This document shows positions 1-64,000 of a stretch of DNA of 64,000 nt, piece by piece. Origin of the DNA: a virus; IMG/VR virus record IMGVR_UViG_3300042935_001174, positions 62,001 to 126,000 of that record; one strand, given 5' to 3'. The notes below the pieces were generated by a model. That model was not told where the DNA came from and searched no databases. It saw only the letters and a list, made by a program, of their open reading frames with translations. The position numbers were made by a program, and so were the translations under genes. Position 1 is the stretch's first letter, and each line of letters opens with the position of its first letter.

Positions 1-827
1 AAAAAATTTGACATATCCAATGTAAAGTTTTGATCATACTCATTACCACAATTGGTACATTTAATTTTAATTGGTTTTAGTTCAGCTTCTTGTTTGAGTT
101 GAATTGCACGGTCACGTATTGCACCAAACGCAGATTTTTCACAGTTGTTCAAAAACTCAACAATAAATTCTTGTTCGTTGACCTGAGCACCTGGTGTTTT
201 AATTACGCCAATGCTCTGAGCAATGCTTCTAATTGTAAGACTGGTAATTTTTAAAAATGCTTCGCCCAACTGCTTCAGTTTTTCTTCTTCGGGTATTTCT
301 GCATTCTGAAACATTGCTACTAGTTTTTGATCTTCAAATTGAATCTGACTATTTGAATTTAATTCCTGATAGGTCATTGGTTTAAAATACACTTCTAAGT
401 CTCCAACTTTGACAGGCACATCATAGTCAGGAGAATTAATATTTTCAAGTACTACTCGAAGATCAATTTGATATTCATCTTCATTTCCACAACTGGGGCA
501 TTTGGTACCTATGTCCATGCCGTGACCGTAAGTGGCAATACGTATTGCCACCAGTAGCGTATCAACGTCTAGACTAGGGACCTGCCATGCATCTTTAATG
601 TTTGGACAACAACTTTCAAAAATCTTAACCATGGCAGACCCGTTGAACAAAGCATCGGGTGTTCTGGTAGTAATTTCATCAACTGCGGTCATTGGGTAAA
701 TGGGAATTTCCTGATTGGGCGGAATAGTAATTGCTTCACTATTCCAGAATTTACCTTTTGATGGCAATCTAATATAGATTGACGGTTGTCTAAAGTACTG
801 CTTTAGTGGGTTAGCTGTTTGTGTCAT
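1..827 (-). CDS. Baseplate hub assembly protein, gp26/gp51-like (3' end cut off)
   Basis: The reading frame runs on the minus strand from an ATG at 825-827 off the left edge of the window (about 275 codons visible, no stop). The protein starts MTQTANPLKQYF and contains the pattern LPSKGKFW ... IPIYPMTAVDEI ... PDALFNG ... LLVAIRIATYGHG, which I associate with the T4 baseplate-hub gp26/gp51 family (T4_baseplate). Two CxxC pairs, CPSCG near residue 110 and CTNCG near residue 260, look like a zinc ribbon. It is probably a chaperone or component of the central tail hub. The gene diverges from the tape measure gene, and a one-mismatch late-promoter motif lies upstream on the minus strand. There is no clear Shine-Dalgarno. 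Family membership is fairly likely; gp26 versus gp51 cannot be decided. Confidence 0.65.
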   Translation of the reverse strand, partial: MTQTANPLKQYFRQPSIYIRLPSKGKFWNSEAITIPPNQEIPIYPMTAVDEITTRTPDALFNGSAMVKIFESCCPNIKDAWQVPSLDVDTLLVAIRIATYGHGMDIGTKCPSCGNEDEYQIDLRVVLENINSPDYDVPVKVGDLEVYFKPMTYQELNSNSQIQFEDQKLVAMFQNAEIPEEEKLKQLGEAFLKITSLTIRSIAQSIGVIKTPGAQVNEQEFIVEFLNNCEKSAFGAIRDRAIQLKQEAELKPIKIKCTNCGNEYDQNFTLDMSNF

Positions 828-837
828 GTTTGGGTAC

Positions 838-845
838 CATAAATA
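838..845 (+). promoter_or_regulatory. T4-type late promoter for tape measure gene
   Basis: CATAAATA, the form of the late motif most common in this window, ends 24 bases before the ATG at 870. The same octamer precedes several other virion genes. Confidence 0.6.
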
Positions 846-851
846 TATCAG

Positions 852-859
852 TACTTATA
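852..859 (-). promoter_or_regulatory. Possible late promoter, minus strand
   Basis: On the minus strand this reads TATAAGTA, one mismatch from the T4 late consensus TATAAATA, 24 bases upstream of the ATG of the baseplate hub gene. It overlaps the leader of the divergent tape measure gene. Confidence 0.35.
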
Positions 860-869
860 CACCTACATT

Positions 870-3800
870 ATGGACGAACAAGAATTACAAGCCCTCTTTG
901 ACAAACTTAGATCTGGTGCCCAGCTCACTGACGATGAGCTGAAAAAACTGAACACAGCGTTAAACGGATCAACCAAGAATCTAGATCAATTTAAATCGGC
1001 TATTAAGGATGGTTCAAAAGAAGTAACTAAATCACTGGGCCGCTTTGCTCTTGATATAGGAGATGGATCAAAAGGATTTACACAGTTAAATCCCTTAATT
1101 GATTCAGTTAGTAATGCACTGGGAGGTATGGCCAAAGCCATACCGTTTGCTGGCGAAGCAATGAGCGCGGCTGTAAAAGCCACCGCTGAAGGTACAAAAT
1201 TTGTCATTGAGCAGTTACAGAAAACTACTCAAACATTCCAAGATTTAAGTGATGTAGGTGCAGTAACTGCCAAAGGCATGTCTGGCGTTCAGGAGCAGTT
1301 CCTACGTTCTGGCATGAGCCTAAACGGCTTCCAAAAATCGATCAAAGAAAATTCAGCTTCGTTGGCCAGATTCCGTGGACTAACAGCCGATGGTGCTGAA
1401 GAATTTAGCAAGATTGTTGGTGGTATTGTTGACAGCAAAGCCGGCGATGAACTACGTAGAATTGGTTTTAGTGCAGATGCAATAGGTGAAGCATCAGGTG
1501 CTTATGTTGCACAGCAAACACGACTTGGCCTAGCACAGAACAAAACACAAAAGCAACTATCACAAGGTGCTGTAGAATACGCCAAAGAACTAGATCAGTT
1601 GACCAAGTTAACTGGCATGAGTAGAAAAGAAATTCAGGCTCAACAGGATGCGGCACTCAGCGAAGGTAGATTCCGTGCTCAGTATGACGAAATGGTGGCC
1701 AATGGTCAAGAAGGCGCTGCCAAAGAACTTTTAGACTTCCAAACTCAGATCAGCAAAGTTGCTCCTGAACTGGGACAGGCAATTCGAGATCAAGCGTCGG
1801 GTTTTACCAGTAGCGAAGCCGCTATTAAAGGATTTAACAGCACAGCTGGTGCATTACCCGACATCATTGAACGCTTAAAAGCTAGTGAGATCACCAGAGA
1901 TCAGGCCATACAAGAGCTACAGAATTCTACAAAAGATAACATTCAGACTCAGCGAGATTTTGCAAAAGCAGTTGGTGACGGCACAGGTACTTTCTTAAAG
2001 TATTCAGAACTCAGTGACCTGAACAATGCCACAATGCAGGACGGTGTATTAAAAGCTAAAAAGGCTCAGGATGCACAGGTTGCTGGACAAGATGAGTTAA
2101 CTAACAAAACAGTTGAAGCCCAGAAAAACATGGAGCAACTGAGTCGACAGATTCAAAATCTAGGCTTCACATTAATGCCAGCAGCGGCCACTGCTATTTC
2201 TGAATTTACTACCTCATTAAATGAATTCTTAAAATTTGTTTCTAAAACCACAGGAATAGAAATTCCAGGAATTGCTGGTGGTAAAGGTGGTACAGGACCA
2301 GGGCAAAAAACTGCCGCTGAACAAACCAAACAAGACGAAGAAAATTGGAAAAAAGCCACACTTGGTGAAAAAGCTTCGATTGCTACTGCTAAAACTGTTG
2401 AAACAGTTGGCACCGCATTGGGCAAGGCCTTTGAGTGGATGGGTGCCAAAGAAACTGGCAAAGCAATACAAGACACGGCTGCTAAAGCCAAAGAAGAACG
2501 TGTTGCATCTGATACTGCTTACTTAGAAAAAACTGGGCGTGGTGATGCTGGCACAAAGAAATACACAGGTGGTGGGCAGGCAGCAGTAGCCGGACCGTCG
2601 GGTGGTGCTGGAGGTGCTGGACAAGCTGGCGGTGCCGTTGGTTCAGAACCAGTAGGACCAGGAGCACAAGGCAAACCCGGAGGTGGTGGCGCTGATACTA
2701 GATCAACAGGCGGCAAAGCCACCACAGACAAACCTATTAAAGCAGTGACAGGTGCCGGTCCAGGATTCACAGAAGTACAGACCACAGACGATGAAAAACA
2801 ACGTAGAGAAGGTGTACGTAACTGGCGCAACAACAATCCAGGCAATCTTGAAATGGGTGCATTTGCACGGTCGTTTGGTGCAGTTGGGTCGGACGGGCGA
2901 TTTGCAGTATTTCCAACACTAGCTGATGGAACCAAAGCCAAAGAAGAGTTGTTGTTTGGATCAAAGTCAAAATATGCTAATTTAAGCATCACCGATGCTC
3001 TTAACAGATATGCACCTCCCAATGAAAACAACACCGCGGCCTATATTAAGTCTGTAGCTAGTGCAGTAGGTGTTGATCCTAGTACTATATTAAACAAACT
3101 TGATTCTGGACAGCGCCAACAGATGCTAGCAGCCATCAGCAGAGTTGAAGGATTTAAAACAGGAAAAATTGTATCTGCGGCAGATGGTGGTGTATTTTCA
3201 GGACCAACAAAAGGATATCCTGCAACATTGCACGGCACAGAAGCAGTTATTCCAATGTCAGATGGTAAAAGCATACCAGTTAAATTTGACAAGCCGGATA
3301 GACAGCAGTTAGTTGATGCATACAAGGATATGTTTAAAACGCTAAACCCATCAAAAACAGACAGTATTAACATATCTGACATAGTTGATGAAATGTCCAA
3401 GTCCATGGCACCGGTTAAATTTGAACCTCCGAGCATACAACAATTAATTGAAACATACGGAGATGCATTTAGAACATTAATCCCCGGAATGACTGTGAAC
3501 AAGCAAGGAGACGGCCTTGCTATTGAATTAGGAAGTGTTGCTGATAAGCTCAGTATGGCAGTAGACGAAATGTTTGCTGCCATGCCAGAGATGAAAAAAC
3601 AGTTTAACTATGGCAAAATGGAACCTGGGGATTTCATGCGGGCCATGTTGGCAACACCGGAAGGAAAAGTATTTTCAGCACAAAACGATATTGGTGTGCA
3701 AGGACTAAACGGTCCACAAACCGAAGAATCAAAAGCACTGAGAGGCCAGTACGATCTAATTAGAGAAATGATTCGACAACAAGATAGTGCCGCAATCAAG

Positions 3801-4196
3801 GCTGGAAAAATGGCCGGCGGCAGTATCGAAGATCCATTGTCTAGAATGGAAGTGTTGGCCGAAGATTATGTCAAGCGACAACAAATTAGAACAGGTTGGG
3901 GAACTGGAGATTGGCAAACAGGCGAAGTCGGCAAACAAAACTTGTTTGACGAAAACTCAAAAGTCATCACAGAACTGGTCAAAGGCCTGCAGGAAAATAC
4001 TCAGACCGCTACTGAAGATAAAGTCACTGGCATACTAGAAAAGTTTACAAATTCTTTTAAAGAAATGTTTACTCAACAGTCCACACAAGGCAACGCAGTA
4101 ACACCTGAGTTGATTGGTGCCATTCAAGAAATGGTACAAGCCCAGAGAGACAATGTTAGTATCAGCAGTAAAATACTTCAAGTAAGTCAAAACTAA
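870..4196 (+). CDS. Tail tape measure protein with embedded NNPGN (cell-wall type) domain
   Basis: This 1108-residue protein is probably the tail tape measure protein (functional counterpart of T4 gp29, which is shorter), setting tail length and ejected during infection. The first ~450 residues are Gln/Ala/Lys-rich and helical, followed by a Gly/Pro-rich linker (about residues 560-640). Residues ~645-745 contain RNNNPGN, GRFAVFPTLADG and RYAPPNENNTAAY, the signature of a lysozyme/transglycosylase-like domain found on phage virions. Right after it, GPTKGYPATLHGTEAVIPM (about 775-795) is a pattern typical of tape measure C-terminal regions. The gene lies next to a baseplate hub gene and upstream of portal. 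It has a late promoter but no convincing Shine-Dalgarno. The enzyme activity is inferred from motifs only. Confidence 0.7.
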   Translation: MDEQELQALFDKLRSGAQLTDDELKKLNTALNGSTKNLDQFKSAIKDGSKEVTKSLGRFALDIGDGSKGFTQLNPLIDSVSNALGGMAKAIPFAGEAMSAAVKATAEGTKFVIEQLQKTTQTFQDLSDVGAVTAKGMSGVQEQFLRSGMSLNGFQKSIKENSASLARFRGLTADGAEEFSKIVGGIVDSKAGDELRRIGFSADAIGEASGAYVAQQTRLGLAQNKTQKQLSQGAVEYAKELDQLTKLTGMSRKEIQAQQDAALSEGRFRAQYDEMVANGQEGAAKELLDFQTQISKVAPELGQAIRDQASGFTSSEAAIKGFNSTAGALPDIIERLKASEITRDQAIQELQNSTKDNIQTQRDFAKAVGDGTGTFLKYSELSDLNNATMQDGVLKAKKAQDAQVAGQDELTNKTVEAQKNMEQLSRQIQNLGFTLMPAAATAISEFTTSLNEFLKFVSKTTGIEIPGIAGGKGGTGPGQKTAAEQTKQDEENWKKATLGEKASIATAKTVETVGTALGKAFEWMGAKETGKAIQDTAAKAKEERVASDTAYLEKTGRGDAGTKKYTGGGQAAVAGPSGGAGGAGQAGGAVGSEPVGPGAQGKPGGGGADTRSTGGKATTDKPIKAVTGAGPGFTEVQTTDDEKQRREGVRNWRNNNPGNLEMGAFARSFGAVGSDGRFAVFPTLADGTKAKEELLFGSKSKYANLSITDALNRYAPPNENNTAAYIKSVASAVGVDPSTILNKLDSGQRQQMLAAISRVEGFKTGKIVSAADGGVFSGPTKGYPATLHGTEAVIPMSDGKSIPVKFDKPDRQQLVDAYKDMFKTLNPSKTDSINISDIVDEMSKSMAPVKFEPPSIQQLIETYGDAFRTLIPGMTVNKQGDGLAIELGSVADKLSMAVDEMFAAMPEMKKQFNYGKMEPGDFMRAMLATPEGKVFSAQNDIGVQGLNGPQTEESKALRGQYDLIREMIRQQDSAAIKAGKMAGGSIEDPLSRMEVLAEDYVKRQQIRTGWGTGDWQTGEVGKQNLFDENSKVITELVKGLQENTQTATEDKVTGILEKFTNSFKEMFTQQSTQGNAVTPELIGAIQEMVQAQRDNVSISSKILQVSQN

Positions 4197-4197
4197 C

Positions 4198-4205
4198 GGT
4201 AAATA
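4198..4205 (+). promoter_or_regulatory. Late promoter directly before gp20
   Basis: GGTAAATA ends 7 bases before the gp20 ATG at 4213. The gap (tagcact) has no Shine-Dalgarno, so a transcript starting 6-8 bases after the motif would be leaderless or nearly so. Confidence 0.5.
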
Positions 4206-4212
4206 TAGCACT

Positions 4213-5982
4213 ATGTCGTGGAAAAAATATTTTAAAGTTGCCAACTCAAATGGTGAACTGAGTCCTTTATCAGGAAAAGGTTCTGACGGTCTACCCGGTT
4301 ACGGTCGTAACGATGGTAGAGATCCTATGAAAGGACATGCTGACATTGTTTACAGAAACTATGCCAGCAGATTGCCCGAAGTCTACACTGGCCATCCAAA
4401 TCGTGTTGAGCGTTATAACCAATACGAAAATATGGACAGTGACAGTGAGATCAATGCGTGTCTTGATATTCTGGCAGAATTTTCTACTCAAAAGAACGAA
4501 AACAACTCAACTCCTTTTGAAGTACAGTACAACGAAACTCCCACAGACAATGAAATTAGTATTATCAAGCAACAGCTTCAGCAATGGGTCAAGCTTAACA
4601 AGTTAGATCAGCGCATGTTCCGTATTTTCCGTAACACATTAAAATACGGAGATCAAGTGTTTGTACGAGATCCAGAAACATTTGAAATGTACTGGGTAGA
4701 CATGACCAAAGTAGCTAGAGTTATTGTCAACGAAAGTGAAGGCAAAAGACCCGAGCAGTATGTAATTCGTGACATTAATCCAAACTTTCAGAATCTTTCA
4801 ATAGCAGTTAAAACCACCACAGACTTTCAGAGTAATCCACCGTCAACTGGTTATACAGCACCCTACAATTACTCAGCACCTAACGCTGGTGCCGGCGGCT
4901 CTGGCGGCAATAGATTTAGTGCCGCAATGAATGAAACAGTTATTGATGCAAAACACGTGGTACACCTGAGTTTAAGCGAAGGCCTGGATTTTTATTGGCC
5001 GTTTGGCATGAGCGTACTGGAAACAATTTTCCGTGTTTTTAAACAAAAAGAACTGTTGGAAGATGCGGTTCTTATCTATCGTGTGGCCCGTGCTCCTGAA
5101 CGTAGAGTGTTTAAAATTGACGTGGGTAACATGCCAAGTCACATGGCCATGGCCTTTGTTGAACGAGTTAAAAACGAAATTCACCAACGTAGAATTCCCA
5201 GTCATACTGGCGGCGGCCAAAATGTCATGGATTCAAGCTATAACCCACTGAGTATCAACGAAGATTACTTCTTCCCACAAACAGCAGACGGTCGTGGTTC
5301 AAGTGTAGATACCCTGCCCGGTGGTTCAAATCTTGGCGAAATCGACGATTTAAAGTATTTTAATAACAAAATGTGTCGTGGATTGCGTGTGCCTTCGAGC
5401 TATTTGCCCACAGGTCCTGATGACAGCGATCGTCCAATGAATGATGGTCGTGTGGGTACTGCGCTCATACAAGAATACCGTTTTAACCAGTACTGTGAAC
5501 GACTACAACGTTTAGTTGTAGAAAAACTTGACGATGAATTCAAAATGTTCATGCGTTGGAGAGGATTTAACATTGACTCAGGGCTATTCAGTATTGAGTT
5601 TAATCCGCCACAGAACTTTGCCAGTTACCGCGAAGCTGAATTAGATACCACAAGAGTCAGCACGTTTGGTGCATTAGAACAAGTTCCTTATCTATCAAAA
5701 CGTTTCTTATTAAAACGTTATCTTGGATTGTCCGAAGAAGAAATTGCAGAAAATGAAGAACTTTGGCATCAAGAGCGAGCACAACCTGATGCTCCGGGCT
5801 CAACTGGTCAGGACCTACGTAGTGTGGGCGTTACACCAGCTGATTTTGAAACTGATATTCAAACCGGTGAAGAAATGGCTGATGCGCAAGCAACTCCAGA
5901 TCTTGGTGCAGAAGCTGGACTTGCCCCTGGATCTCAACCAGCCGCGGGTATCACACCACCCGGTCCTACGCCTGCGGTATAA
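4213..5982 (+). CDS. 20: Portal vertex protein gp20
   Basis: The 589-residue product is the dodecameric portal at the head vertex, through which DNA is packaged by gp17 and to which the neck attaches. The N-terminal third carries ENMDSDSEINACLDILAE, a hallmark of T4-type portals, followed by KYGDQVF and YVIRDINPN; a central part has GLDFYWPFGMSVLE and RAPERRVFKIDVGN. Length is slightly above T4 gp20 (524). Residues ~215-240 are Gly/Ser/Asn-rich and the C-terminus is Pro/Gly-rich, probably disordered. It is the first gene of the head operon, in the T4 order 20-(67/68)-21-22-23. Identification is confident. Confidence 0.95.
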   Translation: MSWKKYFKVANSNGELSPLSGKGSDGLPGYGRNDGRDPMKGHADIVYRNYASRLPEVYTGHPNRVERYNQYENMDSDSEINACLDILAEFSTQKNENNSTPFEVQYNETPTDNEISIIKQQLQQWVKLNKLDQRMFRIFRNTLKYGDQVFVRDPETFEMYWVDMTKVARVIVNESEGKRPEQYVIRDINPNFQNLSIAVKTTTDFQSNPPSTGYTAPYNYSAPNAGAGGSGGNRFSAAMNETVIDAKHVVHLSLSEGLDFYWPFGMSVLETIFRVFKQKELLEDAVLIYRVARAPERRVFKIDVGNMPSHMAMAFVERVKNEIHQRRIPSHTGGGQNVMDSSYNPLSINEDYFFPQTADGRGSSVDTLPGGSNLGEIDDLKYFNNKMCRGLRVPSSYLPTGPDDSDRPMNDGRVGTALIQEYRFNQYCERLQRLVVEKLDDEFKMFMRWRGFNIDSGLFSIEFNPPQNFASYREAELDTTRVSTFGALEQVPYLSKRFLLKRYLGLSEEEIAENEELWHQERAQPDAPGSTGQDLRSVGVTPADFETDIQTGEEMADAQATPDLGAEAGLAPGSQPAAGITPPGPTPAV

Positions 5983-5985
5983 ATA
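5978..5985 (+). promoter_or_regulatory. Perfect T4 late promoter overlapping the gp20 stop
   Basis: TATAAATA, the exact T4 late consensus, includes the gp20 TAA stop (5980-5982) and ends 5 bases before the next ATG at 5991. No Shine-Dalgarno is present in the gap. Confidence 0.6.
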
Positions 5986-5990
5986 TTATT

Positions 5991-6209
5991 ATGATATTAA
6001 ACGAAGTTTATCAACGTAGTCCAGACGCTTATCAAGAAGTTGCACAAGACAACTCTCAACCTAAATTGGGAGACCTTCGTAAGACTAAATTAACTCTGCG
6101 ACAGATTAATAAGCTTCGACGTATGAACGATGTTCGTACCTATGAGTTCAAAGAAAAACTTAAAAAAGTTCAACAACAATACGCCCCACCGGCGCAACCA
6201 ATGGCATAA
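5991..6209 (+). CDS. Small conserved protein between gp20 and the prohead core gene
   Basis: This 72-residue basic protein has the core DLRKTKLTLRQINKLRRMND followed by a Lys-rich helix (EFKEKLKKVQQQY). It sits where T4 has the small prohead core proteins gp67/gp68, so a role in the prohead core is likely from position; sequence alone does not establish orthology. Its N-terminus, MILNE followed by V, contains a possible prohead-protease site (L-x-E). The ATG is 9 bases after the gp20 stop, behind a perfect late promoter and without a Shine-Dalgarno. Confidence 0.7.
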   Translation: MILNEVYQRSPDAYQEVAQDNSQPKLGDLRKTKLTLRQINKLRRMNDVRTYEFKEKLKKVQQQYAPPAQPMA

Positions 6210-6282
6210 TTGACAAAATTTTAATATTTCTGTCAAAAAGTGCGAAAATTTACCCTATATCTACCCAGTTTATTGCATCTGT

Positions 6283-6290
6283 CTTAAATA
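6283..6290 (+). promoter_or_regulatory. Late promoter for the acidic core protein gene
   Basis: CTTAAATA lies 31 bases upstream of the ATG at 6322. A good Shine-Dalgarno (GGAGGA, 6312-6316 area) follows, so this gene has a normal leader. Confidence 0.45.
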
Positions 6291-6321
6291 AAGCACAGAG
6301 CCATTTACATTGGAGGATCTT

Positions 6322-7137
6322 ATGAGTAAATTTGAACAATTAATTGAATACGTCATTAATGACGAAAACGACAAAGCTCGCGAGCTTTTCCACAACATTG
6401 TTGTAGAAAAAAGTCGTGCCATCTATGAAGAAATGATGGAAGAAGAGGAAGTAAAAGACGACGAGTCTGAGGGCGAGGAATTAGATGAATCAGAAGAAGA
6501 ACTTGACGAAGCCGACATGGGCGGTGATCAAGCCGACGAGCTGATTGATGATATTGAAGTTGAAGAAGAAGGTTTAAGCTTTGAAGGCGAAGACGACGGC
6601 GAAGAAGGCATGGAAGACGAAGAGTCTGCAGAAAACCTCGAAGACCGTGTGGTTAACCTTGAAGACAAACTAGACGAACTAATGGCCGAATTTGAAAGCC
6701 TAATGGGTGACGAAGAAGGCAGTGATGACATGGATGACATGGATGACATGGATGACATGGGCGGAATGGACGACATGGGCGACGACGGCATGAGCGACGA
6801 AGAAGTTGTTGATGACGAGTTTGAAACTGAAGGTATGTTCCAAGAAGCTGTTACTTTAAAAGCTGTTGCAAAACCAAACAACAGTGAAGAAGCTAACAAC
6901 AAGAAAAGTGTAGTAGCTGCCAACAGTGGCGCACGTGGTGCAATGGCCAAGCCAGTGCATGCCGGTGCTAACGAAGGTGGTCATCACGACACAGCCGCAT
7001 ACAAAAACGCCACTAAAGATTTGATTGGTAAAGTTGGTAACACACCAGCACAATCAACTCAAAGACCAACTCCAGCCACAAAGCCACAATTAGGCCAAGC
7101 CGCTGGTGTTAATACTAAGCCAGTAATTGGCAAATAA
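6322..7137 (+). CDS. Acidic prohead core protein, gp67/gp68-like by position
   Basis: I take the ATG at 6322 (MSKFEQLIEYV) because GGAGGA sits just upstream; an in-frame TTG at 6310 overlaps that site. The ~271-residue product is extremely acidic from residue ~35 to ~170, with runs of Glu/Asp and a DDM repeat, and becomes Asn/Ala/Lys-rich after residue ~180. Acidic core proteins act as internal scaffold in T4 proheads and are degraded by gp21; the location between gp20 and gp21 fits gp67/gp68. Many L-x-E sequences (for example LDE) could serve as protease sites. Homology to a specific T4 protein is not evident. Confidence 0.7.
   Translation: MSKFEQLIEYVINDENDKARELFHNIVVEKSRAIYEEMMEEEEVKDDESEGEELDESEEELDEADMGGDQADELIDDIEVEEEGLSFEGEDDGEEGMEDEESAENLEDRVVNLEDKLDELMAEFESLMGDEEGSDDMDDMDDMDDMGGMDDMGDDGMSDEEVVDDEFETEGMFQEAVTLKAVAKPNNSEEANNKKSVVAANSGARGAMAKPVHAGANEGGHHDTAAYKNATKDLIGKVGNTPAQSTQRPTPATKPQLGQAAGVNTKPVIGK
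6724..6759 (+). repeat. Four tandem 9-bp repeats coding Asp-Asp-Met
   Basis: GATGACATG is repeated four times in a row, coding DDM x4 inside the acidic core protein. It is a plausible slippage-prone coding microsatellite. Confidence 0.85.
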
Positions 7138-7149
7138 GGACTACAGGTA

Positions 7150-7776
7150 ATGGCTCTTTACCTTAGAGAAAATCTTACCTTTAACCAGGCCAACATTATT
7201 GTTGAAGGCTCGGGCGAAGGTAAGGATCTCCACATGGTAGGAATCTGCATTCAGGGCGGAGTTAAAAACGCCAACGAACGTGTGTACCCAGTTAACGAAA
7301 TTGAACGTGCAGTTGGCACGTTAAATGAACAGATTACCAATGGTTATTCTGTTATGGGTGAGGTAGATCACCCTGACGATCTTAAAATTAATCTTGATCG
7401 AGTTAGTCATATGATCACATCCATGTGGATGGATGGTCCAAACGGATTCGGCAAGTTAAAAATTTTACCAACACCAATGGGTCAACTAGTTAAAACTATG
7501 TTGGAAAGTGGTGTTAAATTAGGAGTTTCGAGCCGCGGTTCCGGAAACGTAAACGAGGCCAACGGACATGTCAGTGACTTTGAAATAGTCACTGTAGATG
7601 TGGTTGCCCAACCCAGTGCGCCTAACGCATATCCAAAAGCCATCTATGAAGGCTTGATGAATATGAAATACGGACATCGTGTGCTAGAAATAGCACGTGA
7701 CGCTGGCCAGGACAACAAAGTACAGAGATATTTGAAGGGCGAAATTACTAAGCTCATCAAAGATCTCAAGATTTGA
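7150..7776 (+). CDS. 21: Prohead maturation protease gp21
   Basis: The 208-residue product matches T4 gp21 (212) in length, context and motifs. It is a serine protease of the herpesvirus-protease fold that cleaves scaffold and capsid proteins after L/I-x-E. Likely catalytic residues are His74 in MGEVDHPDD and Ser127 in GVSSRGSG, with Asp144 or Asp150 in the following DFEIVTVD strand. An SD-like AAGGA/CAGG lies before the ATG, 12 bases after the acidic core gene. It is followed closely by its substrate scaffold gene. Confidence 0.95.
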   Translation: MALYLRENLTFNQANIIVEGSGEGKDLHMVGICIQGGVKNANERVYPVNEIERAVGTLNEQITNGYSVMGEVDHPDDLKINLDRVSHMITSMWMDGPNGFGKLKILPTPMGQLVKTMLESGVKLGVSSRGSGNVNEANGHVSDFEIVTVDVVAQPSAPNAYPKAIYEGLMNMKYGHRVLEIARDAGQDNKVQRYLKGEITKLIKDLKI

Positions 7777-7786
7777 GGAGAATCGC

Positions 7787-8875
7787 ATGCTAGATGCTAT
7801 TAAACCGTTATTAGATAGCGACCTGATCAACGAGGAAACTCGTAGCGAGATCTCTGAAGCTTGGGAAGCCAAGCTAAATGAGACACGTGAGATGGTACGT
7901 GCAGAACTACGTGAAGAGTTTGCACAACGCTATGAGCATGATAAGACTGTAATGGTAGAAGCTCTAGATCGCATGGTAACAGAAGGTCTCAAAGTAGAAC
8001 TTGAGCAAGTGGCCGCTGAAAAGCGTAATCTTGCTGAAGACCGCGTTAAGTTCCAAGGCAAGATGAAAGAATCAGCTACAAAGTTTAACAACTTTATGGT
8101 TTCTAAACTTGCTGAAGAAATTGGCGAACTACGTAAAGACCGTAAAGCACACAATGAAGGACTAGAAAAACTAGAAAAATTCATTGTTATGGCTCTTGCA
8201 GAAGAGATCCAGGAGTTTGCAAAAGACAAGAAGGACGTTGTTGAAACCAAAGTTCGTCTAGTCCGTGAAGCTCGTGCAAAATTGGAAAGCTTAAAGTCAC
8301 GTTTCGTAAAAGAAAGTGCCGCTAAGATGAGCCAAGCTGTTAGTCATCATCTAAAAGCTGAACTATCACAGTTAAATGAAGACATCAAAGTTGCTCGAGA
8401 GAATAACTTTGGACGTAAAATCTTTGAAGCGTATGCAGCCGAATTCAGCAACACTCATTTAAATGAGAAAGTTGAAATGCGTAAACTGCACAATGTAATC
8501 GCAGAAAAAGAACGTCAACTGGCGGAAGCCACAAGAATCGCCAAGGATGCTAAAGTTTTAGTTGAATCCAAAGAGCGTGAAGTTCGAATGATTAAAGAAT
8601 CCAATGTACGTCAAGGTACTATGGAGGAATTGCTTTCTCCTCTAAACGAAGAGAAGCGCGAAGTCATGAAAAACTTACTGGAAAGCGTCCAAACTAACCG
8701 TTTGACAAACGCCTACGAAAAGTACTTACCAGCTGTACTAGCTAATACCACACCAAAAGCTAAAAAGGTGATTAGTGAAAGTGTTAGTGTTGTAACTGGT
8801 GATAAAACAGTCAAAGCGATTGAAGAAGATAAAAACAATGTTATCGACATCAAGCGTTTAGCAGGACTGAATTAA
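7787..8875 (+). CDS. 22: Prohead scaffold (core) protein gp22
   Basis: The 362-residue protein is almost entirely charged coiled coil (Glu/Lys/Ala-rich), as expected for the major head-assembly core protein. It starts MLDAIKPLLDSDLINEE, and the C-terminus ends IDIKRLAGLN. Candidate gp21 sites (I/L-x-E) occur at LINE near residue 15, PLNE and VISE near the C-terminus. A strong SD (GAGGAGA) precedes the ATG. The order gp21-gp22-gp23 is that of T4. Its terminal RLAGLN resembles a motif in the large virion protein at 52068. Confidence 0.9.
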   Translation: MLDAIKPLLDSDLINEETRSEISEAWEAKLNETREMVRAELREEFAQRYEHDKTVMVEALDRMVTEGLKVELEQVAAEKRNLAEDRVKFQGKMKESATKFNNFMVSKLAEEIGELRKDRKAHNEGLEKLEKFIVMALAEEIQEFAKDKKDVVETKVRLVREARAKLESLKSRFVKESAAKMSQAVSHHLKAELSQLNEDIKVARENNFGRKIFEAYAAEFSNTHLNEKVEMRKLHNVIAEKERQLAEATRIAKDAKVLVESKEREVRMIKESNVRQGTMEELLSPLNEEKREVMKNLLESVQTNRLTNAYEKYLPAVLANTTPKAKKVISESVSVVTGDKTVKAIEEDKNNVIDIKRLAGLN

Positions 8876-8894
8876 GAAAATTAAGGAGACTTAA

Positions 8895-10112
8895 ATGTCA
8901 CAAGAATTATTAGAAGGTCGTTGGGACGAGACTAAAGAAGCCCTGCTCGAAGGTCTAAAAGGTAACCGTCGCAACTCGATGAACGTGATCCTAGAGAATA
9001 CACGTAAGTACCTAAAAGAAAACGCAAGTGCTGGTTCAACATCAGCAGGTAACATTGCCACACTTAACCGTGTGATTCTTCCAGTTATCCGTCGTGTCAT
9101 GCCAACAGTTATTGCTAACGAGTTGGTTGGTGTACAACCAATGACAGGACCAGTTGGTCAGATTCACACTCTGCGTGTACGCTATGCGTCTACAATGACT
9201 GATCAAACAGCAGCCGCTACTTCTGTAGTTGCTGGTGAAGAAGCATTGTCACCATTCAAGATCGCTACAGCATACTCTGCAGGCGCTCGTGGTGCTGATA
9301 ACGCCGCAACAACACAAACAGCCGCTCAAGGTTACTCTGGTGCTCCAACATCAACCCTTGAAGGCAACGGTGGTCGTCAGATCTCCGTTCAAATCTTGAA
9401 ACAAGCTGTTGAAGCCAAGACTCGCAAATTGCAAGCTCGTTGGACTTTTGAAGCCGCTCAAGACGCACAAGCTATGCATGGTATCGACGTTGAAGCCGAA
9501 ATTATGGCAGCTTTGGCTCAAGAGATCACAGCTGAAATTGACCAAGAGATTCTATTGAGCCTGCGCTCATTGGCTTCTACTGAGTTCACATACAACCAAG
9601 CTACCGTTTCTGGTACAGCTACATTCGTTGGTGACGAACATGCCGCATTGGCAGTTTTGATCAACCGTGTTGCTAACTTGATCGCCCAACGTACACGTCG
9701 TGGCGCAGGTAACTGGGCTGTTGTTTCTCCAGCATCTTTGACAGTATTGCAATCTGCTACAACTAGCGCATTTGCACGTACTACAGAAGGTACATTCGAA
9801 GCACCTACAAACACCAAGTTTGTTGGTACATTGAACGGCGCTATGCGTGTGTTCGTTGACTCTTATGCATCTGACTCAACACCAGTGTTGGTTGGTTACA
9901 AAGGTTCTTCAGAAGCTGACGCAGCCGCATTCTACTGCCCATACATTCCGTTGATGAGCAGTGGTGTTGTACTTGATCCATCAACATTCGAACCAGTTGT
10001 GTCATTCATGACACGTTACGGTTACATTGAACTTACTAACACAGCAAGTTCTTTCGGTAACGCTGGTGACTATGTTGGCGAGATCGCTGTATCTAACCTT
10101 TCATTCTCCTAA
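8895..10112 (+). CDS. 23: Major capsid protein gp23
   Basis: The 405-residue product (T4: 521) forms the hexamers of the head shell. Diagnostic stretches include NELVGVQPMTGPVGQIH with RVRYAST around residues 75-100, and the C-terminal PYIPLMSSGVVLDPSTFEPVVSFMTRYG. The N-terminal ~46 residues are a helical delta region (ELLEGRWDETKEALLEGL) and end in YLKE followed by NASAGSTSAG, a plausible gp21 cut site. Codon choice (frequent GTT, CGT, AAC) looks optimised as expected for the most abundant protein. A strong SD AAGGAGA precedes the ATG and a terminator follows 30 bases after the stop. Confidence 0.97.
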   Translation: MSQELLEGRWDETKEALLEGLKGNRRNSMNVILENTRKYLKENASAGSTSAGNIATLNRVILPVIRRVMPTVIANELVGVQPMTGPVGQIHTLRVRYASTMTDQTAAATSVVAGEEALSPFKIATAYSAGARGADNAATTQTAAQGYSGAPTSTLEGNGGRQISVQILKQAVEAKTRKLQARWTFEAAQDAQAMHGIDVEAEIMAALAQEITAEIDQEILLSLRSLASTEFTYNQATVSGTATFVGDEHAALAVLINRVANLIAQRTRRGAGNWAVVSPASLTVLQSATTSAFARTTEGTFEAPTNTKFVGTLNGAMRVFVDSYASDSTPVLVGYKGSSEADAAAFYCPYIPLMSSGVVLDPSTFEPVVSFMTRYGYIELTNTASSFGNAGDYVGEIAVSNLSFS

Positions 10113-10142
10113 TCAGAGAACTACCCAGGGATGGGAAGAAGG

Positions 10143-10165
10143 AAAAGGGCCGAAAGGCCCTTTTT
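10143..10165 (+). terminator. Intrinsic terminator after gp23
   Basis: A 9-bp stem, AAAAGGGCC with GGCCCTTTT, closes a GAAA (GNRA) tetraloop and runs into a T tract. The A-run on the other side makes it potentially bidirectional, serving the convergent minus-strand gene that ends at 10199. Confidence 0.9.
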
Positions 10166-10198
10166 CTTTGATACTAAAAATTCTAGCTCAACGACCTA

Positions 10199-10531
10199 TC
10201 ACCCTTCGGCACTATATCTGTGTCTTATTGCAAGAGATAAAATTACTGCCGTTTCGCTGGTGCCGTCGGGCATGGCATATAAGTCACAAACGCCGGCACA
10301 ATCCTGTGCAATCAACTGGGCAAACTTTTCTAGTCTAGAATCCCACATATCTCTTTTTGCTCCAAGACCATAAACGTCCATGCCAGATGTTTTTTCAAAT
10401 TCTCGAAGTCTCATCTTGAGTAATGATTGACCACGAGCCTTTGCAAACTTTTCATAATCTTCTTGTGTGCCTTCGCTATAGCCACCGTCACCTGCGTGAA
10501 TATCACTACCTGCTTTAATATTTTTATTCAT
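10199..10531 (-). CDS. Hypothetical protein, 110 residues
   Basis: I do not recognise this protein. It starts MNKNIKAGSDIHAGDGGYSEG, has a charged helical middle (YEKFAKARGQSLLKMRLREFEK) and ends with a more hydrophobic part (ETAVILSLAIRHRYSAEG). Its ATG overlaps the stop of the upstream GIY-YIG-like gene by 4 bases (ATGA), so the two are co-transcribed and translationally coupled. It converges on gp23, separated by a terminator. Confidence 0.7.
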   Translation of the reverse strand: MNKNIKAGSDIHAGDGGYSEGTQEDYEKFAKARGQSLLKMRLREFEKTSGMDVYGLGAKRDMWDSRLEKFAQLIAQDCAGVCDLYAMPDGTSETAVILSLAIRHRYSAEG

Positions 10532-11178
10532 ACATCAATCTTTAAAATTTTTTTAACTTTGACCAGGTCCAGACTGGGATTACAAGCAGGTATTGCATTG
10601 TGCTTCTTGTAAAATTCCACTAACAAATCTAATTCTATTTCTTTACAGTAGCTGGGGTGCATTGGCAGATAAGCTTGATAAACGTGATCAATTTTATCTA
10701 GACCAAATTTTTCTTTAAACACAGTACCACATCCGTACGGACTGAGTCTTGGATTTCTTACAGTTCCTTTAAAATCTGTACGCCTACCCAGCATGCTGTT
10801 TCTACTGGTAGCTCTGCTTTCTCCAATATAAATCACTCCAGGATCTAGTAGATTAGCTGATCCAGCTGGAGCATCGTTTTCAAACACTCCGTATATGTAA
10901 CAGCCCGGATGAGATTTGTCAAACCCCCAGGATTCATTCCAGGATTCGTCGATTTGATGCCAAGTTGTAAATTCTGTTAAGCCGGGCTTTGATGTTGCAG
11001 TTACCTGTGCAGTAAATGCAGACTTACCGCTGATCTCAGCACACTTAAACAAACTGTAGGCCAGTTGATTTACATTATCACAGTGAGTAAACACCTGATA
11101 TAATTGTTCTTCAGTAAGGCCATGATTTCCTGAACCAGTGCGTATATTTTGTGCAAGTATTCTTGCAAGGTCTTGCAT
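10528..11178 (-). CDS. GIY-YIG-like nuclease domain protein
   Basis: The 216-residue product has CYIYGVF at residues ~93-99 and GVIYIGES at ~114-121, followed by several arginines and GRRTDF (131-136), which fits the GIY-YIG nuclease core (two tyrosine-containing strands, YIG, then a catalytic Arg). Between the two strands is a longer than usual loop. A later Glu (KEIELDLL, ~190) could be the metal ligand. The N-terminal ~90 residues are unassigned. Possible roles are homing or free-standing endonuclease, or restriction-type defence against other phages. It is the first gene of a two-gene minus-strand unit inserted between the capsid gene and the adhesin block, with a late promoter and SD (AAGGA). 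Confidence 0.6.
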   Translation of the reverse strand: MQDLARILAQNIRTGSGNHGLTEEQLYQVFTHCDNVNQLAYSLFKCAEISGKSAFTAQVTATSKPGLTEFTTWHQIDESWNESWGFDKSHPGCYIYGVFENDAPAGSANLLDPGVIYIGESRATSRNSMLGRRTDFKGTVRNPRLSPYGCGTVFKEKFGLDKIDHVYQAYLPMHPSYCKEIELDLLVEFYKKHNAIPACNPSLDLVKVKKILKIDV

Positions 11179-11204
11179 TTAAAATCCTTTTGTTTAGTGT
11201 AAAC

Positions 11205-11212
11205 TATTTAGG
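11205..11212 (-). promoter_or_regulatory. Late promoter, minus strand, for GIY-YIG unit
   Basis: On the minus strand CCTAAATA lies 26 bases upstream of the ATG at 11178, followed by an AAAAGGA Shine-Dalgarno. It faces away from the plus-strand motif at 11233. Confidence 0.5.
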
Positions 11213-11232
11213 CAATATTGTCAATAATTTTG

Positions 11233-11240
11233 GTTAAATA
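11233..11240 (+). promoter_or_regulatory. Late promoter directly before a GTG start
   Basis: GTTAAATA ends 5 bases before the GTG at 11246, with no Shine-Dalgarno. It forms a divergent pair with the minus-strand motif at 11205-11212. Confidence 0.4.
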
Positions 11241-11245
11241 GTGTT

Positions 11246-11908
11246 GTGGCCAAAATATTTTATACACCCCCGGGATACTCAGGTACTGCCCAATTAACAG
11301 CATCAAACGGTCTTGTAATTGAAAATCAAGCTCGCTGGCGTTTCAGTGAACAAGGATACAACGACGGGGCAACGTTTGGTGTTAGCCTTAGCTGGCCCGA
11401 TAAAGCTGTGGGTGAATTCAGCTACGGGCAACCAGCACAAAAGATCAAACCTGAATCTTCTGGATTATTACATGTTAAAGGAACAAACTGGCCTATAGCA
11501 GTAATTGGCAATTCTCTACAGTCATACACCAATCCTGACACTAGCCAAACATATCCAGCCAGCCAATGTAGGATTTTAGTAACGGGTCACTGGCAAGTTA
11601 ATCGTCAACCAAACAGCAACTCATGGAACTCAATAGGAGTTTTTTATAAAGGCTTAACCACTACCGATCTCGGAGACAGGGATATGGATCCGTACTTGTT
11701 GAACTATAACTCCCCAGATGCAACTTATGTAATTCAAGGAGCCAATGTCACTGGCGGTGCCCAAGATACATTTACCACTCGCGAATTTTCCTGCAGATGC
11801 GAACACAGCACAACCAGCAATAATTCCAATAGAGAATATCAATCCAATGCAATTGCTCAACCTATATTTGTGTACACATACAGCATGAGTTGGGAAATAG
11901 AAGTTTAA
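11246..11908 (+). CDS. Putative virion or adhesin protein, GTG start
   Basis: The frame opens at GTG 11246 (protein beginning MAKIFYTPPGYSG); no ATG exists near the start of the conserved-looking region, and there is no Shine-Dalgarno. The 220-residue product is rich in Ser, Asn, Tyr and Trp, with beta-strand character (for example SWPDKAVGEFSYGQ, CRILVTGHWQVN), and has no transmembrane segment. I recognise no family. Its place at the head of the adhesin/tail-fibre block and the late promoter suggest a virion surface protein. Confidence 0.65.
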   Translation: MAKIFYTPPGYSGTAQLTASNGLVIENQARWRFSEQGYNDGATFGVSLSWPDKAVGEFSYGQPAQKIKPESSGLLHVKGTNWPIAVIGNSLQSYTNPDTSQTYPASQCRILVTGHWQVNRQPNSNSWNSIGVFYKGLTTTDLGDRDMDPYLLNYNSPDATYVIQGANVTGGAQDTFTTREFSCRCEHSTTSNNSNREYQSNAIAQPIFVYTYSMSWEIEV

Positions 11909-11916
11909 CATAAATA
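11909..11916 (+). promoter_or_regulatory. Late promoter with long leader
   Basis: CATAAATA begins at the stop of the previous gene and is followed by a 92-base leader before the ATG at 12009. The leader includes a small stem-loop (GCGG, 7-base loop, CCGC, about 11966-11980) and a possible 8-codon open frame at 11941. Confidence 0.6.
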
Positions 11917-12008
11917 CTTGTCAACACAATCAGGTGTTTTATGCTGAGATTAATACCCACAGCGTAGCGGCTAGAACCCGCATCGGACTTCTTTAAGGAG
12001 AAAACAAA

Positions 12009-12527
12009 ATGGGTCGTCCTCTAAAAATTAAAAAATCCACAACCAAAGACATTGGTTTTAACAATCTTGGCAGTTTAACAAATCCAGTATATCCAACAAC
12101 ATTAAACTCGTCTCAATACCTGGGTGTGGTTGGCGGTGAGAACACCAGCGTGGCCACCACAGCTTATCCGGTGATTCGTGTGCAAGCATGTGAAATTGGC
12201 GGTGCTGAAGAAGAAGCTATCATTGTGCGCCAAAAAGGAAGCACAACATACTTGGTACTGGGGCAAACCAGTGGAAATACATATCAAGCCACTCTGGCTA
12301 ACGAAGCCACTGGTGCATTGTCACCAGGCAACATGAACATTGCTATGTTTAATGGCGATAGTACAGACATCTTGATCAGCAAACTCACAAACAAGTGGGC
12401 ACTGGACTATTCAGTACCACCAGTTCGTTATGTGATTAACTTCTTCAGTGACGAAGGCACAGAGATCAAGTCTGGCACCGTCGGTGTGACCAACAACTTG
12501 GCCATTGCAGAAAATTACACCAGCTAA
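12009..12527 (+). CDS. Virion structural protein, 172 residues
   Basis: The protein starts MGRPLKIKKSTTKDIGFNN and is beta-rich, with Gly/Thr/Ser and the run GAEEEAIIVRQKGSTTYLVLGQ (two strands) in its middle. It resembles small virion proteins found near the fibre genes of aquatic T4-like phages, but I cannot name it. The SD AAGGAGA is very strong, suggesting abundant synthesis; a long leader with a late promoter and a terminator directly after it make this a well-delimited, highly expressed late unit. A head decoration or tail component are both possible. Confidence 0.65.
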   Translation: MGRPLKIKKSTTKDIGFNNLGSLTNPVYPTTLNSSQYLGVVGGENTSVATTAYPVIRVQACEIGGAEEEAIIVRQKGSTTYLVLGQTSGNTYQATLANEATGALSPGNMNIAMFNGDSTDILISKLTNKWALDYSVPPVRYVINFFSDEGTEIKSGTVGVTNNLAIAENYTS

Positions 12528-12544
12528 TTTCTATTTGTCTGGCC

Positions 12545-12579
12545 AATCCTCCTTGCTACATAACAAGGAGGATTTTTTT
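12545..12579 (+). terminator. Terminator hairpin that contains the next gene's ribosome-binding site
   Basis: An 11-bp perfect stem, AATCCTCCTTG (12545-12555) with CAAGGAGGATT (12564-12574), has an 8-base loop and runs into seven Ts. The right arm includes AAGGAGGA, the Shine-Dalgarno of the ATG at 12580, so the hairpin both terminates transcription and hides that site in read-through mRNA. Confidence 0.8.
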
Positions 12580-13164
12580 ATGGCCGCATTTGTTTTAGGA
12601 AATGGTGTAAGTAGACGCCCAATTGATGTAAAGTATCTGACAACGTTGGGTCCAGTCTACGGCTGTAACGCATTATATCGCACAGATACACCCACTGTGC
12701 TAGTTGCTACAGACACACCAATTAGTCAAATGATACAAGAATCAGGATATAGTGCTAAACATAGATTTTATACACGTAAGCCTATTCCCAACCTTGGTGC
12801 AATTCAAATTCAGAAAAAATATTACGGATTTAGTTCAGGACCTATTGCTATGTCCATAGCGGCTGAAGATTTTAATAATTCAATATATTTGCTGGGATTC
12901 GATATGGGTCCATCTGAAGCAGGCAAGTTTAATAATTTGTATGCTAACACTGAGTTTTATAAGAAATCTGATGGGTATCCAACGTTTACTGGAAACTGGG
13001 CCAAACAAATGGCATCAATAATGAGAGAGTATAAAAATGTAACCTTTTACAGAGTTCAAGGAGATACAACTTCGCCGATCAAGGAGTTTGATAATTTGCC
13101 AAACCTGACTCATCTACCGTTTACAGACTTTGTAACCCGAATAAATAATCCAAAGGATCTCTAA
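12580..13164 (+). CDS. DUF115/Maf-like Rossmann-fold protein
   Basis: I place the start at ATG 12580 because AAGGAGGA lies 7 bases upstream; an in-frame ATG at 12505 lies inside the previous gene. The 194-residue product begins MAAFVLGNGVSRRPIDVKY, then GPVYGCNALYR and VLVATDTPI, a layout like the DUF115/Maf family (nucleotide-sugar-linked Rossmann proteins): a G-x-G-x-S loop, a conserved N-A-L-Y and an acidic D after a strand. NSIYLLGFDMGPS near residue 105 parallels EVFLFGYNNDTHD in the gene at 25317, so the two look like distant paralogues flanking the fibre cluster. Modification of a virion or host glycan is a guess. Confidence 0.55.
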   Translation: MAAFVLGNGVSRRPIDVKYLTTLGPVYGCNALYRTDTPTVLVATDTPISQMIQESGYSAKHRFYTRKPIPNLGAIQIQKKYYGFSSGPIAMSIAAEDFNNSIYLLGFDMGPSEAGKFNNLYANTEFYKKSDGYPTFTGNWAKQMASIMREYKNVTFYRVQGDTTSPIKEFDNLPNLTHLPFTDFVTRINNPKDL

Positions 13165-13776
13165 ATGTCTACTTACAAACGCTCAGATGGTGATTATTAC
13201 ATTGTTACTATAAACTCAGATGACAATGTACATATTCAAACTAACACAGTTAAAATACAAGGTAACCTTGATGTTGTGGGTAACATTACCTATATTGATA
13301 CCACTGAACTTGAAATTACAGATCCATTCATTACACTGGCGGCCAACAACAGTGGAGCATATTCCAATATTGGTATCATTGCCCAAAAAACATCAAACAC
13401 CTACGCTGGCCTACGTTGGAATACCACTTCTGGCACCTGGCAAACATCTCCAAACAACACCACCTGGTCGGATATTGCAACAGGTAATGTTGTAAGCACA
13501 GCGGCTGGTTCAAACACGCAGATACAGTTCAATGACGATAATAGTTTTGGTGCCAATGTAAAACTTACCTATGATTATGCAACATCAAAGTTGACAATTC
13601 AAGGACATCAAATTTATGGCAATATTGGCACAAGCCCATCGTCGGTGGCCAATTCTGTAGCTGTTTATAACAAAGCTGAAGGTGGTGGCGGCACTGGGTT
13701 GTATGTCAAAAGCTCAACTGTTGATGACGAACTAGTCAGCAAAGGCAAAGCCATTGTATACGCTATTATATTTTAA
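13165..13776 (+). CDS. Tail fibre-type protein, 203 residues
   Basis: The product contains NLDVVGNITYIDTTELEITDPFIT-like sequence near residues 35-58, which recurs in the long fibre at 17938 (VNGTTTTIDTVNVSIQDPILLL), followed by GLRWNTTSGTWQTSP. This is a typical beta-structured fibre shaft module. The C-terminal part ends SKGKAIVYAIIF. The ATG directly follows the stop of the DUF115-like gene. It is probably a subunit of a fibre or baseplate-attached adhesin. No receptor specificity can be inferred. Confidence 0.7.
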   Translation: MSTYKRSDGDYYIVTINSDDNVHIQTNTVKIQGNLDVVGNITYIDTTELEITDPFITLAANNSGAYSNIGIIAQKTSNTYAGLRWNTTSGTWQTSPNNTTWSDIATGNVVSTAAGSNTQIQFNDDNSFGANVKLTYDYATSKLTIQGHQIYGNIGTSPSSVANSVAVYNKAEGGGGTGLYVKSSTVDDELVSKGKAIVYAIIF

Positions 13777-13785
13777 GGAATCAAA

Positions 13786-14100
13786 ATGACAATCTCAACA
13801 TCACTGGTTGGAAACACAGTTGGCAATGTGTATGCCAGCTCAGGAAATACTGCTATCACCTGGCTAACTATCAACAACTACACATCTGGTAATGCACTGG
13901 CCAATGTACACGTTGTTCCGTCAGGCGGCACAGCCAACGCACAAAATCAAATTTTAACAAATTTAGAAATCACAGCCAGCGACACTTATCAACTGTATAC
14001 CGGTGGTGAAAAACTGCTGTTAAACACAGGCGATACTGTTCAAGCTGTTGCCAATCTTAACACCACGTTAAACATTGTAGTAAGTTACACAACAATTTAA
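13786..14100 (+). CDS. Small virion protein, 104 residues
   Basis: A beta-rich protein (NTAITWLTINNYTSGNA, NLEITASDTYQLYTGG, TVQAVANLNTTLNIVV) without recognised family. The sequence pattern resembles small decoration or head-fibre proteins that accompany fibre genes in aquatic myoviruses. SD TAAGGA precedes the ATG, and the stop overlaps the next ATG by one base (TAATG), implying coupled translation. The related-looking small protein at 47107 has a similar length and composition. Confidence 0.65.
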   Translation: MTISTSLVGNTVGNVYASSGNTAITWLTINNYTSGNALANVHVVPSGGTANAQNQILTNLEITASDTYQLYTGGEKLLLNTGDTVQAVANLNTTLNIVVSYTTI

Positions 14101-14504
14101 TGGGAACATTTGTTAAAAATCGTCAACTACAGTCAGGTAGTTCAGGTGTTGTATTACCAACAGGTAGTACTATTAATAGACCTCTGACTCCGGTATTTGG
14201 ATTGATTAGATACAATACCGACCTGGCTTCAATTGAATTTTTTAACGGAACACAGTTTATTAATTTAACAGCTCCTGGGGAAGTTGACTACGTGGTGGAT
14301 TCTTTTGTTGGAGACGGTACAACGTCAATCTTTACCATGAGCATTGAAGAAAGCTCAGCTTCGCAGATTATTGTTTTTGTTGGCAGCATCTATCAAGATT
14401 CTACCAGTGCATACACAGTAAATGGTGGGTATGATATTATGTTCACATCACCACCGCCCGACGGCGAACCAATTTCAGTGATTCACAGTACCACAACAAC
14501 ATAA
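14100..14504 (+). CDS. Short fibre protein with RPLTP-IRYNT module
   Basis: The 134-residue product holds the module VLPTGSTINRPLTP...GLIRYNTDLASIEFFNGTQF, which is repeated in the proteins at 16572 and 17938 (PVGNTxQRPAS...IRYNT...WDGSQW). It continues with a VGDGTTSIFTMSIEESSA domain that also recurs in those proteins. These are beta-structured fibre building blocks. It starts at the previous stop (TAATG) and ends one base before the next ATG. Confidence 0.75.
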   Translation: MGTFVKNRQLQSGSSGVVLPTGSTINRPLTPVFGLIRYNTDLASIEFFNGTQFINLTAPGEVDYVVDSFVGDGTTSIFTMSIEESSASQIIVFVGSIYQDSTSAYTVNGGYDIMFTSPPPDGEPISVIHSTTTT

Positions 14505-14505
14505 T

Positions 14506-16572
14506 ATGTCTATCAATAAGATTTCTGGTAATATACTTCAAGACAACCTTCAGAGAGGTTCAAACCTCTCTGTACAAGGAAACTTGGTATTTTTTGACAT
14601 CACCAACACTCGCCTGGGTATCAACACCAATGCACCCACTGCCACATTGAATGTTGTTGGTAACACTGAAATAAACGGCAATATCAGTGTTGGCAATTTA
14701 AATTTTGGCAACGGTGTTATCAACGGTACTGGTAATATCACCGGAAACGGTGTAACTTTATCAGCAAATGCCATCTCAGCCTCATCAGGATTATTAACCT
14801 TAGGGTCTAATGCTAATATAAAAATCACAGGCGGCGGCACAAACTATTTGTTTACAACCGACGGTACAGGAAATCTTTTTTGGAGTGACCCTGGAAACTT
14901 AGCAGGTGTGATAGGCAATACCATTGATTTGGGTACACCAAGTCTTGGTAATCTGACCAGTAATGCAGTGACAATGACTACAACTACAACAGTGACCGAC
15001 GGCATTGCACAACTCAACACAGTACTAGGCAAACTAGTACCAGCATCTCCAAGTAATTTTCCAGGCAGTCAGACACTTTCGATATCAAGCTTGTCTACAT
15101 ATCGCATGGCCAACATCACCCAGGTGGACAATACACCAGGTGCAAATAAATCGGTGGCCGCTGGTGCAACAGTTACATCAGTGCGCAGAGCTGCCACATA
15201 TGCTACCAACACTATCAGCACAGTTGGCCCAGGCGACACAGGCATAATCACTGCTGTTCGAAACGGTGCAAATGTGGGCACAGTGACACTGAATGCAGGA
15301 GCCAGCCCAACTGCCAACGGCACCTACGGCGGCAACTTGGTTATTACCAACAACTTTGATTATAATTCTGCCAATGCCAACATTGCGGCCGGATTCTGGT
15401 ATGTATTTTCGTCGGCAATTTCTGGCACAGTTGCTCCAGCAGGCTGGAACGAACTATACATAGCAGACTCTGCTACAGGAAACACAAACACCCCCAGCTG
15501 GTACTACGACAACTCAAGTCCTTCAACTCCAAGTTTTAGTTCTGCCACAATGACTCCTCCGGGATCAACTACTTTGTTGTACAGCAGTACTATTCCTCAC
15601 TATACCAATGCAAATCAATTTGCAATTTCAGCAAATGTGGCCAATGTCAGTGGCAACACTTATCCAACTTCAAATGTGTTGGCCACAGGATCATCTGGCG
15701 GCAGTTTTGCGGCACCTGCATCAGTCAACTACAATGCCAGCAACATTGGCAGTAATGTTCTAAACTCATTTGCATCAGCTTCATTTTCAACCACTGCCAC
15801 AGTGACCACTGGGTTTGGCGCTAGTTCAACTGGACCAAGTATTGTAGTTAATAACAGCTACAGTTCTGGTACACTGACTTTGACTTCGGCATTGGGTAAT
15901 ACAGTTCTATACAAGTCAGGATCTGCCACAGCCATTGACGAAGGAAATGTCATTGTTACCAGTGTTGGCACCGGGTCAGGCAACGCATTTAGAATTATCA
16001 ATCCTGGATCAGTGAATAACCCAACATATACCAGCAATGCGGCAGCATTTAATAGCCAATCAAGTACTTTAGAAACATATGATGCCACAGTGGTTGGATC
16101 AGGATCAGCTGGTGTACTCAAACACGACCAGACCAATTACTCAACAGGATACTTGCCTGCAGGTCCTAACCTAAGTGCTGGACGCTCAGGCACACAATAC
16201 TTTACAATTAAATTTGTGCGTACTAACGTATCAAAATTTGATATTACCTATGCTGGCAATGTTGCTGGTATGTGGGTAGCACTACCGGGATCGGTTATTG
16301 ATTCAAGTTCTAGTGCCAACGGATGGATTAGTATGACCACTGCTTATGCAGGTGCTGGCTACCCAGGTGTCAATAGCCCGGGCAACGGGTCTGACGGCTG
16401 TGCCCTTGGCGGTGTGGTTGTTCCTAATGTAAACACCGCAAGTACAAACAAGACTTGTACGTTTGGAACAGTATCAAGTTCAAGCACAGCAACAAACGAA
16501 ATCTATGTGAGAATTGCTCTTGCATCTGGCCAGTCAGTAACTGGCCTATCATTTAACGCGGCGAGTAATTAA
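14506..16572 (+). CDS. Large tail fibre/adhesin protein, 688 residues
   Basis: The N-terminal ~115 residues carry short Gly/Asn-rich fibre repeats (SGNILQDN, TLNVVGNTEINGNISVGNL). The remaining ~550 residues are Ser/Thr/Asn-rich and beta-structured, including WYYDNSSPSTPSF and a C-terminal lectin-like-looking stretch (YLPAGPNLSAGRSGTQYFTIKF). It has few charged residues and no transmembrane segment. It is probably an adhesin on the virion, given position and composition. I do not recognise the C-terminal domain. It is tightly coupled to its neighbours (1-base gap and overlap). Confidence 0.7.
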   Translation: MSINKISGNILQDNLQRGSNLSVQGNLVFFDITNTRLGINTNAPTATLNVVGNTEINGNISVGNLNFGNGVINGTGNITGNGVTLSANAISASSGLLTLGSNANIKITGGGTNYLFTTDGTGNLFWSDPGNLAGVIGNTIDLGTPSLGNLTSNAVTMTTTTTVTDGIAQLNTVLGKLVPASPSNFPGSQTLSISSLSTYRMANITQVDNTPGANKSVAAGATVTSVRRAATYATNTISTVGPGDTGIITAVRNGANVGTVTLNAGASPTANGTYGGNLVITNNFDYNSANANIAAGFWYVFSSAISGTVAPAGWNELYIADSATGNTNTPSWYYDNSSPSTPSFSSATMTPPGSTTLLYSSTIPHYTNANQFAISANVANVSGNTYPTSNVLATGSSGGSFAAPASVNYNASNIGSNVLNSFASASFSTTATVTTGFGASSTGPSIVVNNSYSSGTLTLTSALGNTVLYKSGSATAIDEGNVIVTSVGTGSGNAFRIINPGSVNNPTYTSNAAAFNSQSSTLETYDATVVGSGSAGVLKHDQTNYSTGYLPAGPNLSAGRSGTQYFTIKFVRTNVSKFDITYAGNVAGMWVALPGSVIDSSSSANGWISMTTAYAGAGYPGVNSPGNGSDGCALGGVVVPNVNTASTNKTCTFGTVSSSSTATNEIYVRIALASGQSVTGLSFNAASN

Positions 16573-17834
16573 TGGCAGTCTCAATAGCACAATACGTTGA
16601 TTTACTCTTTAAGAAACTGCAAGGTGTTGCAAAAACCGCCAACTCCTCGACCAAGAGTGCGTCAAATGAAAGTATTGCTAGCCCACCGTTGTTGCGTGGC
16701 GATATTGTGTGGGTACAGTCAGATCAAATTGGAAATACTGCCCAGGCAATTGCTGGAATTACCACTGCCTATAGAAATAGTGGAGCAATTGAATGTACTC
16801 CAGATACCACAGTCCCGCCTATTGGTGCCATCAGACCCACTTGGTTAACCAACGAAACGTACTGGATACCACAAGAATTTGGCTCTACCTGGTTGCCAAA
16901 AGTATTTGTTGGACCCAGCGCCGCTGCCAATATTGAAGCAACTGGTACACAGATATTTTCTGCTGGTATTGGTGGTGTTGGCGAGTATTACTTTGATACA
17001 CAAGCTGGAGTGTTAAACTTCATAGGCGAAACTATTCCCACGGTACTCACAGCAGGAAATGTGGTTTATGTAGCGGGTTATCAATATTCTGGATTGATTG
17101 GAACTACAAATCTACCAGGAAATACCACAATTGGTAACTTGGTAATAGCAAATACTACCATAACCACCAATCAGGTAAATGGCAATATTATTCTAGAACC
17201 AACAGGAAACGGCTTTGCAATTATTGATACCACAACAGGCCTGGTATTGCCAGTTGGAAATACTGCTCAACGCCCAGCAAGCCCTGACCAAGGCACAATA
17301 CGATACAACACCAACTCAACAGATGTAGAAGTTTGGGATGGCTCTCAATGGGCAGGAATTGGTGGTGCTGTGTCAGAAATCACCAATCAATACATCACAG
17401 GTGATGGTATTACCACAGTTTTTACACTGGATCAGAGCACCACTGCCGCTGCCATCATTGTCAGCACCAACGGTGTGGTGCAGTTTCCAGACGTTGCATA
17501 CACAGTTGCTGGAAATTCGATTACATTTGCTGAACCTCCAATATCAACAGACGTGATTGATGTTAGATTTACTGCATTGCTTACCACAATTAATGCTGTT
17601 ACTAATGCATCAGGGCAAGAGCTCACAATAACTGTGCCCGGAGTGGTAAATATAACAAACACACACAGTCTACAGTTACCTACATACACAGTTTCACAGG
17701 CCACCAGTCTAGGTAATGTTGCTAATGGTCAATTGATTTATGTCAGCAATGGCGACAGCGGCAGTCCTTGTCTAGCTGTTTATGCCAACAGCGCCTGGAA
17801 ACGTGTGTCTTTTGGCGCAAATATTAGTTCATAA
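16572..17834 (+). CDS. Tail fibre protein with shared RYNT and GDGxTTVFTL modules
   Basis: The 420-residue product starts MAVSIAQYVDLLFKKLQG, suggesting an attachment domain, followed by a region ending in VVYVAGYQYSGLIG. Residues ~225-260 repeat the PVGNTAQRPASPDQGTIRYN module and ~275-330 the ITGDGITTVFTLDQS...VDVIDVRFTA domain, both also present at 14100 and in the long fibre at 17938. The C-terminal ~60 residues (SLGNVANGQLIYVSNGDSG...CLAVYANSAWKRV) look like a small beta cap. It is the last gene of the first fibre unit. Confidence 0.75.
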   Translation: MAVSIAQYVDLLFKKLQGVAKTANSSTKSASNESIASPPLLRGDIVWVQSDQIGNTAQAIAGITTAYRNSGAIECTPDTTVPPIGAIRPTWLTNETYWIPQEFGSTWLPKVFVGPSAAANIEATGTQIFSAGIGGVGEYYFDTQAGVLNFIGETIPTVLTAGNVVYVAGYQYSGLIGTTNLPGNTTIGNLVIANTTITTNQVNGNIILEPTGNGFAIIDTTTGLVLPVGNTAQRPASPDQGTIRYNTNSTDVEVWDGSQWAGIGGAVSEITNQYITGDGITTVFTLDQSTTAAAIIVSTNGVVQFPDVAYTVAGNSITFAEPPISTDVIDVRFTALLTTINAVTNASGQELTITVPGVVNITNTHSLQLPTYTVSQATSLGNVANGQLIYVSNGDSGSPCLAVYANSAWKRVSFGANISS

Positions 17835-17868
17835 TTCAACTACACTCAGTTAATTTTTCATGGTGTAC

Positions 17869-17876
17869 CATAAATA
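17869..17876 (+). promoter_or_regulatory. Late promoter for the long fibre gene
   Basis: CATAAATA, 61 bases upstream of the ATG at 17938. Confidence 0.6.
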
Positions 17877-17887
17877 GGTATAGTAAA

Positions 17888-17931
17888 ACCTATTGGCGGT
17901 TCGATAGGTAGGAAAGAAGCCCTATTGGAGA
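17888..17931 (+). promoter_or_regulatory. Structured leader with duplicated CCTATTGG
   Basis: CCTATTGG occurs at 17889-17896 and 17921-17928. The ATAGG at 17904-17908 can pair with either copy, giving two mutually exclusive hairpins. The second copy runs into the probable Shine-Dalgarno TTGGAG, so the two folds would differ in access to it. Confidence 0.4.
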
Positions 17932-17937
17932 CCAAAA

Positions 17938-20900
17938 ATGGCCGTAACCAGAATTAAAAATAATCAGATTACTGATTCAACCATTGACGCCAACGTTAAA
18001 CTTGTCAGCTACTCGGTAACGTCAGCTAAACTTGCCAACAACATCACTTATGGTAGTGATTTTACTATTTCAGGTAATCTAGTAGTTAATGGCACCACAA
18101 CCACAATTGACACAGTTAATGTCAGTATTCAAGATCCAATATTACTATTGGCAGACAATCAAACTGGATCTCCTTCACTGGACATTGGTTTCATTGGCAA
18201 ACGCGGTAATAGTACAAACATTGCATTTGTCTGGAAAGAATCAGCCAGCCAGTTTGAAACTGTTTACACCAGCAGTGAAGTCACCAACACCACGGTCACT
18301 GTCACAAGTTTTGCAGATTTAAAAACATTCAATTTTACCGCTGCTGGTAATGCCAACGTTGGCTCCAACGTTGTTATAGTCGGAACATCGACCTTGCAAG
18401 GCAACGTTATTGGCAATGTAACAAACTTCACAGGTAACATAGTTGCTGGAAACATTTCAACTCCAGGTTTAATCAACGCCACAGGCAACATCACCGGTGG
18501 TAATGTAACCACAGCAGGTATAGCCAACATTGGCACTCTAGAAGTAACTGGCAATGGTACTGTTGGAGGCACACTGGGTGTGACAGGTAACGCCACTGCG
18601 GGCAATGTGACCACAGTAGGTACAGCCAACATTGGCACACTGGCAGTAACAGGTAATGGTACTGTTGCAGGCACATTGGGTGTGACAGGCAATGCCAACG
18701 TGGGCAATTTGGGCACAGCAGGACTAATTGTTGCCACAGGCAACATCACCGGTGGTAATGTAACCACAGCAGGTATAGCCAATATTGGCACTCTAGAAGT
18801 AACAGGCAACAGTAATGTAGCAGGCACATTGGGTGTAACAGGCAACGCCACCGTGGGCAATTTAACCACAGCAGGCACAGCCAATGTTGGAACACTGATA
18901 GTAACTGGTAACAGTAACATTTCTGGCAACTTTGGTGTTTCAGGCAACATTACTGGTAACAATTTAATTTCAATTAACGGAATCTACGGCAACGGTCTAA
19001 ACATCACCGGCGATGCAGTGATCACTGGTAACTTGGCAGTTCAGGGCAATTTAACCTATATCGACATTGAAGATTTACGTGTGTCAGATCCAATTATTCA
19101 ATTGGGCGGTGGCGCCAATGGCAACGCTTTGGTTGCCAACGACGGATATGATCGCGGTACACTATTATCATATTATACAACTGCCCAGGGCAATGCATTC
19201 ATGGGCTGGGACAACAGCACTGGTAATATGTTTATTGCCAGCAACGTGGCAATAGCCAACGAAATTATTTCAGTCAACAGCTACGGAACATTACAAGGTG
19301 GTAGCTTGTATTTTGCTGATGGTAACATCACAGGCAACGCCAACGTTGGTAATTTAGGTAGTTCAGGACTAATTGTTGCCACAGGCAACATCACAGGCGG
19401 CAACTTGACCACAGTAGGTACAGCCAACATTGGCACCCTAGAAGTAACTGGCAATGGTACTGTTGCAGGCACACTGGGTGTAACTGGCAATGCCAACGTG
19501 GGCAACCTAGGCACAGCAGGACTAATTGTTGCCACAGGCAACATCACAGGTGGAAATGTAACCACAGTAGGTATTGCCAATATTGGCACACTGGCAGTAA
19601 CAGGTAATGGTACTGTTGCAGGTACACTGGGTGTAACTGGCAATACCACAGTGGGTAATTTATCCAGCCTTGGCCATATAGATGTTGGAAATACATTAAG
19701 TGTTCTAGGCAATGCCAACGTGGGTAATCTAGGCACAGCAGGACTAATTGTTGCCACAGGCAACATCACTGGTGGTAACTTGACCACAGCTGGTCTATCA
19801 AGTCTAGGCAACATTCGAATCAGTGGTGATGATATCACTGACACCAACGGTCGTGTAAACTTTAACACAGCTGGCGCCGATGTTGACTTTGCAGTCAACG
19901 GCGACACAGTGGCCAACGTATTTTATGTAGATGCTGGAACAGACACAGCCAGTTTTGGCAATTCAGCTCAAACAGCCAATGCTCTTGTAGCATTTAATGC
20001 CGCAACCAGTATTGTTGTGCCAGTGGGTAACACACTACAGCGTCCAGCAACTGGCGTAACTGGTATGATGCGTTTTAACACATCATCAGACAGTTTAGAA
20101 TACTATGACAACAGTAAATGGACATCAGCAGGTACAACATTCACTGTTGTTGTGTCAGACCAATTCACTGGTAATGGCGTTGCAACAGCGTTCACACTCA
20201 GTGAAGATTCCACAACTGCCAGTACTATTGTTGCAATCAACGGTGTTGTACAGATTCCAACCACAGCTTATTCTGTAACAGGCAATGCATTGACATTCAC
20301 AGAAGCTCCGTTGTCAACAGACGTTATTGATGCACGTATTTTAACAACCACTACCACAGTTACAGCACTTCAAAATGCCACAGGCTCTGCGCTGGTTGAA
20401 GCAGTTGACGGTCAAGCTGTAATTTCAGTCACTGGTAATATACTACCAACTGCTAATTCAACGTTCTCATTGGGCAATGCAACAAGCTGGTGGTCAAGCC
20501 TGTATGTAGCTGGTAACACAATTTACCTAGGCAACCTACAGCTCAAAGCAGTGAATGGACAAATGGCATTCTATGCCGCAGACGGTACAACTCCTGCAAC
20601 CATTGCCAGCTCAAGCGTTGACACAACAACCATTGCCAACGGTACCAGTGCAGTATCTGTTGTTACTTCAGGTGGTAACGTTCGTGCTAATATTGCAGGT
20701 GCAACAGTACAAACTCTAAGTGCAGGTGGCGCAAACGTCACAGGATATATCACTGCAACAGGCAACATCACTGGCAACTATGTGCTAGGTAATGGTAGTC
20801 AGTTGACTGGTATTGATGCCACAAGTATACAAAACGGCAATGCCAACGTTAGAGCATTTGCCAATGGCAACGTCACTGTTAGCTCAGCTGGTACTGCCAA

Positions 20901-22227
20901 CGTGCTGGTTGTGACCAGCTCAGGTGCCAACATTGCAGGTACATTGAATACAGGTACTGGCAACGCCAACGTGGGCAACATTGGTGCAACCAATGCTGTG
21001 TTTACCAACATAAGTGGTAACTTAACTGGCAATGTAACCGGTACATTACTAACTGCTTCACAACCCAATATTACCACAGTTGGAACACTGGGTTCATTGT
21101 CAGTTAGTGGTAATATCACACCAGGTGGCATTGCTATGTCAACAGGTAATGCCACAATTGGTAACCTGTATGTGTCAGGTACAACAACAATTGCGGGTAA
21201 CATTACACAGGTATCAGGTAATTCAGGATCATTCTTTGGTAATGCATCCACAGGTTTCAATGCCTTGTACGCTGGTTTGCCAGCTGGATTTACCTTGCTA
21301 CCACAGTCTGTGGTCAACTTTGTATCACAGTTTGATAGTTATAGCCAGATTAACAATCAGAACCAAAGTGCAGGTAACACAGCCACAACTGATTATGTAT
21401 TAACTTCTGACAACGGCAATGACTCCACATACTACCTTGACATGGGTATTGCCAGTAGCACATATGACGGCGCTGTGGCTGTACTTGACAACGCCATGGG
21501 TACCTCGGTCACACCCAACGATGCTTACTTGTACACAACAGGTAATGTGGCCGCAGGTAATCCAAGTGATCTAGTGCTTGGTGCTATTGATGCAGGTGGA
21601 CAAATTAGATTTGCGGTTGCTGGCAGTATGGCAGCCAACGTGGCAATGAAGCTGAATGCACCCAACACAACTTCTAGCAACACCACTACTGGTACTACTG
21701 TTATCACAGGTGGTGTTGGTATTTCAGGTGCGTTAAATGTTGGTGGTGCAATTGGCACAAACAGCATTATCAACACAGGATCAAATGCCACTGGTAACAT
21801 TGGATCAAGCTCAACATACTTTAATACTGTGTTTGCCAAAGCCACATCAGCTCAATACGCTGACTTGGCAGAGTACTACGAATCAGACGGTACTTACGAA
21901 CCAGGTACTGTCATGATGTTTGGCGGATCAAAAGAAGTCACCATGGCTGGCACTAGCGCAAGTAGTGTAGCAGGTGTTATTTCTACAAATCCAAGTTACA
22001 TCATGAACTCAGGACTGACAGCCGAATACACAGCAATAGTTGCGTTGACCGGTCGTGTTCCAACCAAGGTAGTTGGCACAGTCAAGAAAGGCGACATGAT
22101 GATTTCTGCAGGTGCCGGACGTGCTTGTGCTTGTGCAAGTCCACAGATTGGCACAGTTATTGGTAAGGCACTAGCCGACTTTGATGGCGCAGAAGGCGTT
22201 ATTGAAGTTGTTGTGGGTCGACTATAA
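17938..22227 (+). CDS. Long tail fibre protein, 1429 residues
   Basis: The N-terminus (MAVTRIKNNQITDSTIDANVKL) is a common attachment segment of aquatic phage fibres. Residues ~130-620 are built from repeats around TGNITGGNVTTAGIANIGTLEVTGNGTVAGTLGVTGN. Then come the PVGNTLQRPA..MRFNT module, a GNGVATAFTLSEDS domain, SQPNITTVGTLGSLSVSGN, and VVNFVSQFDSYSQINNQNQ. The C-terminal ~115 residues (SAQYADLAEYYESDGTYEPGTVMMFGG ... VGRL) resemble a terminal domain of trimeric fibres, possibly of the Peptidase_G2/chaperone type; that assignment is tentative. A ~280-residue module before it is nearly duplicated in the gene at 23488. It is followed by a terminator. Confidence 0.85.
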   Translation: MAVTRIKNNQITDSTIDANVKLVSYSVTSAKLANNITYGSDFTISGNLVVNGTTTTIDTVNVSIQDPILLLADNQTGSPSLDIGFIGKRGNSTNIAFVWKESASQFETVYTSSEVTNTTVTVTSFADLKTFNFTAAGNANVGSNVVIVGTSTLQGNVIGNVTNFTGNIVAGNISTPGLINATGNITGGNVTTAGIANIGTLEVTGNGTVGGTLGVTGNATAGNVTTVGTANIGTLAVTGNGTVAGTLGVTGNANVGNLGTAGLIVATGNITGGNVTTAGIANIGTLEVTGNSNVAGTLGVTGNATVGNLTTAGTANVGTLIVTGNSNISGNFGVSGNITGNNLISINGIYGNGLNITGDAVITGNLAVQGNLTYIDIEDLRVSDPIIQLGGGANGNALVANDGYDRGTLLSYYTTAQGNAFMGWDNSTGNMFIASNVAIANEIISVNSYGTLQGGSLYFADGNITGNANVGNLGSSGLIVATGNITGGNLTTVGTANIGTLEVTGNGTVAGTLGVTGNANVGNLGTAGLIVATGNITGGNVTTVGIANIGTLAVTGNGTVAGTLGVTGNTTVGNLSSLGHIDVGNTLSVLGNANVGNLGTAGLIVATGNITGGNLTTAGLSSLGNIRISGDDITDTNGRVNFNTAGADVDFAVNGDTVANVFYVDAGTDTASFGNSAQTANALVAFNAATSIVVPVGNTLQRPATGVTGMMRFNTSSDSLEYYDNSKWTSAGTTFTVVVSDQFTGNGVATAFTLSEDSTTASTIVAINGVVQIPTTAYSVTGNALTFTEAPLSTDVIDARILTTTTTVTALQNATGSALVEAVDGQAVISVTGNILPTANSTFSLGNATSWWSSLYVAGNTIYLGNLQLKAVNGQMAFYAADGTTPATIASSSVDTTTIANGTSAVSVVTSGGNVRANIAGATVQTLSAGGANVTGYITATGNITGNYVLGNGSQLTGIDATSIQNGNANVRAFANGNVTVSSAGTANVLVVTSSGANIAGTLNTGTGNANVGNIGATNAVFTNISGNLTGNVTGTLLTASQPNITTVGTLGSLSVSGNITPGGIAMSTGNATIGNLYVSGTTTIAGNITQVSGNSGSFFGNASTGFNALYAGLPAGFTLLPQSVVNFVSQFDSYSQINNQNQSAGNTATTDYVLTSDNGNDSTYYLDMGIASSTYDGAVAVLDNAMGTSVTPNDAYLYTTGNVAAGNPSDLVLGAIDAGGQIRFAVAGSMAANVAMKLNAPNTTSSNTTTGTTVITGGVGISGALNVGGAIGTNSIINTGSNATGNIGSSSTYFNTVFAKATSAQYADLAEYYESDGTYEPGTVMMFGGSKEVTMAGTSASSVAGVISTNPSYIMNSGLTAEYTAIVALTGRVPTKVVGTVKKGDMMISAGAGRACACASPQIGTVIGKALADFDGAEGVIEVVVGRL
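18469..18960 (+). repeat. Fibre-shaft coding repeats, first array
   Basis: Near-identical DNA blocks of roughly 140 bases code for the ATGNITGGNVTT..IANIGTLEVTGN..VAGTLGVTGN unit, arranged head to tail. The conservation is at the DNA level as well as in the protein. Confidence 0.8.
19321..19800 (+). repeat. Fibre-shaft coding repeats, second array
   Basis: The same unit as at 18469-18960 reappears here in several copies (for example GTTGCCACAGGCAACATCAC recurs at about 19375, 19528 and 19750). A non-repeated segment of about 360 bases separates the two arrays. Confidence 0.8.
21040..21880 (+). repeat. Fibre C-terminal module, copy 1
   Basis: This codes for the SQPNIT...VNFVSQFD...SAQYAD module, which is present again, with few amino acid changes but many synonymous ones, at about 24100-24945. 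Confidence 0.8.
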
Positions 22228-22243
22228 TCAACTGACAAAGAAC

Positions 22244-22275
22244 AAAATAGGGCCGCAGGTTGGCCCTATTTTTTT
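22244..22275 (+). terminator. Intrinsic terminator after the long fibre gene
   Basis: An 11-bp stem, AAAATAGGGCC (22244-22254) with GGCCCTATTTT (22262-22272), a 7-base loop and a T run of eight or more. Confidence 0.9.
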
Positions 22276-22276
22276 G

Positions 22277-22284
22277 ACTAAATA
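22277..22284 (+). promoter_or_regulatory. Late promoter after the fibre terminator
   Basis: ACTAAATA directly follows the terminator T tract and lies 20 bases before the ATG at 22305. Confidence 0.5.
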
Positions 22285-22304
22285 TTAGATCAAATGGTGG
22301 ACAC

Positions 22305-23462
22305 ATGGGTTTAACAAGGATATCAGCACAACAAATTTCAGACATTGATTACAAGCAAGCGGTGCGTGTGATCACAGTTTCAAATGTTACATTAAGTGGC
22401 GGCGCCCCTGCTTCTGTTGACGGTGTTTCTTTGGCAACAAATGATAGGATTCTTGTTGCTGGACAAACAACTGGCAGTCAAAATGGATTGTACGTGGTAC
22501 AAACAGTAGGCAGCGGATCGTCGGGAACCTGGATTAGATCCACAGACAGCAATACAACTGGAGAATTAGAAGCCGGTACCATTGTAATGGTCACCGAGGG
22601 CAATGTTTACAAAGACACTCAATGGAAACTTACCACCAATAATCCCATTGTGCTTGGAACCACTGCACTTACATTTGAGCAAAATTCAGCGTTTGCATTT
22701 GGCAATATCTATGCCAACAGTACCGCGGTGCTGGCAAACACAGTTGGTGATACACTGACATTGACCGCTGGTAATAATATTTCCATTACCGGAAATGCGG
22801 CAGCCAAGTCAGTGACCATTGGAGTCACTGGCATCAGTTTAAATTCTATCAGCAACGGTACAAGTAACGTTAATGTGGTCAGCTCAAATGGCAACATCAC
22901 AATCAGTGTTGCCGGCACCAGTAATGTTGCAGAATTTTCTTCAACAGGAGTATATGTCCCGGGCGCAATATCAACATTGGGCAATATGACTATTGGTTCA
23001 TCGTTGACTGTAGGACGTATAAACTCTAATCTTATTCCAGTAACTGACGTGATCTATAGTTTAGGAAATGCAACCCATCGTTGGAGCAACTTATATCTAG
23101 CAGGCAATACCATTTATCTAGGCAACAGTATTATTACTGAAAATGCAAATGGTGACGTTGTTATTGATAACACAGGTAGTTTTGCGGTACCTGTGGGATC
23201 AACCCTACAGCGTAGTGCAGTTCAAGGTGCCATACGCTATAATACCACAGCCGGCGTGTTTGAAACCTACGACGGCGTAGGCTGGAACTCCTTAGCATAT
23301 GGAACAGCCACAGATCTCCCGTTTGGTGACTACGGTAGTGTAAGTGATGTAGCTACAACTGATGCGTTTGGTGTGTCTGTAACATCCACGTTTGATTGTG
23401 GTGCCGAAGGACCAATTAGTTACAACGATTTAGCCACAGGCGAAGCCTATGTTGGCGCATAA
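22305..23462 (+). CDS. Tail fibre protein, 385 residues
   Basis: The N-terminus MGLTRISAQQISDIDYKQ resembles that of the long fibre. Residues ~20-125 form a domain with VRVITVSNVTLSGG...VDGVSLATNDRILV...QNGLYVVQTVG...TWIRSTD...TQWKLTT, a fibre domain I have seen in many phages. It continues with FSSTGVYVPGAISTLGN and the PVGSTLQRSAVQGAIRYNT...YDGVGWNSL module. The C-terminus (GDYGSVSDVATTDAFG...) differs from the long fibre. It is a probable fibre segment or partner of its neighbours. Confidence 0.75.
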   Translation: MGLTRISAQQISDIDYKQAVRVITVSNVTLSGGAPASVDGVSLATNDRILVAGQTTGSQNGLYVVQTVGSGSSGTWIRSTDSNTTGELEAGTIVMVTEGNVYKDTQWKLTTNNPIVLGTTALTFEQNSAFAFGNIYANSTAVLANTVGDTLTLTAGNNISITGNAAAKSVTIGVTGISLNSISNGTSNVNVVSSNGNITISVAGTSNVAEFSSTGVYVPGAISTLGNMTIGSSLTVGRINSNLIPVTDVIYSLGNATHRWSNLYLAGNTIYLGNSIITENANGDVVIDNTGSFAVPVGSTLQRSAVQGAIRYNTTAGVFETYDGVGWNSLAYGTATDLPFGDYGSVSDVATTDAFGVSVTSTFDCGAEGPISYNDLATGEAYVGA

Positions 23463-23465
23463 ATA
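23458..23465 (+). promoter_or_regulatory. Late promoter overlapping a stop codon
   Basis: CATAAATA includes the TAA (23460-23462) of the preceding gene and ends 22 bases before the ATG at 23488, leaving room for the SD (AAGGA). Confidence 0.6.
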
Positions 23466-23487
23466 TAACAGTAGATAAGGATAATTC

Positions 23488-25320
23488 ATGCCAACCGTAG
23501 TTCAATTTAGACGAGGAACAACTGCACAAAACAACAATTTTCTCGGAGCCAACGGAGAAATTTCCGTTGACACAGATCTTCATGTTTTACGCATTGCTGA
23601 CGGAGCCACTGTTGGTGGATTTGCATTGGTTGGACAAAATTGTGTTCAAACTATAGCTAACAAAACATACACCGGGGCATCGCTTAGTGTAACTGGCAAC
23701 GTATCAGGTAATTACATTTTAGGCAATGGTAGTCAACTAACTGGTATTGATGCTACAAGTATTCAAAGTGGAACAAGTAATGTCAGAGTTGTTAGTTCTG
23801 GCGGCAATGTCACAGTAGGGATTAACGGGACTAGCAACGTAGTTGTTGTGTCATCCACAGGAGCCAACGTTGCAGGTACACTAGGTGTAACCGGAAATAT
23901 CACAGGCAGTTACATCTTGGGTAATGGTAGCCAACTAACCGGTATTGATGCAACCAGCATTCAGAGTGGTACATCTAACGTTAGAGTTGTAAGCTCAGGC
24001 GGAAACGCCACGGTTAGCATTGGTGGAACATCAAATGTGGCAGTATTTGCCTCAACAGGTGCGTATGTAACCGGTGTTATAAGCGCCACAGGTAATATTA
24101 GTGGTAACAACATCTCTGGTACATTAACAACTGCAAGTCAGCCAAATATTACTGCTGTGGGAACTTTAGGTTCATTGGCTGTTAGTGGCAACATTACCCC
24201 AGGAGGCATTGCTATGTCAACTGGTAATGCCACAATTGGTAACTTGTATGTGTCAGGCACAACAACAATTGCAGGTAACATTGTACAGGTATCTGGCAAC
24301 TCAGGTCAGTTCTTTGGTAATTCGTCAACTGGTTTCAATGCATTGTATGCTGGGTTGCCAGCAGGATACACACTACTGCCACAATCCGTAGTTAACTTTG
24401 TATCACAGTTTGATGATTACTCTCAAATTAACAATCAAAACCAAAGTGCAGGTAACACAGCCACAAGTGACTGGGTATTGACTTCTAACAACGGCAATGA
24501 TTCAACATATTATGCTGACTTTGGTATTGCTAGTAGTACATATGACGGCGCCGTGGCAGTTCTTAACAACGCCATGGGTAACTCAGTTACTGCCAATGAC
24601 GCTTATTTGTATGTTACGGGTAACGTGGCAGCTGGCAATCCAAGTGACCTAGTACTTGGTGCCATTGATGTTGGTGGACAAATAAGATTCCCAGTTGGCG
24701 GCAGTACGGCAGCCAATGTGGCAATGAAACTGAATGCACCCAACACAACCTCCAGTTCAACCACAACTGGTACTGCTGTTATCACAGGCGGAGTCGGAGT
24801 GTCAGGTGCGCTTAATGTTGGTGGTACTATTGGCACAAACAATATTATCAACACAGGATCAAATGCCACTGGTAACATTGGCAATTCAACTACCAGCTTC
24901 AACACAGTATTTGCCAAGGCCACATCTGCACAGTATGCTGACGTTGCAGAAAAATATGTAGCTGATAAAATTTATCCACCGGGTACTGTTGTTGAGTTTG
25001 GTGGCGAAGCAGAGGTAACAATTACCACTGTTTCTAGCAGTCCAGCAGTGGCTGGCATTATCTCCACAAATCCTGCATTTATAATGAATGCAGGAGAAAA
25101 TAATGTTAATGCAGTTTTGGTTGCCCTGTTAGGAAGAGTTCCTTGCCGTGTGGTTGGCGATATCAAAAAAGGAGATCGACTGGTTTCTAGTGATATTCCT
25201 GGAGTTGCTAAAAAATTAAATCCTGCTGAGTATCAGCCAGGATGTATTCTTGGTAAAGCGTTGGAAAACTATTCAAGTTCTGAACCAGGAGTAATCGAAG
25301 TCATAGGAGGACGTTTATGA
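23488..25320 (+). CDS. Tail fibre protein with Mtd-N-like head and duplicated C-terminal module
   Basis: The 610-residue product begins MPTVVQFRRGTTAQNNNF and GANGEISVDTDLHVLRIADG, the pattern of the major tropism determinant N-terminal domain (Mtd_N) that anchors adhesins. Two copies of NYILGNGSQLTGIDATSIQ with a following VRVVSSGGN segment form the shaft. Residues ~200-490 nearly duplicate a module of the long fibre, ending in SAQYADVAEKY. The C-terminal ~115 residues (YPPGTVVEFGGEAEVT...GGRL) are clearly homologous to, but diverged from, the long fibre's end. The stop overlaps the next ATG (ATGA). Confidence 0.85.
   Translation: MPTVVQFRRGTTAQNNNFLGANGEISVDTDLHVLRIADGATVGGFALVGQNCVQTIANKTYTGASLSVTGNVSGNYILGNGSQLTGIDATSIQSGTSNVRVVSSGGNVTVGINGTSNVVVVSSTGANVAGTLGVTGNITGSYILGNGSQLTGIDATSIQSGTSNVRVVSSGGNATVSIGGTSNVAVFASTGAYVTGVISATGNISGNNISGTLTTASQPNITAVGTLGSLAVSGNITPGGIAMSTGNATIGNLYVSGTTTIAGNIVQVSGNSGQFFGNSSTGFNALYAGLPAGYTLLPQSVVNFVSQFDDYSQINNQNQSAGNTATSDWVLTSNNGNDSTYYADFGIASSTYDGAVAVLNNAMGNSVTANDAYLYVTGNVAAGNPSDLVLGAIDVGGQIRFPVGGSTAANVAMKLNAPNTTSSSTTTGTAVITGGVGVSGALNVGGTIGTNNIINTGSNATGNIGNSTTSFNTVFAKATSAQYADVAEKYVADKIYPPGTVVEFGGEAEVTITTVSSSPAVAGIISTNPAFIMNAGENNVNAVLVALLGRVPCRVVGDIKKGDRLVSSDIPGVAKKLNPAEYQPGCILGKALENYSSSEPGVIEVIGGRL
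24100..24945 (+). repeat. Fibre C-terminal module, copy 2
   Basis: See copy 1 at 21040-21880; most differences between the copies are at third codon positions. Confidence 0.8.
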
Positions 25321-25991
25321 ATATTACCAACAGATATCGTGCTGATTACACCGGAGAATTTGTAGTTACAAATTTAGTCTGGGCTGGCAACCAAAAACAT
25401 CAAACAAGAGAATGGTTACCTAACCCAATTGAAAACCAACATATTTCAGGTCGTGCCGCAGTCATTGGCAGCGTACTTGATCAGGAACAATTTGATTTTA
25501 AAAAGCTAGAAAAACACAAAGGTGGATTACTAGGACAAAAAAAATTACAAACATACGGATCAGGAGATTTGTGGAAGTCAATGAAATTTGATTTTTATGT
25601 CACTTCCTCAGACAGTCACTTACAAGAAGTTAATGCAACAGGATATTCAGAACAAAATATTGTCTATACAACAGCAAAAAATGTTTCTAAGTATCCAGGT
25701 AAATTTTATCTAGTGCCACACATTGGACGCCTTGATGAACTGGCAATGGCAGTTTATCTTGCGGCATTTGATGGCCACAACGAAGTATTCTTATTTGGGT
25801 ATAACAATGACACTCATGATATAGCTGGTAGAATTACCTGGAAAGAACATGTTAACTCAATTTTTGCGGCTTATAAAACAACAGAATTTATATTAGTTGG
25901 AACAGAAACAAATATGCCAGACATGTGGAAGAACAACAGAAATGTAAGTTGCCAAAATTTTAGACAATTTATTACTTACTGTGACGTGTAA
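25317..25991 (+). CDS. Rossmann-like protein related to the 12580 gene
   Basis: The 224-residue product starts MNITNRYRADYTGEFV. It contains GRAAVIGSVLDQEQF, FDFYVTSSDSH, KFYLVPHIGRLDELAMAVYLAAFDGHNEVFLFGYNND, a pattern of alternating strands and helices similar in layout to the DUF115-like protein at 12580 (GxD or GYNND after a strand, late in the domain). Both genes flank the fibre cluster, so they could act on fibre or receptor glycans; this is inference. It is translationally coupled to the fibre gene. Its 3' end overlaps the convergent NUDIX gene by 20 bases. Confidence 0.55.
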   Translation: MNITNRYRADYTGEFVVTNLVWAGNQKHQTREWLPNPIENQHISGRAAVIGSVLDQEQFDFKKLEKHKGGLLGQKKLQTYGSGDLWKSMKFDFYVTSSDSHLQEVNATGYSEQNIVYTTAKNVSKYPGKFYLVPHIGRLDELAMAVYLAAFDGHNEVFLFGYNNDTHDIAGRITWKEHVNSIFAAYKTTEFILVGTETNMPDMWKNNRNVSCQNFRQFITYCDV

Positions 25992-26403
25992 CAGTTTTTT
26001 TTAACGTATCAATTTTATTTTGTACTGCTTCAAAATTAACAGTTGACCACAACCCAGGGTGCATGGGCCTAGGCCATGTGCCCGTGTCTATCCAGGCATA
26101 TCCTATGTGTTCATGATTGAGAGTTGGTTTGAATTCTTCAGCAACACAGCAGAAAAATGTATGATAGCAAAATAATCCATCAGCACTGGTAAATTGTTCC
26201 AAGGGAATTAATTTAAAGTGAAAGGGAAAAAATCCAAGCTCTTCGGTGCATTCCCTGTGCATTGTATCTAGTAGAGTTTCGTTAAGTTCTGTTTTACCAC
26301 CAGGTAATCCCCAGGTGTTTGGATGTTTAGGATCGTCTCTTAACAAATACAAATACCTTTGAGTGTCTAAACTATAAAACCAAATACCAACAGCATTGAT
26401 CAT
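25972..26403 (-). CDS. NUDIX hydrolase
   Basis: The 143-residue product carries a complete Nudix box at residues 36-58: G followed by KTELN, E42, then REC at 50-52, EE at 54-55, and GF at 57-58 (GX5EX7REUXEEXGU). These enzymes hydrolyse nucleoside diphosphates linked to another moiety; the substrate cannot be predicted. The preceding LPGG and following beta strands are as expected for the family. It is the last gene of the minus-strand neck unit, its ATG overlapping the gp15 stop by 4 bases, so a nucleotide enzyme is co-expressed with late neck proteins. T4 has a Nudix gene (nudE) elsewhere. Confidence 0.9.
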   Translation of the reverse strand: MINAVGIWFYSLDTQRYLYLLRDDPKHPNTWGLPGGKTELNETLLDTMHRECTEELGFFPFHFKLIPLEQFTSADGLFCYHTFFCCVAEEFKPTLNHEHIGYAWIDTGTWPRPMHPGLWSTVNFEAVQNKIDTLKKTVTRHSK

Positions 26404-27782
26404 AGCACCAGACTCCAGGTGCCTCCTGGGTATATACCCTCATAGCTTTTTACCCATTCACTGCCAGTCCATCGATATTGCAACCCTGTGGTCAAATTTG
26501 TACAAAATTGCAAGTTATCAGTGCTGTCAACAGCTCTAAATACAACGTCCCATGCGCCATCAATATATTGAACAATATCATTGGCGTTGGCCACCAACGG
26601 ACCCCAGGCCACGGCAGGGTGTATATTTCCAATAGCACCAACAGCATTTAATAACAAGTATCTTGTGCCTGCAACGGCCGCTGGTAGACCCACTCCTGGA
26701 CCACTGATCAACGGATCAATCACAGCATCAATTGGAGCCAACGTATTTTGTGGAACGGTGTCTATGTCTACATCAAACAGCATAAATCGCTCATCAGTGG
26801 GATCGTAAGTAACAGTACCAATAACTGTGCCTGAATCGTCCCATTGATCTTCAAGTCGAATCTGACTAATGCCTGGCCTTAATACACCATACATCCCAAC
26901 CACTGCTGGCCACAGTTCATTGCTGGGAGGACTGTCGGGCAAGTTTGTGTTGGCATTTGATTGATCCACCGTGATTTTTTCTTTGAGAATCTGTATTTTA
27001 TTACCAATTAACAACGTCTGGTAACCATATGGTGTAATCTGTTGTCTTGTACCTAATAACAAATCGTTGTTGGTGATGGCATCGCTGGCATCACCTAAAC
27101 TGTTAAACACAGAATATATAATTTTTTCAACCACACCCAACTTCTTAACTTTAGCAGGACTACTGATCCAAATTGGAATGCCAAATCGCATGGTCATAAC
27201 GTCAATGGGATTTTCTGTGCCTTGAGGAATAACTCTACTGGTCCAGGTAACAGATTCTAATTCAACCACGGTCAAACTGGTCCAATCAACAAAGTTGTCT
27301 GTGCCCTGTAGCTCTAATGCAGGATTAAACAATGTTGCTATTTGTTCAAACAACTGCATTTTCTGATTGGTGTTTGAGGTCCAGATATCCAAACTAATAG
27401 TCATTTTGTAAGGAACTGGCATTAACCTTTCGATAGTAAATGCATTACCCTGTGTAGTTTCGTAGGTGTCTGTAGTGGTATCGTAGTAGCGTTGTCTAAC
27501 TTGCATTTTATTAACGTGGTAAGGTTCCTGCAATCTTGGACGATCGTAGTCCATGCCAGTTATGTAAAATGTCATCAACGGAGTAGAAGGTAAACTGTTG
27601 GCAGAGTTTTCCTGCAGAATAGTCTGTGCCTGACGTGTTGCATCCCCGTAACGGACTGGCACACGTATCAATGTTGCGTTTGCACTTTCATCTCTGCCGT
27701 ATTCAATTGCAAAGTTAGAAAAAATTCTTGTAAACTGTAACAAAAATCTTCGTATCTGCTCATCATAAAAAAACTGTTGCAT
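26400..27782 (-). CDS. 15: Proximal tail sheath stabiliser gp15
   Basis: The N-terminus (QQFFYDEQIRRFLLQFTRIF, then IRVPVRYGD) aligns with the T4 gp15 start (YFYNSSFRRY..LMGDLFSN..IRVPITY). The PVPYKMTISLDIWTSN and MTMRFGIPIWIS segments also fit. gp15 forms the ring that terminates the tail and joins it to the neck. At 460 residues it is much longer than T4 gp15 (272); the extra ~190 C-terminal residues include DQWDDSGTVIGTVTYDP and a terminal SEWVKSYEGIYPGGTW segment, a beta-rich extension of unknown role. It lies 3 bases after gp14. Confidence 0.85.
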   Translation of the reverse strand: MQQFFYDEQIRRFLLQFTRIFSNFAIEYGRDESANATLIRVPVRYGDATRQAQTILQENSANSLPSTPLMTFYITGMDYDRPRLQEPYHVNKMQVRQRYYDTTTDTYETTQGNAFTIERLMPVPYKMTISLDIWTSNTNQKMQLFEQIATLFNPALELQGTDNFVDWTSLTVVELESVTWTSRVIPQGTENPIDVMTMRFGIPIWISSPAKVKKLGVVEKIIYSVFNSLGDASDAITNNDLLLGTRQQITPYGYQTLLIGNKIQILKEKITVDQSNANTNLPDSPPSNELWPAVVGMYGVLRPGISQIRLEDQWDDSGTVIGTVTYDPTDERFMLFDVDIDTVPQNTLAPIDAVIDPLISGPGVGLPAAVAGTRYLLLNAVGAIGNIHPAVAWGPLVANANDIVQYIDGAWDVVFRAVDSTDNLQFCTNLTTGLQYRWTGSEWVKSYEGIYPGGTWSLVL

Positions 27783-27785
27783 GTA

Positions 27786-29111
27786 TTATCCGCCGTTATC
27801 TGCTCTGGGTTTAAGAATCTCACTAAGGCTTTGTCTGCTTGGAATTGCGCCTCGGTCATTGGTTTCAACTTCATTGGTGTTGTTTACAAAGCTTGATCGC
27901 AGGGTCTTATTCATTGGACCATTTGTGAGATCAGTTCTGACCTTGTCCTCAATCTTGAGCCAGGATTTGCCATTGAATCTAAACAATCTATTTGGAAAAT
28001 AATCTAATCTTAGTGCATAATCGCCTTCGGCTGGATTAGCAGGAAACGATACCCCAGGGGTTACCGGTAAACCGTTTGGCGCAATACCATCTCCAGTGAG
28101 ATAACCCATTGTGTAGCCATCTCCTGTGGGTGTCTGTGACGCATCTGATGAGTTTGGTTCCAGTCCATCAACAGTATTAAGTGTACCGTCAGCAGTTACT
28201 CCGCTTGGGTCAGCCGGTGTTCCATCAGGATTGGTTGGATAGATATAAAACTTAACAGTATCATAACCACTGAGCGGTACTTCAATTTCGGCCTGTGCAA
28301 GAATAGCATCATTGAGCGCAAGATCTTTTGGTCTTGTGCTCATTACATCGCTGGTGGTTGGTGGATCAACTTCTAGCCAGTATGCAGTATTGGTGATGTC
28401 CGTGTCCACTGGAACATTTGCAATAGCTCGATAATATGTGTCGCCGTTGTTGACAATAGTACCAGTTGGATAAAAATTTCCTGGATCCCAAATGTTTTCT
28501 GTCACAAAAGGCTTGTTGACAATCTCTTGGTATTCTTGTGCATTGACCATAGGTGTGGCTTTGACACGCCACAGGTGTGGCAACCAAGTTTGACTAAAAC
28601 CTTCACTGGCAAAAGCTGAATCCTGAATCACATAATACTTGGGCAATGCACGTGGAATTGTATCGTTTAATGGATTGTAGTCTTTTAAATTTGGCACTTC
28701 CAACACATCACCACTCATGAGCTTTCTTCCAATGGTATCAAGCATATCGTTGTAGTGGAATGTAAGAAACAAAGTATCATTGTTAAGGAATAGACCAAAT
28801 TGCGTTAAATCAAAATCGATGTCCTGTGTTCGGTAAACGCCACGTAATCGGTAAATGTCTGGATCATACGCACGATCTCTATTTTCTAACAATAACAAAT
28901 CCTGAATAAACAACGGATTTTCAAAGGTGTAATTTGGTTGTGTGGCATCAAAATTTCCACTTTCAGTTGAATCTCCTGTGCCCGTTTTGGGACCAAGATA
29001 CTTGTGTATGAATATATCAAGTCCACCAACGGTGTACATTTCCGCAATAGTGCGGTCCAGAAACTGGTAGTCACTGGTTCTATTAGGGCGATAAAGGCTT
29101 AAACGTGGCAT
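27786..29111 (-). CDS. 14: Neck protein gp14
   Basis: The 441-residue product (T4: 256) forms part of the neck joining head and tail. It begins MPRLSLYRPNRTSDYQF, and contains the gp14-type sections MYTVGGLDIFIHKY, FGLFLNNDTLFLTFHYNDML and LMSGDVLEVPNLKDYNPL. The C-terminal half is enlarged and Pro/Thr/Asp-rich (YPTNPDGTPADPSG). gp14 and gp15 are on the minus strand while gp13 is on the plus strand at 30888, unlike the T4 13-14-15 order, indicating an inversion or transposition. A late promoter ends 7 bases before the ATG. Confidence 0.85.
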   Translation of the reverse strand: MPRLSLYRPNRTSDYQFLDRTIAEMYTVGGLDIFIHKYLGPKTGTGDSTESGNFDATQPNYTFENPLFIQDLLLLENRDRAYDPDIYRLRGVYRTQDIDFDLTQFGLFLNNDTLFLTFHYNDMLDTIGRKLMSGDVLEVPNLKDYNPLNDTIPRALPKYYVIQDSAFASEGFSQTWLPHLWRVKATPMVNAQEYQEIVNKPFVTENIWDPGNFYPTGTIVNNGDTYYRAIANVPVDTDITNTAYWLEVDPPTTSDVMSTRPKDLALNDAILAQAEIEVPLSGYDTVKFYIYPTNPDGTPADPSGVTADGTLNTVDGLEPNSSDASQTPTGDGYTMGYLTGDGIAPNGLPVTPGVSFPANPAEGDYALRLDYFPNRLFRFNGKSWLKIEDKVRTDLTNGPMNKTLRSSFVNNTNEVETNDRGAIPSRQSLSEILKPRADNGG

Positions 29112-29118
29112 AGTGTAC

Positions 29119-29126
29119 TATTTATG
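29119..29126 (-). promoter_or_regulatory. Late promoter directly before gp14, minus strand
   Basis: CATAAATA on the minus strand ends 7 bases before the ATG (29111). The gap (gtacact) has no Shine-Dalgarno. Confidence 0.55.
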
Positions 29127-29174
29127 GGTGGCATTGTAGTTTAGTTTAAAGCTAGTGTGTTCTAAAAACAACAC

Positions 29175-29210
29175 TTGACAGTTGACAAATAATTCAATTG
29201 CTGTTATAAT
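29175..29210 (+). promoter_or_regulatory. Consensus sigma70 promoter (early)
   Basis: TTGACA at 29182-29187 and TATAAT at 29205-29210 are separated by exactly 17 bases; a second TTGACA overlaps at 29175-29180. It drives the small gene at 29237 and possibly the rest of the plus-strand early unit. Confidence 0.85.
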
Positions 29211-29236
29211 TACAACTTAACCAAAAGGAGTATATA

Positions 29237-29380
29237 ATGGAATGTACACATTGCAGAAAATGGCATTTTAAAGGAATTGAATCCTGCGACACCGCACCCA
29301 AACGGCCCACACCTCCTAAAACAACAACTCCGTTGTCAACTCCGTTGTCAACTCCGTTGTCAACTCCGTTGACCGAATAA
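29237..29380 (+). CDS. Small CxxC protein with TPLS repeats, 47 residues
   Basis: ATG at 29237 is preceded by a strong SD (AAAAGGAG, 29223-29230) and a consensus sigma70 promoter. The product starts MECTHCRKWHFKGIESC, with Cys3-x2-Cys6 plus His10 and Cys17 as possible zinc ligands, and ends in a Pro-rich tail with TPLS repeated. Such tiny early proteins often bind host regulators, but nothing here shows a target. The 3' half is a 12-bp tandem repeat whose last unit forms the -35 of the next promoter. Confidence 0.75.
   Translation: MECTHCRKWHFKGIESCDTAPKRPTPPKTTTPLSTPLSTPLSTPLTE
29327..29374 (+). repeat. Four 12-bp tandem repeats with GTTGTCAAC palindromes
   Basis: The unit ACTCCGTTGTCA occurs at 29327, 29339 and 29351, with a diverged fourth unit (ending TTGACC) at 29363-29374. 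Each junction makes the palindrome GTTGTCAAC (29332, 29344, 29356). Confidence 0.85.
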
Positions 29381-29397
29381 TCTGAGTCTGCTATAAT
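29369..29397 (+). promoter_or_regulatory. Second sigma70 promoter, overlapping the end of the small gene
   Basis: TTGACC (29369-29374), 17-base spacer, TATAAT (29392-29397). The -35 lies in the last tandem repeat unit inside the coding region. Confidence 0.75.
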
Positions 29398-29424
29398 ATA
29401 CACTTGTACAACAAAGGAGTGTAT

Positions 29425-29712
29425 ATGCAAGCCGCAAACTTTTTAACAAAGTACACAGGCCCAAAAGGCAAGGGTTTTATACAACCCTATGACAAAATAA
29501 AAGCCACAGAAAAATGGGTGGAGTATGCGCTAGACATTGTGGACATGAGCCGTATAATAATGTCAGTGGACTTCAACACCAAATGGCGCCTGGCAGAGGC
29601 CCTGGAAGTAGCTGAACGCAAAAAGGCTTATATGTACCGGCACAAAAATTTTGACGTTACTCGTGCCGCAAGACTTTTTGATGCAGTAAAAGATTTACCC
29701 AAAACTAAGTAA
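29425..29712 (+). CDS. Hypothetical early protein, 95 residues
   Basis: I choose ATG 29425 because AAAGGAGTG lies 6 bases upstream; an in-frame TTG at 29404 would overlap the promoter leader. The helical, basic product starts MQAANFLTKYTGPKGKGF and includes KWVEYALDIVDMSRIIMS and KWRLAEALEVAERKKAYMY. No family is recognised. It sits directly behind a sigma70 promoter and is followed by the 381-residue gene 8 bases later, so it is likely expressed early. Confidence 0.75.
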   Translation: MQAANFLTKYTGPKGKGFIQPYDKIKATEKWVEYALDIVDMSRIIMSVDFNTKWRLAEALEVAERKKAYMYRHKNFDVTRAARLFDAVKDLPKTK

Positions 29713-29720
29713 GGACTAAC

Positions 29721-30866
29721 ATGATTGCCCAAACTAAAATTAAACCACCCAAGCCATTGAACCCACGTAGTGCAGATACCAATCACATGGGCCAGGAACC
29801 TGCTTGGACACATCAGCCCACAGACTATCGCATCAGTGCATTAAGCAAAGCATTTGGTTGGTACAATTACTTTTACGGCAAAAAAGACGCCAAGGACATG
29901 ATTGCATCCTATTTGGATCGGCGTGAACGTATCCGAGATGCCAAACAGATTCGCAGTCTTGGCGACAGCCAAATTCGTCTGACCACAGGATGGCTCTGTC
30001 GCATGAGTGATATGGGGCTTGAGTTAACTGAACAAGAGCAGATCAAGCTGGATAATATGATTCTCGAACTGTTAGAGATCAAAGAAGAAAAGAAAGAAGA
30101 AGTAATGGCCGAGGATGCGTCAGTGGCCAGAATAACCATTCAGGACCGGTTGCGTGAAAAAGTATCCGAGTGCGCTGGTGAAATCGAAGGCCTGTTTGAT
30201 GACTTTGTTACCGAGGGTGCCAAAATGTCAGCCAATATCAAACCGATTGCCACAATACGTGGCATGAATGTGGCACCACAAATGATCAGCACCATTTCTG
30301 ACATTTGGAAAAAACGACTAGAAGAATTTGAAGAAGTTGCCAAAGGCAAAGACTCACAATTGGTTGAAGCGTACAGTTGCTATAGCAAAATTGACATTCG
30401 TAATATGATCAAGTTCTGTGAAACAGTGATCAACGACTGTGGCGCCTATGTGCAGATTAAAAAGGTCGAGCGCAAGCCGCGCAAGTCCAAACCCATTGAT
30501 CCTGCCAAACTCACAGCCAAATTCAAGTATCTCAAAGAGTTTGCAGAACTCAAACTCAAGTCAGTGCCTGTTACAGGCTTGGTGGGTGCTACAGAAGCCT
30601 GGTTGTACGACACCAAAAAACGCAAGTTGATCCATGTCACAGCAGACAGTCACATTGGCTCGCTTACTGTAAAAAGCAGTTCTATCATTGGGTTTGACGC
30701 CGCTACCAGTGTGCAAAAAACCCTGCGTAAGCCTGCAGAACAGATCAAAGCGTTGCTGTCAGTAGGAGCACCACAAGCTCGTAAGGTATTCAAGGACATC
30801 AAGGCCACAGATACCAAGTTTAACGGACGTGGCAATGAGAATTTGATACTGTTGAAGGTGCGCTAA
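29721..30866 (+). CDS. Conserved hypothetical protein, 381 residues
   Basis: The product begins MIAQTKIKPPKPLNPRSAD and contains ISALSKAFGWYNYFYGKKDAKDMIASYLD, a long charged helical middle (residues ~90-220, ELTEQEQIKLDNMILELLEI) and a C-terminal beta part (GATEAWLYDTKKRKL, GRGNENLILLKVR). I believe such proteins occur in other aquatic T4-like phages but know no function. SD TAAGGA precedes the ATG. It is the last gene before gp13, whose own late promoter overlaps its stop codon. It is probably an early/middle cytoplasmic protein. Confidence 0.75.
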   Translation: MIAQTKIKPPKPLNPRSADTNHMGQEPAWTHQPTDYRISALSKAFGWYNYFYGKKDAKDMIASYLDRRERIRDAKQIRSLGDSQIRLTTGWLCRMSDMGLELTEQEQIKLDNMILELLEIKEEKKEEVMAEDASVARITIQDRLREKVSECAGEIEGLFDDFVTEGAKMSANIKPIATIRGMNVAPQMISTISDIWKKRLEEFEEVAKGKDSQLVEAYSCYSKIDIRNMIKFCETVINDCGAYVQIKKVERKPRKSKPIDPAKLTAKFKYLKEFAELKLKSVPVTGLVGATEAWLYDTKKRKLIHVTADSHIGSLTVKSSSIIGFDAATSVQKTLRKPAEQIKALLSVGAPQARKVFKDIKATDTKFNGRGNENLILLKVR

Positions 30867-30869
30867 ATA
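30862..30869 (+). promoter_or_regulatory. Late promoter for gp13
   Basis: GCTAAATA overlaps the TAA stop (30864-30866) of the upstream gene, 18 bases before the ATG at 30888. Confidence 0.5.
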
Positions 30870-30870
30870 T

Positions 30871-30885
30871 AGGGCAAGGAGCCCT
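30871..30885 (+). promoter_or_regulatory. Hairpin presenting the gp13 Shine-Dalgarno in its loop
   Basis: AGGGC (30871-30875) pairs with GCCCT (30881-30885), leaving AAGGA (30876-30880) as the loop, two bases before the ATG. Confidence 0.55.
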
Positions 30886-30887
30886 AC

Positions 30888-31652
30888 ATGGCAGATCAAA
30901 CACTAGACCCGCTGAAGAAACAACTGATAGAATATGTGCAGTTACAACTAGCCAGTCAAATAATTGACATTGAGCTAGACCCGGCACACTTTGAAGCCGC
31001 TTATCAAAAAACCATAGGCACCTATCGCCAACGTGCGCAAAATGCCTATGAAGAAAGCTACAGCTTTATGGAATTGCTTAACGATGTAAATGAATACACG
31101 TTGCCACAAGAAGTCACACAGGTTCGACAAATTTTTAGACGCACAATTGGCCTCAGCACCGGAGGTGGTGGCACAAGCTTTGACCCGTTTGGCGCCGCAA
31201 CTTTAAACACTTATCTATTGAATTTTAATCAGCAACAAGGCGGCCTTGCAACCTACGATTTTTATCAACAGTATGTTGAACTGGCCGCTCGTATGTTTGG
31301 TGGATATATCAACTTTACCTGGAATCCTGTTACAAAAAAACTACAACTAATTCGTGACCCAAAAGGCACTGGCGAAGTGGTGTTGTTATGGACCTACAAT
31401 CTCAAACCTGAAATTACTCTGTTAAGCGACTTTCAGATTAGTCAATGGATACGTGATTTTATGGTTGCCGCCGCTAAAATGATCATTGGCGAAGCACGTG
31501 AAAAGTTTGGCACCATTGCAGGCCCTCAAGGCGGTGGCACTTTAAATGGATCAGCAATGAAAAGCGAAGCACAAACTCAAATGGATAGATGTATAGAAGA
31601 TCTAAAACTCTATGTAGATGGATCACAGCCGCTGACATTGGTCATTGGTTAA
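30888..31652 (+). CDS. 13: Neck protein gp13
   Basis: The 254-residue product (T4: 309) is the neck/head completion protein that binds portal and gp14. The typical features are the N-terminal LKKQLIEYVQLQLASQIIDIELDPAHFEAAYQ-like helix (residues ~9-40), YSFMELLNDVNEYTLPQEV, and the C-terminal WIRDFMVAAAKMIIGEAREKF followed by GTIAGPQGGGTLNGSAMKSE. It is placed within an otherwise early-type region, but has its own late promoter motif. Identification is confident from these motifs, which are widely conserved in T4-like phages. Confidence 0.88.
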   Translation: MADQTLDPLKKQLIEYVQLQLASQIIDIELDPAHFEAAYQKTIGTYRQRAQNAYEESYSFMELLNDVNEYTLPQEVTQVRQIFRRTIGLSTGGGGTSFDPFGAATLNTYLLNFNQQQGGLATYDFYQQYVELAARMFGGYINFTWNPVTKKLQLIRDPKGTGEVVLLWTYNLKPEITLLSDFQISQWIRDFMVAAAKMIIGEAREKFGTIAGPQGGGTLNGSAMKSEAQTQMDRCIEDLKLYVDGSQPLTLVIG

Positions 31653-31678
31653 TAGATATCAATTTGAAAATATAACAG

Positions 31679-31707
31679 TTGACAGATACACTTGTATCTG
31701 TTACACT
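31679..31707 (+). promoter_or_regulatory. Sigma70 promoter with an operator-like palindrome in its spacer
   Basis: TTGACA (31679-31684), 17-base spacer, TACACT (31702-31707). The inverted repeat CAGATACA / TGTATCTG (31683-31700, 2-base centre) occupies the whole spacer, so a dimeric repressor bound there would block RNA polymerase. Confidence 0.7.
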
Positions 31708-31735
31708 TGCTGGAATTGCCCTCAGACAACTAAAA

Positions 31736-33196
31736 ATGAATTTTACAAGCCTTAATAATATAAACAACGAAACCAAAGATATGGTCGTTCTTTCTGTTCC
31801 TTGGACAGAAACAACCTTTGCCATTATGGCTCCTGCGGCATTAAAACCGGTGGTTGAAAAGGCTGGGCTGTCATGCTTGGCAATAGATCTTAATGGTGAC
31901 ATTGTTAATCTAGTTAATAGCCATCCCAATAGGGAAGAAATTATTTCTTTTTTCTTTGATGGGTATGTTAATAAAAATATCGAATCCTGGTTGAATGATA
32001 TGTTTATTTCTGCGGCAAGCCAGATTGTATCGTACAAACCAAAATATGTTGGCATTAGTGTTTTTAGCTATCTGGGTCAGCACAGTATGAAATGGCTGGC
32101 ATATTTTATTAGAAAATTAGATCCAACAATTAAAATTATTATTGGTGGTCCTGGATGCTTACAACATAATTTTACTGGACCTGCACCACTGGCTGAAGAA
32201 TTAGTAACCAATGGAATTGTTGATTATCACATTCGCGGAGATGGAGAACATGCATTGTTTGAATTGCTCACTGGCAATGATGATTATTCAGGAATCAATG
32301 ATCCCACATGGAAAGAACTAAACCGAGAAGAGTTATCTTTACTACCAATACCTGATTACACTGACTATGATTTTTCAATCTACAATAAAAAAATTCTTGG
32401 AATTATGGGCAGTAGAGGCTGTGTTAGAAAATGTAAATTCTGTGATTACATTGAAAACTGGAAAAACTTTACCTGGCGCACAGCCGATCATGTATTTTCA
32501 GAAATGATCGAACAAAATAAAAAGTACAACATACGAACATTTAAGTTTCAAGATGCTCTCACAAACGGAAATCTCAAAGAGTTTCATAGATTTACATCTT
32601 TGTTAAGCGAATATAATCGTGCAAACCCTGATAATTCTTTTTCTTGGTCGGGTTACTATATTTTTAGAGAAAGAATTCCAACATCAGAAAGAGACTGGGA
32701 GTTGGTAGCAGGAAGTGGTGCAGAAATTTTAATTGTTGGCATTGAAAATTTAAACGAACATATCCGATACCACATGGGCAAAAAGTTTTCAAATGCATCA
32801 ATTGATTTCCACCTTGAGCAAGCACAAAAATACGGAATAAAAATTAATTTTCTTGCACTGGTTGGCTGGGTAAATGAAGTAAGAAAAGATATTGATTACA
32901 CTAAAAAATGGCTAGACGAACATGTTCGGTTCAAAGACGTAATTACTTTTCAGTGGGGCGGCAGTTTAGGCATATTCACCAACACTTATTTAGATAGACA
33001 CAAGGACGAACTTGGCATTACCATGATTGGGTCAAACCCGCAGGCCTGGATCAATAAAGAAACCGGCAGTACACCAGAAGTTCGTGCAGAATGGGTCACT
33101 GAGTTAAACAATCACAGTAAAGCGTTGGGATATACTGTGCATGAACGATTAGATAATCATTTTATTCTTGAGACGTTAATGAATGCAAAAAATTAA
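31736..33196 (+). CDS. Radical SAM enzyme with B12-binding-type N-terminal domain
   Basis: Start taken at ATG 31736, after the -10 element; earlier in-frame codons fall within the promoter. The 486-residue product has an N-terminal Rossmann-like domain (residues ~15-185: VGISVFSY, IIIGGPG at 135-140, HIRGDGEHALFELL) as in cobalamin-binding radical SAM proteins, though the cobalamin-ligand motif DxHxxG is not visible. The radical SAM cluster motif is Cys229-x3-Cys233-x2-Cys236 (GCVRKCKFCDY). The C-terminal part has the expected barrel features (FQDALTNGN, LIVGIENLNEHIR, FLALVGWVNEV). Substrate is unknown; methylation, ring formation or tRNA/lipid/glycan modification are all possible. It lies alone with the next gene under an operator-like promoter. 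Confidence 0.85.
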   Translation: MNFTSLNNINNETKDMVVLSVPWTETTFAIMAPAALKPVVEKAGLSCLAIDLNGDIVNLVNSHPNREEIISFFFDGYVNKNIESWLNDMFISAASQIVSYKPKYVGISVFSYLGQHSMKWLAYFIRKLDPTIKIIIGGPGCLQHNFTGPAPLAEELVTNGIVDYHIRGDGEHALFELLTGNDDYSGINDPTWKELNREELSLLPIPDYTDYDFSIYNKKILGIMGSRGCVRKCKFCDYIENWKNFTWRTADHVFSEMIEQNKKYNIRTFKFQDALTNGNLKEFHRFTSLLSEYNRANPDNSFSWSGYYIFRERIPTSERDWELVAGSGAEILIVGIENLNEHIRYHMGKKFSNASIDFHLEQAQKYGIKINFLALVGWVNEVRKDIDYTKKWLDEHVRFKDVITFQWGGSLGIFTNTYLDRHKDELGITMIGSNPQAWINKETGSTPEVRAEWVTELNNHSKALGYTVHERLDNHFILETLMNAKN

Positions 33197-33626
33197 TCAT
33201 TGTTTTATTGAATTTGATCTTGAGTTTGGGTGCATTAATAATAAACTCATGACTGTTACATTGTCTTCGGGCGATAATGTTACTCAGGTCCAGCCAGAGT
33301 TAGTCGATGGGCAGTATCTGTCTAAATCTAGGCTTTACATAGATCTACCAGCAGTGGTAAAGTTACGTTTCAGTGGTAAAGATCACAATACTGATGTGAT
33401 TTTTGATCAGGATGGAAAAATCACACAAGACATGTATGTCAAAATACTCAGAGTTAATCTCGATGGGTTTAATCTAAATGAAAAATTCATTCATCAAGGA
33501 TTAACCATTGACACCACAGACGGACAATCTTGGACCACAAGCTACATTGGTTTTAATGGTGAAATATTGTTAGATCTGTCAGAGCCAAACGTTTTCCTTC
33601 AATACTATTCAATTTTAAATAGGTAA
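33183..33626 (+). CDS. Hypothetical partner of the radical SAM gene, 147 residues
   Basis: This frame overlaps the radical SAM gene by 14 bases and so is probably translationally coupled. The product is beta-rich (CFIEFDLEFGCINN, RLYIDLPAVVKLRFSG, MYVKILRVNLDGF) without hydrophobic segments or catalytic motif that I recognise. It reads like a small jelly-roll or carbohydrate-binding fold, but that is impression only. Because the pair shares one promoter, it may be a substrate or accessory protein of the enzyme. Confidence 0.65.
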   Translation: MQKINHCFIEFDLEFGCINNKLMTVTLSSGDNVTQVQPELVDGQYLSKSRLYIDLPAVVKLRFSGKDHNTDVIFDQDGKITQDMYVKILRVNLDGFNLNEKFIHQGLTIDTTDGQSWTTSYIGFNGEILLDLSEPNVFLQYYSILNR

Positions 33627-33639
33627 TCATTGATTACCT
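33621..33639 (+). promoter_or_regulatory. Palindrome AGGTAATCA-T-TGATTACCT upstream of a sigma70 promoter
   Basis: A perfect 9-bp inverted repeat with a 1-base centre starts in the last codons of the preceding gene and ends 7 bases before the -35. It could be an operator; as a hairpin it lacks a T run. Confidence 0.5.
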
Positions 33640-33645
33640 AATATA

Positions 33646-33674
33646 TTGACACTGACAACAATTGGTGTTATACT
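33646..33674 (+). promoter_or_regulatory. Sigma70 promoter giving a probably leaderless exonuclease mRNA
   Basis: TTGACA (33646-33651), 17 bases, TATACT (33669-33674). The ATG of the next gene is at 33681, exactly where transcription would start. Confidence 0.75.
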
Positions 33675-33680
33675 ACTTTC

Positions 33681-34202
33681 ATGGATCTCATGATTGACAT
33701 TGAAACAGTAGGCACAGGCCCAGAAGCTTGTATCTTAACTATTGCCGCACAGGCATTTGATCCGTTTATTCGCGGATATTACAGCCAGCAGTACTATGCT
33801 AGAATTGATATTGAAAGCCAACAAGGGCGCAATATTGAACAAGGCACTATAGATTGGTGGGCCACACAGCCTACTGCGGCCAGAGAAGAAGCATTTGCCG
33901 AAGACGGGCGAATACCACTAAAACAATCACTAGAAGAACTAGGCAAGCTTATATGGCGTAGTAAGCGAATATGGGCTAATGGTCCTACATTTGATATGAA
34001 CATTTTAGAACATGCTTACAAGAGTTATAGTATTCCGTTGCCCTGGAAATTTTATGTTGTTCGGGATGCTAGAACAGTCTATGGGTTATGCCCGGGTCTT
34101 GACAAATATCCTGCCAGTCACCACGCCCTTGAAGATTGTCGCAGACAAATTGACCTGTTACACGACAGTTTGGAAACCCTTAACATTAAGGAACTGGTCT
34201 AA
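33681..34202 (+). CDS. DexA-like 3'-5' exonuclease (DnaQ fold)
   Basis: The 173-residue product has the DEDDh exonuclease residues: Asp6 and Glu8 in MIDIETVG, Asp105 in NGPTFDMNIL, and His147/His148 with Asp152 in SHHALEDCRRQ. This fits the T4 DexA/Rv2179c-like exonuclease group, which is compact and acts on DNA or RNA 3' ends. It probably helps degrade nucleic acid or supports recombination. No Shine-Dalgarno precedes the ATG, which coincides with the predicted transcription start. The stop overlaps the next ATG by one base (TAATG). Confidence 0.85.
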   Translation: MDLMIDIETVGTGPEACILTIAAQAFDPFIRGYYSQQYYARIDIESQQGRNIEQGTIDWWATQPTAAREEAFAEDGRIPLKQSLEELGKLIWRSKRIWANGPTFDMNILEHAYKSYSIPLPWKFYVVRDARTVYGLCPGLDKYPASHHALEDCRRQIDLLHDSLETLNIKELV

Positions 34203-34810
34203 TGCCCAGCACATTGATAGTTGCTTTTGCCCCTGGCGCCAGAGGATTTACACTGGGCAAGTGGTTACTAAACAATAAGATTGCTTGTGCTTGCATGAAC
34301 AGTGGCTCAGAGTTTAACGAAGTTAATCATACGTTTGTTCCGTGGTATAATGATGTTTTATTTCATTTCAACAGTGAAACTCGTGACACGTATTTAAAAA
34401 TTAATGAATTACTGCTTGATACTAATTTAGAATCTAGTGAGTTAATGGAATTAATTGGCACCAGTAAACATATACCTTTTAAAACTCAAACAATACCAGC
34501 ATTGGTGTTGACACACCATGCAACACCTCAAGGCCTAATAAAATTAAAAAAAGCACTAAATGGAACTGTAATTAGAATTACATTTTCAGATGAAGAGCAA
34601 GCATCACAAAGTATGCATAGAAAAATGAAACTAGATAATGATTATCTGGTTGCAATGCAACTGGATAATGTAACAACATTCTATGAATCAACATATCAAT
34701 CAGAATATATTCCTTTCTTAGAAGATTTTGATTTTGCAATTAATGTTAAACTAGATCAAGTTAACTTGTTTGATTTAAATTTTTTAAAAGACAACATATC
34801 ACAACAATAA
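34202..34810 (+). CDS. Hypothetical protein with a P-loop-like N-terminus
   Basis: The 202-residue product starts MPSTLIVAFAPGARGFTLGKWLL, a strand-loop-helix resembling the degenerate P-loop of phage sulfotransferase-like proteins (compare RYPAFTGGNFICN in the gene at 57342). Later ALVLTHHATPQGL and GTVIRITFSDEE again resemble that family's strands. Overall homology is uncertain. It is coupled to the exonuclease by a TAATG overlap and followed 8 bases later by the SGNH hydrolase gene; a glycan or metabolite modifying role is possible but not shown. Confidence 0.6.
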   Translation: MPSTLIVAFAPGARGFTLGKWLLNNKIACACMNSGSEFNEVNHTFVPWYNDVLFHFNSETRDTYLKINELLLDTNLESSELMELIGTSKHIPFKTQTIPALVLTHHATPQGLIKLKKALNGTVIRITFSDEEQASQSMHRKMKLDNDYLVAMQLDNVTTFYESTYQSEYIPFLEDFDFAINVKLDQVNLFDLNFLKDNISQQ

Positions 34811-34818
34811 CTATTAGT

Positions 34819-35517
34819 ATGAAAAAAGTTTTAGTATCAGGATGTAGTTACACAGTTAGACAACTGTGGCCTGAACATCTATTTCAAGGATGTGCAGTCA
34901 CAAACAGGGCCCGTGGCGGAGCAGGCAATGACTTTATAAGTTTTAGTATATTTGATGATATAAGAACTAATGGTAAACCTGATTTTGTCTTTATTCTGTG
35001 GTCAGGAATTCGCCGTAGAGAAGCATATTTTCCAAAAGAAACCAGGGACCTGGTATTTAAAGATGCGTTAATTGGACCAACACAGGATAGTATTGCAGTT
35101 TTTTCTGGTGGGAATTTTTTTAAATATAAAGGCAATGTTAAACCTTCTTACCACCCGGAAGTTGATGATTTTTTTAAATTACAATATTCAAGTAGTAATG
35201 AACAGTTTTTAGTAGAGCAATCGTCACAAAAAATTTTAGCCTGTCATTCATTCTTGGAGTCGCAGAAAATTGACTATAGATTTAGTTTTATATACAATAT
35301 CTTTAGCAACGATTTTGATTGGGCTCCTGCGCTAGGATCAGCTGTGTCTAAGTCAGATGGTTATTTGAACTTTTTAGACTGGAACAAGTACATTAATATT
35401 ACACCGTTTGAGTACGGAATTAAAAATGATTTAATGTCCAGTGACAATATGCACTTGACTCATCCTGGTATGAACTCTTGGGCAGATGATATTTCTGTTC
35501 ACCTACCTAAATTTTAA
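34819..35517 (+). CDS. SGNH/GDSL-type hydrolase
   Basis: The 232-residue product has the SGNH blocks: block I GCSYT (Ser10), RGGAGND (Gly34, Asn37), FILWSG as a block III-like strand, and the C-terminal DNMHLTHPG with Asp209 and His212. These enzymes are esterases or acyl hydrolases; in this genome region, full of glycan-type genes, removal or transfer of an acetyl group on a polysaccharide is plausible. The protein has no signal peptide, so it would act in the cytoplasm or on the virion. No clear SD is seen. It is followed by the dNMP kinase. Confidence 0.75.
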   Translation: MKKVLVSGCSYTVRQLWPEHLFQGCAVTNRARGGAGNDFISFSIFDDIRTNGKPDFVFILWSGIRRREAYFPKETRDLVFKDALIGPTQDSIAVFSGGNFFKYKGNVKPSYHPEVDDFFKLQYSSSNEQFLVEQSSQKILACHSFLESQKIDYRFSFIYNIFSNDFDWAPALGSAVSKSDGYLNFLDWNKYINITPFEYGIKNDLMSSDNMHLTHPGMNSWADDISVHLPKF

Positions 35518-35530
35518 CAAGGATTCTTTG

Positions 35531-36178
35531 ATGATTATTGGCATTTGTGGATTTATTGGTAGTGGCAAAGATACTATTGCAGACTATCTAGTTAATATAC
35601 ATGAATTTAGACGAGAAAGCTTTGCAAATTCTCTTAAAGATGCAGTAGCCCATGTGTTTGGATGGAACCGAACAATGCTGGAAGGCCGCACAAAGACCGC
35701 ACGTGAGTGGCGTGAGCAAGTGGACCCATGGTGGTCTGACCGCCTAAACATGCCCGAACTAACTCCGCGCTTGATGCTACAACTTTGGGGTACTGAAGTA
35801 TGCCGCAAAGGATTTCATGATGATATATGGATTGCTAGCTTAGAAGCACGTTTACGTAACAGCAAAGACAGTATTGTTATCAGTGATTGCCGCTTTCCTA
35901 ATGAGATTAATGCTATTAAACAAGCTGGTGGAAAAGTTATTTGGGTTCAACGGGGTGAGTTGCCAAGTTGGCATATTATGGCAGCAAAGGCAAACAAAGG
36001 TGATATACTCGCCAAAGAGAAGCTCAAAAGTCTAGGCGTACATGCTAGTGAAACAGCCTGGGTTGGTACAGACTTTGATGCTATAGTTGATAACAATGGA
36101 ACTATGGATCATTTGTATAAACAGATCAATGATCTGGTGACAAGTCTCCGGGTTTCCACGGAAGATCAAGCCGACTAA
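35531..36178 (+). CDS. 1: Deoxynucleoside monophosphate kinase, T4 gp1-like
   Basis: Start at ATG 35531 is chosen because AAGGA lies 8 bases upstream and the P-loop follows immediately (MIIGICGFIGSGKDT, Walker A at residues ~7-15). The ~215-residue product contains RTAREWRE-like sequence (KTAREWREQVDPWWSDR), LMLQLWGTEVCR, VISDCRFPNE and VHASETAW, all typical of T4-type dNMP kinases. The enzyme phosphorylates dNMPs to supply DNA synthesis. Its last 53 bases overlap the antisense HNH gene. Confidence 0.88.
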   Translation: MIIGICGFIGSGKDTIADYLVNIHEFRRESFANSLKDAVAHVFGWNRTMLEGRTKTAREWREQVDPWWSDRLNMPELTPRLMLQLWGTEVCRKGFHDDIWIASLEARLRNSKDSIVISDCRFPNEINAIKQAGGKVIWVQRGELPSWHIMAAKANKGDILAKEKLKSLGVHASETAWVGTDFDAIVDNNGTMDHLYKQINDLVTSLRVSTEDQAD

Positions 36179-36470
36179 TTTCTACAATACAATTAAGACA
36201 AATAGTTTTTAAATTTCTTAGCTCGGTACTGTTTAAATCACCATCAACGTGATATACCAGTAGCTGACTTGGATGCCTAGCTTTAAAGCCGCAACGGTCA
36301 CATGCGGCTTTTTTCTTGTAACCATTTAACTGCCATCTTGGACTTTGCGGTTTAAGTTTTTTCTTCTTGCGTATACAAGCATTGCAACGTTTGCGATAAT
36401 AAATCTTACTATTGTGGTAACCGTTTACAGCAGACAAGTTCTTTTTACATACTTCACATAATGGTCTCAT
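36126..36470 (-). CDS. HNH-like zinc-finger endonuclease
   Basis: The 114-residue product has four Cys pairs: C5-x2-C8, C29-x2-C32, C57-x2-C60 and C91-x2-C94. The core CDRCGFKARHPSQLLVYHVDGD, then N80 and LKTICLNC, is the HNH arrangement (His74, Asp76/Asp78, Asn80) with the flanking zinc pairs. Similar free-standing HNH proteins act as homing nucleases in T4-like phages. Its 3' end lies antisense inside the dNMP kinase gene (53-base overlap). A perfect TATAAATA late promoter precedes the ATG by 5 bases. Confidence 0.8.
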   Translation of the reverse strand: MRPLCEVCKKNLSAVNGYHNSKIYYRKRCNACIRKKKKLKPQSPRWQLNGYKKKAACDRCGFKARHPSQLLVYHVDGDLNSTELRNLKTICLNCIVEISRLDLPWKPGDLSPDH

Positions 36471-36475
36471 ACAGT

Positions 36476-36483
36476 TATTTATA
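36476..36483 (-). promoter_or_regulatory. Perfect T4 late promoter, minus strand, for the HNH gene
   Basis: TATAAATA on the minus strand ends 5 bases before the ATG (36470); no Shine-Dalgarno in between. Confidence 0.6.
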
Positions 36484-36490
36484 TGGCGAA

Positions 36491-36502
36491 CCTTAATTAA
36501 GG
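36491..36502 (+). repeat. 12-bp palindrome between divergent late promoters
   Basis: CCTTAATTAAGG is a perfect palindrome. It lies between the minus-strand promoter of the HNH gene and the sheath promoter, next to ACCGGTTACCGG and inside a wider TGGC/GCCA pair (36484 and 36525). Confidence 0.6.
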
Positions 36503-36533
36503 CACCGGTTACCGGCTGAGTTTTGCCATAATT

Positions 36534-36541
36534 GCTAAATA
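36534..36541 (+). promoter_or_regulatory. Late promoter for tail sheath
   Basis: GCTAAATA, 28 bases before the ATG at 36570; an AAAAGGA Shine-Dalgarno follows. Confidence 0.6.
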
Positions 36542-36569
36542 TTGATAACCATTTTAAAAGGATGAAATT

Positions 36570-39500
36570 ATGGCACTAGTATCCCCAGGCGTACAAGTCA
36601 CAATTATTGACGAGTCTAATTATATACCTTCCGCGACAAATTCGGTACCGTATATCCTTCTTGCCACTGCGCAGAATAAAGTTTCAGGAACAGGAACTGG
36701 TGTTGCTGCCGGAACATTAAAAGCCAACGCAGGCAAAGTGTATTTAATCACTAGCCAGCGAGATCTTGCCGCAACATTTGGCAATCCGTTCTTCTACAAA
36801 ACCACAGCTGGTACACCAATCAACGGCTACGAGCTCAACGAGTACGGTTTACTTGCCGCACACTCAGTGTTGGGTATCAGTAATCGTGCTTATGTTCAAC
36901 GTGCTGACATTGACTTGTCTGAATTAACTGCCAGCCTGGTTCGCCCAACCGGTGCCCCAGCTAACGGCACGTACTGGTTAGATACAACTTCAAGCATCTG
37001 GGGCATCCTGCAATGGAATGCAACCACTGGTGCATTTAGTTCACAAACTCCAATAGTAATCACAGACACAGCAGACTTAACTTCAGGCGTGCCTAAAACA
37101 AGCATTGGATCAATTGGTGACTATGCTGTAGTTGCAACAAATAACAAGAACCCAGTTTACTATAAGTCAACTGACAATGCTTGGTACTTGGTTGGTAGTA
37201 TGGATTGGCAACAACAATGGCCAACAGTACTGGGCACTAACTCTGTCACATTCCAAATGACTGCGACGCAGGCTATGATCATTAACGGAGTTTCAGTCTC
37301 AACAAGATCGGCACCAAATGCCACTCTGGCAAACTTAGTAACTGACATTAATGCTGCCGCAATTCCAGGTGTGGTTGCATCTGCCAACAGTAGTAATCGA
37401 CTTATTTTAGCCGCAAATTCTGATGCAGAAAGCGATGGCTCTTCAGCTGATGGCGGTATCATCAACATTGATCCTGCCAGCTCAGACGTTATGCTGTCAG
37501 AGTTAGGTATTCAAGATGGCATTTATTATGCTCCAACATTACAACAAAGTCCAAACTACACAGTTCCACGTTGGGGCTCTAGTCAAACTCAACCACGTCC
37601 AACTGGATCAGTTTGGAATATGATAACTGCTGTAAATGCAGGTGCAAGTATTGTTGTTAAAGAATACAGTACTGTGTTGGCTAGCTTTGTTACAAAAACT
37701 GCTCCAATTTACCAAGATGATGCAGCCGCTAACAAAGGACTTGATCCATCGGGTGGTGGTAGAAACATCACTGCTGGTAGTGTTTATGTACAATATAACG
37801 TGGCACCCGAACTACCAAATAACAATAATACATTTACTCTGGAAATTTTTGAGAGACTGACCACAGGTGCTACCACTATCACTGGCGATACAACCACTCC
37901 AACATTTACTAACGGTAGTCAATTTGATATTTCTGCCAGCGCACCAAATAGTAGTGTGATGAGTACTCCAGTTGAAGTAACAATTAGCGGAACTACAGCG
38001 GCTGCATTTGTTGCCGCAGTTTCAAGTGCAAATGTTCCTTATGTTTCTGCAAATATAAACTCAGACGGATCAATTTCTATGGTTCATAGTCGTGGCGGTG
38101 TAATTGAATTACTCAGCACAACTAACGATCCAGTTGGTGATGCTGGTTTTAACACCACAGTAACTGGCGTTCGTTTGTCAAACGCAGATGATGTTGATAG
38201 TGCATTAGTTCTTTCAAACTGGATTGCATTAGAGTATACTGCCAGCGCAAATGCTCCAGATCAAGATCCTGCAAACGGACGTGACTGGTACTACTCATCA
38301 GCTACACAAGTTGATATCATGATTCAAGACGGAAACGGTTGGGCTGGTTATAGAACAGTTGACAATGATGTTCGCGGATATAACCTAACAGTAACTGATC
38401 CCAATGGACCTATCATCAGCGCATCACAACCGGCTACACAAACAGACGGCACACCGTTGGTGTATGGAGATTTGTGGATTGACACATCTGATTTAGAAAA
38501 TTATCCATTGATTTATCGTTATGAAGAAGTTGACGGTGCTGATACCTGGGTTGCTATTAACAACACGGATCAAACTACCCAGAACGGTGTATTGTTTGCT
38601 GACGCACGTTGGGCACCAAACGGCACAACTGACCCAGTATCTGGCGCATACCCAACAATCACAAGTTTGTTAGCCAGCAACTATCTAGATTTAGATGCAC
38701 CCGAAGCTGACTTATATCCAGCTGGTATGTTGTTATGGAATACTCGTCGCAGTGGATACAATGTCAAACAGTTCAGCGTTGATTATTTCAATGCACAAGA
38801 CTTCAGCGTTAATCCATACTCGTCCCAGACTGCTTATCTAGTAGGAGACAAAGCTCTGTACAACGGCGTAATTTATGTATGTACTGCCAACAGCACTGGC
38901 AATTTGCCAACTAACAGCAGTTTTTGGGCATTGCTTGAAACCAATGCCTGGACAACTGTTAGTGGTAACAAGATTGATGGCAGTCCATACATGGGACGTA
39001 AAGCACAACGTGCAATCATTGTTGCCGCATTAAAATCAGCAGTTGATACGCAGGATACACTACGTGAAGAGCAACAACAATTTAACTTGATTGCTTGCCC
39101 ACAGTATCCAGAACTAATGATCAACATGGTGGCTCTAAACAACGAGCGCAACAATACTGCGTTTGTTATTGGTGACACACCATTACGTCTTGGACCTAGT
39201 GGTAACAGTTTGGTTGACTGGGCCACAAACCAAGGCGGCCTAGGCATTGGTGGCGAAGATGGTATTACCACCAGCGATCCATATCTTGGCGTGTTCTATC
39301 CACAATGTCAGACCACTGACTTGAGTGGTGGTCAGGTTGTTCAGCCATCAAGTCACATGATGTTACGTACAATTGTTCGCAGTGACGAAGTGGCATTTCC
39401 ATGGTTAGCACCGGCTGGTGTACGTCGCGGTATTGTTGACAATGCAGAACGTATTGGTTACATTGACAGTCTAACTGGTGAGTTTGTGACTATTGCTACA

Positions 39501-39950
39501 GGTCAAAGTGTAAGAGATATCTTGTATGAAAACAAGATTAACCCAATTACATTCATTCCAGGCGTGGGCATTACAAACTATGGTAACAAGACCGAAAGTG
39601 CTGTGATTAGTGCAATGGATCGTATTAACGTGGCACGTTTAGTTGCATTCATCCGTGGACGATTGATGGAGATTGGTAAGCAATATGTGTTTGAACCAAA
39701 CGATCAAATTACTCGTAACGAAATCAGCAATGCAATTGATGGTCTAATGATTGACCTGGTAGCAAAACGCGGTATCTATGATTACCTGGTGGTATGTGAC
39801 GAAAGTAACAACACACCAGCTCGTATTGATCGTAATGAATTGTATGTTGATATTGCAATTGAGCCTGTCAAGGCAGTTGAATTTATCTACATTCCGGTTC
39901 GTATTCAGAACACTGGTACTATTTCCGGTGGCGGTGCAGCCGCTGCCTAA
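36570..39950 (+). CDS. 18: Tail sheath protein gp18, enlarged
   Basis: The N-terminus MALVSPGVQVTIIDESNYIPSA, then QRDLAATFGNPFF and NEYGLLAAHSVLGISNRAYV, and the C-terminal DPYLGVFYPQCQTTDLSG, VPP-like ...MLRTIVRSDEVAFPWLAPAGVRRG and INPITFIPGVGI..YGNKT are diagnostic of T4-type sheath. The 1126 residues far exceed T4 gp18 (659). The extra material lies between residues ~130 and ~750 and includes repeated YWLDT/LWIDTSD...P..Y elements, probably surface domains on the outside of the contractile sheath. It is followed by a terminator. Confident identification. Confidence 0.93.
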   Translation: MALVSPGVQVTIIDESNYIPSATNSVPYILLATAQNKVSGTGTGVAAGTLKANAGKVYLITSQRDLAATFGNPFFYKTTAGTPINGYELNEYGLLAAHSVLGISNRAYVQRADIDLSELTASLVRPTGAPANGTYWLDTTSSIWGILQWNATTGAFSSQTPIVITDTADLTSGVPKTSIGSIGDYAVVATNNKNPVYYKSTDNAWYLVGSMDWQQQWPTVLGTNSVTFQMTATQAMIINGVSVSTRSAPNATLANLVTDINAAAIPGVVASANSSNRLILAANSDAESDGSSADGGIINIDPASSDVMLSELGIQDGIYYAPTLQQSPNYTVPRWGSSQTQPRPTGSVWNMITAVNAGASIVVKEYSTVLASFVTKTAPIYQDDAAANKGLDPSGGGRNITAGSVYVQYNVAPELPNNNNTFTLEIFERLTTGATTITGDTTTPTFTNGSQFDISASAPNSSVMSTPVEVTISGTTAAAFVAAVSSANVPYVSANINSDGSISMVHSRGGVIELLSTTNDPVGDAGFNTTVTGVRLSNADDVDSALVLSNWIALEYTASANAPDQDPANGRDWYYSSATQVDIMIQDGNGWAGYRTVDNDVRGYNLTVTDPNGPIISASQPATQTDGTPLVYGDLWIDTSDLENYPLIYRYEEVDGADTWVAINNTDQTTQNGVLFADARWAPNGTTDPVSGAYPTITSLLASNYLDLDAPEADLYPAGMLLWNTRRSGYNVKQFSVDYFNAQDFSVNPYSSQTAYLVGDKALYNGVIYVCTANSTGNLPTNSSFWALLETNAWTTVSGNKIDGSPYMGRKAQRAIIVAALKSAVDTQDTLREEQQQFNLIACPQYPELMINMVALNNERNNTAFVIGDTPLRLGPSGNSLVDWATNQGGLGIGGEDGITTSDPYLGVFYPQCQTTDLSGGQVVQPSSHMMLRTIVRSDEVAFPWLAPAGVRRGIVDNAERIGYIDSLTGEFVTIATGQSVRDILYENKINPITFIPGVGITNYGNKTESAVISAMDRINVARLVAFIRGRLMEIGKQYVFEPNDQITRNEISNAIDGLMIDLVAKRGIYDYLVVCDESNNTPARIDRNELYVDIAIEPVKAVEFIYIPVRIQNTGTISGGGAAAA

Positions 39951-39980
39951 TAGGCTGGTTGTATGGCATTACAATGCAGA

Positions 39981-40007
39981 AAAATGGGGCCTATGCCCCA
40001 TTTTTTT
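39981..40007 (+). terminator. Intrinsic terminator after gp18
   Basis: A 10-bp stem AAAATGGGGC (39981-39990) with GCCCCATTTT (39995-40004), loop CTAT, then a T tract. Confidence 0.9.
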
Positions 40008-40020
40008 AGACATCACTTGC

Positions 40021-40028
40021 CATAAATA
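40021..40028 (+). promoter_or_regulatory. Late promoter for tail tube
   Basis: CATAAATA, 22 bases before the gp19 ATG; SD TAGGAGA follows. Confidence 0.65.
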
Positions 40029-40050
40029 ATTACATATAGGAGATTTTAAT

Positions 40051-40668
40051 ATGGCCGTAGCATCTATTAGCAGAATGACAGTTCCTTTGGCAAGTGATCA
40101 AAGTAATCCCAACCAAGGTCTGTTAATGCCAAAACTTAAATATCGCTTTCGTGCGATATTTGAAAACTTCGGTATTGCAACACCGCGTACTGAATTGACC
40201 AAGCAGGTGGTTGACTTTACTCGCCCATCGGTAACATTTGAAGAAATTCCAATTGATATCTATAACAGCAAATTATATGTTGCTGGTAAACACAGTTGGG
40301 AACAGGTTACTGTTAACCTACGTGACGACGCTAGTGGTCAAGTTGCTCGTTTAGTCGGGGAACAACTACAGAAGCAGTTGGATTTCTATGAGCAGGCTAG
40401 TGCCGCTTCAGGTATTGACTACAAGTTCACTACCAAGTGTGAAATTCTAGACGGTGGAAACGGTGCATATACTCCAGTGGTTCTTGAGACTTGGGAATTG
40501 TATGGTTGCTACTTGTCTAATGTTAACTACAATGACTTGAATTATGCATCAAGTGAAGCTGTAACTATCACAATGCAGATTCGCTTCGACAACGCTCTCC
40601 AGACTCCACTTGGTTCTGGTGTTGGTGCTACTGTTGCACGTACTGTAAACAACGTAGTCAGCGGCTAA
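40051..40668 (+). CDS. 19: Tail tube protein gp19
   Basis: The 205-residue product (T4: 163) polymerises as the inner tail tube. It contains PKLKYRFRAIFENFG, VVDFTRPSVTFEEIPIDIYNSK, HSWEQVTVNLRDD and the C-terminal WELYGCYLSNVNYNDLNYAS with EAVTITMQIRFDN, all typical of the family. It stands directly after sheath as in T4, with its own terminator-promoter boundary, allowing separate control of tube and sheath dosage. SD is strong. Confidence 0.93.
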   Translation: MAVASISRMTVPLASDQSNPNQGLLMPKLKYRFRAIFENFGIATPRTELTKQVVDFTRPSVTFEEIPIDIYNSKLYVAGKHSWEQVTVNLRDDASGQVARLVGEQLQKQLDFYEQASAASGIDYKFTTKCEILDGGNGAYTPVVLETWELYGCYLSNVNYNDLNYASSEAVTITMQIRFDNALQTPLGSGVGATVARTVNNVVSG

Positions 40669-40675
40669 TTAGCAC

Positions 40676-41815
40676 ATGGCATTTGGGCAGGACTTTCTTA
40701 AAACATTCTTTGGGAACGATTATCTCAAAGATTATACACATGCGAGTAAAACATTTCGTACCAATGGTTACGAAAACCTGCCCAGATTTAAGTTTCTTTT
40801 CCACGTTTATTTTAATATCAACACCACTGAAATTCCTTCTTTGAGACAGGTCTTTCAGGCAGGAACACAATCAACAGTTGGACTTTTGGTAAAAAATATT
40901 CAACTGCCGCAGTTCAATATCGAAGTAGAAACACTAAACCAGTACAATAGAAAACGTCTGGTACAGAAAAAAATTAACTATCAGCCTTGTCAAGTGGACT
41001 TTCATGATGACGGCGGAGATTTAATTCGCACAATGTGGTATAACTACTACAGCTACTACTACAAAGATCCTAGTCAACCTTATCGAGGACAAACGTCCAC
41101 AAACGGCTCCATGGGTGCAAATGCCAACAGAACAGCCGGATTTGGATACAATACTCGAGACATCTATGCCAATGATAGATTCATCAACGACTGGGGTTAT
41201 ATTGGAGAAGCCTATGCTGATGGTACCAATGCCGCAGGCGGAAAGCCTGCGTTCTTTAGAGACATTTCGATATACGGATTTAATCAACACAAGTTTGTTG
41301 AATACGTATTAATCAACCCAATGATCTCTGATTGGTCACACGACACTTATGATTACAGTCAAGGGGATGGCGTTATGCAAAACTCAATGACTATTAATTA
41401 CGAAACTGTAAAATACTATAGTGGTGCAATTGGTGCAGTTAGACCGGACACAAACGTTCAAGGCTTTGCTGATCCAAATTACTACGACCAGGAAAAGAGC
41501 CCACTAAGCCGTCCAGGCGGCACTTCCAGCATAATTGGCCAAGGTGGATTGTTGGATGCCGGTATTGGTATCTATGAAGACCTACAAAGTGGATCTGTTG
41601 CAGGTATTATTGGCGCAGTACAAAAAGCAGGCACAGCTTACGGCACATTCAAAGGAAAGAATCTTCAGAGTATTATCAAAGAAGAAGCCAATGCCGGACT
41701 CAAGGATGTATTGCGTACAACCATTCCGGCCGCCGTAAGAGCACAACCTGGCGGCCAGACCAGTATTCAGCAACGCTTACAAGCACCACTATTTCCAACT
41801 CCACCTAGGAACTAA
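40676..41815 (+). CDS. Tail-tube-fold protein, possibly gp54/gp48-like
   Basis: The 379-residue product shows tube-fold features in its first ~300 residues: PRFKFLFHVYFNIN, LLVKNIQLPQFNIEVETLNQYNRKRLVQ, CQVDFHDDGGDLIRTMWYNYYSYYYKD and FVEYVLINPMISDWSHD..DYSQGDGVMQNSMTINYE. The C-terminal ~80 residues (GQGGLLDAGIGIYEDLQSG...) are Gly/Gln-rich. T4 gp54 and gp48 share the tube fold and start the tube at the baseplate; this protein may fill such a role, or be a tube-end protein. No SD precedes the ATG, so translation may be coupled to gp19. Confidence 0.65.
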   Translation: MAFGQDFLKTFFGNDYLKDYTHASKTFRTNGYENLPRFKFLFHVYFNINTTEIPSLRQVFQAGTQSTVGLLVKNIQLPQFNIEVETLNQYNRKRLVQKKINYQPCQVDFHDDGGDLIRTMWYNYYSYYYKDPSQPYRGQTSTNGSMGANANRTAGFGYNTRDIYANDRFINDWGYIGEAYADGTNAAGGKPAFFRDISIYGFNQHKFVEYVLINPMISDWSHDTYDYSQGDGVMQNSMTINYETVKYYSGAIGAVRPDTNVQGFADPNYYDQEKSPLSRPGGTSSIIGQGGLLDAGIGIYEDLQSGSVAGIIGAVQKAGTAYGTFKGKNLQSIIKEEANAGLKDVLRTTIPAAVRAQPGGQTSIQQRLQAPLFPTPPRN

Positions 41816-41817
41816 CA

Positions 41818-42180
41818 ATGGCACGTTCTATCAATGAAATCAATCCCAAGATTGATCTAACTGTACGAATTTTTGATACTTTCTACAACTATTCTGAAGA
41901 AGTAGACACCAACGAGTACGACATTGTTTATAGTTTTTTCTTTCAGGCAATGAAAGACAAATTAGCAGCTCAAAATTTTACAACAACTTTGTTTAGAATT
42001 GCTAGCAAAACACAAACACCAGTGCTGACAATCCTGGATGCAATCAGCGATCAAGATCAACTACAATTGAACAGCACACTGGCCTACTATCTGAACGGCA
42101 TGCGTAGTCCAGCAACGTTACTGGGAATTAACTCAGCAGTTGTTCCCAATTACTATGCCGCACGTAATGTATTGATATGA
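41818..42180 (+). CDS. Hypothetical protein, 120 residues, between tube-fold protein and gp4
   Basis: The product (MARSINEINPKIDLTVRIF) is a small alpha/beta protein with EVDTNEYDIVYSFFFQAMKDKLAAQNF and YLNGMRSPATLLGI. I know no function; its fixed place among tail and head completion genes suggests a structural or assembly role. SD AGGAA overlaps the preceding stop region. Its stop overlaps the gp4 ATG by 4 bases. Confidence 0.75.
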   Translation: MARSINEINPKIDLTVRIFDTFYNYSEEVDTNEYDIVYSFFFQAMKDKLAAQNFTTTLFRIASKTQTPVLTILDAISDQDQLQLNSTLAYYLNGMRSPATLLGINSAVVPNYYAARNVLI

Positions 42181-42608
42181 GTAAGTTTGCACAAGGTGTT
42201 TATAAAGTAGAAAACACACAAAAATATGTAGGTAACGGTAGCCCTCGTTATCGCAGTGGCTGGGAATTAGCGTTTATGCGATTTTGCGACAGCAACGATA
42301 ATATACTTCAATGGGCCAGTGAGTCTATTGTTATTCCTTATCGTCATCCACTGACTGGTAAAATTTCTAATTACATTCCAGACTTTTTAGTTACATACAG
42401 AACAAAAAATAACAAAACCTTTGCTGAAGTAATTGAAATCAAACCCAAAAAGCAAAGTGTAATAGAAGGCAAAATGAGTGAACGTGACCGTGCTGTTGTT
42501 GCTGTAAACTACGCAAAATGGGATAGTGCCCAAAAATGGTGCCAGCGTCAAGGACTGGTTTTTAGAGTAATTACCGAAGACGATATATTCAAGAACGGTA
42601 ACAAATAA
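42177..42608 (+). CDS. 4: Head completion protein gp4, PD-(D/E)xK type
   Basis: The 143-residue product (T4 gp4: 150) has the family signature SPRYRSGWELAFMRFCD, a WASESIVIPYRHPLTGK strand, NYIPDFLV and EVIEIKPKKQ. Glu30, Asp69 and Glu87-x-Lys89 form a TnsA-like PD-(D/E)xK nuclease centre. In T4 the protein finishes the DNA-filled head before neck attachment, perhaps trimming the packaged end. It is coupled to the upstream gene (ATGA). Confidence 0.9.
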   Translation: MSKFAQGVYKVENTQKYVGNGSPRYRSGWELAFMRFCDSNDNILQWASESIVIPYRHPLTGKISNYIPDFLVTYRTKNNKTFAEVIEIKPKKQSVIEGKMSERDRAVVAVNYAKWDSAQKWCQRQGLVFRVITEDDIFKNGNK

Positions 42609-42611
42609 TGC

Positions 42612-42619
42612 GGTAAATA
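42612..42619 (+). promoter_or_regulatory. Late promoter inside a palindrome, directly before gp16
   Basis: GGTAAATA ends 4 bases before the ATG at 42624 and forms the core of the inverted repeat GCGGTA-AA-TACCGC (42610-42623). No Shine-Dalgarno is present. Confidence 0.5.
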
Positions 42620-42623
42620 CCGC

Positions 42624-43109
42624 ATGACTCGTAAACTTGAATCTTTATTTGATCTTCCATCTTCAGACACTGAAGATACTGTTGTGACACCCGAGTCACA
42701 GCCCACTTTCCCAGTACTACCAGAAACTCTAGATGCCTTAGACAAGATTGAGGCAGCATTACCTGCGGTTCGAGGACTAGAAGCCAGTGATCAGGAAATG
42801 GATGAACTGGCAGCCAAGGCCACTAAAGAATTTGACAATCTCATGGATCTTGGCATGCAGGTAGACAGCCGTTTTGCCAGTGAAATTTTTAGCGTTGCCA
42901 GCCAGATGCTAGGCCATGCTATCACAGCAAAAACTGCCAAGATGAATAAAAAACTAAAGATGATTGATCTACAGTTAAAGAAAGCAAAACTAGATAAAGA
43001 TGATGTTAACAATAACAACATCCCAACTGGTCAAGGTGCTGTGCTTGACCGTAATGAATTACTCAGCAGAATAGTCGATCGAACCAACACAAAGACGTCT
43101 GATCGATAA
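42624..43109 (+). CDS. 16: Terminase small subunit gp16
   Basis: The 161-residue product matches T4 gp16 (164) in length. After an acidic N-terminal part comes the conserved helical core EFDNLMDLGMQVDSRFASEIFSVASQMLGHAITAKTAKMNKKLKMIDLQLKKAKLDKD-like region (residues ~70-128). It forms rings that regulate gp17 during packaging. Unlike T4, where 16 and 17 are adjacent, about 7 kb separate it from gp17 here, filled with probable virion-internal proteins. The ATG follows a late promoter by 4 bases without SD. Confidence 0.85.
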   Translation: MTRKLESLFDLPSSDTEDTVVTPESQPTFPVLPETLDALDKIEAALPAVRGLEASDQEMDELAAKATKEFDNLMDLGMQVDSRFASEIFSVASQMLGHAITAKTAKMNKKLKMIDLQLKKAKLDKDDVNNNNIPTGQGAVLDRNELLSRIVDRTNTKTSDR

Positions 43110-43112
43110 ATA
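43105..43112 (+). promoter_or_regulatory. Late promoter for the internal-protein run
   Basis: GATAAATA overlaps the TAA stop of gp16 (43107-43109) and ends 18 bases before the ATG at 43131; SD TAGGA lies between. Confidence 0.55.
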
Positions 43113-43130
43113 TAATATAGGATCCTAAAT

Positions 43131-43730
43131 ATGAAAACATTTGCACAATACTTGATTGAAAGTGCTCAAACCTTTGATTATCGTATTAAAATCATTGGTG
43201 ATTTGCCAGGTGGTTTTATGAAAGCTTTTAACGAAAAGTTAAAAAAATTCGACCCAATCAAAATCTCTGAGCCAAAGAAAACCCCAATTTTATCCAAACC
43301 AGTTGGGTTCCCAGACCATGCCAATCAGTCTGTAAACATCATTGATGTTAGTTTCAAATACCCTGCTACTCCTCCACAGGTGATTCAGATTGCTGAACTA
43401 CTGGGTCTTGATGCAAACAGCATTGTGATGGACCAACGTGACTGGGCTGAAGGTATGGACAAAGAGTTATTGGGCATTGAAAATCAAAAGGATCTGCTAA
43501 CCACAGATTTGCCACCAACAGACGCCGAACAGAAAAAATTAAAAGCTGATTATGCCGCTGAACCTAGCGAACATGAAGTTGTTAAAAATTCTGCCAAGGA
43601 TGCCAACTGGACTGTGGCCGGAGGCAAGACTGCACCTGCACAGACAACAAATCAATTGCCAATGGGAGTCAAAAGCCCAATGACAACAATTAAAAGACCA
43701 CCCAAGCCTGCAACCGGCTTCATGAAATAA
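43131..43730 (+). CDS. Candidate internal head protein with capsid-targeting N-terminus, 199 residues
   Basis: The N-terminus MKTFAQYLIE followed by SA closely resembles the T4 capsid-targeting sequence of internal proteins (as I recall it, MKTYQEFIAE) and ends in L-x-E, the gp21 cut site. The rest has an alpha/beta domain (YRIKIIGDLPGGFMKAF ... SVNIIDVSFKYPATPPQVIQIAELLG) and a Pro/Lys-rich tail (TTIKRPPKPATGFMK). I infer packaging into the head and ejection with DNA. No known effector family is recognised. It heads a run of similar genes after gp16. Confidence 0.7.
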   Translation: MKTFAQYLIESAQTFDYRIKIIGDLPGGFMKAFNEKLKKFDPIKISEPKKTPILSKPVGFPDHANQSVNIIDVSFKYPATPPQVIQIAELLGLDANSIVMDQRDWAEGMDKELLGIENQKDLLTTDLPPTDAEQKKLKADYAAEPSEHEVVKNSAKDANWTVAGGKTAPAQTTNQLPMGVKSPMTTIKRPPKPATGFMK

Positions 43731-43740
43731 GGAAAACAAC

Positions 43741-46032
43741 ATGACATTTTTTTACGACTTAAACAAGAAGCTGAGTGACTTGGCTGATAAACAAACTCTA
43801 AATGAAGGCATGAGCCGTGCTGCCAAGGGCTATGAAAAATACGGCAAGGAAGGCATGGAAGCCTTGGCCAAGGCCGGACGTGAAGGCAAGGCATTGGATC
43901 CTGTTCGCAAAAAACACGACAAGTACGACGAAGGTATGATCGGAACTGGCATTGGCGCAGGTCTTGGCGCACTGGCTCTTGGTCCACTAGGAGCAGTAGG
44001 CGGCGCAATTGCCGGCGACAAAATAGGTGATGCATTTGATGAAGACATGAGCAATGTAGTTAAAAAAATTGGCAGTGGTGTAAAGAAAGTTGGTCAGAAG
44101 GCCCTTGATACATTGGGCCATGGCAGTGACGAAGACATGATCCGTGACCTACAACGCAAAGCAGGCTTGCCACAAACAGGCAAGAAGCCCACTGGTGCTA
44201 GACCTACCGGCCACCCAATGGACGAAGGCGACATGGAAGAAGGCAATGAATTCAGCGGTGCATTACAAAACGCTAAAGCAACTGGACAAAAAGAATTTGA
44301 AGTTGACGGTAAAGAATATCCAGTCAAAGAAGCAGCCAAATGGCGCGATGCCAAGTACAAAGACAAACTGTACACACAAGAACCTCCTGACTATGAAAAC
44401 GATGATTACAGCATGGATGACTACTACAATGGTCCAAAACCAGATGACTATCCTGGCTCAAAGAATCTAAAAGGTGGTGGTGAATTTGATCACAACGATC
44501 CTTTACAAAAAGGACAAGGTATTGGCCGTAGCGGCATCAAGCACAACATACTAGATCGTGGGCCAAGAAAAGGAATGCCATCAAGAGACCAAATCACCAG
44601 TCTCAAAGGCAGTATTAAGGATGCACACGGAACACATGCACGACCCAATCTACCCGAAGCTGATGCACCAATGACTGCTAAACAAAAGTCATTTGCCGCA
44701 CTAGCCGAACCCAAAAACAAAATCACTTTTGCTGACAAGATTGCTGGCGCCAAGAAAGAAGTTGACGAAATGCTAGGTGACGTGGCTGCCGAAGCCATGA
44801 AGAAAGCACTAGGTGGCGGCATGGGCCGTAGTGCCGAAATGGAAGAAAAAGAAGATAACAGCCCATTCACAGCACACAAGCGTCCACGTGTAGAAAGACC
44901 CAAAGTTGGTAGTATTGAGCGTGGAGCATTGCATGACATCGAGCACACAGCAACTGGCCGCAAAGTAACACGCAGAGTTGATCCCAACACTGGCCACAGC
45001 GTGGGTACAGACGACACACCAGCCGCAGGAGACAAGCGCGGTAAAGGACGCCCAAAAGGCACAGGCAAAAGCATTGGAGCCAAAGGACCAAGCGGTACTT
45101 CTAAACTAATGACCAAAGAAGGTTCAGACTCAGGCCAAGCTCAAGAAATTTATAATGAACTTGCAGAACTACGTGCAATTGCTAAGAAAGCTCAGGGCGG
45201 AGGACAAATGCCACCAGGCTTTGCCAGTCGTCTTGAAAGCTCACTGTGGGCCGCAATGACAATGATTAAAAACAATCAGCCCGGTAATGCACAAGTTAGA
45301 GAAGAAGAATTGGACGAAAAAGCAACTAGCAAGAAGCAACAAAAGTTCATGGGCATGGTTCATGCCGCACAAAAAGGCAAAAAGCCAGCATCAAAAGAAG
45401 TTGCTAAAACAGCCAAAAGCATGGGCAAGAAAGATGCAGAAGACTTTGCCAGCACCAAGCACAAAGGTTTGCCTGAAAAGAAAACCAAGAAAAAAGAAGT
45501 TGAAGAAACAACAGTGGCAGGTTCAGTTGCAACTGCACCCAGCACAGGCAAAGCCAACGGCATGTTTGGCAAAGGCGTGTACGAAGCAAAGTTAGCTGAA
45601 AGTTTCAATGCTAAAATGGCACAACTCAATGAAGGCATGAATATCAATGCTTCTACAGATTCCGAAGGACACAATAGCATTACTGTATCTGCCACAGATG
45701 AAGATGCAGGAAAACTAGCACAAATTTTAAAGTTGGCTGGCATGGGCGGTGGCAGTGACGGCTACTCAGAAGTTTGCTCATCCTGCGGTTCTAGAGAATG
45801 TGGTTGTAATCAAGTTGACGAAGAGTTGGCCAACAGCGCAGACAACACTGAGTATGCTGGAATTGACACAATGACCAAAACACTCAGTGGTGGATTAAAC
45901 GGTCCTAAGACTACTGGACAAACAACAACTCCTGTGGTCAACCGTGATCCGGCTCGTGGATCAGTTGGTCCTGTGGCTGAAAGCCAAGAAGCCCGTTTGT
46001 GGGAATTATATCAACGTTATTCTACAAAATGA
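43741..46032 (+). CDS. Large basic, glycine-zipper internal head protein candidate, 763 residues
   Basis: The product is Lys/Gly-rich and low in complexity over much of its length. Possible gp21 sites are TLNE at residues 19-22 and QLNE at 628-631, both followed by Gly-Met. Residues ~68-98 form a GxxxG-rich hydrophobic segment (IGTGIGAGLGALALGPLGAV) able to span a membrane. The C-terminal part has CSSCGSRECGC, a possible metal knuckle. A Lys-rich stretch around 530-600 (KKPASKEVAKTAKSMGKKD) would bind DNA. I infer an internal virion protein that may be processed and ejected. The next ATG overlaps its stop (ATGA). Confidence 0.65.
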   Translation: MTFFYDLNKKLSDLADKQTLNEGMSRAAKGYEKYGKEGMEALAKAGREGKALDPVRKKHDKYDEGMIGTGIGAGLGALALGPLGAVGGAIAGDKIGDAFDEDMSNVVKKIGSGVKKVGQKALDTLGHGSDEDMIRDLQRKAGLPQTGKKPTGARPTGHPMDEGDMEEGNEFSGALQNAKATGQKEFEVDGKEYPVKEAAKWRDAKYKDKLYTQEPPDYENDDYSMDDYYNGPKPDDYPGSKNLKGGGEFDHNDPLQKGQGIGRSGIKHNILDRGPRKGMPSRDQITSLKGSIKDAHGTHARPNLPEADAPMTAKQKSFAALAEPKNKITFADKIAGAKKEVDEMLGDVAAEAMKKALGGGMGRSAEMEEKEDNSPFTAHKRPRVERPKVGSIERGALHDIEHTATGRKVTRRVDPNTGHSVGTDDTPAAGDKRGKGRPKGTGKSIGAKGPSGTSKLMTKEGSDSGQAQEIYNELAELRAIAKKAQGGGQMPPGFASRLESSLWAAMTMIKNNQPGNAQVREEELDEKATSKKQQKFMGMVHAAQKGKKPASKEVAKTAKSMGKKDAEDFASTKHKGLPEKKTKKKEVEETTVAGSVATAPSTGKANGMFGKGVYEAKLAESFNAKMAQLNEGMNINASTDSEGHNSITVSATDEDAGKLAQILKLAGMGGGSDGYSEVCSSCGSRECGCNQVDEELANSADNTEYAGIDTMTKTLSGGLNGPKTTGQTTTPVVNRDPARGSVGPVAESQEARLWELYQRYSTK

Positions 46033-47090
46033 AAACATTAAAAGATTACCTAACTGAAGCCGAGGAGTGGTCCGCTACTCCTGCTGTGGGCGACACATTT
46101 GCCTTTGACTACGGAGATCAATGCCTGGTAGAAACTCACATTGTTGATGTGGTTGGAAACGATATTATTCTTCATGCTGATGCTCGTGCAATTGAACTGC
46201 TGGAATCTCACGGATTTACTTCTGAAGAAATTCGTCGTTATGGTGCAGTAGGAAATAGCCCAGGTATGGGATATAGCATTGGCGAAGACCAATCAGCTGG
46301 AGTACTGGCAGCAAAAGAAATAGACACAGATATCACTAATCCCATGCCAGGAGTACACGAAAGTTTGGACGATGAAACATCTCCGGCTGAACGTGCAATC
46401 TTACATCGTATTTTGATGCAACACTCGAGTTTGTTAGGTCGTCATGGACCACAGGCAGTGATGGATGCTGTTAAAGATGTTGCCGAGTGGGTTGGGGATG
46501 TAGAAGAAATTGGATCCAGCGATGTTAGTGGTTGGGTACGAGACGTTATCCGCACACTAGATGATTCATCTGATCAAGTAAAAGAATCCGATATTGATGT
46601 GATTGACAGCGGAGAATACGACCAAGAAGGCGATATGGCCAAAGATGATCTTGAAACCATTGTTCGTGCCGCTCGTAGACTCACAGGCATGTTAGACGAC
46701 AATGAAAACATGCCAGAATGGGTACAGTCAAAAATCAACAAAGCCGCAGACTATGTTGACACAGCCGCAGATTATATTGAAAGCAATCAAGACGAGTCTG
46801 ATGAAGTTGAAATGACCGAAGCTGAGTATCAAGGTCGTAACGTGCCGCTGAGCAAACCCATGCGTGGTGATGTTAAAAAGTTTAAAGTTTATGTCAAAGA
46901 TCCCAGCACCGGTAACATTAAAAAAGTAAACTTTGGACATGGTGGCACAAGTGCTAAACGTGCTGGCCAAAAGACAATGAAGATCAAGAAATCTGACCCT
47001 GCACGTCGTAAGAGTTTTAGAGCAAGACACAACTGCGAAAACCCAGGGCCAAGAACTAAAGCACGTTATTGGTCTTGCCGAGCATGGTAA
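46029..47090 (+). CDS. Internal head protein candidate with conserved basic C-terminal domain, 353 residues
   Basis: Start at ATG 46029 (MKTLKDYLTE, then AE), overlapping the previous stop; an earlier in-frame ATG at 45999 lies inside the previous gene. The N-terminus again looks like a capsid-targeting sequence with an L-T-E cut site. The middle is acidic and helical. The C-terminal ~80 residues (GRNVPLSKPMRGDVKKFKVYVKD ... RRKSFRARHNCENPG, TKARYWSCRAW) match a basic domain common in aquatic T4-like phages (I believe DUF5872), with two Cys and one His that might bind metal. Its function is unknown. Confidence 0.7.
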   Translation: MKTLKDYLTEAEEWSATPAVGDTFAFDYGDQCLVETHIVDVVGNDIILHADARAIELLESHGFTSEEIRRYGAVGNSPGMGYSIGEDQSAGVLAAKEIDTDITNPMPGVHESLDDETSPAERAILHRILMQHSSLLGRHGPQAVMDAVKDVAEWVGDVEEIGSSDVSGWVRDVIRTLDDSSDQVKESDIDVIDSGEYDQEGDMAKDDLETIVRAARRLTGMLDDNENMPEWVQSKINKAADYVDTAADYIESNQDESDEVEMTEAEYQGRNVPLSKPMRGDVKKFKVYVKDPSTGNIKKVNFGHGGTSAKRAGQKTMKIKKSDPARRKSFRARHNCENPGPRTKARYWSCRAW

Positions 47091-47106
47091 AAAAGGAAAA
47101 TAACAA

Positions 47107-47385
47107 ATGAGTCAAGCAAACGTTTATACATCAGCCAGTAGTCAAACATGGTACACAGATAAAGCTAGAATATCCACAGGTACAAACACAGTTACATACA
47201 ATGTAAATTTAGTATATGGTCCGTCTACTGGTAATTTATATTCAAATCCCATTGTGATTCCTGCAAACAATCGTGTGACTGTTTGGGTAGGAGTTGGCAA
47301 TCAACTCACAATCACTGGGTCTAACGCCACTATACAAGAAGTTGGTACCGCAAGCTCAGGACAAGTTGGCGTCTGGCAGCCATAA
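47107..47385 (+). CDS. Small beta-rich virion protein, 92 residues
   Basis: The product (MSQANVYTSASSQTWYTDKARI) is Ser/Thr/Asn-rich with strands TNTVTYNVNLVYGP, NRVTVWVGVGNQLTITG. It resembles a small decoration or fibre-tip protein, comparable in size and composition to the one at 13786. SD AAAGGAAA precedes the ATG, and its stop overlaps the next ATG by one base. It lacks the capsid-targeting N-terminus of its neighbours. Confidence 0.6.
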   Translation: MSQANVYTSASSQTWYTDKARISTGTNTVTYNVNLVYGPSTGNLYSNPIVIPANNRVTVWVGVGNQLTITGSNATIQEVGTASSGQVGVWQP

Positions 47386-47756
47386 TGAGAGCACGTGAAT
47401 TCATTGCGGAAAGAGACGGCACTATAGGCACACGCAGACAAGCTGCCACTGTGGGTCTTGATGTGTTCGGTGATGCTGAACGAACAAACAGTGACTATAC
47501 TCTTAATCGCGTGATGATGGCAGTGGCCATGGCTGACGGATCAAACACACCTATCAAGATGGATGCCAAAAGTTGGGTAGGTAAAAAACGCTCTGCACAT
47601 CCTTATACCAAGATTGAACAAAACATGCTCAAGCAAGCTTTCAAAGCCGCTGGCGCAGACTACAAAGATTTAAACAATGGCGACCTGGACAGCGAAGAAC
47701 ATCCAGAAGTGAATACTGCAAGCCCTGTTGTGGGCTTCAAAGGTTATCCAAGATGA
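47385..47756 (+). CDS. Internal head protein candidate A (MRAREFIAE ... FKGYPR), 123 residues
   Basis: The N-terminus MRAREFIAE followed by RD resembles the T4 capsid-targeting sequence with an I-x-E cut site. The C-terminus SPVVGFKGYPR is shared with the next protein (SPVKAFKGYPR). Between them is a region of about 100 residues (GTIGTRRQAATVGLDVFGDAERT...MLKQAFKAAGADYKDL) not similar to its neighbour. The ends are conserved while the middle differs, as in the T4 internal proteins. The stop overlaps the next ATG by 4 bases. Confidence 0.7.
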   Translation: MRAREFIAERDGTIGTRRQAATVGLDVFGDAERTNSDYTLNRVMMAVAMADGSNTPIKMDAKSWVGKKRSAHPYTKIEQNMLKQAFKAAGADYKDLNNGDLDSEEHPEVNTASPVVGFKGYPR

Positions 47757-48145
47757 GAGCACGTGAGTTTATCACAGAACAGGCATCTGAATTGCCTCCC
47801 GAGCAGGCCGATCCCATGCGTTACACCTATGTGGTACCTGGGCTGTCAGCCGCTGACCCATATAGAAATTATAGATTTGGTGTAGCTCTAGCCCGAGCAA
47901 GAAGTGATGCTGGCAAAGCCGACGGAGTTAACCCCGACATACCTGAATGGCACAACGAGACTGCATTTGGGGAACACGGCATTGTTGCAGGCATGACCCC
48001 AGGAGTTGATCAACTCATTGATGCCGCATTACAAATGACCAACACACCTGGCGGTAAACGACTGGTGTCAAGTGGTCCCAGTGAAGAACCTGCCTTTGTA
48101 GATACACAAAGTCCTGTAAAGGCATTCAAAGGATATCCACGATAA
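47753..48145 (+). CDS. Internal head protein candidate B (MRAREFITE ... FKGYPR), 130 residues
   Basis: It begins MRAREFITE followed by QA and ends SPVKAFKGYPR, the same bookends as the preceding gene. The middle (YTYVVPGLSAADPYRNYRFGVALARARSDAGKADGVNPDIPEW ... VDQLIDAALQMTNTPGG in part) resembles a domain seen in other aquatic phage virion proteins, but I cannot name it. I infer gp21 cleavage after ITE and packaging into the head. The next ATG overlaps the stop by one base. Confidence 0.7.
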   Translation: MRAREFITEQASELPPEQADPMRYTYVVPGLSAADPYRNYRFGVALARARSDAGKADGVNPDIPEWHNETAFGEHGIVAGMTPGVDQLIDAALQMTNTPGGKRLVSSGPSEEPAFVDTQSPVKAFKGYPR

Positions 48146-48420
48146 TGGCAAACCCACCACCATACAACAACATCACAGGCATCAGCCGTGCTGTAATGAA
48201 AGACAACGCTCAGGTAACTCTCGCAAACTATGACGGCAATGCTAGACCCGGCGAGCTAGTTGTTGACCAAACTACCGATCAAGTGTTTATTGGCAATAGT
48301 TCAGGTGCATTAACACAGATTGCCGCAGGCATTGAGAACGGTGGATCCAGTGGATTGCCCGCAGGATTTTATCAAATGGCATACAATCCAACCACAGGTG
48401 AGATTGTTTACTACACTTAA
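48145..48420 (+). CDS. Small fibre-type protein, 91 residues
   Basis: The product contains SRAVMKDNAQVTLANYDGNARPG and ELVVDQTTDQVFIGNSSGAL, similar in pattern to the N-terminal attachment domains of phage fibres (compare GANGEISVDTDLHVLRIADG in the gene at 23488). At 91 residues it is a short stand-alone version ending PTTGEIVYYT. It directly precedes another virion surface protein gene. Confidence 0.7.
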   Translation: MANPPPYNNITGISRAVMKDNAQVTLANYDGNARPGELVVDQTTDQVFIGNSSGALTQIAAGIENGGSSGLPAGFYQMAYNPTTGEIVYYT

Positions 48421-48446
48421 CGTTGTCAATATAAGAAAGAAACACA

Positions 48447-50006
48447 ATGGCAACACCAGACCCAACCCAAGTAGCACCGTGGTATCTACGCAACATTAAT
48501 CAAGCATTAGAGCTTGACGAAACCACTGGCAATGTGTTTGTTCGCACAGGGCTAGCATCTGGTGGCAATATTGTTATCACAGGCAATGTCACAATACCTG
48601 GCGAGATAGACACACATATCACTGCCATTGGCACACTAGGGAATATCACAACTCCCTACATGCCTATTGGCGGCAATGTGGTGGTCACCAGCGGAAATAT
48701 CACAGCAGTTGTATCCGGCACGGTGGCAGTTTCCAGCATTTCTTCTAATGTCACAGTAGTAGACGGTGGCGGCTCAATCACAGTAGATGGCAATGTAAAT
48801 GCTACGATTACAGGTGGCAATGTTACTACTACAATTACAGGAACTAACTTAGATGCATTTGGTCGTTTGCGTGTAAGCAATCCTGTTACCTTGTTTGACA
48901 GTCAGAACCGTTATATTGACGGAGAACAATTCTCCAGCATTACTGCTACTAGTGGTAATGTAGTGTATGTGGCCAATGAAAGTTCATTCAATCTAAATGT
49001 ATCTGCCGCCAGCGGGTCCAGTGTAATCAGACAAACCAAAACAGTTCAAGCATATCAACCAGGTAAAAGTTTGTTAACAATGAACACATTTGCTATGGCA
49101 ACACTTAAAGCAAATTTAAGACAACGGGTGGGTTACTTCACAGCTGACAATGGTATATATTTTGAAGCTAATGGAACATCGTTATTTCTTGTTATTCGCA
49201 GTAGCACAACTGGTGTAGTGGTTGAAGAACGAATTGCTCAAGCAAGTTGGAATGGAGATACCTTAAATGGTGCTGGATCAAGTGGTATAACATTAGATCC
49301 AACATTAACACAAATCTTTTGGAATGATGTTGAATGGTTAGGTGTAGGTAATGTAAGAGCAGGATTTGTTATTAACGGTGAATTCATTGTGTGTCACACA
49401 TTCCAACATGCCAATCAGCCGGGCAACACCACGGTGTACATGACCACTGCCACACTAAATCCACGCTATGAAATAACCAACACTGGTGCTACCTCAGGCG
49501 CCAGTACCATGAAACAAATTTGTAGCACGGTGATAAGCGAAGGCGGTTATACACCCTCTACCAAAATAGGTTATGTAACCAACAACACAGTTCCAACTCG
49601 AGTCAGTTCGGCCAACACCGTCACAGCCTTGTGCAGTATCCGATTGAATCCGGCTTATCCTGACGCAGTAGTTGTGCCAGCGCAATTGGATCTTCTGTTA
49701 ATTGATGTTAGATACGGCCAGTTCCAACTGATTGAAAATGCCACCTTTACAACCAGCTGGAGTAATGTTGCTGGATCAGTGGTACAAACAGCCATACACA
49801 GCAATGTGATCACAGATGGCACCGTGGTCTATTCTGGTCTGACCAGCAGCCGAGACGAAGTAGAAATTGGCGATGATGTTAAAAAACGAATTCAATTATG
49901 GAGAACAGCGGCTGGAACACCCAGCACCTTGACTCTAGCAGTGGCCTACACAGCCGCCAACGCTGACCTGCTTTGGAAAATGGGCTGGGAAGAACTAACT
50001 AACTAA
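48447..50006 (+). CDS. Virion surface/fibre protein, 519 residues
   Basis: After MATPDPTQVAPWYLRNINQ, residues ~30-130 are Gly/Asn/Thr/Val-rich fibre-like repeats (GNVVVTSGNITAVVSGTVAV). Residues ~135-519 form a beta-rich domain starting TNLDAFGRLRVSNPVTLFDSQNRY and including QRVGYFTADNGIYFE, a domain I have seen in structural proteins of aquatic phages. The C-terminus ends LLWKMGWEELTN. It is likely an adhesin or head fibre. No Shine-Dalgarno is obvious. Confidence 0.7.
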   Translation: MATPDPTQVAPWYLRNINQALELDETTGNVFVRTGLASGGNIVITGNVTIPGEIDTHITAIGTLGNITTPYMPIGGNVVVTSGNITAVVSGTVAVSSISSNVTVVDGGGSITVDGNVNATITGGNVTTTITGTNLDAFGRLRVSNPVTLFDSQNRYIDGEQFSSITATSGNVVYVANESSFNLNVSAASGSSVIRQTKTVQAYQPGKSLLTMNTFAMATLKANLRQRVGYFTADNGIYFEANGTSLFLVIRSSTTGVVVEERIAQASWNGDTLNGAGSSGITLDPTLTQIFWNDVEWLGVGNVRAGFVINGEFIVCHTFQHANQPGNTTVYMTTATLNPRYEITNTGATSGASTMKQICSTVISEGGYTPSTKIGYVTNNTVPTRVSSANTVTALCSIRLNPAYPDAVVVPAQLDLLLIDVRYGQFQLIENATFTTSWSNVAGSVVQTAIHSNVITDGTVVYSGLTSSRDEVEIGDDVKKRIQLWRTAAGTPSTLTLAVAYTAANADLLWKMGWEELTN

Positions 50007-50010
50007 AATT

Positions 50011-50448
50011 ATGAAAAAACTCTTAACTCTCTTACTCATTGTGCCATGCTTGGCCTTTGCACAACCCAAACAAAAACCTGGTGTTGTTTATGATGCTGTG
50101 ATCACCAGAGTCATAGACGGCGACACAGTGGGTATTCAGGCCACCTGGTTACCTGCACCACTCAAACAGGAACTCAGTATTCGTGTGTTTGGAGTTGATA
50201 CTCCTGAAAAAGGACATAGAGCCATGTGTCCTAGTGAAGCTCAACGTGGTGAGGCAGCTTCGGCGTTTACTAAACAAATGATTGCCAACAGCCAAAAGCG
50301 ACAGATTGTGCTTATGGACTGGGACAAGTATGGCGGCCGTGTGCTGGGCGATGTCATACTAAACGGTGTCAGTCTACGTCAGCAATTGATTGCCAATGGT
50401 TTTGCACGTGAATACTACGGCGAAGCCAAAACTAGTTGGTGTAATTAA
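50011..50448 (+). CDS. Thermonuclease (SNase family) with signal peptide
   Basis: The 145-residue product begins with a signal peptide (MKKLLTLLLIVPCLAFAQ, cut expected after Ala17). The staphylococcal nuclease fold follows: VIDGDTV (Asp36, Asp38), RVFGVDTPE (Arg58, Asp63), RGEAAS (Glu81) and KYGGRVLGDV (Arg110), which line up with the catalytic Arg35/Glu43/Arg87 pattern and calcium ligands. It should be exported to the periplasm or outside, where it could degrade DNA of competing phages or recover nucleotides. It is 4 bases after a virion gene and just upstream of terminase. Confidence 0.88.
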   Translation: MKKLLTLLLIVPCLAFAQPKQKPGVVYDAVITRVIDGDTVGIQATWLPAPLKQELSIRVFGVDTPEKGHRAMCPSEAQRGEAASAFTKQMIANSQKRQIVLMDWDKYGGRVLGDVILNGVSLRQQLIANGFAREYYGEAKTSWCN

Positions 50449-50473
50449 AACTCTGGCTCAACTGCCTTTTTAC

Positions 50474-50481
50474 CATATATA
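50474..50481 (+). promoter_or_regulatory. Possible late promoter directly before gp17
   Basis: CATATATA, one mismatch from CATAAATA, ends 5 bases before the ATG at 50487; no Shine-Dalgarno follows. Confidence 0.35.
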
Positions 50482-50486
50482 TTGAT

Positions 50487-52055
50487 ATGAGTAAGTCTTT
50501 AGAAGGCGTTTTAATCAAGCCACCCCATCTACGTGTTAACTATACCGAGCAACAGCTTGATGAATTCATTGCCTGTGCCGATCCTGCTAGTGGTCCACTT
50601 TATTTTATGGACCACTTTTTCTACATACAACACCCTACCCAAGGTCGAATGTTGTATCATCCATTTGAATATCAACGCAGGCTAATTCACACTTATCATA
50701 ATTATCGATACAGCATTAGTTTAATGCCTCGACAAACTGGTAAGTCAACATCAGCCGCAGGCTATCTACTCTGGTACGCAATGTTTGTACCTGATTCAAC
50801 CATATTAGTTGCGGCACACAAATACACAGGCGCACAAGAGATCATGCAACGTGTGAGGTACGCCTATGAATCAGTACCTGATCATATTCGTGCTGGTGTC
50901 ACCAGCTACAACAAAGGTAGTTTGGAATTTGACAACGGCTCACGTATAGTGTCGGCAACAACCACAGAAAATACCGGTCGTGGTATGAGTATATCATTAC
51001 TATACGCAGACGAATTTGCATTTGTTCGACCCACAATTGCCACAGAGTTTTGGACTTCTATCAGTCCCACACTGGCCACTGGTGGTAAAGCAATTATCAC
51101 AAGTACTCCCAACAGTGACGAAGACCAGTTTGCTCTGTTATGGAAAGGCGCCAATCGTTGTGAAGACGAATTTGGTAATCCTACTGAAATTGGTGTCAAT
51201 GGCTTCAAAGCCTATCGTAGCTTCTGGAATGAGCATCCTGACCGTGACGAATCTTGGGCAACACAACAACGTGCGGCCTTAGGGTCAGATCGTTTCCGAC
51301 GTGAAATGGATTGTGAATTCATCATCAATGATGAAACGCTGATTGCCCCAACCACATTAATTGACTTACAAGGTGTAGACCCAGTTTATAAAACTGGTGA
51401 AGTCAGATGGTATCAACGAATAGATCCTGAAAAAATCTATGTTGTTGCACTTGATCCTAGTCTGGGCACCGGCGGTGATCCAGCGGCAATTCAGATATTT
51501 GATGCAAACTCTACACTACAGGTTGGAGAGTGGAGACATAATAAAACTGACATTCCTGGACAGGTTAGAATACTAGCTGATATTATTCGACACATTAACG
51601 AAACTGTGCGAGATCCAAAAAGTATATATTTTTCAGTAGAAAATAACACCATTGGAGAAGCCGCACTAATTTCTATTGCTGAATACGGAGAAGAAAACAT
51701 ACAAGGCTATTTCCTTAGTGAACCTGGAGTTAGTGTTAGTCGTAGATTCCGTAAAGGATTTAACACAACCAACAAGTCAAAGCTATCTGCTTGCGCCAAG
51801 TTAAAACATCTGGTTGAATCAAAGCGCATGAAAATCAACAGTAAAAGCCTGATCAGCGAACTTAAAAACTTTGTTGCGTCGGGCGCAAGCTATGCGGCAA
51901 AACTGGGAGAAACAGACGATCTAGTGATGTCAACCTTGCTGGTGGTTAGAATGATGCAGTTATTGCAGAGTTATCACCAGAATCTTGATGATCAAATGCG
52001 CGATCACCAGGACGTGGTAATCGAACCGCTGCCGTTTGTTATGACAATGATGTAA
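50487..52055 (+). CDS. 17: Terminase large subunit gp17
   Basis: The 522-residue product (T4: 610) is the packaging motor ATPase and nuclease. Walker A is PRQTGKST (residues 81-88), Walker B LLYADE (171-176) with catalytic Glu176, and coupling motif TSTPN near 206-210. The C-terminal nuclease has ALDPSLGTGGDPAA (Asp323), YFSVENNTIGEA (Glu385) and a late ETDDLV acidic site. It translocates DNA through the portal. The gene has no SD and follows a weak late-promoter-like motif. Confidence 0.95.
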   Translation: MSKSLEGVLIKPPHLRVNYTEQQLDEFIACADPASGPLYFMDHFFYIQHPTQGRMLYHPFEYQRRLIHTYHNYRYSISLMPRQTGKSTSAAGYLLWYAMFVPDSTILVAAHKYTGAQEIMQRVRYAYESVPDHIRAGVTSYNKGSLEFDNGSRIVSATTTENTGRGMSISLLYADEFAFVRPTIATEFWTSISPTLATGGKAIITSTPNSDEDQFALLWKGANRCEDEFGNPTEIGVNGFKAYRSFWNEHPDRDESWATQQRAALGSDRFRREMDCEFIINDETLIAPTTLIDLQGVDPVYKTGEVRWYQRIDPEKIYVVALDPSLGTGGDPAAIQIFDANSTLQVGEWRHNKTDIPGQVRILADIIRHINETVRDPKSIYFSVENNTIGEAALISIAEYGEENIQGYFLSEPGVSVSRRFRKGFNTTNKSKLSACAKLKHLVESKRMKINSKSLISELKNFVASGASYAAKLGETDDLVMSTLLVVRMMQLLQSYHQNLDDQMRDHQDVVIEPLPFVMTMM

Positions 52056-52061
52056 TAAATA
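52054..52061 (+). promoter_or_regulatory. Late promoter directly before the 820-residue gene
   Basis: AATAAATA overlaps the gp17 TAA (52053-52055) and ends 6 bases before the ATG at 52068; no Shine-Dalgarno. Confidence 0.5.
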
Positions 52062-52067
52062 TAAGAT

Positions 52068-54530
52068 ATGAATCAGAATACGCCAGCTACAGAACTTAAC
52101 GACTTACTAGTCACACGCAACCTTGATCCTGAATTACTGGATAATTCAGGCAAGCCTGTTTCTGACCCTAATCAAACAGAGATCTTTAGCTTTGATTGGA
52201 AAACAGAAAATAAAAACTACGGAACTGTGGTTGTTTTACTAGGCCCTAACAATACACTACAGGTGTTTTTTGGGGACAATGTTGGCCGCACCATGGAAGG
52301 TGATGATAAATCTGATTGGTACAAGTTCCTAGAACAGCTTAAAAATTTTGCAACTAGAAATTTATTAAGTTTTGAGTTGAACAATCTAAGCAGATTAAAG
52401 TACACCATGCAAGGTATGGCAGCCATCAAAGAAGGCTTGTTTGAAGGCTACTACGGTAAAAAGAACATAAGCTACAGTGACCAGCCTATGGAAGCACGAC
52501 TAATGATCAAGCACAGCCGTGACATTGCAGAAGGCGAAGCACGATTCCGGGCCATTGAAAGTTTGTTTGTGGAAACAGCAGATGGCAGTCGATACAAGTT
52601 GCCACATAAGAATCTCATGTGCGGCAAGGTCATGGCCAGACATTGTTCCGAAGGCGGCCATCCTTACGATGCACTTGGACAGCACATCAACGGCATGGTA
52701 GTAGAACTAAACACTTTAGGTAGATTTATTCGTGCCGCACGACACAAAAACCTAAACAATGATGCCATTGGTATGGTTGAGTCGGCAGTAAGACATTATA
52801 CTGAACTCAAGAACAAAGCCAAACACATGATCAGCCGTCGTGGATATTTAGAAACACGTGACACATTTGACCCTGCTGAAATTAGCGAAAAAGATCATGC
52901 AGTAGAATCCATACGTGACCTGTTTGTTGAACAATCAATAGACCAGCGCATAGAAGAAGCGTTACCAATTCTGGCAAAATTAGCCAATAAGGAAGATAAA
53001 ATGAAAGAAGTAGATCAATTTGAATCATGGGCCGACAACGTCATGGAGGGCACCTGGGCATTACCTGACACGCCTGAATCAGACGCAAAACTTAAAGAAT
53101 TAATGAGTAAGCCGTTGATTGTGGGTGCTGATGCAACCAATGCAACAGAACAATTGTATGACCTAGTTGGTGATGACATCTTGTTTGATCGTTTGAATGA
53201 CCTAGCTGACCGAGACCCCAATGCTGACTGCTGGGAAGATCCCGAAGTTATCAATCGTCTAGGTGAGCTTGGTATTGATATTACCGCTACAGTGGGTCCA
53301 GACTCTGGTGAACAAGGTGTGGCGGAAGGAACCAGACAAGGTATCATGCTCAACGGTAAAGAAGTTGACATGCGTAGCTTAGAAATTGAAAACGTTGATT
53401 CTAGAGACTATCCAGATTTTAGTGATGCATATATTGGCCGTGCTTCATTTACTGACGGAACAGATCTAAGTGATCAAGAAATGGACCAACTAAACGACGA
53501 GCATGGCGATCTTGTACATGAGTTGGCCTACGACAGTTTGCATGAATCAGATCTTGGCGAAGACATTGACACCGATGGCGTAATGATGACCAAGTCCAGC
53601 AACATGAGCAGTGAAAGCGTTGAACGTATGCGTCAGTTGTCAGGATTAAACGAAGGTTGGAAAGGCGAACTTGCAGGCGGAACAGCCGGCGGTGTCAGCG
53701 GAACAGTTGCTGGATCAGCACTGGGTGCATTAGCAGGTGGACCAGTTGGCGCCGCAATTGGTGGTGTAATTGGCGGTGCCGCTGGCGGAACAGCTGGACA
53801 AATGGCCGGTAGAGAACTAAGCAAAGAAAACAAACTGTCAGAAGCACAGCTTGATGAGATTGCTCCTATTGTTCCTGCATTGGCCGCAGGTGCAAGAATG
53901 TTGCTACCAATACTGTCTCGTGTTGGCCCGGCACTGGGTCGTATGGCATCCAAAACAGGCAAAGCTGGTGCTGATGTTGCTGGAAAAGCAGCCACAGGAG
54001 TTGGTAAAGGTGCTGTGGAAGTTGGTAAATCAGCCGCACAAGCAACAGCTCAAAATGCCGGCAAGGTTGGTGTTGGCGCCGGCATATATTCCATAGCAGA
54101 TGAAATTGCTAAATCCATTCCACAAGGAATGAACAAAGTTTATACAGATGCAAAAGATGCTGCCAGCGCATTAACCAGTATTGTTGGCAATGCAGTTGAC
54201 AGTAAAACTATTGGTGAGCTAGCAATGGCCGCCGCCAAGTATGCAATACCATTAGGTTTGCTATTGGCTGTACTGTACGGTGGCAAGAAACTTATTGATC
54301 AGGTAATGAGCGAAGGTGCCGATGACACCAATATGGGTGCTCTTGGCAAAATGGTTGGCTCGGGCACTCCAAACCCAAGTGACTTTGTACAAGGATTTAA
54401 GAAAACATTTGAAGAATCAACATCACTACAAGGCCAATACGGACACTCTGGTAAACTACAGAAGTTTGATGATATGGAGCAAGATGTTCTAAGCCGATTG
54501 CGTCAACTGTCTGGCATGATGAAATCATAA
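52068..54530 (+). CDS. Large virion protein with glycine-zipper domain and internal protease site, 820 residues
   Basis: The first ~300 residues form a conserved-looking domain (EIFSFDWKTENKNYGTVVVLLGPN, FEGYYGKKNISYSDQPMEARLMIKHSR). The middle is acidic. At 520-530, RMRQLSGLNE is followed by GW, a likely gp21 site (after Glu529). Immediately after it, residues ~533-584 are a GxxxG-rich hydrophobic stretch (LGALAGGPVGAAIGGVIGGA), and a second hydrophobic segment lies near 725-740 (AIPLGLLLAVLYGG). The C-terminus ends RLRQLSGMMKS. I infer a head-internal or tail-associated protein whose C-terminal half is freed by gp21 and may insert in a membrane during ejection. Confidence 0.65.
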   Translation: MNQNTPATELNDLLVTRNLDPELLDNSGKPVSDPNQTEIFSFDWKTENKNYGTVVVLLGPNNTLQVFFGDNVGRTMEGDDKSDWYKFLEQLKNFATRNLLSFELNNLSRLKYTMQGMAAIKEGLFEGYYGKKNISYSDQPMEARLMIKHSRDIAEGEARFRAIESLFVETADGSRYKLPHKNLMCGKVMARHCSEGGHPYDALGQHINGMVVELNTLGRFIRAARHKNLNNDAIGMVESAVRHYTELKNKAKHMISRRGYLETRDTFDPAEISEKDHAVESIRDLFVEQSIDQRIEEALPILAKLANKEDKMKEVDQFESWADNVMEGTWALPDTPESDAKLKELMSKPLIVGADATNATEQLYDLVGDDILFDRLNDLADRDPNADCWEDPEVINRLGELGIDITATVGPDSGEQGVAEGTRQGIMLNGKEVDMRSLEIENVDSRDYPDFSDAYIGRASFTDGTDLSDQEMDQLNDEHGDLVHELAYDSLHESDLGEDIDTDGVMMTKSSNMSSESVERMRQLSGLNEGWKGELAGGTAGGVSGTVAGSALGALAGGPVGAAIGGVIGGAAGGTAGQMAGRELSKENKLSEAQLDEIAPIVPALAAGARMLLPILSRVGPALGRMASKTGKAGADVAGKAATGVGKGAVEVGKSAAQATAQNAGKVGVGAGIYSIADEIAKSIPQGMNKVYTDAKDAASALTSIVGNAVDSKTIGELAMAAAKYAIPLGLLLAVLYGGKKLIDQVMSEGADDTNMGALGKMVGSGTPNPSDFVQGFKKTFEESTSLQGQYGHSGKLQKFDDMEQDVLSRLRQLSGMMKS

Positions 54531-54553
54531 AATAGTTATTAGAGCAAATGCGT

Positions 54554-54561
54554 CATAAATA
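54554..54561 (+). promoter_or_regulatory. Late promoter upstream of gp32
   Basis: CATAAATA lies just ahead of a sigma70 promoter and a terminator hairpin. A transcript from here would meet the terminator within about 50 bases. Confidence 0.45.
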
Positions 54562-54564
54562 TCA

Positions 54565-54593
54565 TTGACGCTGACACTAAAAGCGTGTACACT
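54565..54593 (+). promoter_or_regulatory. Sigma70 promoter for gp32
   Basis: TTGACG (54565-54570), 17 bases, TACACT (54588-54593). The -10 lies within the left half of the terminator hairpin. Confidence 0.7.
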
Positions 54594-54614
54594 ACAACAG
54601 TGACACGCTTTTTT
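54579..54614 (+). terminator. Terminator overlapping the gp32 promoter
   Basis: AAAAGCGTGT (54579-54588) pairs with ACACGCTTTT (54603-54612); inside, CACT/AGTG adds 4 bp, and a T run ends at 54614. RNA begun at the gp32 promoter (start near 54600) lacks the left arm, so only read-through RNA from upstream is terminated. Confidence 0.8.
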
Positions 54615-54671
54615 ATTAGCATCACAGGCAACTTAGAAAACATTTTATAACACTTAGAAAGGCAACTTAAA

Positions 54672-55661
54672 ATGGCATCATTATCAGAAATCCGCGCACG
54701 TCTCTCAGCCGCAGAGTCAAACAAAGGCGGTCAATCATCAGGCGGCGACAACGCAATCTACCCACACTGGAACATGGACGAAGGAGCAAATGCTACTATT
54801 CGATTCTTACCAGACGCAAACTCTAAAAACACATTCTTCTGGGCCGAACGAGCCATGATTCGACTGCCATTCAATGGCATCAAAGGAGAAATGGATTCTA
54901 AACAGGTCATGGTACAAGTGCCCTGTGTTGAGATGTGGGGCGACGCTTGCCCAATCCTGGCAGAAGTACGCACATGGTTCAAGGACAAGAGCCTTGAAGA
55001 CATGGGTCGTAAGTACTGGAAAAAACGCAGTTACATTTTCCAAGGCTTTGTTCGTGAGAACCCAATTGGTGACGACAAGACACCAGAAAATCCTATCCGT
55101 AGATTTATCATTGGTCCTCAAATCTTTAACATTATTAAAGGTGCATTGATGGATCCTGAACTAGAAGAAATCCCAACAGATTTAATGCGTGGCCTAGACT
55201 TCCGTGTTAGTAAAACCAGCAAAGGCGGTTACGCTGACTACAGTACGTCTAAGTGGGCACGTAAAGAATCTGCACTGACAGAAGCAGAACAAACTGCCCT
55301 TGAATCACACGGATTGTTTGATCTTGCCAGCTTTTTACCCAAGAAGCCTGGTGAAGTTGAATTGAAAGTAATGAAGGAAATGTTTGAAGCAAGTGTAGAT
55401 GGCAAGCCATACGATCTCGAACGTTGGGGTCAATACTTCCGTCCAGCAGGTGTACAAGCACCTGCAGGTAGTTCTACTGAAGTCGATGAGGATACACCTG
55501 CTCCGGTAGCAAAGGCAGCACCTGCTCCAGCACCTACTGCTGGTTCATCTCCGTTTGACGACGAAGACACACCGATTGCCACAGCACCTGTTGCTAAACC
55601 TGCAGGCGGACAAAATGCACAAGACATTTTGGCAATGATTCGCTCACGTCAACAAAAGTAA
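54672..55661 (+). CDS. 32: Single-stranded DNA-binding protein gp32
   Basis: The 329-residue product (T4: 301) coats ssDNA during replication, recombination and repair. The core has IRFLPDANSKNTFFWAER, LPFNGIKGE, VQVPCVEMWGDACPILAEVR and RKYWKKRSYIFQGFV, as in T4-like gp32. Cys85 and Cys93 are the only Cys of the T4 zinc module I can see; the other ligands seem missing. The C-terminal tail is acidic and Ala/Pro-rich (EVDEDTPAPV) and ends in AQDILAMIRSRQQK. SD AAAGG precedes the ATG, and sigma70 control fits early/middle expression. Confidence 0.92.
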   Translation: MASLSEIRARLSAAESNKGGQSSGGDNAIYPHWNMDEGANATIRFLPDANSKNTFFWAERAMIRLPFNGIKGEMDSKQVMVQVPCVEMWGDACPILAEVRTWFKDKSLEDMGRKYWKKRSYIFQGFVRENPIGDDKTPENPIRRFIIGPQIFNIIKGALMDPELEEIPTDLMRGLDFRVSKTSKGGYADYSTSKWARKESALTEAEQTALESHGLFDLASFLPKKPGEVELKVMKEMFEASVDGKPYDLERWGQYFRPAGVQAPAGSSTEVDEDTPAPVAKAAPAPAPTAGSSPFDDEDTPIATAPVAKPAGGQNAQDILAMIRSRQQK

Positions 55662-55673
55662 TAAATTCTCATA

Positions 55674-56399
55674 ATGAGGGGCAATTTATCAATTGGTTGC
55701 ACTGATACATCGTGTATCCCCCTAGTTAGTAAATTATTTGAGCTTGGATATAGACCTGAAGAAATTCAGGTCTATCATCCGCCTAATCAGTTGCTGTTAA
55801 CAAAATTTTGTGACCAATTGTTAATACAGCACACATCAATTTCAGATAACAACGACTTTAATAAGTATGTTACACAATCTGCAGAGTTGATGTTAAACAT
55901 CAGTGGTATTCCTTTTTTAATATCTGAAGATAATATTAAAAAATTTCCAAATGGCATTATAAATTTACATACAGGGTTGCTTGAAGAATATCGAGGACGA
56001 TGGATGTCAAGCTGGGCATTAATTAACAATGAAAAATTTACCGGCTATACCTGGCACTATGTTAACAGTCAATTTGATGCTGGCAATATTATATTTCAAC
56101 AGAAATTTTTAATCTCCAAACAAGACACAGCATTTAGTTTAAATTTTAAAATACTAAACCATGCAATTGAATCAATTGAGCATGTATTAACAAAGAATTT
56201 AGGAACACCTCCAACAAAACTTGGACGTTATTATAATAAAGAAAAACCATTTAACGGAATTATACAGGATGGTTGGTCCAACAATCAAATTAACCAATTT
56301 ATTAAAGCAATGTACTATCCTCCGTATGAGCCAGCTATATTTTTAAAAAATAATGTTAAACATTATGTAAATACCTTTGATGAATACAAAAATATATGA
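55674..56399 (+). CDS. Formyltransferase-family enzyme
   Basis: The 241-residue product has the N-H-D catalytic triad of methionyl-tRNA/sugar formyltransferases: Asn97 and His99 in INLHTGLLEEYRG, and Asp135 in SQFDAGNIIFQQ, with the GYTWHYV strand between. The N-terminal Rossmann part is IGCTDTSCIPLVSKLFELGY. It uses 10-formyl-tetrahydrofolate. At this length it lacks the C-terminal tRNA-binding domain of Fmt, so a nucleotide-sugar amine is the more likely substrate; Gmd at 60764 supports this. The stop overlaps the next ATG by 4 bases. Confidence 0.82.
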   Translation: MRGNLSIGCTDTSCIPLVSKLFELGYRPEEIQVYHPPNQLLLTKFCDQLLIQHTSISDNNDFNKYVTQSAELMLNISGIPFLISEDNIKKFPNGIINLHTGLLEEYRGRWMSSWALINNEKFTGYTWHYVNSQFDAGNIIFQQKFLISKQDTAFSLNFKILNHAIESIEHVLTKNLGTPPTKLGRYYNKEKPFNGIIQDGWSNNQINQFIKAMYYPPYEPAIFLKNNVKHYVNTFDEYKNI

Positions 56400-57355
56400 T
56401 ATCATTGCCCCCTCGTGTTTATGATAAAATATTACAAGACCCAAGTTGGGTACCTGATAAATTTTTATTCAACGACCACATGGGCGGATTTGATATTAAT
56501 TTGCAAAATAAAATCCTAAAAAGATTAAATGATTTTGCCAGTCAAGAGAATAAGATTTTTGACATCACAGTCCATCAAATTTTTACCAACAACATAACAT
56601 CAACGTACCCAAATCTTAAAATTACATTTTCAATAGAAAATCAGGAAAGAATTAATACTGGTCATTTTTATAATTATAATATGCATCCGGAACTGAATTA
56701 TAAAAATTTTGTTTGTAGTTTTAATGGATCACCACACGTTGGTAGAACATTACTAGTTTCAATACTAGATAAATTTAAATGGTTTACTCCTGAGTATTGC
56801 AGTAAGAATTTTCAATTTACATCTGACAACATTGATGGGAACTTATTGGATTATCTAACTCCTGACCAAGCTCGTGTTAGTGGTAAATTTTTTGTAAACA
56901 ACAGTAATTTTCAAGAAACCGTATATAGTTTTGGACACGTTAGATTTGCTCATGCAGACAACATATATAATCTTGAAAGTAAATTAACACAAAGTTTTTT
57001 ACATATAGTAAGCGAAACCTTGGCCACAAGTTATTATCCATTTGTAACAGAAAAATTTTTATACAGCGTAGTAACCAGAGGATTGTTCTTGACATACGCA
57101 CAACCTGGCTGGCATGATTATGTGGAAAAATACTATGGATTCAAAAAATACACTAAATTATTTGATTATCAATTTGACACAATTCAGAATCCAGTTATTA
57201 GATTACTAGAACTAGCATCAATGATATCAAAGTTTAGTTTATTGTCAGTAGAGGATTGGCAAGATTTATATCTATTAGAGCATGATACCATTGAGTATAA
57301 TTACGATCACTATTTCAGCAAGAATTATTTAAAAGTATTTCATGATCAAATCTGA
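56396..57355 (+). CDS. Glycosyltransferase-like protein with H-x2-SE and TEK motifs
   Basis: The 319-residue product has FLHIVSETLA (His203, Glu207) and FVTEKFLYSVVTRGLFLTYAQPGW (TEK at 218-220), followed by YYGFKKYTKLFDYQFD. This combination (SE, TEK, GF..f...fD.syD) is shared with fucosyltransferase-type GT-B enzymes and recurs in aquatic phages. The N-terminal half is less conserved and would form the acceptor domain. A GDP-sugar donor would fit the nearby Gmd. It overlaps both neighbours (4 and 14 bases), so the three genes are one translational unit. Confidence 0.6.
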   Translation: MISLPPRVYDKILQDPSWVPDKFLFNDHMGGFDINLQNKILKRLNDFASQENKIFDITVHQIFTNNITSTYPNLKITFSIENQERINTGHFYNYNMHPELNYKNFVCSFNGSPHVGRTLLVSILDKFKWFTPEYCSKNFQFTSDNIDGNLLDYLTPDQARVSGKFFVNNSNFQETVYSFGHVRFAHADNIYNLESKLTQSFLHIVSETLATSYYPFVTEKFLYSVVTRGLFLTYAQPGWHDYVEKYYGFKKYTKLFDYQFDTIQNPVIRLLELASMISKFSLLSVEDWQDLYLLEHDTIEYNYDHYFSKNYLKVFHDQI

Positions 57356-58172
57356 GCCACACAATTTTGTAATTATAAGATATCCTGCATTTACCGGCGG
57401 GAATTTTATTTGCAATTCTTTAACTCTAAGTCGTCACACGTTGGTTAAAAATCCTAATTTCAATAAACATTTACTAAGGTACCCTGATGATTATGAGTAC
57501 AGATTAAACGCAGTACTTACAACATTGCCTCCAAACAAGAGTGAAATGTTAAAGTGGGTGCCTAGATATCCCCAGGATGGATACGAGTGGAAAAATAGTG
57601 ATTTATTCTGCAGGCAAGATATAACAGATTGGTCTCTTAGAGGGCAACGATCAATCACTGGTGATTTTATATGGGAACAGTTGAACAGCGGGCTTGATTT
57701 ATTTTTGACATTTCATCCTTATCAATTGAATCCTAGCAAAAAAGTTTTAACTGCTTGGCCAAACGCTCGAATTATTAATTTAGTAAATTTTGAAAAATTT
57801 TGGGCTATTGCATCAGCATTAAAACAAACCGTTGGAGATCGTGTGTTAGGATACGGATACAACGAATCAAAAGAAAAATATGCAATTCTTGCCAGTGAAA
57901 ATTGGCCAAGCTGGAAAGAATTTGAACGTTCAGGATTTGATATAAAGAAATTTTCAAATTTGCCTGATAACATTCGAGAAGAAATAACAGAATTTTATCC
58001 ACTACATACAAATAAAATTTTATCATTTGACATTGATAATAATATTTTTGTCAAAGAAAACTATCTTAATGCAATGAAAGAATTGTATTTAAAAATGGGC
58101 TACGATGATTTTAACTCTGACATAGTCTCTGCGTTTTGGCAAAAATACATACAATTACACATTGACATTTGA
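57342..58172 (+). CDS. Sulfotransferase-like P-loop protein
   Basis: The 276-residue product starts with a strand and P-loop-like turn (FVIIRYPAFTGGNFICNSLTLS, residues ~9-30). Later LDLFLTFHPYQL and WPNARIINLVNFEKFW match the strand pattern of phage sulfotransferase-like proteins. The family assignment is tentative, since the PAPS-binding motifs are not clear. It overlaps the preceding gene by 14 bases, and the uvsX promoter overlaps its stop. A role in glycan or lipid modification is likely from context. Confidence 0.55.
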   Translation: MIKSEPHNFVIIRYPAFTGGNFICNSLTLSRHTLVKNPNFNKHLLRYPDDYEYRLNAVLTTLPPNKSEMLKWVPRYPQDGYEWKNSDLFCRQDITDWSLRGQRSITGDFIWEQLNSGLDLFLTFHPYQLNPSKKVLTAWPNARIINLVNFEKFWAIASALKQTVGDRVLGYGYNESKEKYAILASENWPSWKEFERSGFDIKKFSNLPDNIREEITEFYPLHTNKILSFDIDNNIFVKENYLNAMKELYLKMGYDDFNSDIVSAFWQKYIQLHIDI

Positions 58173-58190
58173 CTTAATTTTTAGTATAAT
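58162..58190 (+). promoter_or_regulatory. Consensus sigma70 promoter for uvsX
   Basis: TTGACA (58162-58167), 17-base spacer, TATAAT (58185-58190). The -35 lies within the last codons of the previous gene. A second TTGACT begins at 58169. Confidence 0.88.
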
Positions 58191-58216
58191 TAACTTTACA
58201 TTTTTAGGAAAACATA

Positions 58217-59275
58217 ATGGCAAAACCATTTGACGTAAGCAAGTTCCGTAAGGAAATCACAAAAAGCATTGACGGCCTTTCAATTGGCTTCAATGATCCC
58301 ACAGATTGGATCAGCACAGGCAACTATGCCTTAAACTATCTTATCTCTGGTGACTTCAACCGCGGCATTCCGCTGGGCAAGGTAACAGTATTTGCTGGCG
58401 ACTCGGGTGCAGGCAAGAGTTATATCTGTTCGGGCAACATTGTCAAGAACGCACAAGAACAAGGTATCTTTGTAGTGCTAATCGACAGTGAGAATGCATT
58501 GGATGAAGACTGGCTCAAAGCACTAGGTGTTGACACCAGTGATAGTAAACTGCTCAAGTTAAGTATGGCCATGATTGATGATGTTGCTAAAACAATCTCA
58601 ACATTCATGAGTGACTACAAAGCCCTGCCCGATGGTGAACGTCCCAAGGTCATGTTTGTAATTGACTCATTGGGTATGTTGTTGACTCCCACAGACGTTA
58701 ACCAATTTGACGCAGGCGAAATGAAAGGTGACTTGGGTCGTAAACCCAAAGCACTCACAGCACTTGTTCGTAATTGTGTAAACATGTTTGGTAGCTACAA
58801 TGTTGGTCTGGTATGTACCAATCACACATACGCAAGTCAAGACATGTTTGATCCAGATGACAAGATCTCAGGTGGACAAGGCTTTATCTATGCCAGTTCA
58901 ATTGTGGTTGCTATGAAGAAGATGAAACTCAAAGAAGATGAAGACGGCAACAAAGTATCCGAAGTAAACGGCATTCGCGCTGGTTGCAAAGTTATGAAAA
59001 CACGCTATGCCAAGCCTTTTGAAGGCGTTCAGGTTAAAATCCCTTACACAACAGGCATGAGCCCTTACTCAGGTCTTACTGATTTGATTGAGAAAAAGGG
59101 TCTGCTTAAAAAAGAAGGCAACAGCCTTGTGTTTACCACCAGTGCTGGAGAGATCATCAAGAAGTTCCGTAAAGGTTGGGAACGCAACGATGACTCATGC
59201 TTGGATGTTGTGATGAAAGACTTTGGTAATCAGACAGAAACGGTAAGTACTGAAGAATCTGATCAGGGAGAATAA
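58217..59275 (+). CDS. uvsX: RecA-like recombinase UvsX
   Basis: The 352-residue product is the strand-exchange protein of T4-type recombination-dependent replication. Walker A GDSGAGKS is at residues 61-68, Walker B VMFVIDSLG at 145-153, and the DNA-loop region around GDLGRKPKAL (~170-180). NHTYASQDMFDPDDKISGGQG matches the UvsX-specific section. The acidic C-terminus ends EESDQGE. SD AGGAAAA precedes the ATG after a consensus sigma70 promoter. It works with gp32 and UvsY encoded in the same region. Confidence 0.95.
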   Translation: MAKPFDVSKFRKEITKSIDGLSIGFNDPTDWISTGNYALNYLISGDFNRGIPLGKVTVFAGDSGAGKSYICSGNIVKNAQEQGIFVVLIDSENALDEDWLKALGVDTSDSKLLKLSMAMIDDVAKTISTFMSDYKALPDGERPKVMFVIDSLGMLLTPTDVNQFDAGEMKGDLGRKPKALTALVRNCVNMFGSYNVGLVCTNHTYASQDMFDPDDKISGGQGFIYASSIVVAMKKMKLKEDEDGNKVSEVNGIRAGCKVMKTRYAKPFEGVQVKIPYTTGMSPYSGLTDLIEKKGLLKKEGNSLVFTTSAGEIIKKFRKGWERNDDSCLDVVMKDFGNQTETVSTEESDQGE

Positions 59276-59280
59276 TACAA

Positions 59281-59538
59281 ATGCATTTAGATTTAGTAGC
59301 AGAAATTTGGAGCGAATTAAAACGCTATATTGGTACAATTGATCGCAGTGAAGCGGCAGATAGTTTTATCAATATGCTAATTGACCACGACTATTCTCCA
59401 GAAGACATTCGAACAACATTTAAATCAGACAGCGATATTAAAAAAGCACTAGTCAACTATATTCAAAACGATTCTGAAGAACAGGATGAAGACGAAGAGT
59501 ATGAAGAAGAAGAGGACTGGGACGGTGAAGATTATTAA
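59281..59538 (+). CDS. Small acidic protein between uvsX and uvsY, 85 residues
   Basis: The product is helical in its first ~60 residues (LVAEIWSELKRYIGTIDRSEAADSFINMLIDHDYSPEDI) and ends in a very acidic tail of Glu/Asp (EQDEDEEYEEEEDWDGEDY). Similar small acidic proteins accompany recombination genes in aquatic T4-like phages, as I recall, but their role is unknown; the tail could mimic DNA and bind UvsX, gp32 or UvsY. SD GGAGAA overlaps the uvsX stop region. Confidence 0.8.
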   Translation: MHLDLVAEIWSELKRYIGTIDRSEAADSFINMLIDHDYSPEDIRTTFKSDSDIKKALVNYIQNDSEEQDEDEEYEEEEDWDGEDY

Positions 59539-59540
59539 TC

Positions 59541-59993
59541 ATGTACTATAGCAAGGTAGTAGCAAGTCTTTCGGCTATTCCGGATTTTATTGCACATTAT
59601 GAACGAGAGCTAGGCTTGGCCAAGAGAGAATGTGTAATAGGCGGACTAGTTGAAAAAAATATTAAAGAATTGCCGGGTATTACGGAACATCGTTTTAATC
59701 AGCTTCAGGAAATAGAAGCAGTACTCAATCTTCTTAATATACAATTACGCAAAATCCGTCGACGCCATTTCCAAAAATATCTGGAAGGATATGCTCGTGC
59801 ATTAACATCTCGAGACGCTGAAAAATATGTAGATGGTGAGGATGAGGTTATTGATTTTGAAACTATTATCAACGAAGTGGCTCTATTGCGTAATAAATGG
59901 CTGGGTATTATGAAAGGACTTGATACTAAACAATGGCAAATGGGCCATATTGTTAGATTACGAACGTCCGGTATGGAAGACATTCAAGTATGA
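59541..59993 (+). CDS. uvsY: Recombination mediator UvsY
   Basis: The 150-residue product (T4: 137) loads UvsX onto gp32-covered ssDNA. The conserved features are NIKELPGITEHRFNQLQEIEAVLNLL, RRRHFQKYLEGYARALTSRDAEKYVDGE and the C-terminal LLRNKWLGIMKGLDTKQWQMGHI-VRLR helix with the final GMEDIQV. It is basic in the middle for DNA binding. It lies 2 bases after the acidic gene, and its stop overlaps the methyltransferase ATG by 4 bases. Confidence 0.92.
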   Translation: MYYSKVVASLSAIPDFIAHYERELGLAKRECVIGGLVEKNIKELPGITEHRFNQLQEIEAVLNLLNIQLRKIRRRHFQKYLEGYARALTSRDAEKYVDGEDEVIDFETIINEVALLRNKWLGIMKGLDTKQWQMGHIVRLRTSGMEDIQV

Positions 59994-60754
59994 ACAAAAC
60001 TTATTTTATTTCTCCAGAAGAGAGTCATCAACACAGTTTGCAAACATTAAATCAGTTATATGCATATGATGACTTTATGGAAAGTATTACCACAGTAGCC
60101 GACATGGGTTGCGGACGTGGATTAGACATTGAATGGTGGGCCACCAGAACCACCAGGGATGAACGTGCTGACCCTTTAAATATTAAATGTTACGGAATTG
60201 ATCAATTTGAACAATTTCCAATGGCTAGAAAATATCACAATACACAATATCAACGACAAGACTTTGAAGACCCAATTACAATACACAAAACAATGTTTGA
60301 TGTGATTTGGTCGCATGACTCATTTCAGTATGTTATAAACCCGTTTCGAACATTGACCAACTGGAAAAAAGTCATGAATCCAAATGCCACATTGGTCATA
60401 ATCTTGCCCCAGACTACCAACATGGAATTTAATACACAGGCGTTTGATCAGTTAGATTTTCAATATTACAATTGGACAATGGTCAGCCTAATTCATACCC
60501 TGGCAGTTTCGGGATTTGATTGCAGAGATGGTTATTTTTTAAAACAGCCAGATAGTCCCTGGTTACATGCAGTTGTGTACAACAGTGATCAATCTCCAAA
60601 AAATCCAAAAACCACTACCTGGTATGAATTAGCCGAGGCAAAGTTATTGCCAGTCACGGCTGTTGATAGCATAAACAAATATGGGTACGTAAAACAACGA
60701 GACCTAACACTACCCTGGATTAACAAAGCGTTAACCTGGTTAGGTAAAGAATAA
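59990..60754 (+). CDS. SAM-dependent methyltransferase
   Basis: The 254-residue product has class I motif I VADMGCGRGLD at residues ~36-46, an acidic residue after strand 2 (CYGIDQFE), DVIWSHDSFQYVINPF as motif IV and ATLVIILPQ as motif VI. The topology resembles small-molecule or glycan methyltransferases of the UbiE/type-11 group. C-terminal residues ~190-254 are unassigned. It is coupled to UvsY (ATGA) and precedes gmd by 9 bases, so recombination and sugar genes share an operon. Confidence 0.85.
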   Translation: MNKTYFISPEESHQHSLQTLNQLYAYDDFMESITTVADMGCGRGLDIEWWATRTTRDERADPLNIKCYGIDQFEQFPMARKYHNTQYQRQDFEDPITIHKTMFDVIWSHDSFQYVINPFRTLTNWKKVMNPNATLVIILPQTTNMEFNTQAFDQLDFQYYNWTMVSLIHTLAVSGFDCRDGYFLKQPDSPWLHAVVYNSDQSPKNPKTTTWYELAEAKLLPVTAVDSINKYGYVKQRDLTLPWINKALTWLGKE

Positions 60755-60763
60755 GAGGAACCA

Positions 60764-61741
60764 ATGAAAAAAACTGCTTTTGTTACCGGAATGACCGGCC
60801 AGGATGGTCCGTACTTGGCAAAGTTATTGCTTGAAAAAGATTATCAAGTGTTTGGACTAGTTAAAAGATATAGCAATCCAAATCTTGACAATATTAAATG
60901 GTTAGGAATTGAAAATGATATTGAACTAGTAACTGGTGACATCACCGACGAAAACTCAATGAATCATCTGATTAGAAGTTTAAAGCCAGTGGAAATATAT
61001 AATCTTGCGGCACAGAGCTTTGTTGGAATTAGTTGGGATTTGAACAAGTTAACTACAGAAGTCAATTCAATAGGCCCTCTTAATATCCTTAACGCAATTA
61101 AAACGCATAGTCCAAATAGTCGTTTTTATCAAGCAAGCACCAGCGAAATGTTTGGTAATGCTATAACAAACACTCAAAACGAAACCACACCATTTACTCC
61201 TCGTAGTCCGTATGGGGTTAGTAAATTGTATAGTCACTGGATGACTGTGAACTTTCGAGAAAGCTATAGTCTCTATGCTTGCTCAGGAGTATTATTCAAT
61301 CACGAAAGCCCATTACGTGGGAAAGAATTTGTTACACGCAAAGTTACAGATGCAGTGGCCCGTATTAAACTAGGATTGCAGGAAACAATTACACTGGGTA
61401 ACATTGACAGTCGTCGGGATTGGGGCTTTGCTGGAGACTTTGTTGAAGCAATGTGGCTAATGTTACAGCAAGCCGAAGCTAAAGATTACGTTATTGCCAC
61501 AGGAGAACAACATACTATTCGAGAACTATTAGATGTTGCGTTTAATTATGTCAATATTCCTGACTGGGAATCCAAAGTACTAACTGATCCACGATTTAAA
61601 AGACCTGCTGAGTTGTATAGTCTGTGCGGGGACAGTACCAGAGCCCGCAGTTTATTAGATTGGAAACCAAAAACAACATTTAAACAAATGATTGAAGATA
61701 TGGTTAATGCAGATCTACAGAGATACCAAGTTCGGCAATAA
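60764..61741 (+). CDS. gmd: GDP-mannose 4,6-dehydratase
   Basis: The 325-residue product is a short-chain dehydrogenase with the NAD(P) motif TGMTGQDGPYL (residues 8-18), catalytic Thr126/Glu128 in ASTSEMFG and Tyr150-x3-Lys154 in SPYGVSKLYSHW. NHESPLRG(K)EFVTRKV and NIDSRRDWGFAGDFVEAMW are Gmd-specific. It converts GDP-mannose to GDP-4-keto-6-deoxymannose, precursor of GDP-fucose, rhamnose and perosamine. It is slightly shorter than bacterial Gmd (~345-370). SD AGAGGAA precedes the ATG. The 3' end overlaps a convergent gene by 27 bases. Confidence 0.93.
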   Translation: MKKTAFVTGMTGQDGPYLAKLLLEKDYQVFGLVKRYSNPNLDNIKWLGIENDIELVTGDITDENSMNHLIRSLKPVEIYNLAAQSFVGISWDLNKLTTEVNSIGPLNILNAIKTHSPNSRFYQASTSEMFGNAITNTQNETTPFTPRSPYGVSKLYSHWMTVNFRESYSLYACSGVLFNHESPLRGKEFVTRKVTDAVARIKLGLQETITLGNIDSRRDWGFAGDFVEAMWLMLQQAEAKDYVIATGEQHTIRELLDVAFNYVNIPDWESKVLTDPRFKRPAELYSLCGDSTRARSLLDWKPKTTFKQMIEDMVNADLQRYQVRQ

Positions 61742-62542
61742 ACGTTGAATAGGATAGCCCTTGGCAATCTCGTCCAAGGTCCATTCAGAATGTGCTATCA
61801 TATTCAACCAACTACTACGATCCGGCATTGCCGGATTTTCTATTTCTGCTAGATTAAATCCAGCAATTGGTGCAGCCAAACTGCTAGGGCCAACAAACGC
61901 AGGCACACCATTTATAATTGATTGCGGTCCAGGTCCGCTACTCCAGTTAATAACTGCCCATGCGTTTTCCAATGATTGATCAAAATCAAAACAATCGTAG
62001 GAATTGGCAATTTTATTTGGAGAAATAGCTGTTGATATTATTTTTTGTCTTGGGTGGGATCTAATAACAATTGGACGATTTGTGTATTTTTTTAAACGAC
62101 TGCACACATCATTGACCCATGTTTGTGTATCCGGTAATCCAACCCATTGTTGACTGTCCTGACGTTGTAATGCAATCACAATGTGATCACCTGAGGTTCT
62201 CCAGGGCACTGGTGTTAATCCAAGATCCAGCGTCCTTGATTCAGTTAAATCAATAAAATTATAACAAGATATTCCAGTACCGTTTAGTCCAATTTTCCAT
62301 GTGTCTCCCCGACGCAACATTCCAATTTCAGCAACAATAACAGGCTTGTGCTGATATGCTTTCCATACATCTCGATTGCCTTGCATCCGACCTGTCCATA
62401 ACATCGACCATATCACAGCGACATCAGCATCATACTCGTTGTGGACCACTTGATGGCCGAGAGATTTCAGACCTTGTTCTATGGCAGCAAATACTGGTGC
62501 CGAGTTCAATGCACCAAAGTTATTAAATAGACTAAATTTCAT
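61715..62542 (-). CDS. Glycosyltransferase-like protein (GT-B / capsule-type)
   Basis: The 275-residue product shows a GT-B-like layout: an N-terminal FSLFNNFGALNSAPVFAAIEQGLKSLGH Rossmann half (residues ~3-30), then IVIALQRQDSQQW, RPIVIRSHPRQK and VINWSSGPGPQSIINGVPAFVGP-like sequence, which resembles capsular polysaccharide transferases (R-x-H-P and NSSG..E..I.G.P). It probably transfers a sugar, donor unknown. It is on the minus strand, convergent with gmd and divergent from the FkbM gene, with only 18 bases between the two starts. Confidence 0.6.
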   Translation of the reverse strand: MKFSLFNNFGALNSAPVFAAIEQGLKSLGHQVVHNEYDADVAVIWSMLWTGRMQGNRDVWKAYQHKPVIVAEIGMLRRGDTWKIGLNGTGISCYNFIDLTESRTLDLGLTPVPWRTSGDHIVIALQRQDSQQWVGLPDTQTWVNDVCSRLKKYTNRPIVIRSHPRQKIISTAISPNKIANSYDCFDFDQSLENAWAVINWSSGPGPQSIINGVPAFVGPSSLAAPIAGFNLAEIENPAMPDRSSWLNMIAHSEWTLDEIAKGYPIQRLLPNLVSL

Positions 62543-62545
62543 TTG

Positions 62546-62553
62546 TGTAAATA
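62546..62553 (+). promoter_or_regulatory. Late-type motif before the FkbM gene
   Basis: TGTAAATA ends 7 bases before the ATG at 62561, with no Shine-Dalgarno. A minus-strand CATATATA (62556-62563) faces the other gene, so two divergent starts are packed into 18 bases. Confidence 0.35.
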
Positions 62554-62560
62554 GTTATAT

Positions 62561-63208
62561 ATGTATAAAATCAATTCACTCTGGTATTCTCCCGAACCTC
62601 TTAATGGATTCTTTAGCGAGCGTTTGCAGGATGCTGTAGACGTTCATTATCAGCAACGCTACAGGTATTATGTATTTCAAAATATTCCACGCAAAAGAAC
62701 CATGATTGACATTGGCGCCAATATTGGCATATTTGCTAGACCTAGTGCAGAACATTTTGAACATGTAATATGTTTTGAACCAGTGCTTAAAAACTTCGAA
62801 GTCCTGCAAAAAAATCTAGAAAATTATAAAAATGTGGAATTGCATAACCTGGGTCTTGGCGATAGAGATCAGACAGCAATATTTGAATTACAAACTCTCA
62901 AGTGTGGGCATACCAAACAAGTGGCAGAGTTTGTGCCCAACCCAGAGTTTGAACAACACACTGGAGTGTTGACCACACTGGATCGATTCAATTTTCAATC
63001 TGTTGACTGGATCAAGATTGATGTTGAAGGTTTTGAAAATGCAGTCCTTGAAGGAAGTCGCAATACTATACGTCAGAACAGACCTTGGTTGTTAATTGAG
63101 GACAACGGCCAACGAGATCAACACAGGCAATGGCTCAATGATTTATGCGGACCATATGAATCCGCGCCAGTTAAAAGTAAGAGCAACACAATTTGGACCC
63201 CATTATGA
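62561..63208 (+). CDS. FkbM-family methyltransferase
   Basis: The 215-residue product has MIDIGANIGIFA (motif I, residues 48-59), VICFEPVLKNFEVLQKNL, VELHNLGLGD and WIKIDVEGFENAVLEGS, the FkbM signature. FkbM enzymes O-methylate sugars and other secondary metabolites. The N-terminal SLWYSPEPLNGFFSERLQD is typical of the phage version. It overlaps the next gene by 4 bases. The substrate may be a sugar of the host surface or a phage glycan. Confidence 0.85.
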   Translation: MYKINSLWYSPEPLNGFFSERLQDAVDVHYQQRYRYYVFQNIPRKRTMIDIGANIGIFARPSAEHFEHVICFEPVLKNFEVLQKNLENYKNVELHNLGLGDRDQTAIFELQTLKCGHTKQVAEFVPNPEFEQHTGVLTTLDRFNFQSVDWIKIDVEGFENAVLEGSRNTIRQNRPWLLIEDNGQRDQHRQWLNDLCGPYESAPVKSKSNTIWTPL

Positions 63209-63921
63209 AACATTTACCGTATGAACGACAAGGTTTTAGTCAACATGACGAAACTGGAATTATTGAATATATGTTGGCAGGAATATCTGACCCAAAAAAA
63301 ACTTTTGTAGAGATTGGCTTTGGCGACGGAACACAAAATATGACTCTGGATTTGCTACATCAAGGGTATTGTGGTGTTGGCATAGACGGATGGGACTGGG
63401 ATCCATCCGTGATCGAACGGTGGCCAGATCAATTGATTAAAATACAGAGAATGATTTCTCCAGACGATGTTGTACAATACATACCAGAACAGTATTGGCA
63501 ACCGGACTTTTTTAGCCTAGACATTGACAGTTTTGATTATGAAGTAGCGTCAGTCCTATTGCAATCAGGATTCTGCCCGGCCACTGTGTGTTGCGAGATC
63601 AACAAGAACTTTGGTAACGACTGGGCCAGTTTTCCTTATGTTGAAAAAACAATGAAAAAAGGCACATACAATAGGAAGTTTCATTATGGCTGTTCACTGT
63701 CAAAGTACAAAGACTTGTGGTCACAATATGGCTATGAGTTTTTTACATTTGACACAAGAGCAGTAAACGCATTTTGGTTTCACCCAGACCGAGTTGATAT
63801 AAATTTAGATGTTCCTAGAAATCAAACACTTGATCAGATAGATACCTCTATTATAAAACAACAAATTTCCGATCACCAGTATTGGAACAATAAAGAAAAA
63901 GAAATTTATCAAACACTATGA
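63205..63921 (+). CDS. Second FkbM-like methyltransferase
   Basis: I choose ATG 63205 (MKHLPYERQGFSQ), overlapping the previous stop by 4 bases; an in-frame ATG at 63193 would give four more residues. The 238-residue product contains TFVEIGFGDGTQNMTLDLL (motif I), GYCGVGIDGWDWD and PDFFSLDIDSFDYEVASVLLQ (motif IV-like), then VCCEINKNFGND. This resembles an FkbM-related family often found beside glycan genes. Its stop overlaps the next ATG by 4 bases. Confidence 0.75.
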   Translation: MKHLPYERQGFSQHDETGIIEYMLAGISDPKKTFVEIGFGDGTQNMTLDLLHQGYCGVGIDGWDWDPSVIERWPDQLIKIQRMISPDDVVQYIPEQYWQPDFFSLDIDSFDYEVASVLLQSGFCPATVCCEINKNFGNDWASFPYVEKTMKKGTYNRKFHYGCSLSKYKDLWSQYGYEFFTFDTRAVNAFWFHPDRVDINLDVPRNQTLDQIDTSIIKQQISDHQYWNNKEKEIYQTL

Positions 63922-64000
63922 AATATTCAGTACTAACAACATTCCATGCCACTGGTTATCAAAAATATGCTAGCCGCATGATTGATACATTTTTACAAAA
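63918..64000 (+). CDS. Start of a further gene, possibly glycosyltransferase (cut by window end)
   Basis: ATG 63918 overlaps the previous stop by 4 bases. The visible 27 codons read MKYSVLTTFHATGYQKYASR then MIDTFLQ. This start resembles phage-encoded glycosyltransferase-like proteins, but too little is visible for a firm call. Confidence 0.5.
   Translation, partial: MKYSVLTTFHATGYQKYASRMIDTFLQ

Follow-up and report, generated by a model that had tools for sequence, protein, structure and literature searches.

The window analysed here, the whole 64,000-nt stretch of a 175-kb IMG/VR virus record of an uncultured T4-like phage, carries a run of genes between its two terminase subunits, several of which begin with similar short N-termini, and the question is what these genes encode and what their shared starts do. 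All features described lie on the plus strand. At the left border, the gp16-like small terminase subunit (42624-43109) gives a weak profile match (phrog_445, E 0.0091) and is backed by EST35_0201 of phage PA5oct, which sits at the same position; at the right border, the gp17 large terminase subunit (50487-52055) is clear by Pfam and PHROGs (PF03237, PF17289 and phrog_36964). The four label genes lie where the original prediction had placed them. In particular, a 199-aa protein (43131-43730) begins with MKTFAQYLIE, with a predicted cut before S (label 43131-43160); a 353-aa protein (46029-47090) with MKTLKDYLTE, before A (label 46029-46058); a 123-aa protein (47385-47756) with the 9-residue MRAREFIAE, before R (label 47385-47411); and its 130-aa paralogue (47753-48145) with the 9-residue MRAREFITE, before Q (label 47753-47779). 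The 353-aa length is counted from the ATG at 46029; the mechanical open reading frame begins at the GTG at 45999. The run also contains a 92-aa protein without a label (47107-47385) and a 763-aa candidate multi-site core protein (43741-46032), whose conserved N-terminal FF-x-x-LNK is followed by the expected LNE, found at residues 20-22 with a predicted cut before G. A close DNA match for the sequence was not found in the phage collection.

We consider it highly probable that the 199-, 353-, 123- and 130-aa proteins and their like are internal head proteins of the T4 superfamily, targeted to the prohead, cut by gp21 and probably ejected. According to this explanation, the 9- or 10-residue N-terminal capsid-targeting sequence would dock the protein onto the prohead scaffold core, and a gp21-family protease would then cleave behind the Glu of L/I-x-E, leaving the mature cargo free inside the head, where it would be packed alongside the DNA and, probably, be ejected together with it. 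The 123- and 130-aa paralogues and the 199-aa protein would be released whole, while the 763- and 353-aa proteins would be cut again into head fragments, one being DUF3008-like and another a C-terminal domain with two Cys. Within the original reading as internal head proteins, the part on capsid targeting and gp21-type processing has, as a prediction, good support from the sequence, a protease in the same genome and a match to T4 mutational data, and virion proteomes of relatives add support in part; ejection, an effector function, counter-defence and any effect on the host are what we infer. The principle of such a label is already known; the cargo, the scale and the details are new.

Several lines of evidence reject a chance resemblance. 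The window has 663 ATG starts that open at least 40 codons. Two strict tag patterns pick out exactly 4 of them, namely the four genes; as the patterns were composed with the genes known, the count measures absence elsewhere and is not an independent discovery. Pattern searches of the full record return the same four only, and reversed control patterns return none. More independent are a positional test, scans unconstrained on the Glu and homologues chosen by their bodies alone, all of which argue against chance. Across 1125 other genes, [FY][LIM]xE starts at residue 6 in 43 genes and at residue 7 in 28, and no further position from 2 to 50 has more than 4. In the scans that leave the Glu free, 94 of 106 proteins with an MRAREF start carry E at residue 9 (27 of 32 cargo clusters), and MKTF..Y[LF] starts have E at residue 10 in 86 of 99 (29 of 39 clusters). 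Tagged reading frames shorter than 40 aa were excluded here (109 to 106 for MRAREF; 119 to 102 for MKTF), and the 106 and 99 count only loci of the scans themselves, three reading frames from the loci of other scans having been removed from the MKTF count. Six of the 12 MRAREF starts that lack the Glu belong to small proteins of the MRAREFVIN or MRAREFIIN type. The same scans bear on whether the N-termini target another part of the virion, such as the tail or baseplate, with L-x-E being incidental. Cell-wall hydrolases (GH19, SLT and LysM) do occur among the tagged cargo and tail genes lie nearby, but the Glu is common even where the scan does not ask for it, the pattern is that of the T4 internal-protein label, and gp23 has the same type of site, making such a destination very improbable.

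The conserved residues of the labels correspond to a known mutational map. When homologues of the 199- and 353-aa proteins are chosen by body (loci L003-L122), residues 2, 4, 7, 8 and 10 of their N-termini are conserved. Among 16 distinct N-termini of the 199-aa type, residue 4 is F/Y, residue 7 is Y and residue 8 is L in all 16, and residue 10 is E in 15 and D in one. Among 11 distinct N-termini of the 353-aa type, residue 4 is L/F, residue 7 is Y and residue 10 is E in all 11, and residue 8 is L/I in 10 and F in one. The window's own 199- and 353-aa proteins have L/I-x-E at residues 8-10. N-termini were recovered from 18 of 18 loci with a 199-type match, 11 of 39 with a 353-type match and 10 of 35 with a 763-type match; the remaining loci had no match near the protein start or no suitable ATG. 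In T4 IPIII, residues 4 and 7 act in targeting and residues 8 and 10 in processing, as described in the available text of PMC9026906, and by sequence comparison the conservation of the 199- and 353-aa N-termini is that map. The 123- and 130-aa proteins differ: MRAREFIxE has no aromatic residue 4, and its cutting half, EFIxE, matches T4. The 9-residue MRA[RS]EFIxE is a variant label without the T4 residue-4 aromatic, and the original description of labels of about ten residues holds for the MKT labels, whereas MRAREFIxE is one residue shorter than the T4 label. The T4 start given in the original prediction, MKTYQEFIAE, is accurate, as both IPII and IPIII begin with MKTYQEFIAEA. Further, a profile of the environmental label, run over 335 candidate starts on a 45-kb stretch of T4, ranks IPII and IPIII first and IPI sixth.

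Overall, the T4 proteins IPI, IPII and IPIII share with the window's proteins a diverse cargo, a gp21-family protease and aromatic or hydrophobic residues 4 and 7, and IPII and IPIII also share L/I at residue 8 and E at residue 10. In contrast to T4, the window includes a label of nine residues that lacks an aromatic at position 4, and further internal sites are candidates for a second cut; its tagged genes stand between gp16 and gp17, whereas the T4 ip genes lie elsewhere and T4 genes 16 and 17 overlap; the searches run found no kinship between the cargoes.

The original prediction also proposed that relatives would carry the N-terminus on differing C-terminal domains, and both cargo clusters and distinct Pfam domains bear this out. 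Across IMG/VR, the label occurs on 33 cargo clusters of at least 40 aa (three shorter rows were excluded from clustering), five of which are single sequences cut by the end of a locus, and it heads at least 28 clusters without detectable mutual similarity. Scanning 20 tagged proteins revealed GNAT, GH19, SLT, LysM and HTH domains among them, and one tagged relative (L029) has an ART-PolyVal-like match (E 4.4e-6, below the Pfam cut-off). This diversity rejects the idea that the MRAREF genes are a single diverged family whose start is due to common descent rather than to a movable label. The 123/130-aa family does take up 128 of the 208 distinct tagged genes, but the other clusters have no BLAST-detectable similarity beyond residue 12 and carry different Pfam domains, so that we regard common descent as extremely unlikely. 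A DNA or RNA element, such as a promoter or a translation or recombination site, could also create a shared start, and the label does sit at the starts of reading frames, although it was searched for there. However, its codons vary synonymously across 123 distinct genes (five codons for Arg2, four for Ala3, three for Ile7 and two each for Glu5, Phe6 and Glu9), which rejects such an element and leaves it a practically negligible probability. At the other end of the proteins, SP[VMIL] recurs as a C-terminal motif in two tagged families with non-matching profiles and may be a second signal.

The window encodes an apparent cutter for such labels: a gp21-family prohead protease (7150-7776; PF03420, E 3.9e-24). 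Around it lie the portal gp20 (4213-5982; PF07230, E 1.6e-102), a gp22-like scaffold assigned by position alone, with no Pfam match at E 0.01 (7787-8875), and the major capsid protein gp23 (8895-10112; PF07068, E 1.8e-99), in which a site alignment places LKE (residues 40-42) immediately before the mature domain. The protease test covered this record and, of 120 loci, the 24 in records longer than 60 kb. Both gp21 and gp23 are present in all nine records of at least 150 kb; gp21 was not found in 14 of the 25 tagged records, 13 of which also lack a portal.

By their sequences, the 763- and 353-aa proteins look like core substrates that are cut several times. The 763-aa protein has 19 [LIVM]xE sites where 9.4 are expected (p 0.0005, z 3.8), and the gp22-like scaffold has 27 where 14.0 are expected (z 4.5); apart from that scaffold, the excess in unrelated window proteins reaches at most z 2.2. 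Three sites of the 763-aa protein are kept in 20 of 23, 20 of 23 and 24 of 24 homologues, and several further sites are not conserved. One of the kept sites, LDE (residues 524-526; 45310-45318), found in 20 of 23 aligned homologues, immediately precedes the DUF3008-like domain (residues 528-581; 45322-45483; PF11450, E 1.3e-4, below the Pfam cut-off; phrog_30268, E 1.1e-21). The 353-aa protein has an acidic-looking middle and a basic-looking, two-Cys C-terminal domain, which is preceded by a second candidate cleavage site, MTE before A (residues 262-264; 46812-46820); all 13 aligned members have [MIVL]-x-E there.

Searches on the cargo itself yielded little. The model of the 199-aa protein (mean pLDDT 66.4) is mostly at 77-86 over residues 11-100, with a low-confidence tail that contains an SPM motif. 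It resembles an alpha-beta plait at about residues 13-105 (best Z 8.6 to a ribosome chain; 8.2 to ribosomal protein S6), a common fold that implies no function, and Foldseek returned nothing from the PDB under E 0.001. A BFVD match to Ip7 of phage MX01 was weak (E 2.3e-3) and does not count as evidence. Profile searches with the 199- and 353-aa proteins gave no match below E 0.001, and the profile of the 199-aa family does not match that of the 123/130-aa family. The model of the 130-aa protein (mean pLDDT 81.5) has one BFVD match below E 0.001, to an uncultured phage protein, and no PDB match below that value, just one chain having been compared. The 123- and 130-aa proteins had no useful match in Pfam or PHROGs, tblastn of the 130-aa protein against the phage collection found none, and a match of the 123/130 profile to an S-layer chain (E 6.2e-4) is probably due to chance.

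Data on presence in virions come from three relatives. The virion list of cyanophage S-CREM2 (PMC10665884 Table 3) includes each of its four strictly tagged proteins (P 0.00036): a SAM hydrolase, a kinase, a cytidylyltransferase and one unknown. A looser label tags 10 proteins, 5 of which are absent from the virions in that table. The strict patterns were set before this genome was obtained, and the looser one was composed with the test, which covered 218 of 219 genes (gp207, at a stretch border, was left out, and gp85 and gp135 were shortened at the 3′ end). For S-SZBM1, scanned over 140000 of 177834 bases, the virion list of 30 (PMC9146016 Table 1) contains neither of the two strictly tagged proteins in that part. 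In PA5oct, EST35_0202, EST35_0203 and EST35_0205 are all flagged by ESI-MS/MS. EST35_0202 occupies the same place as the 199-aa protein and is a homologue of that family (E 1.6e-19); its start, MKSFRDYYDAS, keeps residues 4 and 7 and has changed residues 8 and 10, the Glu being missing, so that cleavage there is not predicted. EST35_0205 is homologous to tagged cargo of another locus (L113, E 2.4e-31), and kinship of EST35_0203 to the 763-aa protein is not established.

The gene order of relatives raises a further alternative: the labels would indeed act in prohead targeting and be cleaved, with the cargo consisting of structural or DNA-condensing core parts that stay in the head, like the T4 internal peptides, and not of ejected effectors. 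The window's order from the sheath to gp17 is retained in a related locus (L042), with the exception of a 519-aa gene, and PA5oct has the 199-aa gene at the same position; so stable a place of this gene and its neighbours would be expected of core or DNA-associated head parts no less than of effectors that change fast. The scaffold-like site density of the 763-aa protein and the two-Cys domain that ends the 353-aa protein point the same way, but relatives carry the same labels on enzymes without a known head role. We give this alternative somewhat less than an even chance. The two readings are not exclusive, since in T4 the internal proteins belong to the core and are also ejected, according to the available text of PMC9026906.

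Other systems process head proteins similarly. T4 Alt, an injected ADP-ribosyltransferase, also has an L/I-x-E cut near its N-terminus and a second one (ITE-6 and LTE-619; listed in PMC5694885), whereas the window's tagged proteins have no ADP-ribosyltransferase match in Pfam or PHROGs. In SPN3US, the prohead protease likewise cuts head proteins after Glu; unlike here, the motif is A-x-E and the propeptides are mostly far longer, as far as PMC5694885 describes them. No printed account of the present label, of MRAREFI, or of a capsid targeting sequence together with phage metagenomics was found in the literature searched, which mostly excludes subscription journals. The capsid-targeting literature mostly concerns T4, P1, P22 and SPN3US, and its overlap with cyanophages is a T4 review alone. 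The main text of the S-CREM2 paper (PMC10665884), as available, has no mention of targeting, propeptide, N-terminal, internal protein or cleavage.

We find it moderately likely that environmental phages of the T4 superfamily use MRA[RS]EFIxE and MKxFxxYLxE generally, as a label for loading and delivery that works like a secretion signal and injects exchangeable enzymes; acetyltransferases, ADP-ribosyltransferases, nucleotidyltransferases, kinases, a SAM hydrolase and a Cas9-like nuclease, taken jointly, would with similarly modest confidence be among them. Cyanophage virion proteomes repeatedly show enzymes, and at least one study could not separate them from carry-over, which the S-CREM2 authors name as a possible source (PMC10665884, in the part available). 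For S-CREM2, where the label sits on three enzymes of this kind and on an unknown protein, it offers an explanation of why these are in virions. If the general label is true, it could by itself serve to search for injected proteins of host takeover and counter-defence: related phages put it on many different proteins, and it may therefore help to find proteins that are injected into bacteria. As a ten-residue pattern that is searchable in any contig, it would open a direct way, starting from metagenomic data, to proteins which phages may deliver as soon as infection begins; many of these have no family match.

Nine genes lie between the gp16-like gene (42624-43109) and gp17 (50487-52055). Four of them have the capsid-targeting-like starts reported in the original prediction, encoding proteins of 199 aa (MKTFAQYLIE; 43131-43730), 353 aa (MKTLKDYLTE; 46029-47090), 123 aa (MRAREFIAE; 47385-47756) and 130 aa (MRAREFITE; 47753-48145). 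As also described there, a fifth gene, for a 763 aa core-protein candidate (43741-46032), has LNE at residues 20-22, and the T4 sequence given there agrees with the N-terminus of IPII and IPIII, MKTYQEFIAEA. The window carries a T4-like head module with portal (PF07230), gp21-family protease (PF03420) and gp23 (PF07068). The best reading of the tagged proteins is that they are T4-type internal head proteins, whose capsid-targeting sequence would load them into the head and whose label gp21 would cut. Nearby, a 91 aa protein (48145-48420) matches the Mtd N-terminal domain very weakly (E 0.018); a small protein directly before gp17 (50011-50448) has a signal-peptide-like start and what we take to be a thermonuclease-like sequence; and a formyltransferase-like protein (55674-56399; PF00551, E 2.7e-16) adjoins the single-strand binding protein.

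Two strict patterns match 4 of the window's 663 ATG starts, exactly the four tagged genes; across the whole virus record of 175184 bases, they find no further match and reversed control patterns give 0 matches. Since the strict patterns were derived from such genes, three further tests less dependent on the answer were applied. In particular, among 1125 genes without the query label, drawn from at least 120 IMG/VR loci and non-independent because many are family members, [FY][LIM]xE starts at residue 6 in 43 genes and at residue 7 in 28; no other starting position within residues 2-50 accounts for more than 4. Moreover, in sample scans that did not require the Glu, with the MKTF count restricted to the loci of its own scan, 94 of the 106 MRAREF starts listed have Glu at residue 9, and 86 of the 99 MKTF..Y[LF] starts listed have it at residue 10; it is present in most members of 27/32 MRAREF and 29/39 MKTF cargo clusters. 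The Glu-less starts among these listed matches include membrane-like and frame-internal ones for MKTF, and six small MRAREFVIN or MRAREFIIN proteins for MRAREF. One small family, whose members begin with MRAREFVINVPI or MRAREFIINLPI (phage loci L128, L131, L176, L203, L205 and L210), has the label's targeting half without the Glu, and might be loaded but left uncut.

Further, SP[VMIL] occurs within the last 20 residues of 205/471 tagged reading frames versus 115/5143 others, counts that take in non-coding frames and many homologues. Such tails (KSPMTTIKRPPK; QSPVKAFKGYPR) are common to the 199 aa family (43131-43730) and the 123/130 aa family (47385-48145), two families without a profile match between them, and the motif is possibly a second signal.

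Homologues of the 199 and 353 aa proteins picked by body alone (16 and 11 distinct N-termini, one being the window's own copy, L119) keep residues 2, 4, 7, 8 and 10, vary at residues 3, 5 and 9, and partially conserve residues 11 and 12; residue 6 is variable in the 199 aa family and D or E in the 353 aa family. According to a review's account of the T4 IPIII label, residues 4 and 7 serve targeting and residues 8 and 10 processing, and Asp at residue 10 blocks processing while still allowing targeting (PMC9026906). The four residues functional in IPIII are among those conserved in both families; one 199 aa family member (L036) has Asp at residue 10.

Virion data are available for relatives. 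Table 3 of PMC10665884 gives 52 proteins detected in virions of cyanophage S-CREM2; these include each of the four that carry a strict tag (SAM hydrolase gp6, gp13, kinase gp14 and cytidylyltransferase gp154), with a probability of 0.00036 by chance against the background of 28/194 tested genes, 24 detected structural proteins being left out. A looser label pattern is found in 5/28 virion genes versus 5/166 others (p 0.007). In the Cas9-like virion protein gp12 (L339), FASFMAE at residues 19-25 resembles the label, which would fit an extended propeptide or a true start further downstream. Between the S-CREM2 terminase genes, gp136 (MQTFSMFFSED) and gp137 are both in virions; gp136 does not match the 199 aa family. 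For S-SZBM1, the published list has 30 virion proteins with one enzyme, a cytidylyltransferase (PMC9146016), whose start, MRFRQFIIEA, is not a strict match; the 140 kb scanned contain two strictly tagged genes, both located between terminase genes and both absent from that list. Between the terminase genes of this cyanophage, genes 191, 192 and 194 (L357) encode two tagged proteins and, by eye, a DUF3008-like protein. The space between terminase genes may be a shared internal-protein locus. In the relative PA5oct, EST35_0202 (199 aa family; E 1.6e-19) and EST35_0205 (homologous to an MRAREFIIE-tagged protein, L113; E 2.4e-31) both carry an ESI-MS/MS flag in the database record. The former starts MKSFRDYYDAS, in which residues 4 and 7 are retained but 8 and 10 are not; we infer that its flag despite this loss is the pattern expected of targeting without cutting.

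PF03420 and PF07068 co-occur in the same 11 of 25 label-bearing records, some of them close relatives of one another or of the window (PF07068 above cut-off in 10), and in all nine such records of at least 150 kb. Because 13 of the other 14 also lack the portal and one has it at the contig end, their head module is probably off the fragment; as far as fragments allow, protease and label go together. L-x-E stands just before the mature capsid protein domain in 10/10 records compared (with a slash at the predicted cut, LKE/N in the window, LAE/S and LFE/S elsewhere), while the S-CREM2 capsid protein, the eleventh row, aligns differently at this site.

From their sequences, the 763 and 353 aa proteins look like polyproteins. 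The former has 19 [LIVM]xE sites versus 9.4 in shuffles (p 0.0005; z 3.8, compared to 4.5 in the gp22-like scaffold), but part of such an excess is ordinary, since z runs from -0.5 for the capsid protein to 2.2 for the single-strand binding protein among the window's other proteins, and from 1.2 to 3.7 among 14 homologues of the 763 aa protein. Aligned homologues keep LNE 20-22 in 20/23, LDE 524-526, immediately before the DUF3008-like domain, in 20/23 and LNE 629-631 in 24/24; with all sites taken together, their Glu is just moderately more conserved than other Glu residues (p 0.02), and several of the sites show no conservation. All 13 aligned members of the 353 aa family have a second [MIVL]xE followed by AEYxGR or AKYxGR, and the HTVC008M relative has LEE/AEFQG. 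A two-Cys domain ending KARYWSCRAW (46812-47090) follows the x-E site in this family, and also matches pelagi-, roseo-, flavo- and methylophage proteins, mostly annotated hypothetical.

As predicted, relatives carry the same label on different cargo. When at least 208 distinct tagged genes on at least 120 IMG/VR loci are grouped by BLAST on the sequence beyond residue 12, they form at least 33 cargo clusters (40 aa or more), or at least 28 without five single-sequence clusters truncated where the locus ends; 128 of the 208 genes fall within the family that includes the 123 and 130 aa proteins, for which Pfam and PHROG gave nothing useful. Twenty cargo proteins scanned with Pfam include, above cut-offs, GNAT acetyltransferases, a GH19 chitinase domain, SLT transglycosylases, LysM and HTH domains, GP88 and DUF6267 and, below cut-off, one ART-PolyVal and one KOW domain; eight have no Pfam match. 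A GS...DID motif in L029 and L115 suggests Pol-beta-type nucleotidyltransferases, without a model match. On this sequence evidence, the label has moved from protein to protein.

The principle is not new, since T4 is reported to carry foreign LacI into heads by a 10-residue label (PMC10229621) and a review proposes it as a means by which T4-like phages load a variety of proteins (PMC9026906). As far as our searches reach, what is new is the cargo, the breadth of occurrence among environmental phages, the gene run flanked by gp16 and gp17, and the 9-residue MRA[RS]EFIxE form, which lacks the aromatic residue 4 of the T4 label and whose role in targeting is less firmly supported. The 199, 353 and 763 aa proteins may be head components. 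Because T4 IPI is reported to counter GmrSD and IPIII to be needed on strain ECOR17 (PMC3012670, PMC9391042), a counter-defence role is, by analogy, a fair guess for some of the cargo.
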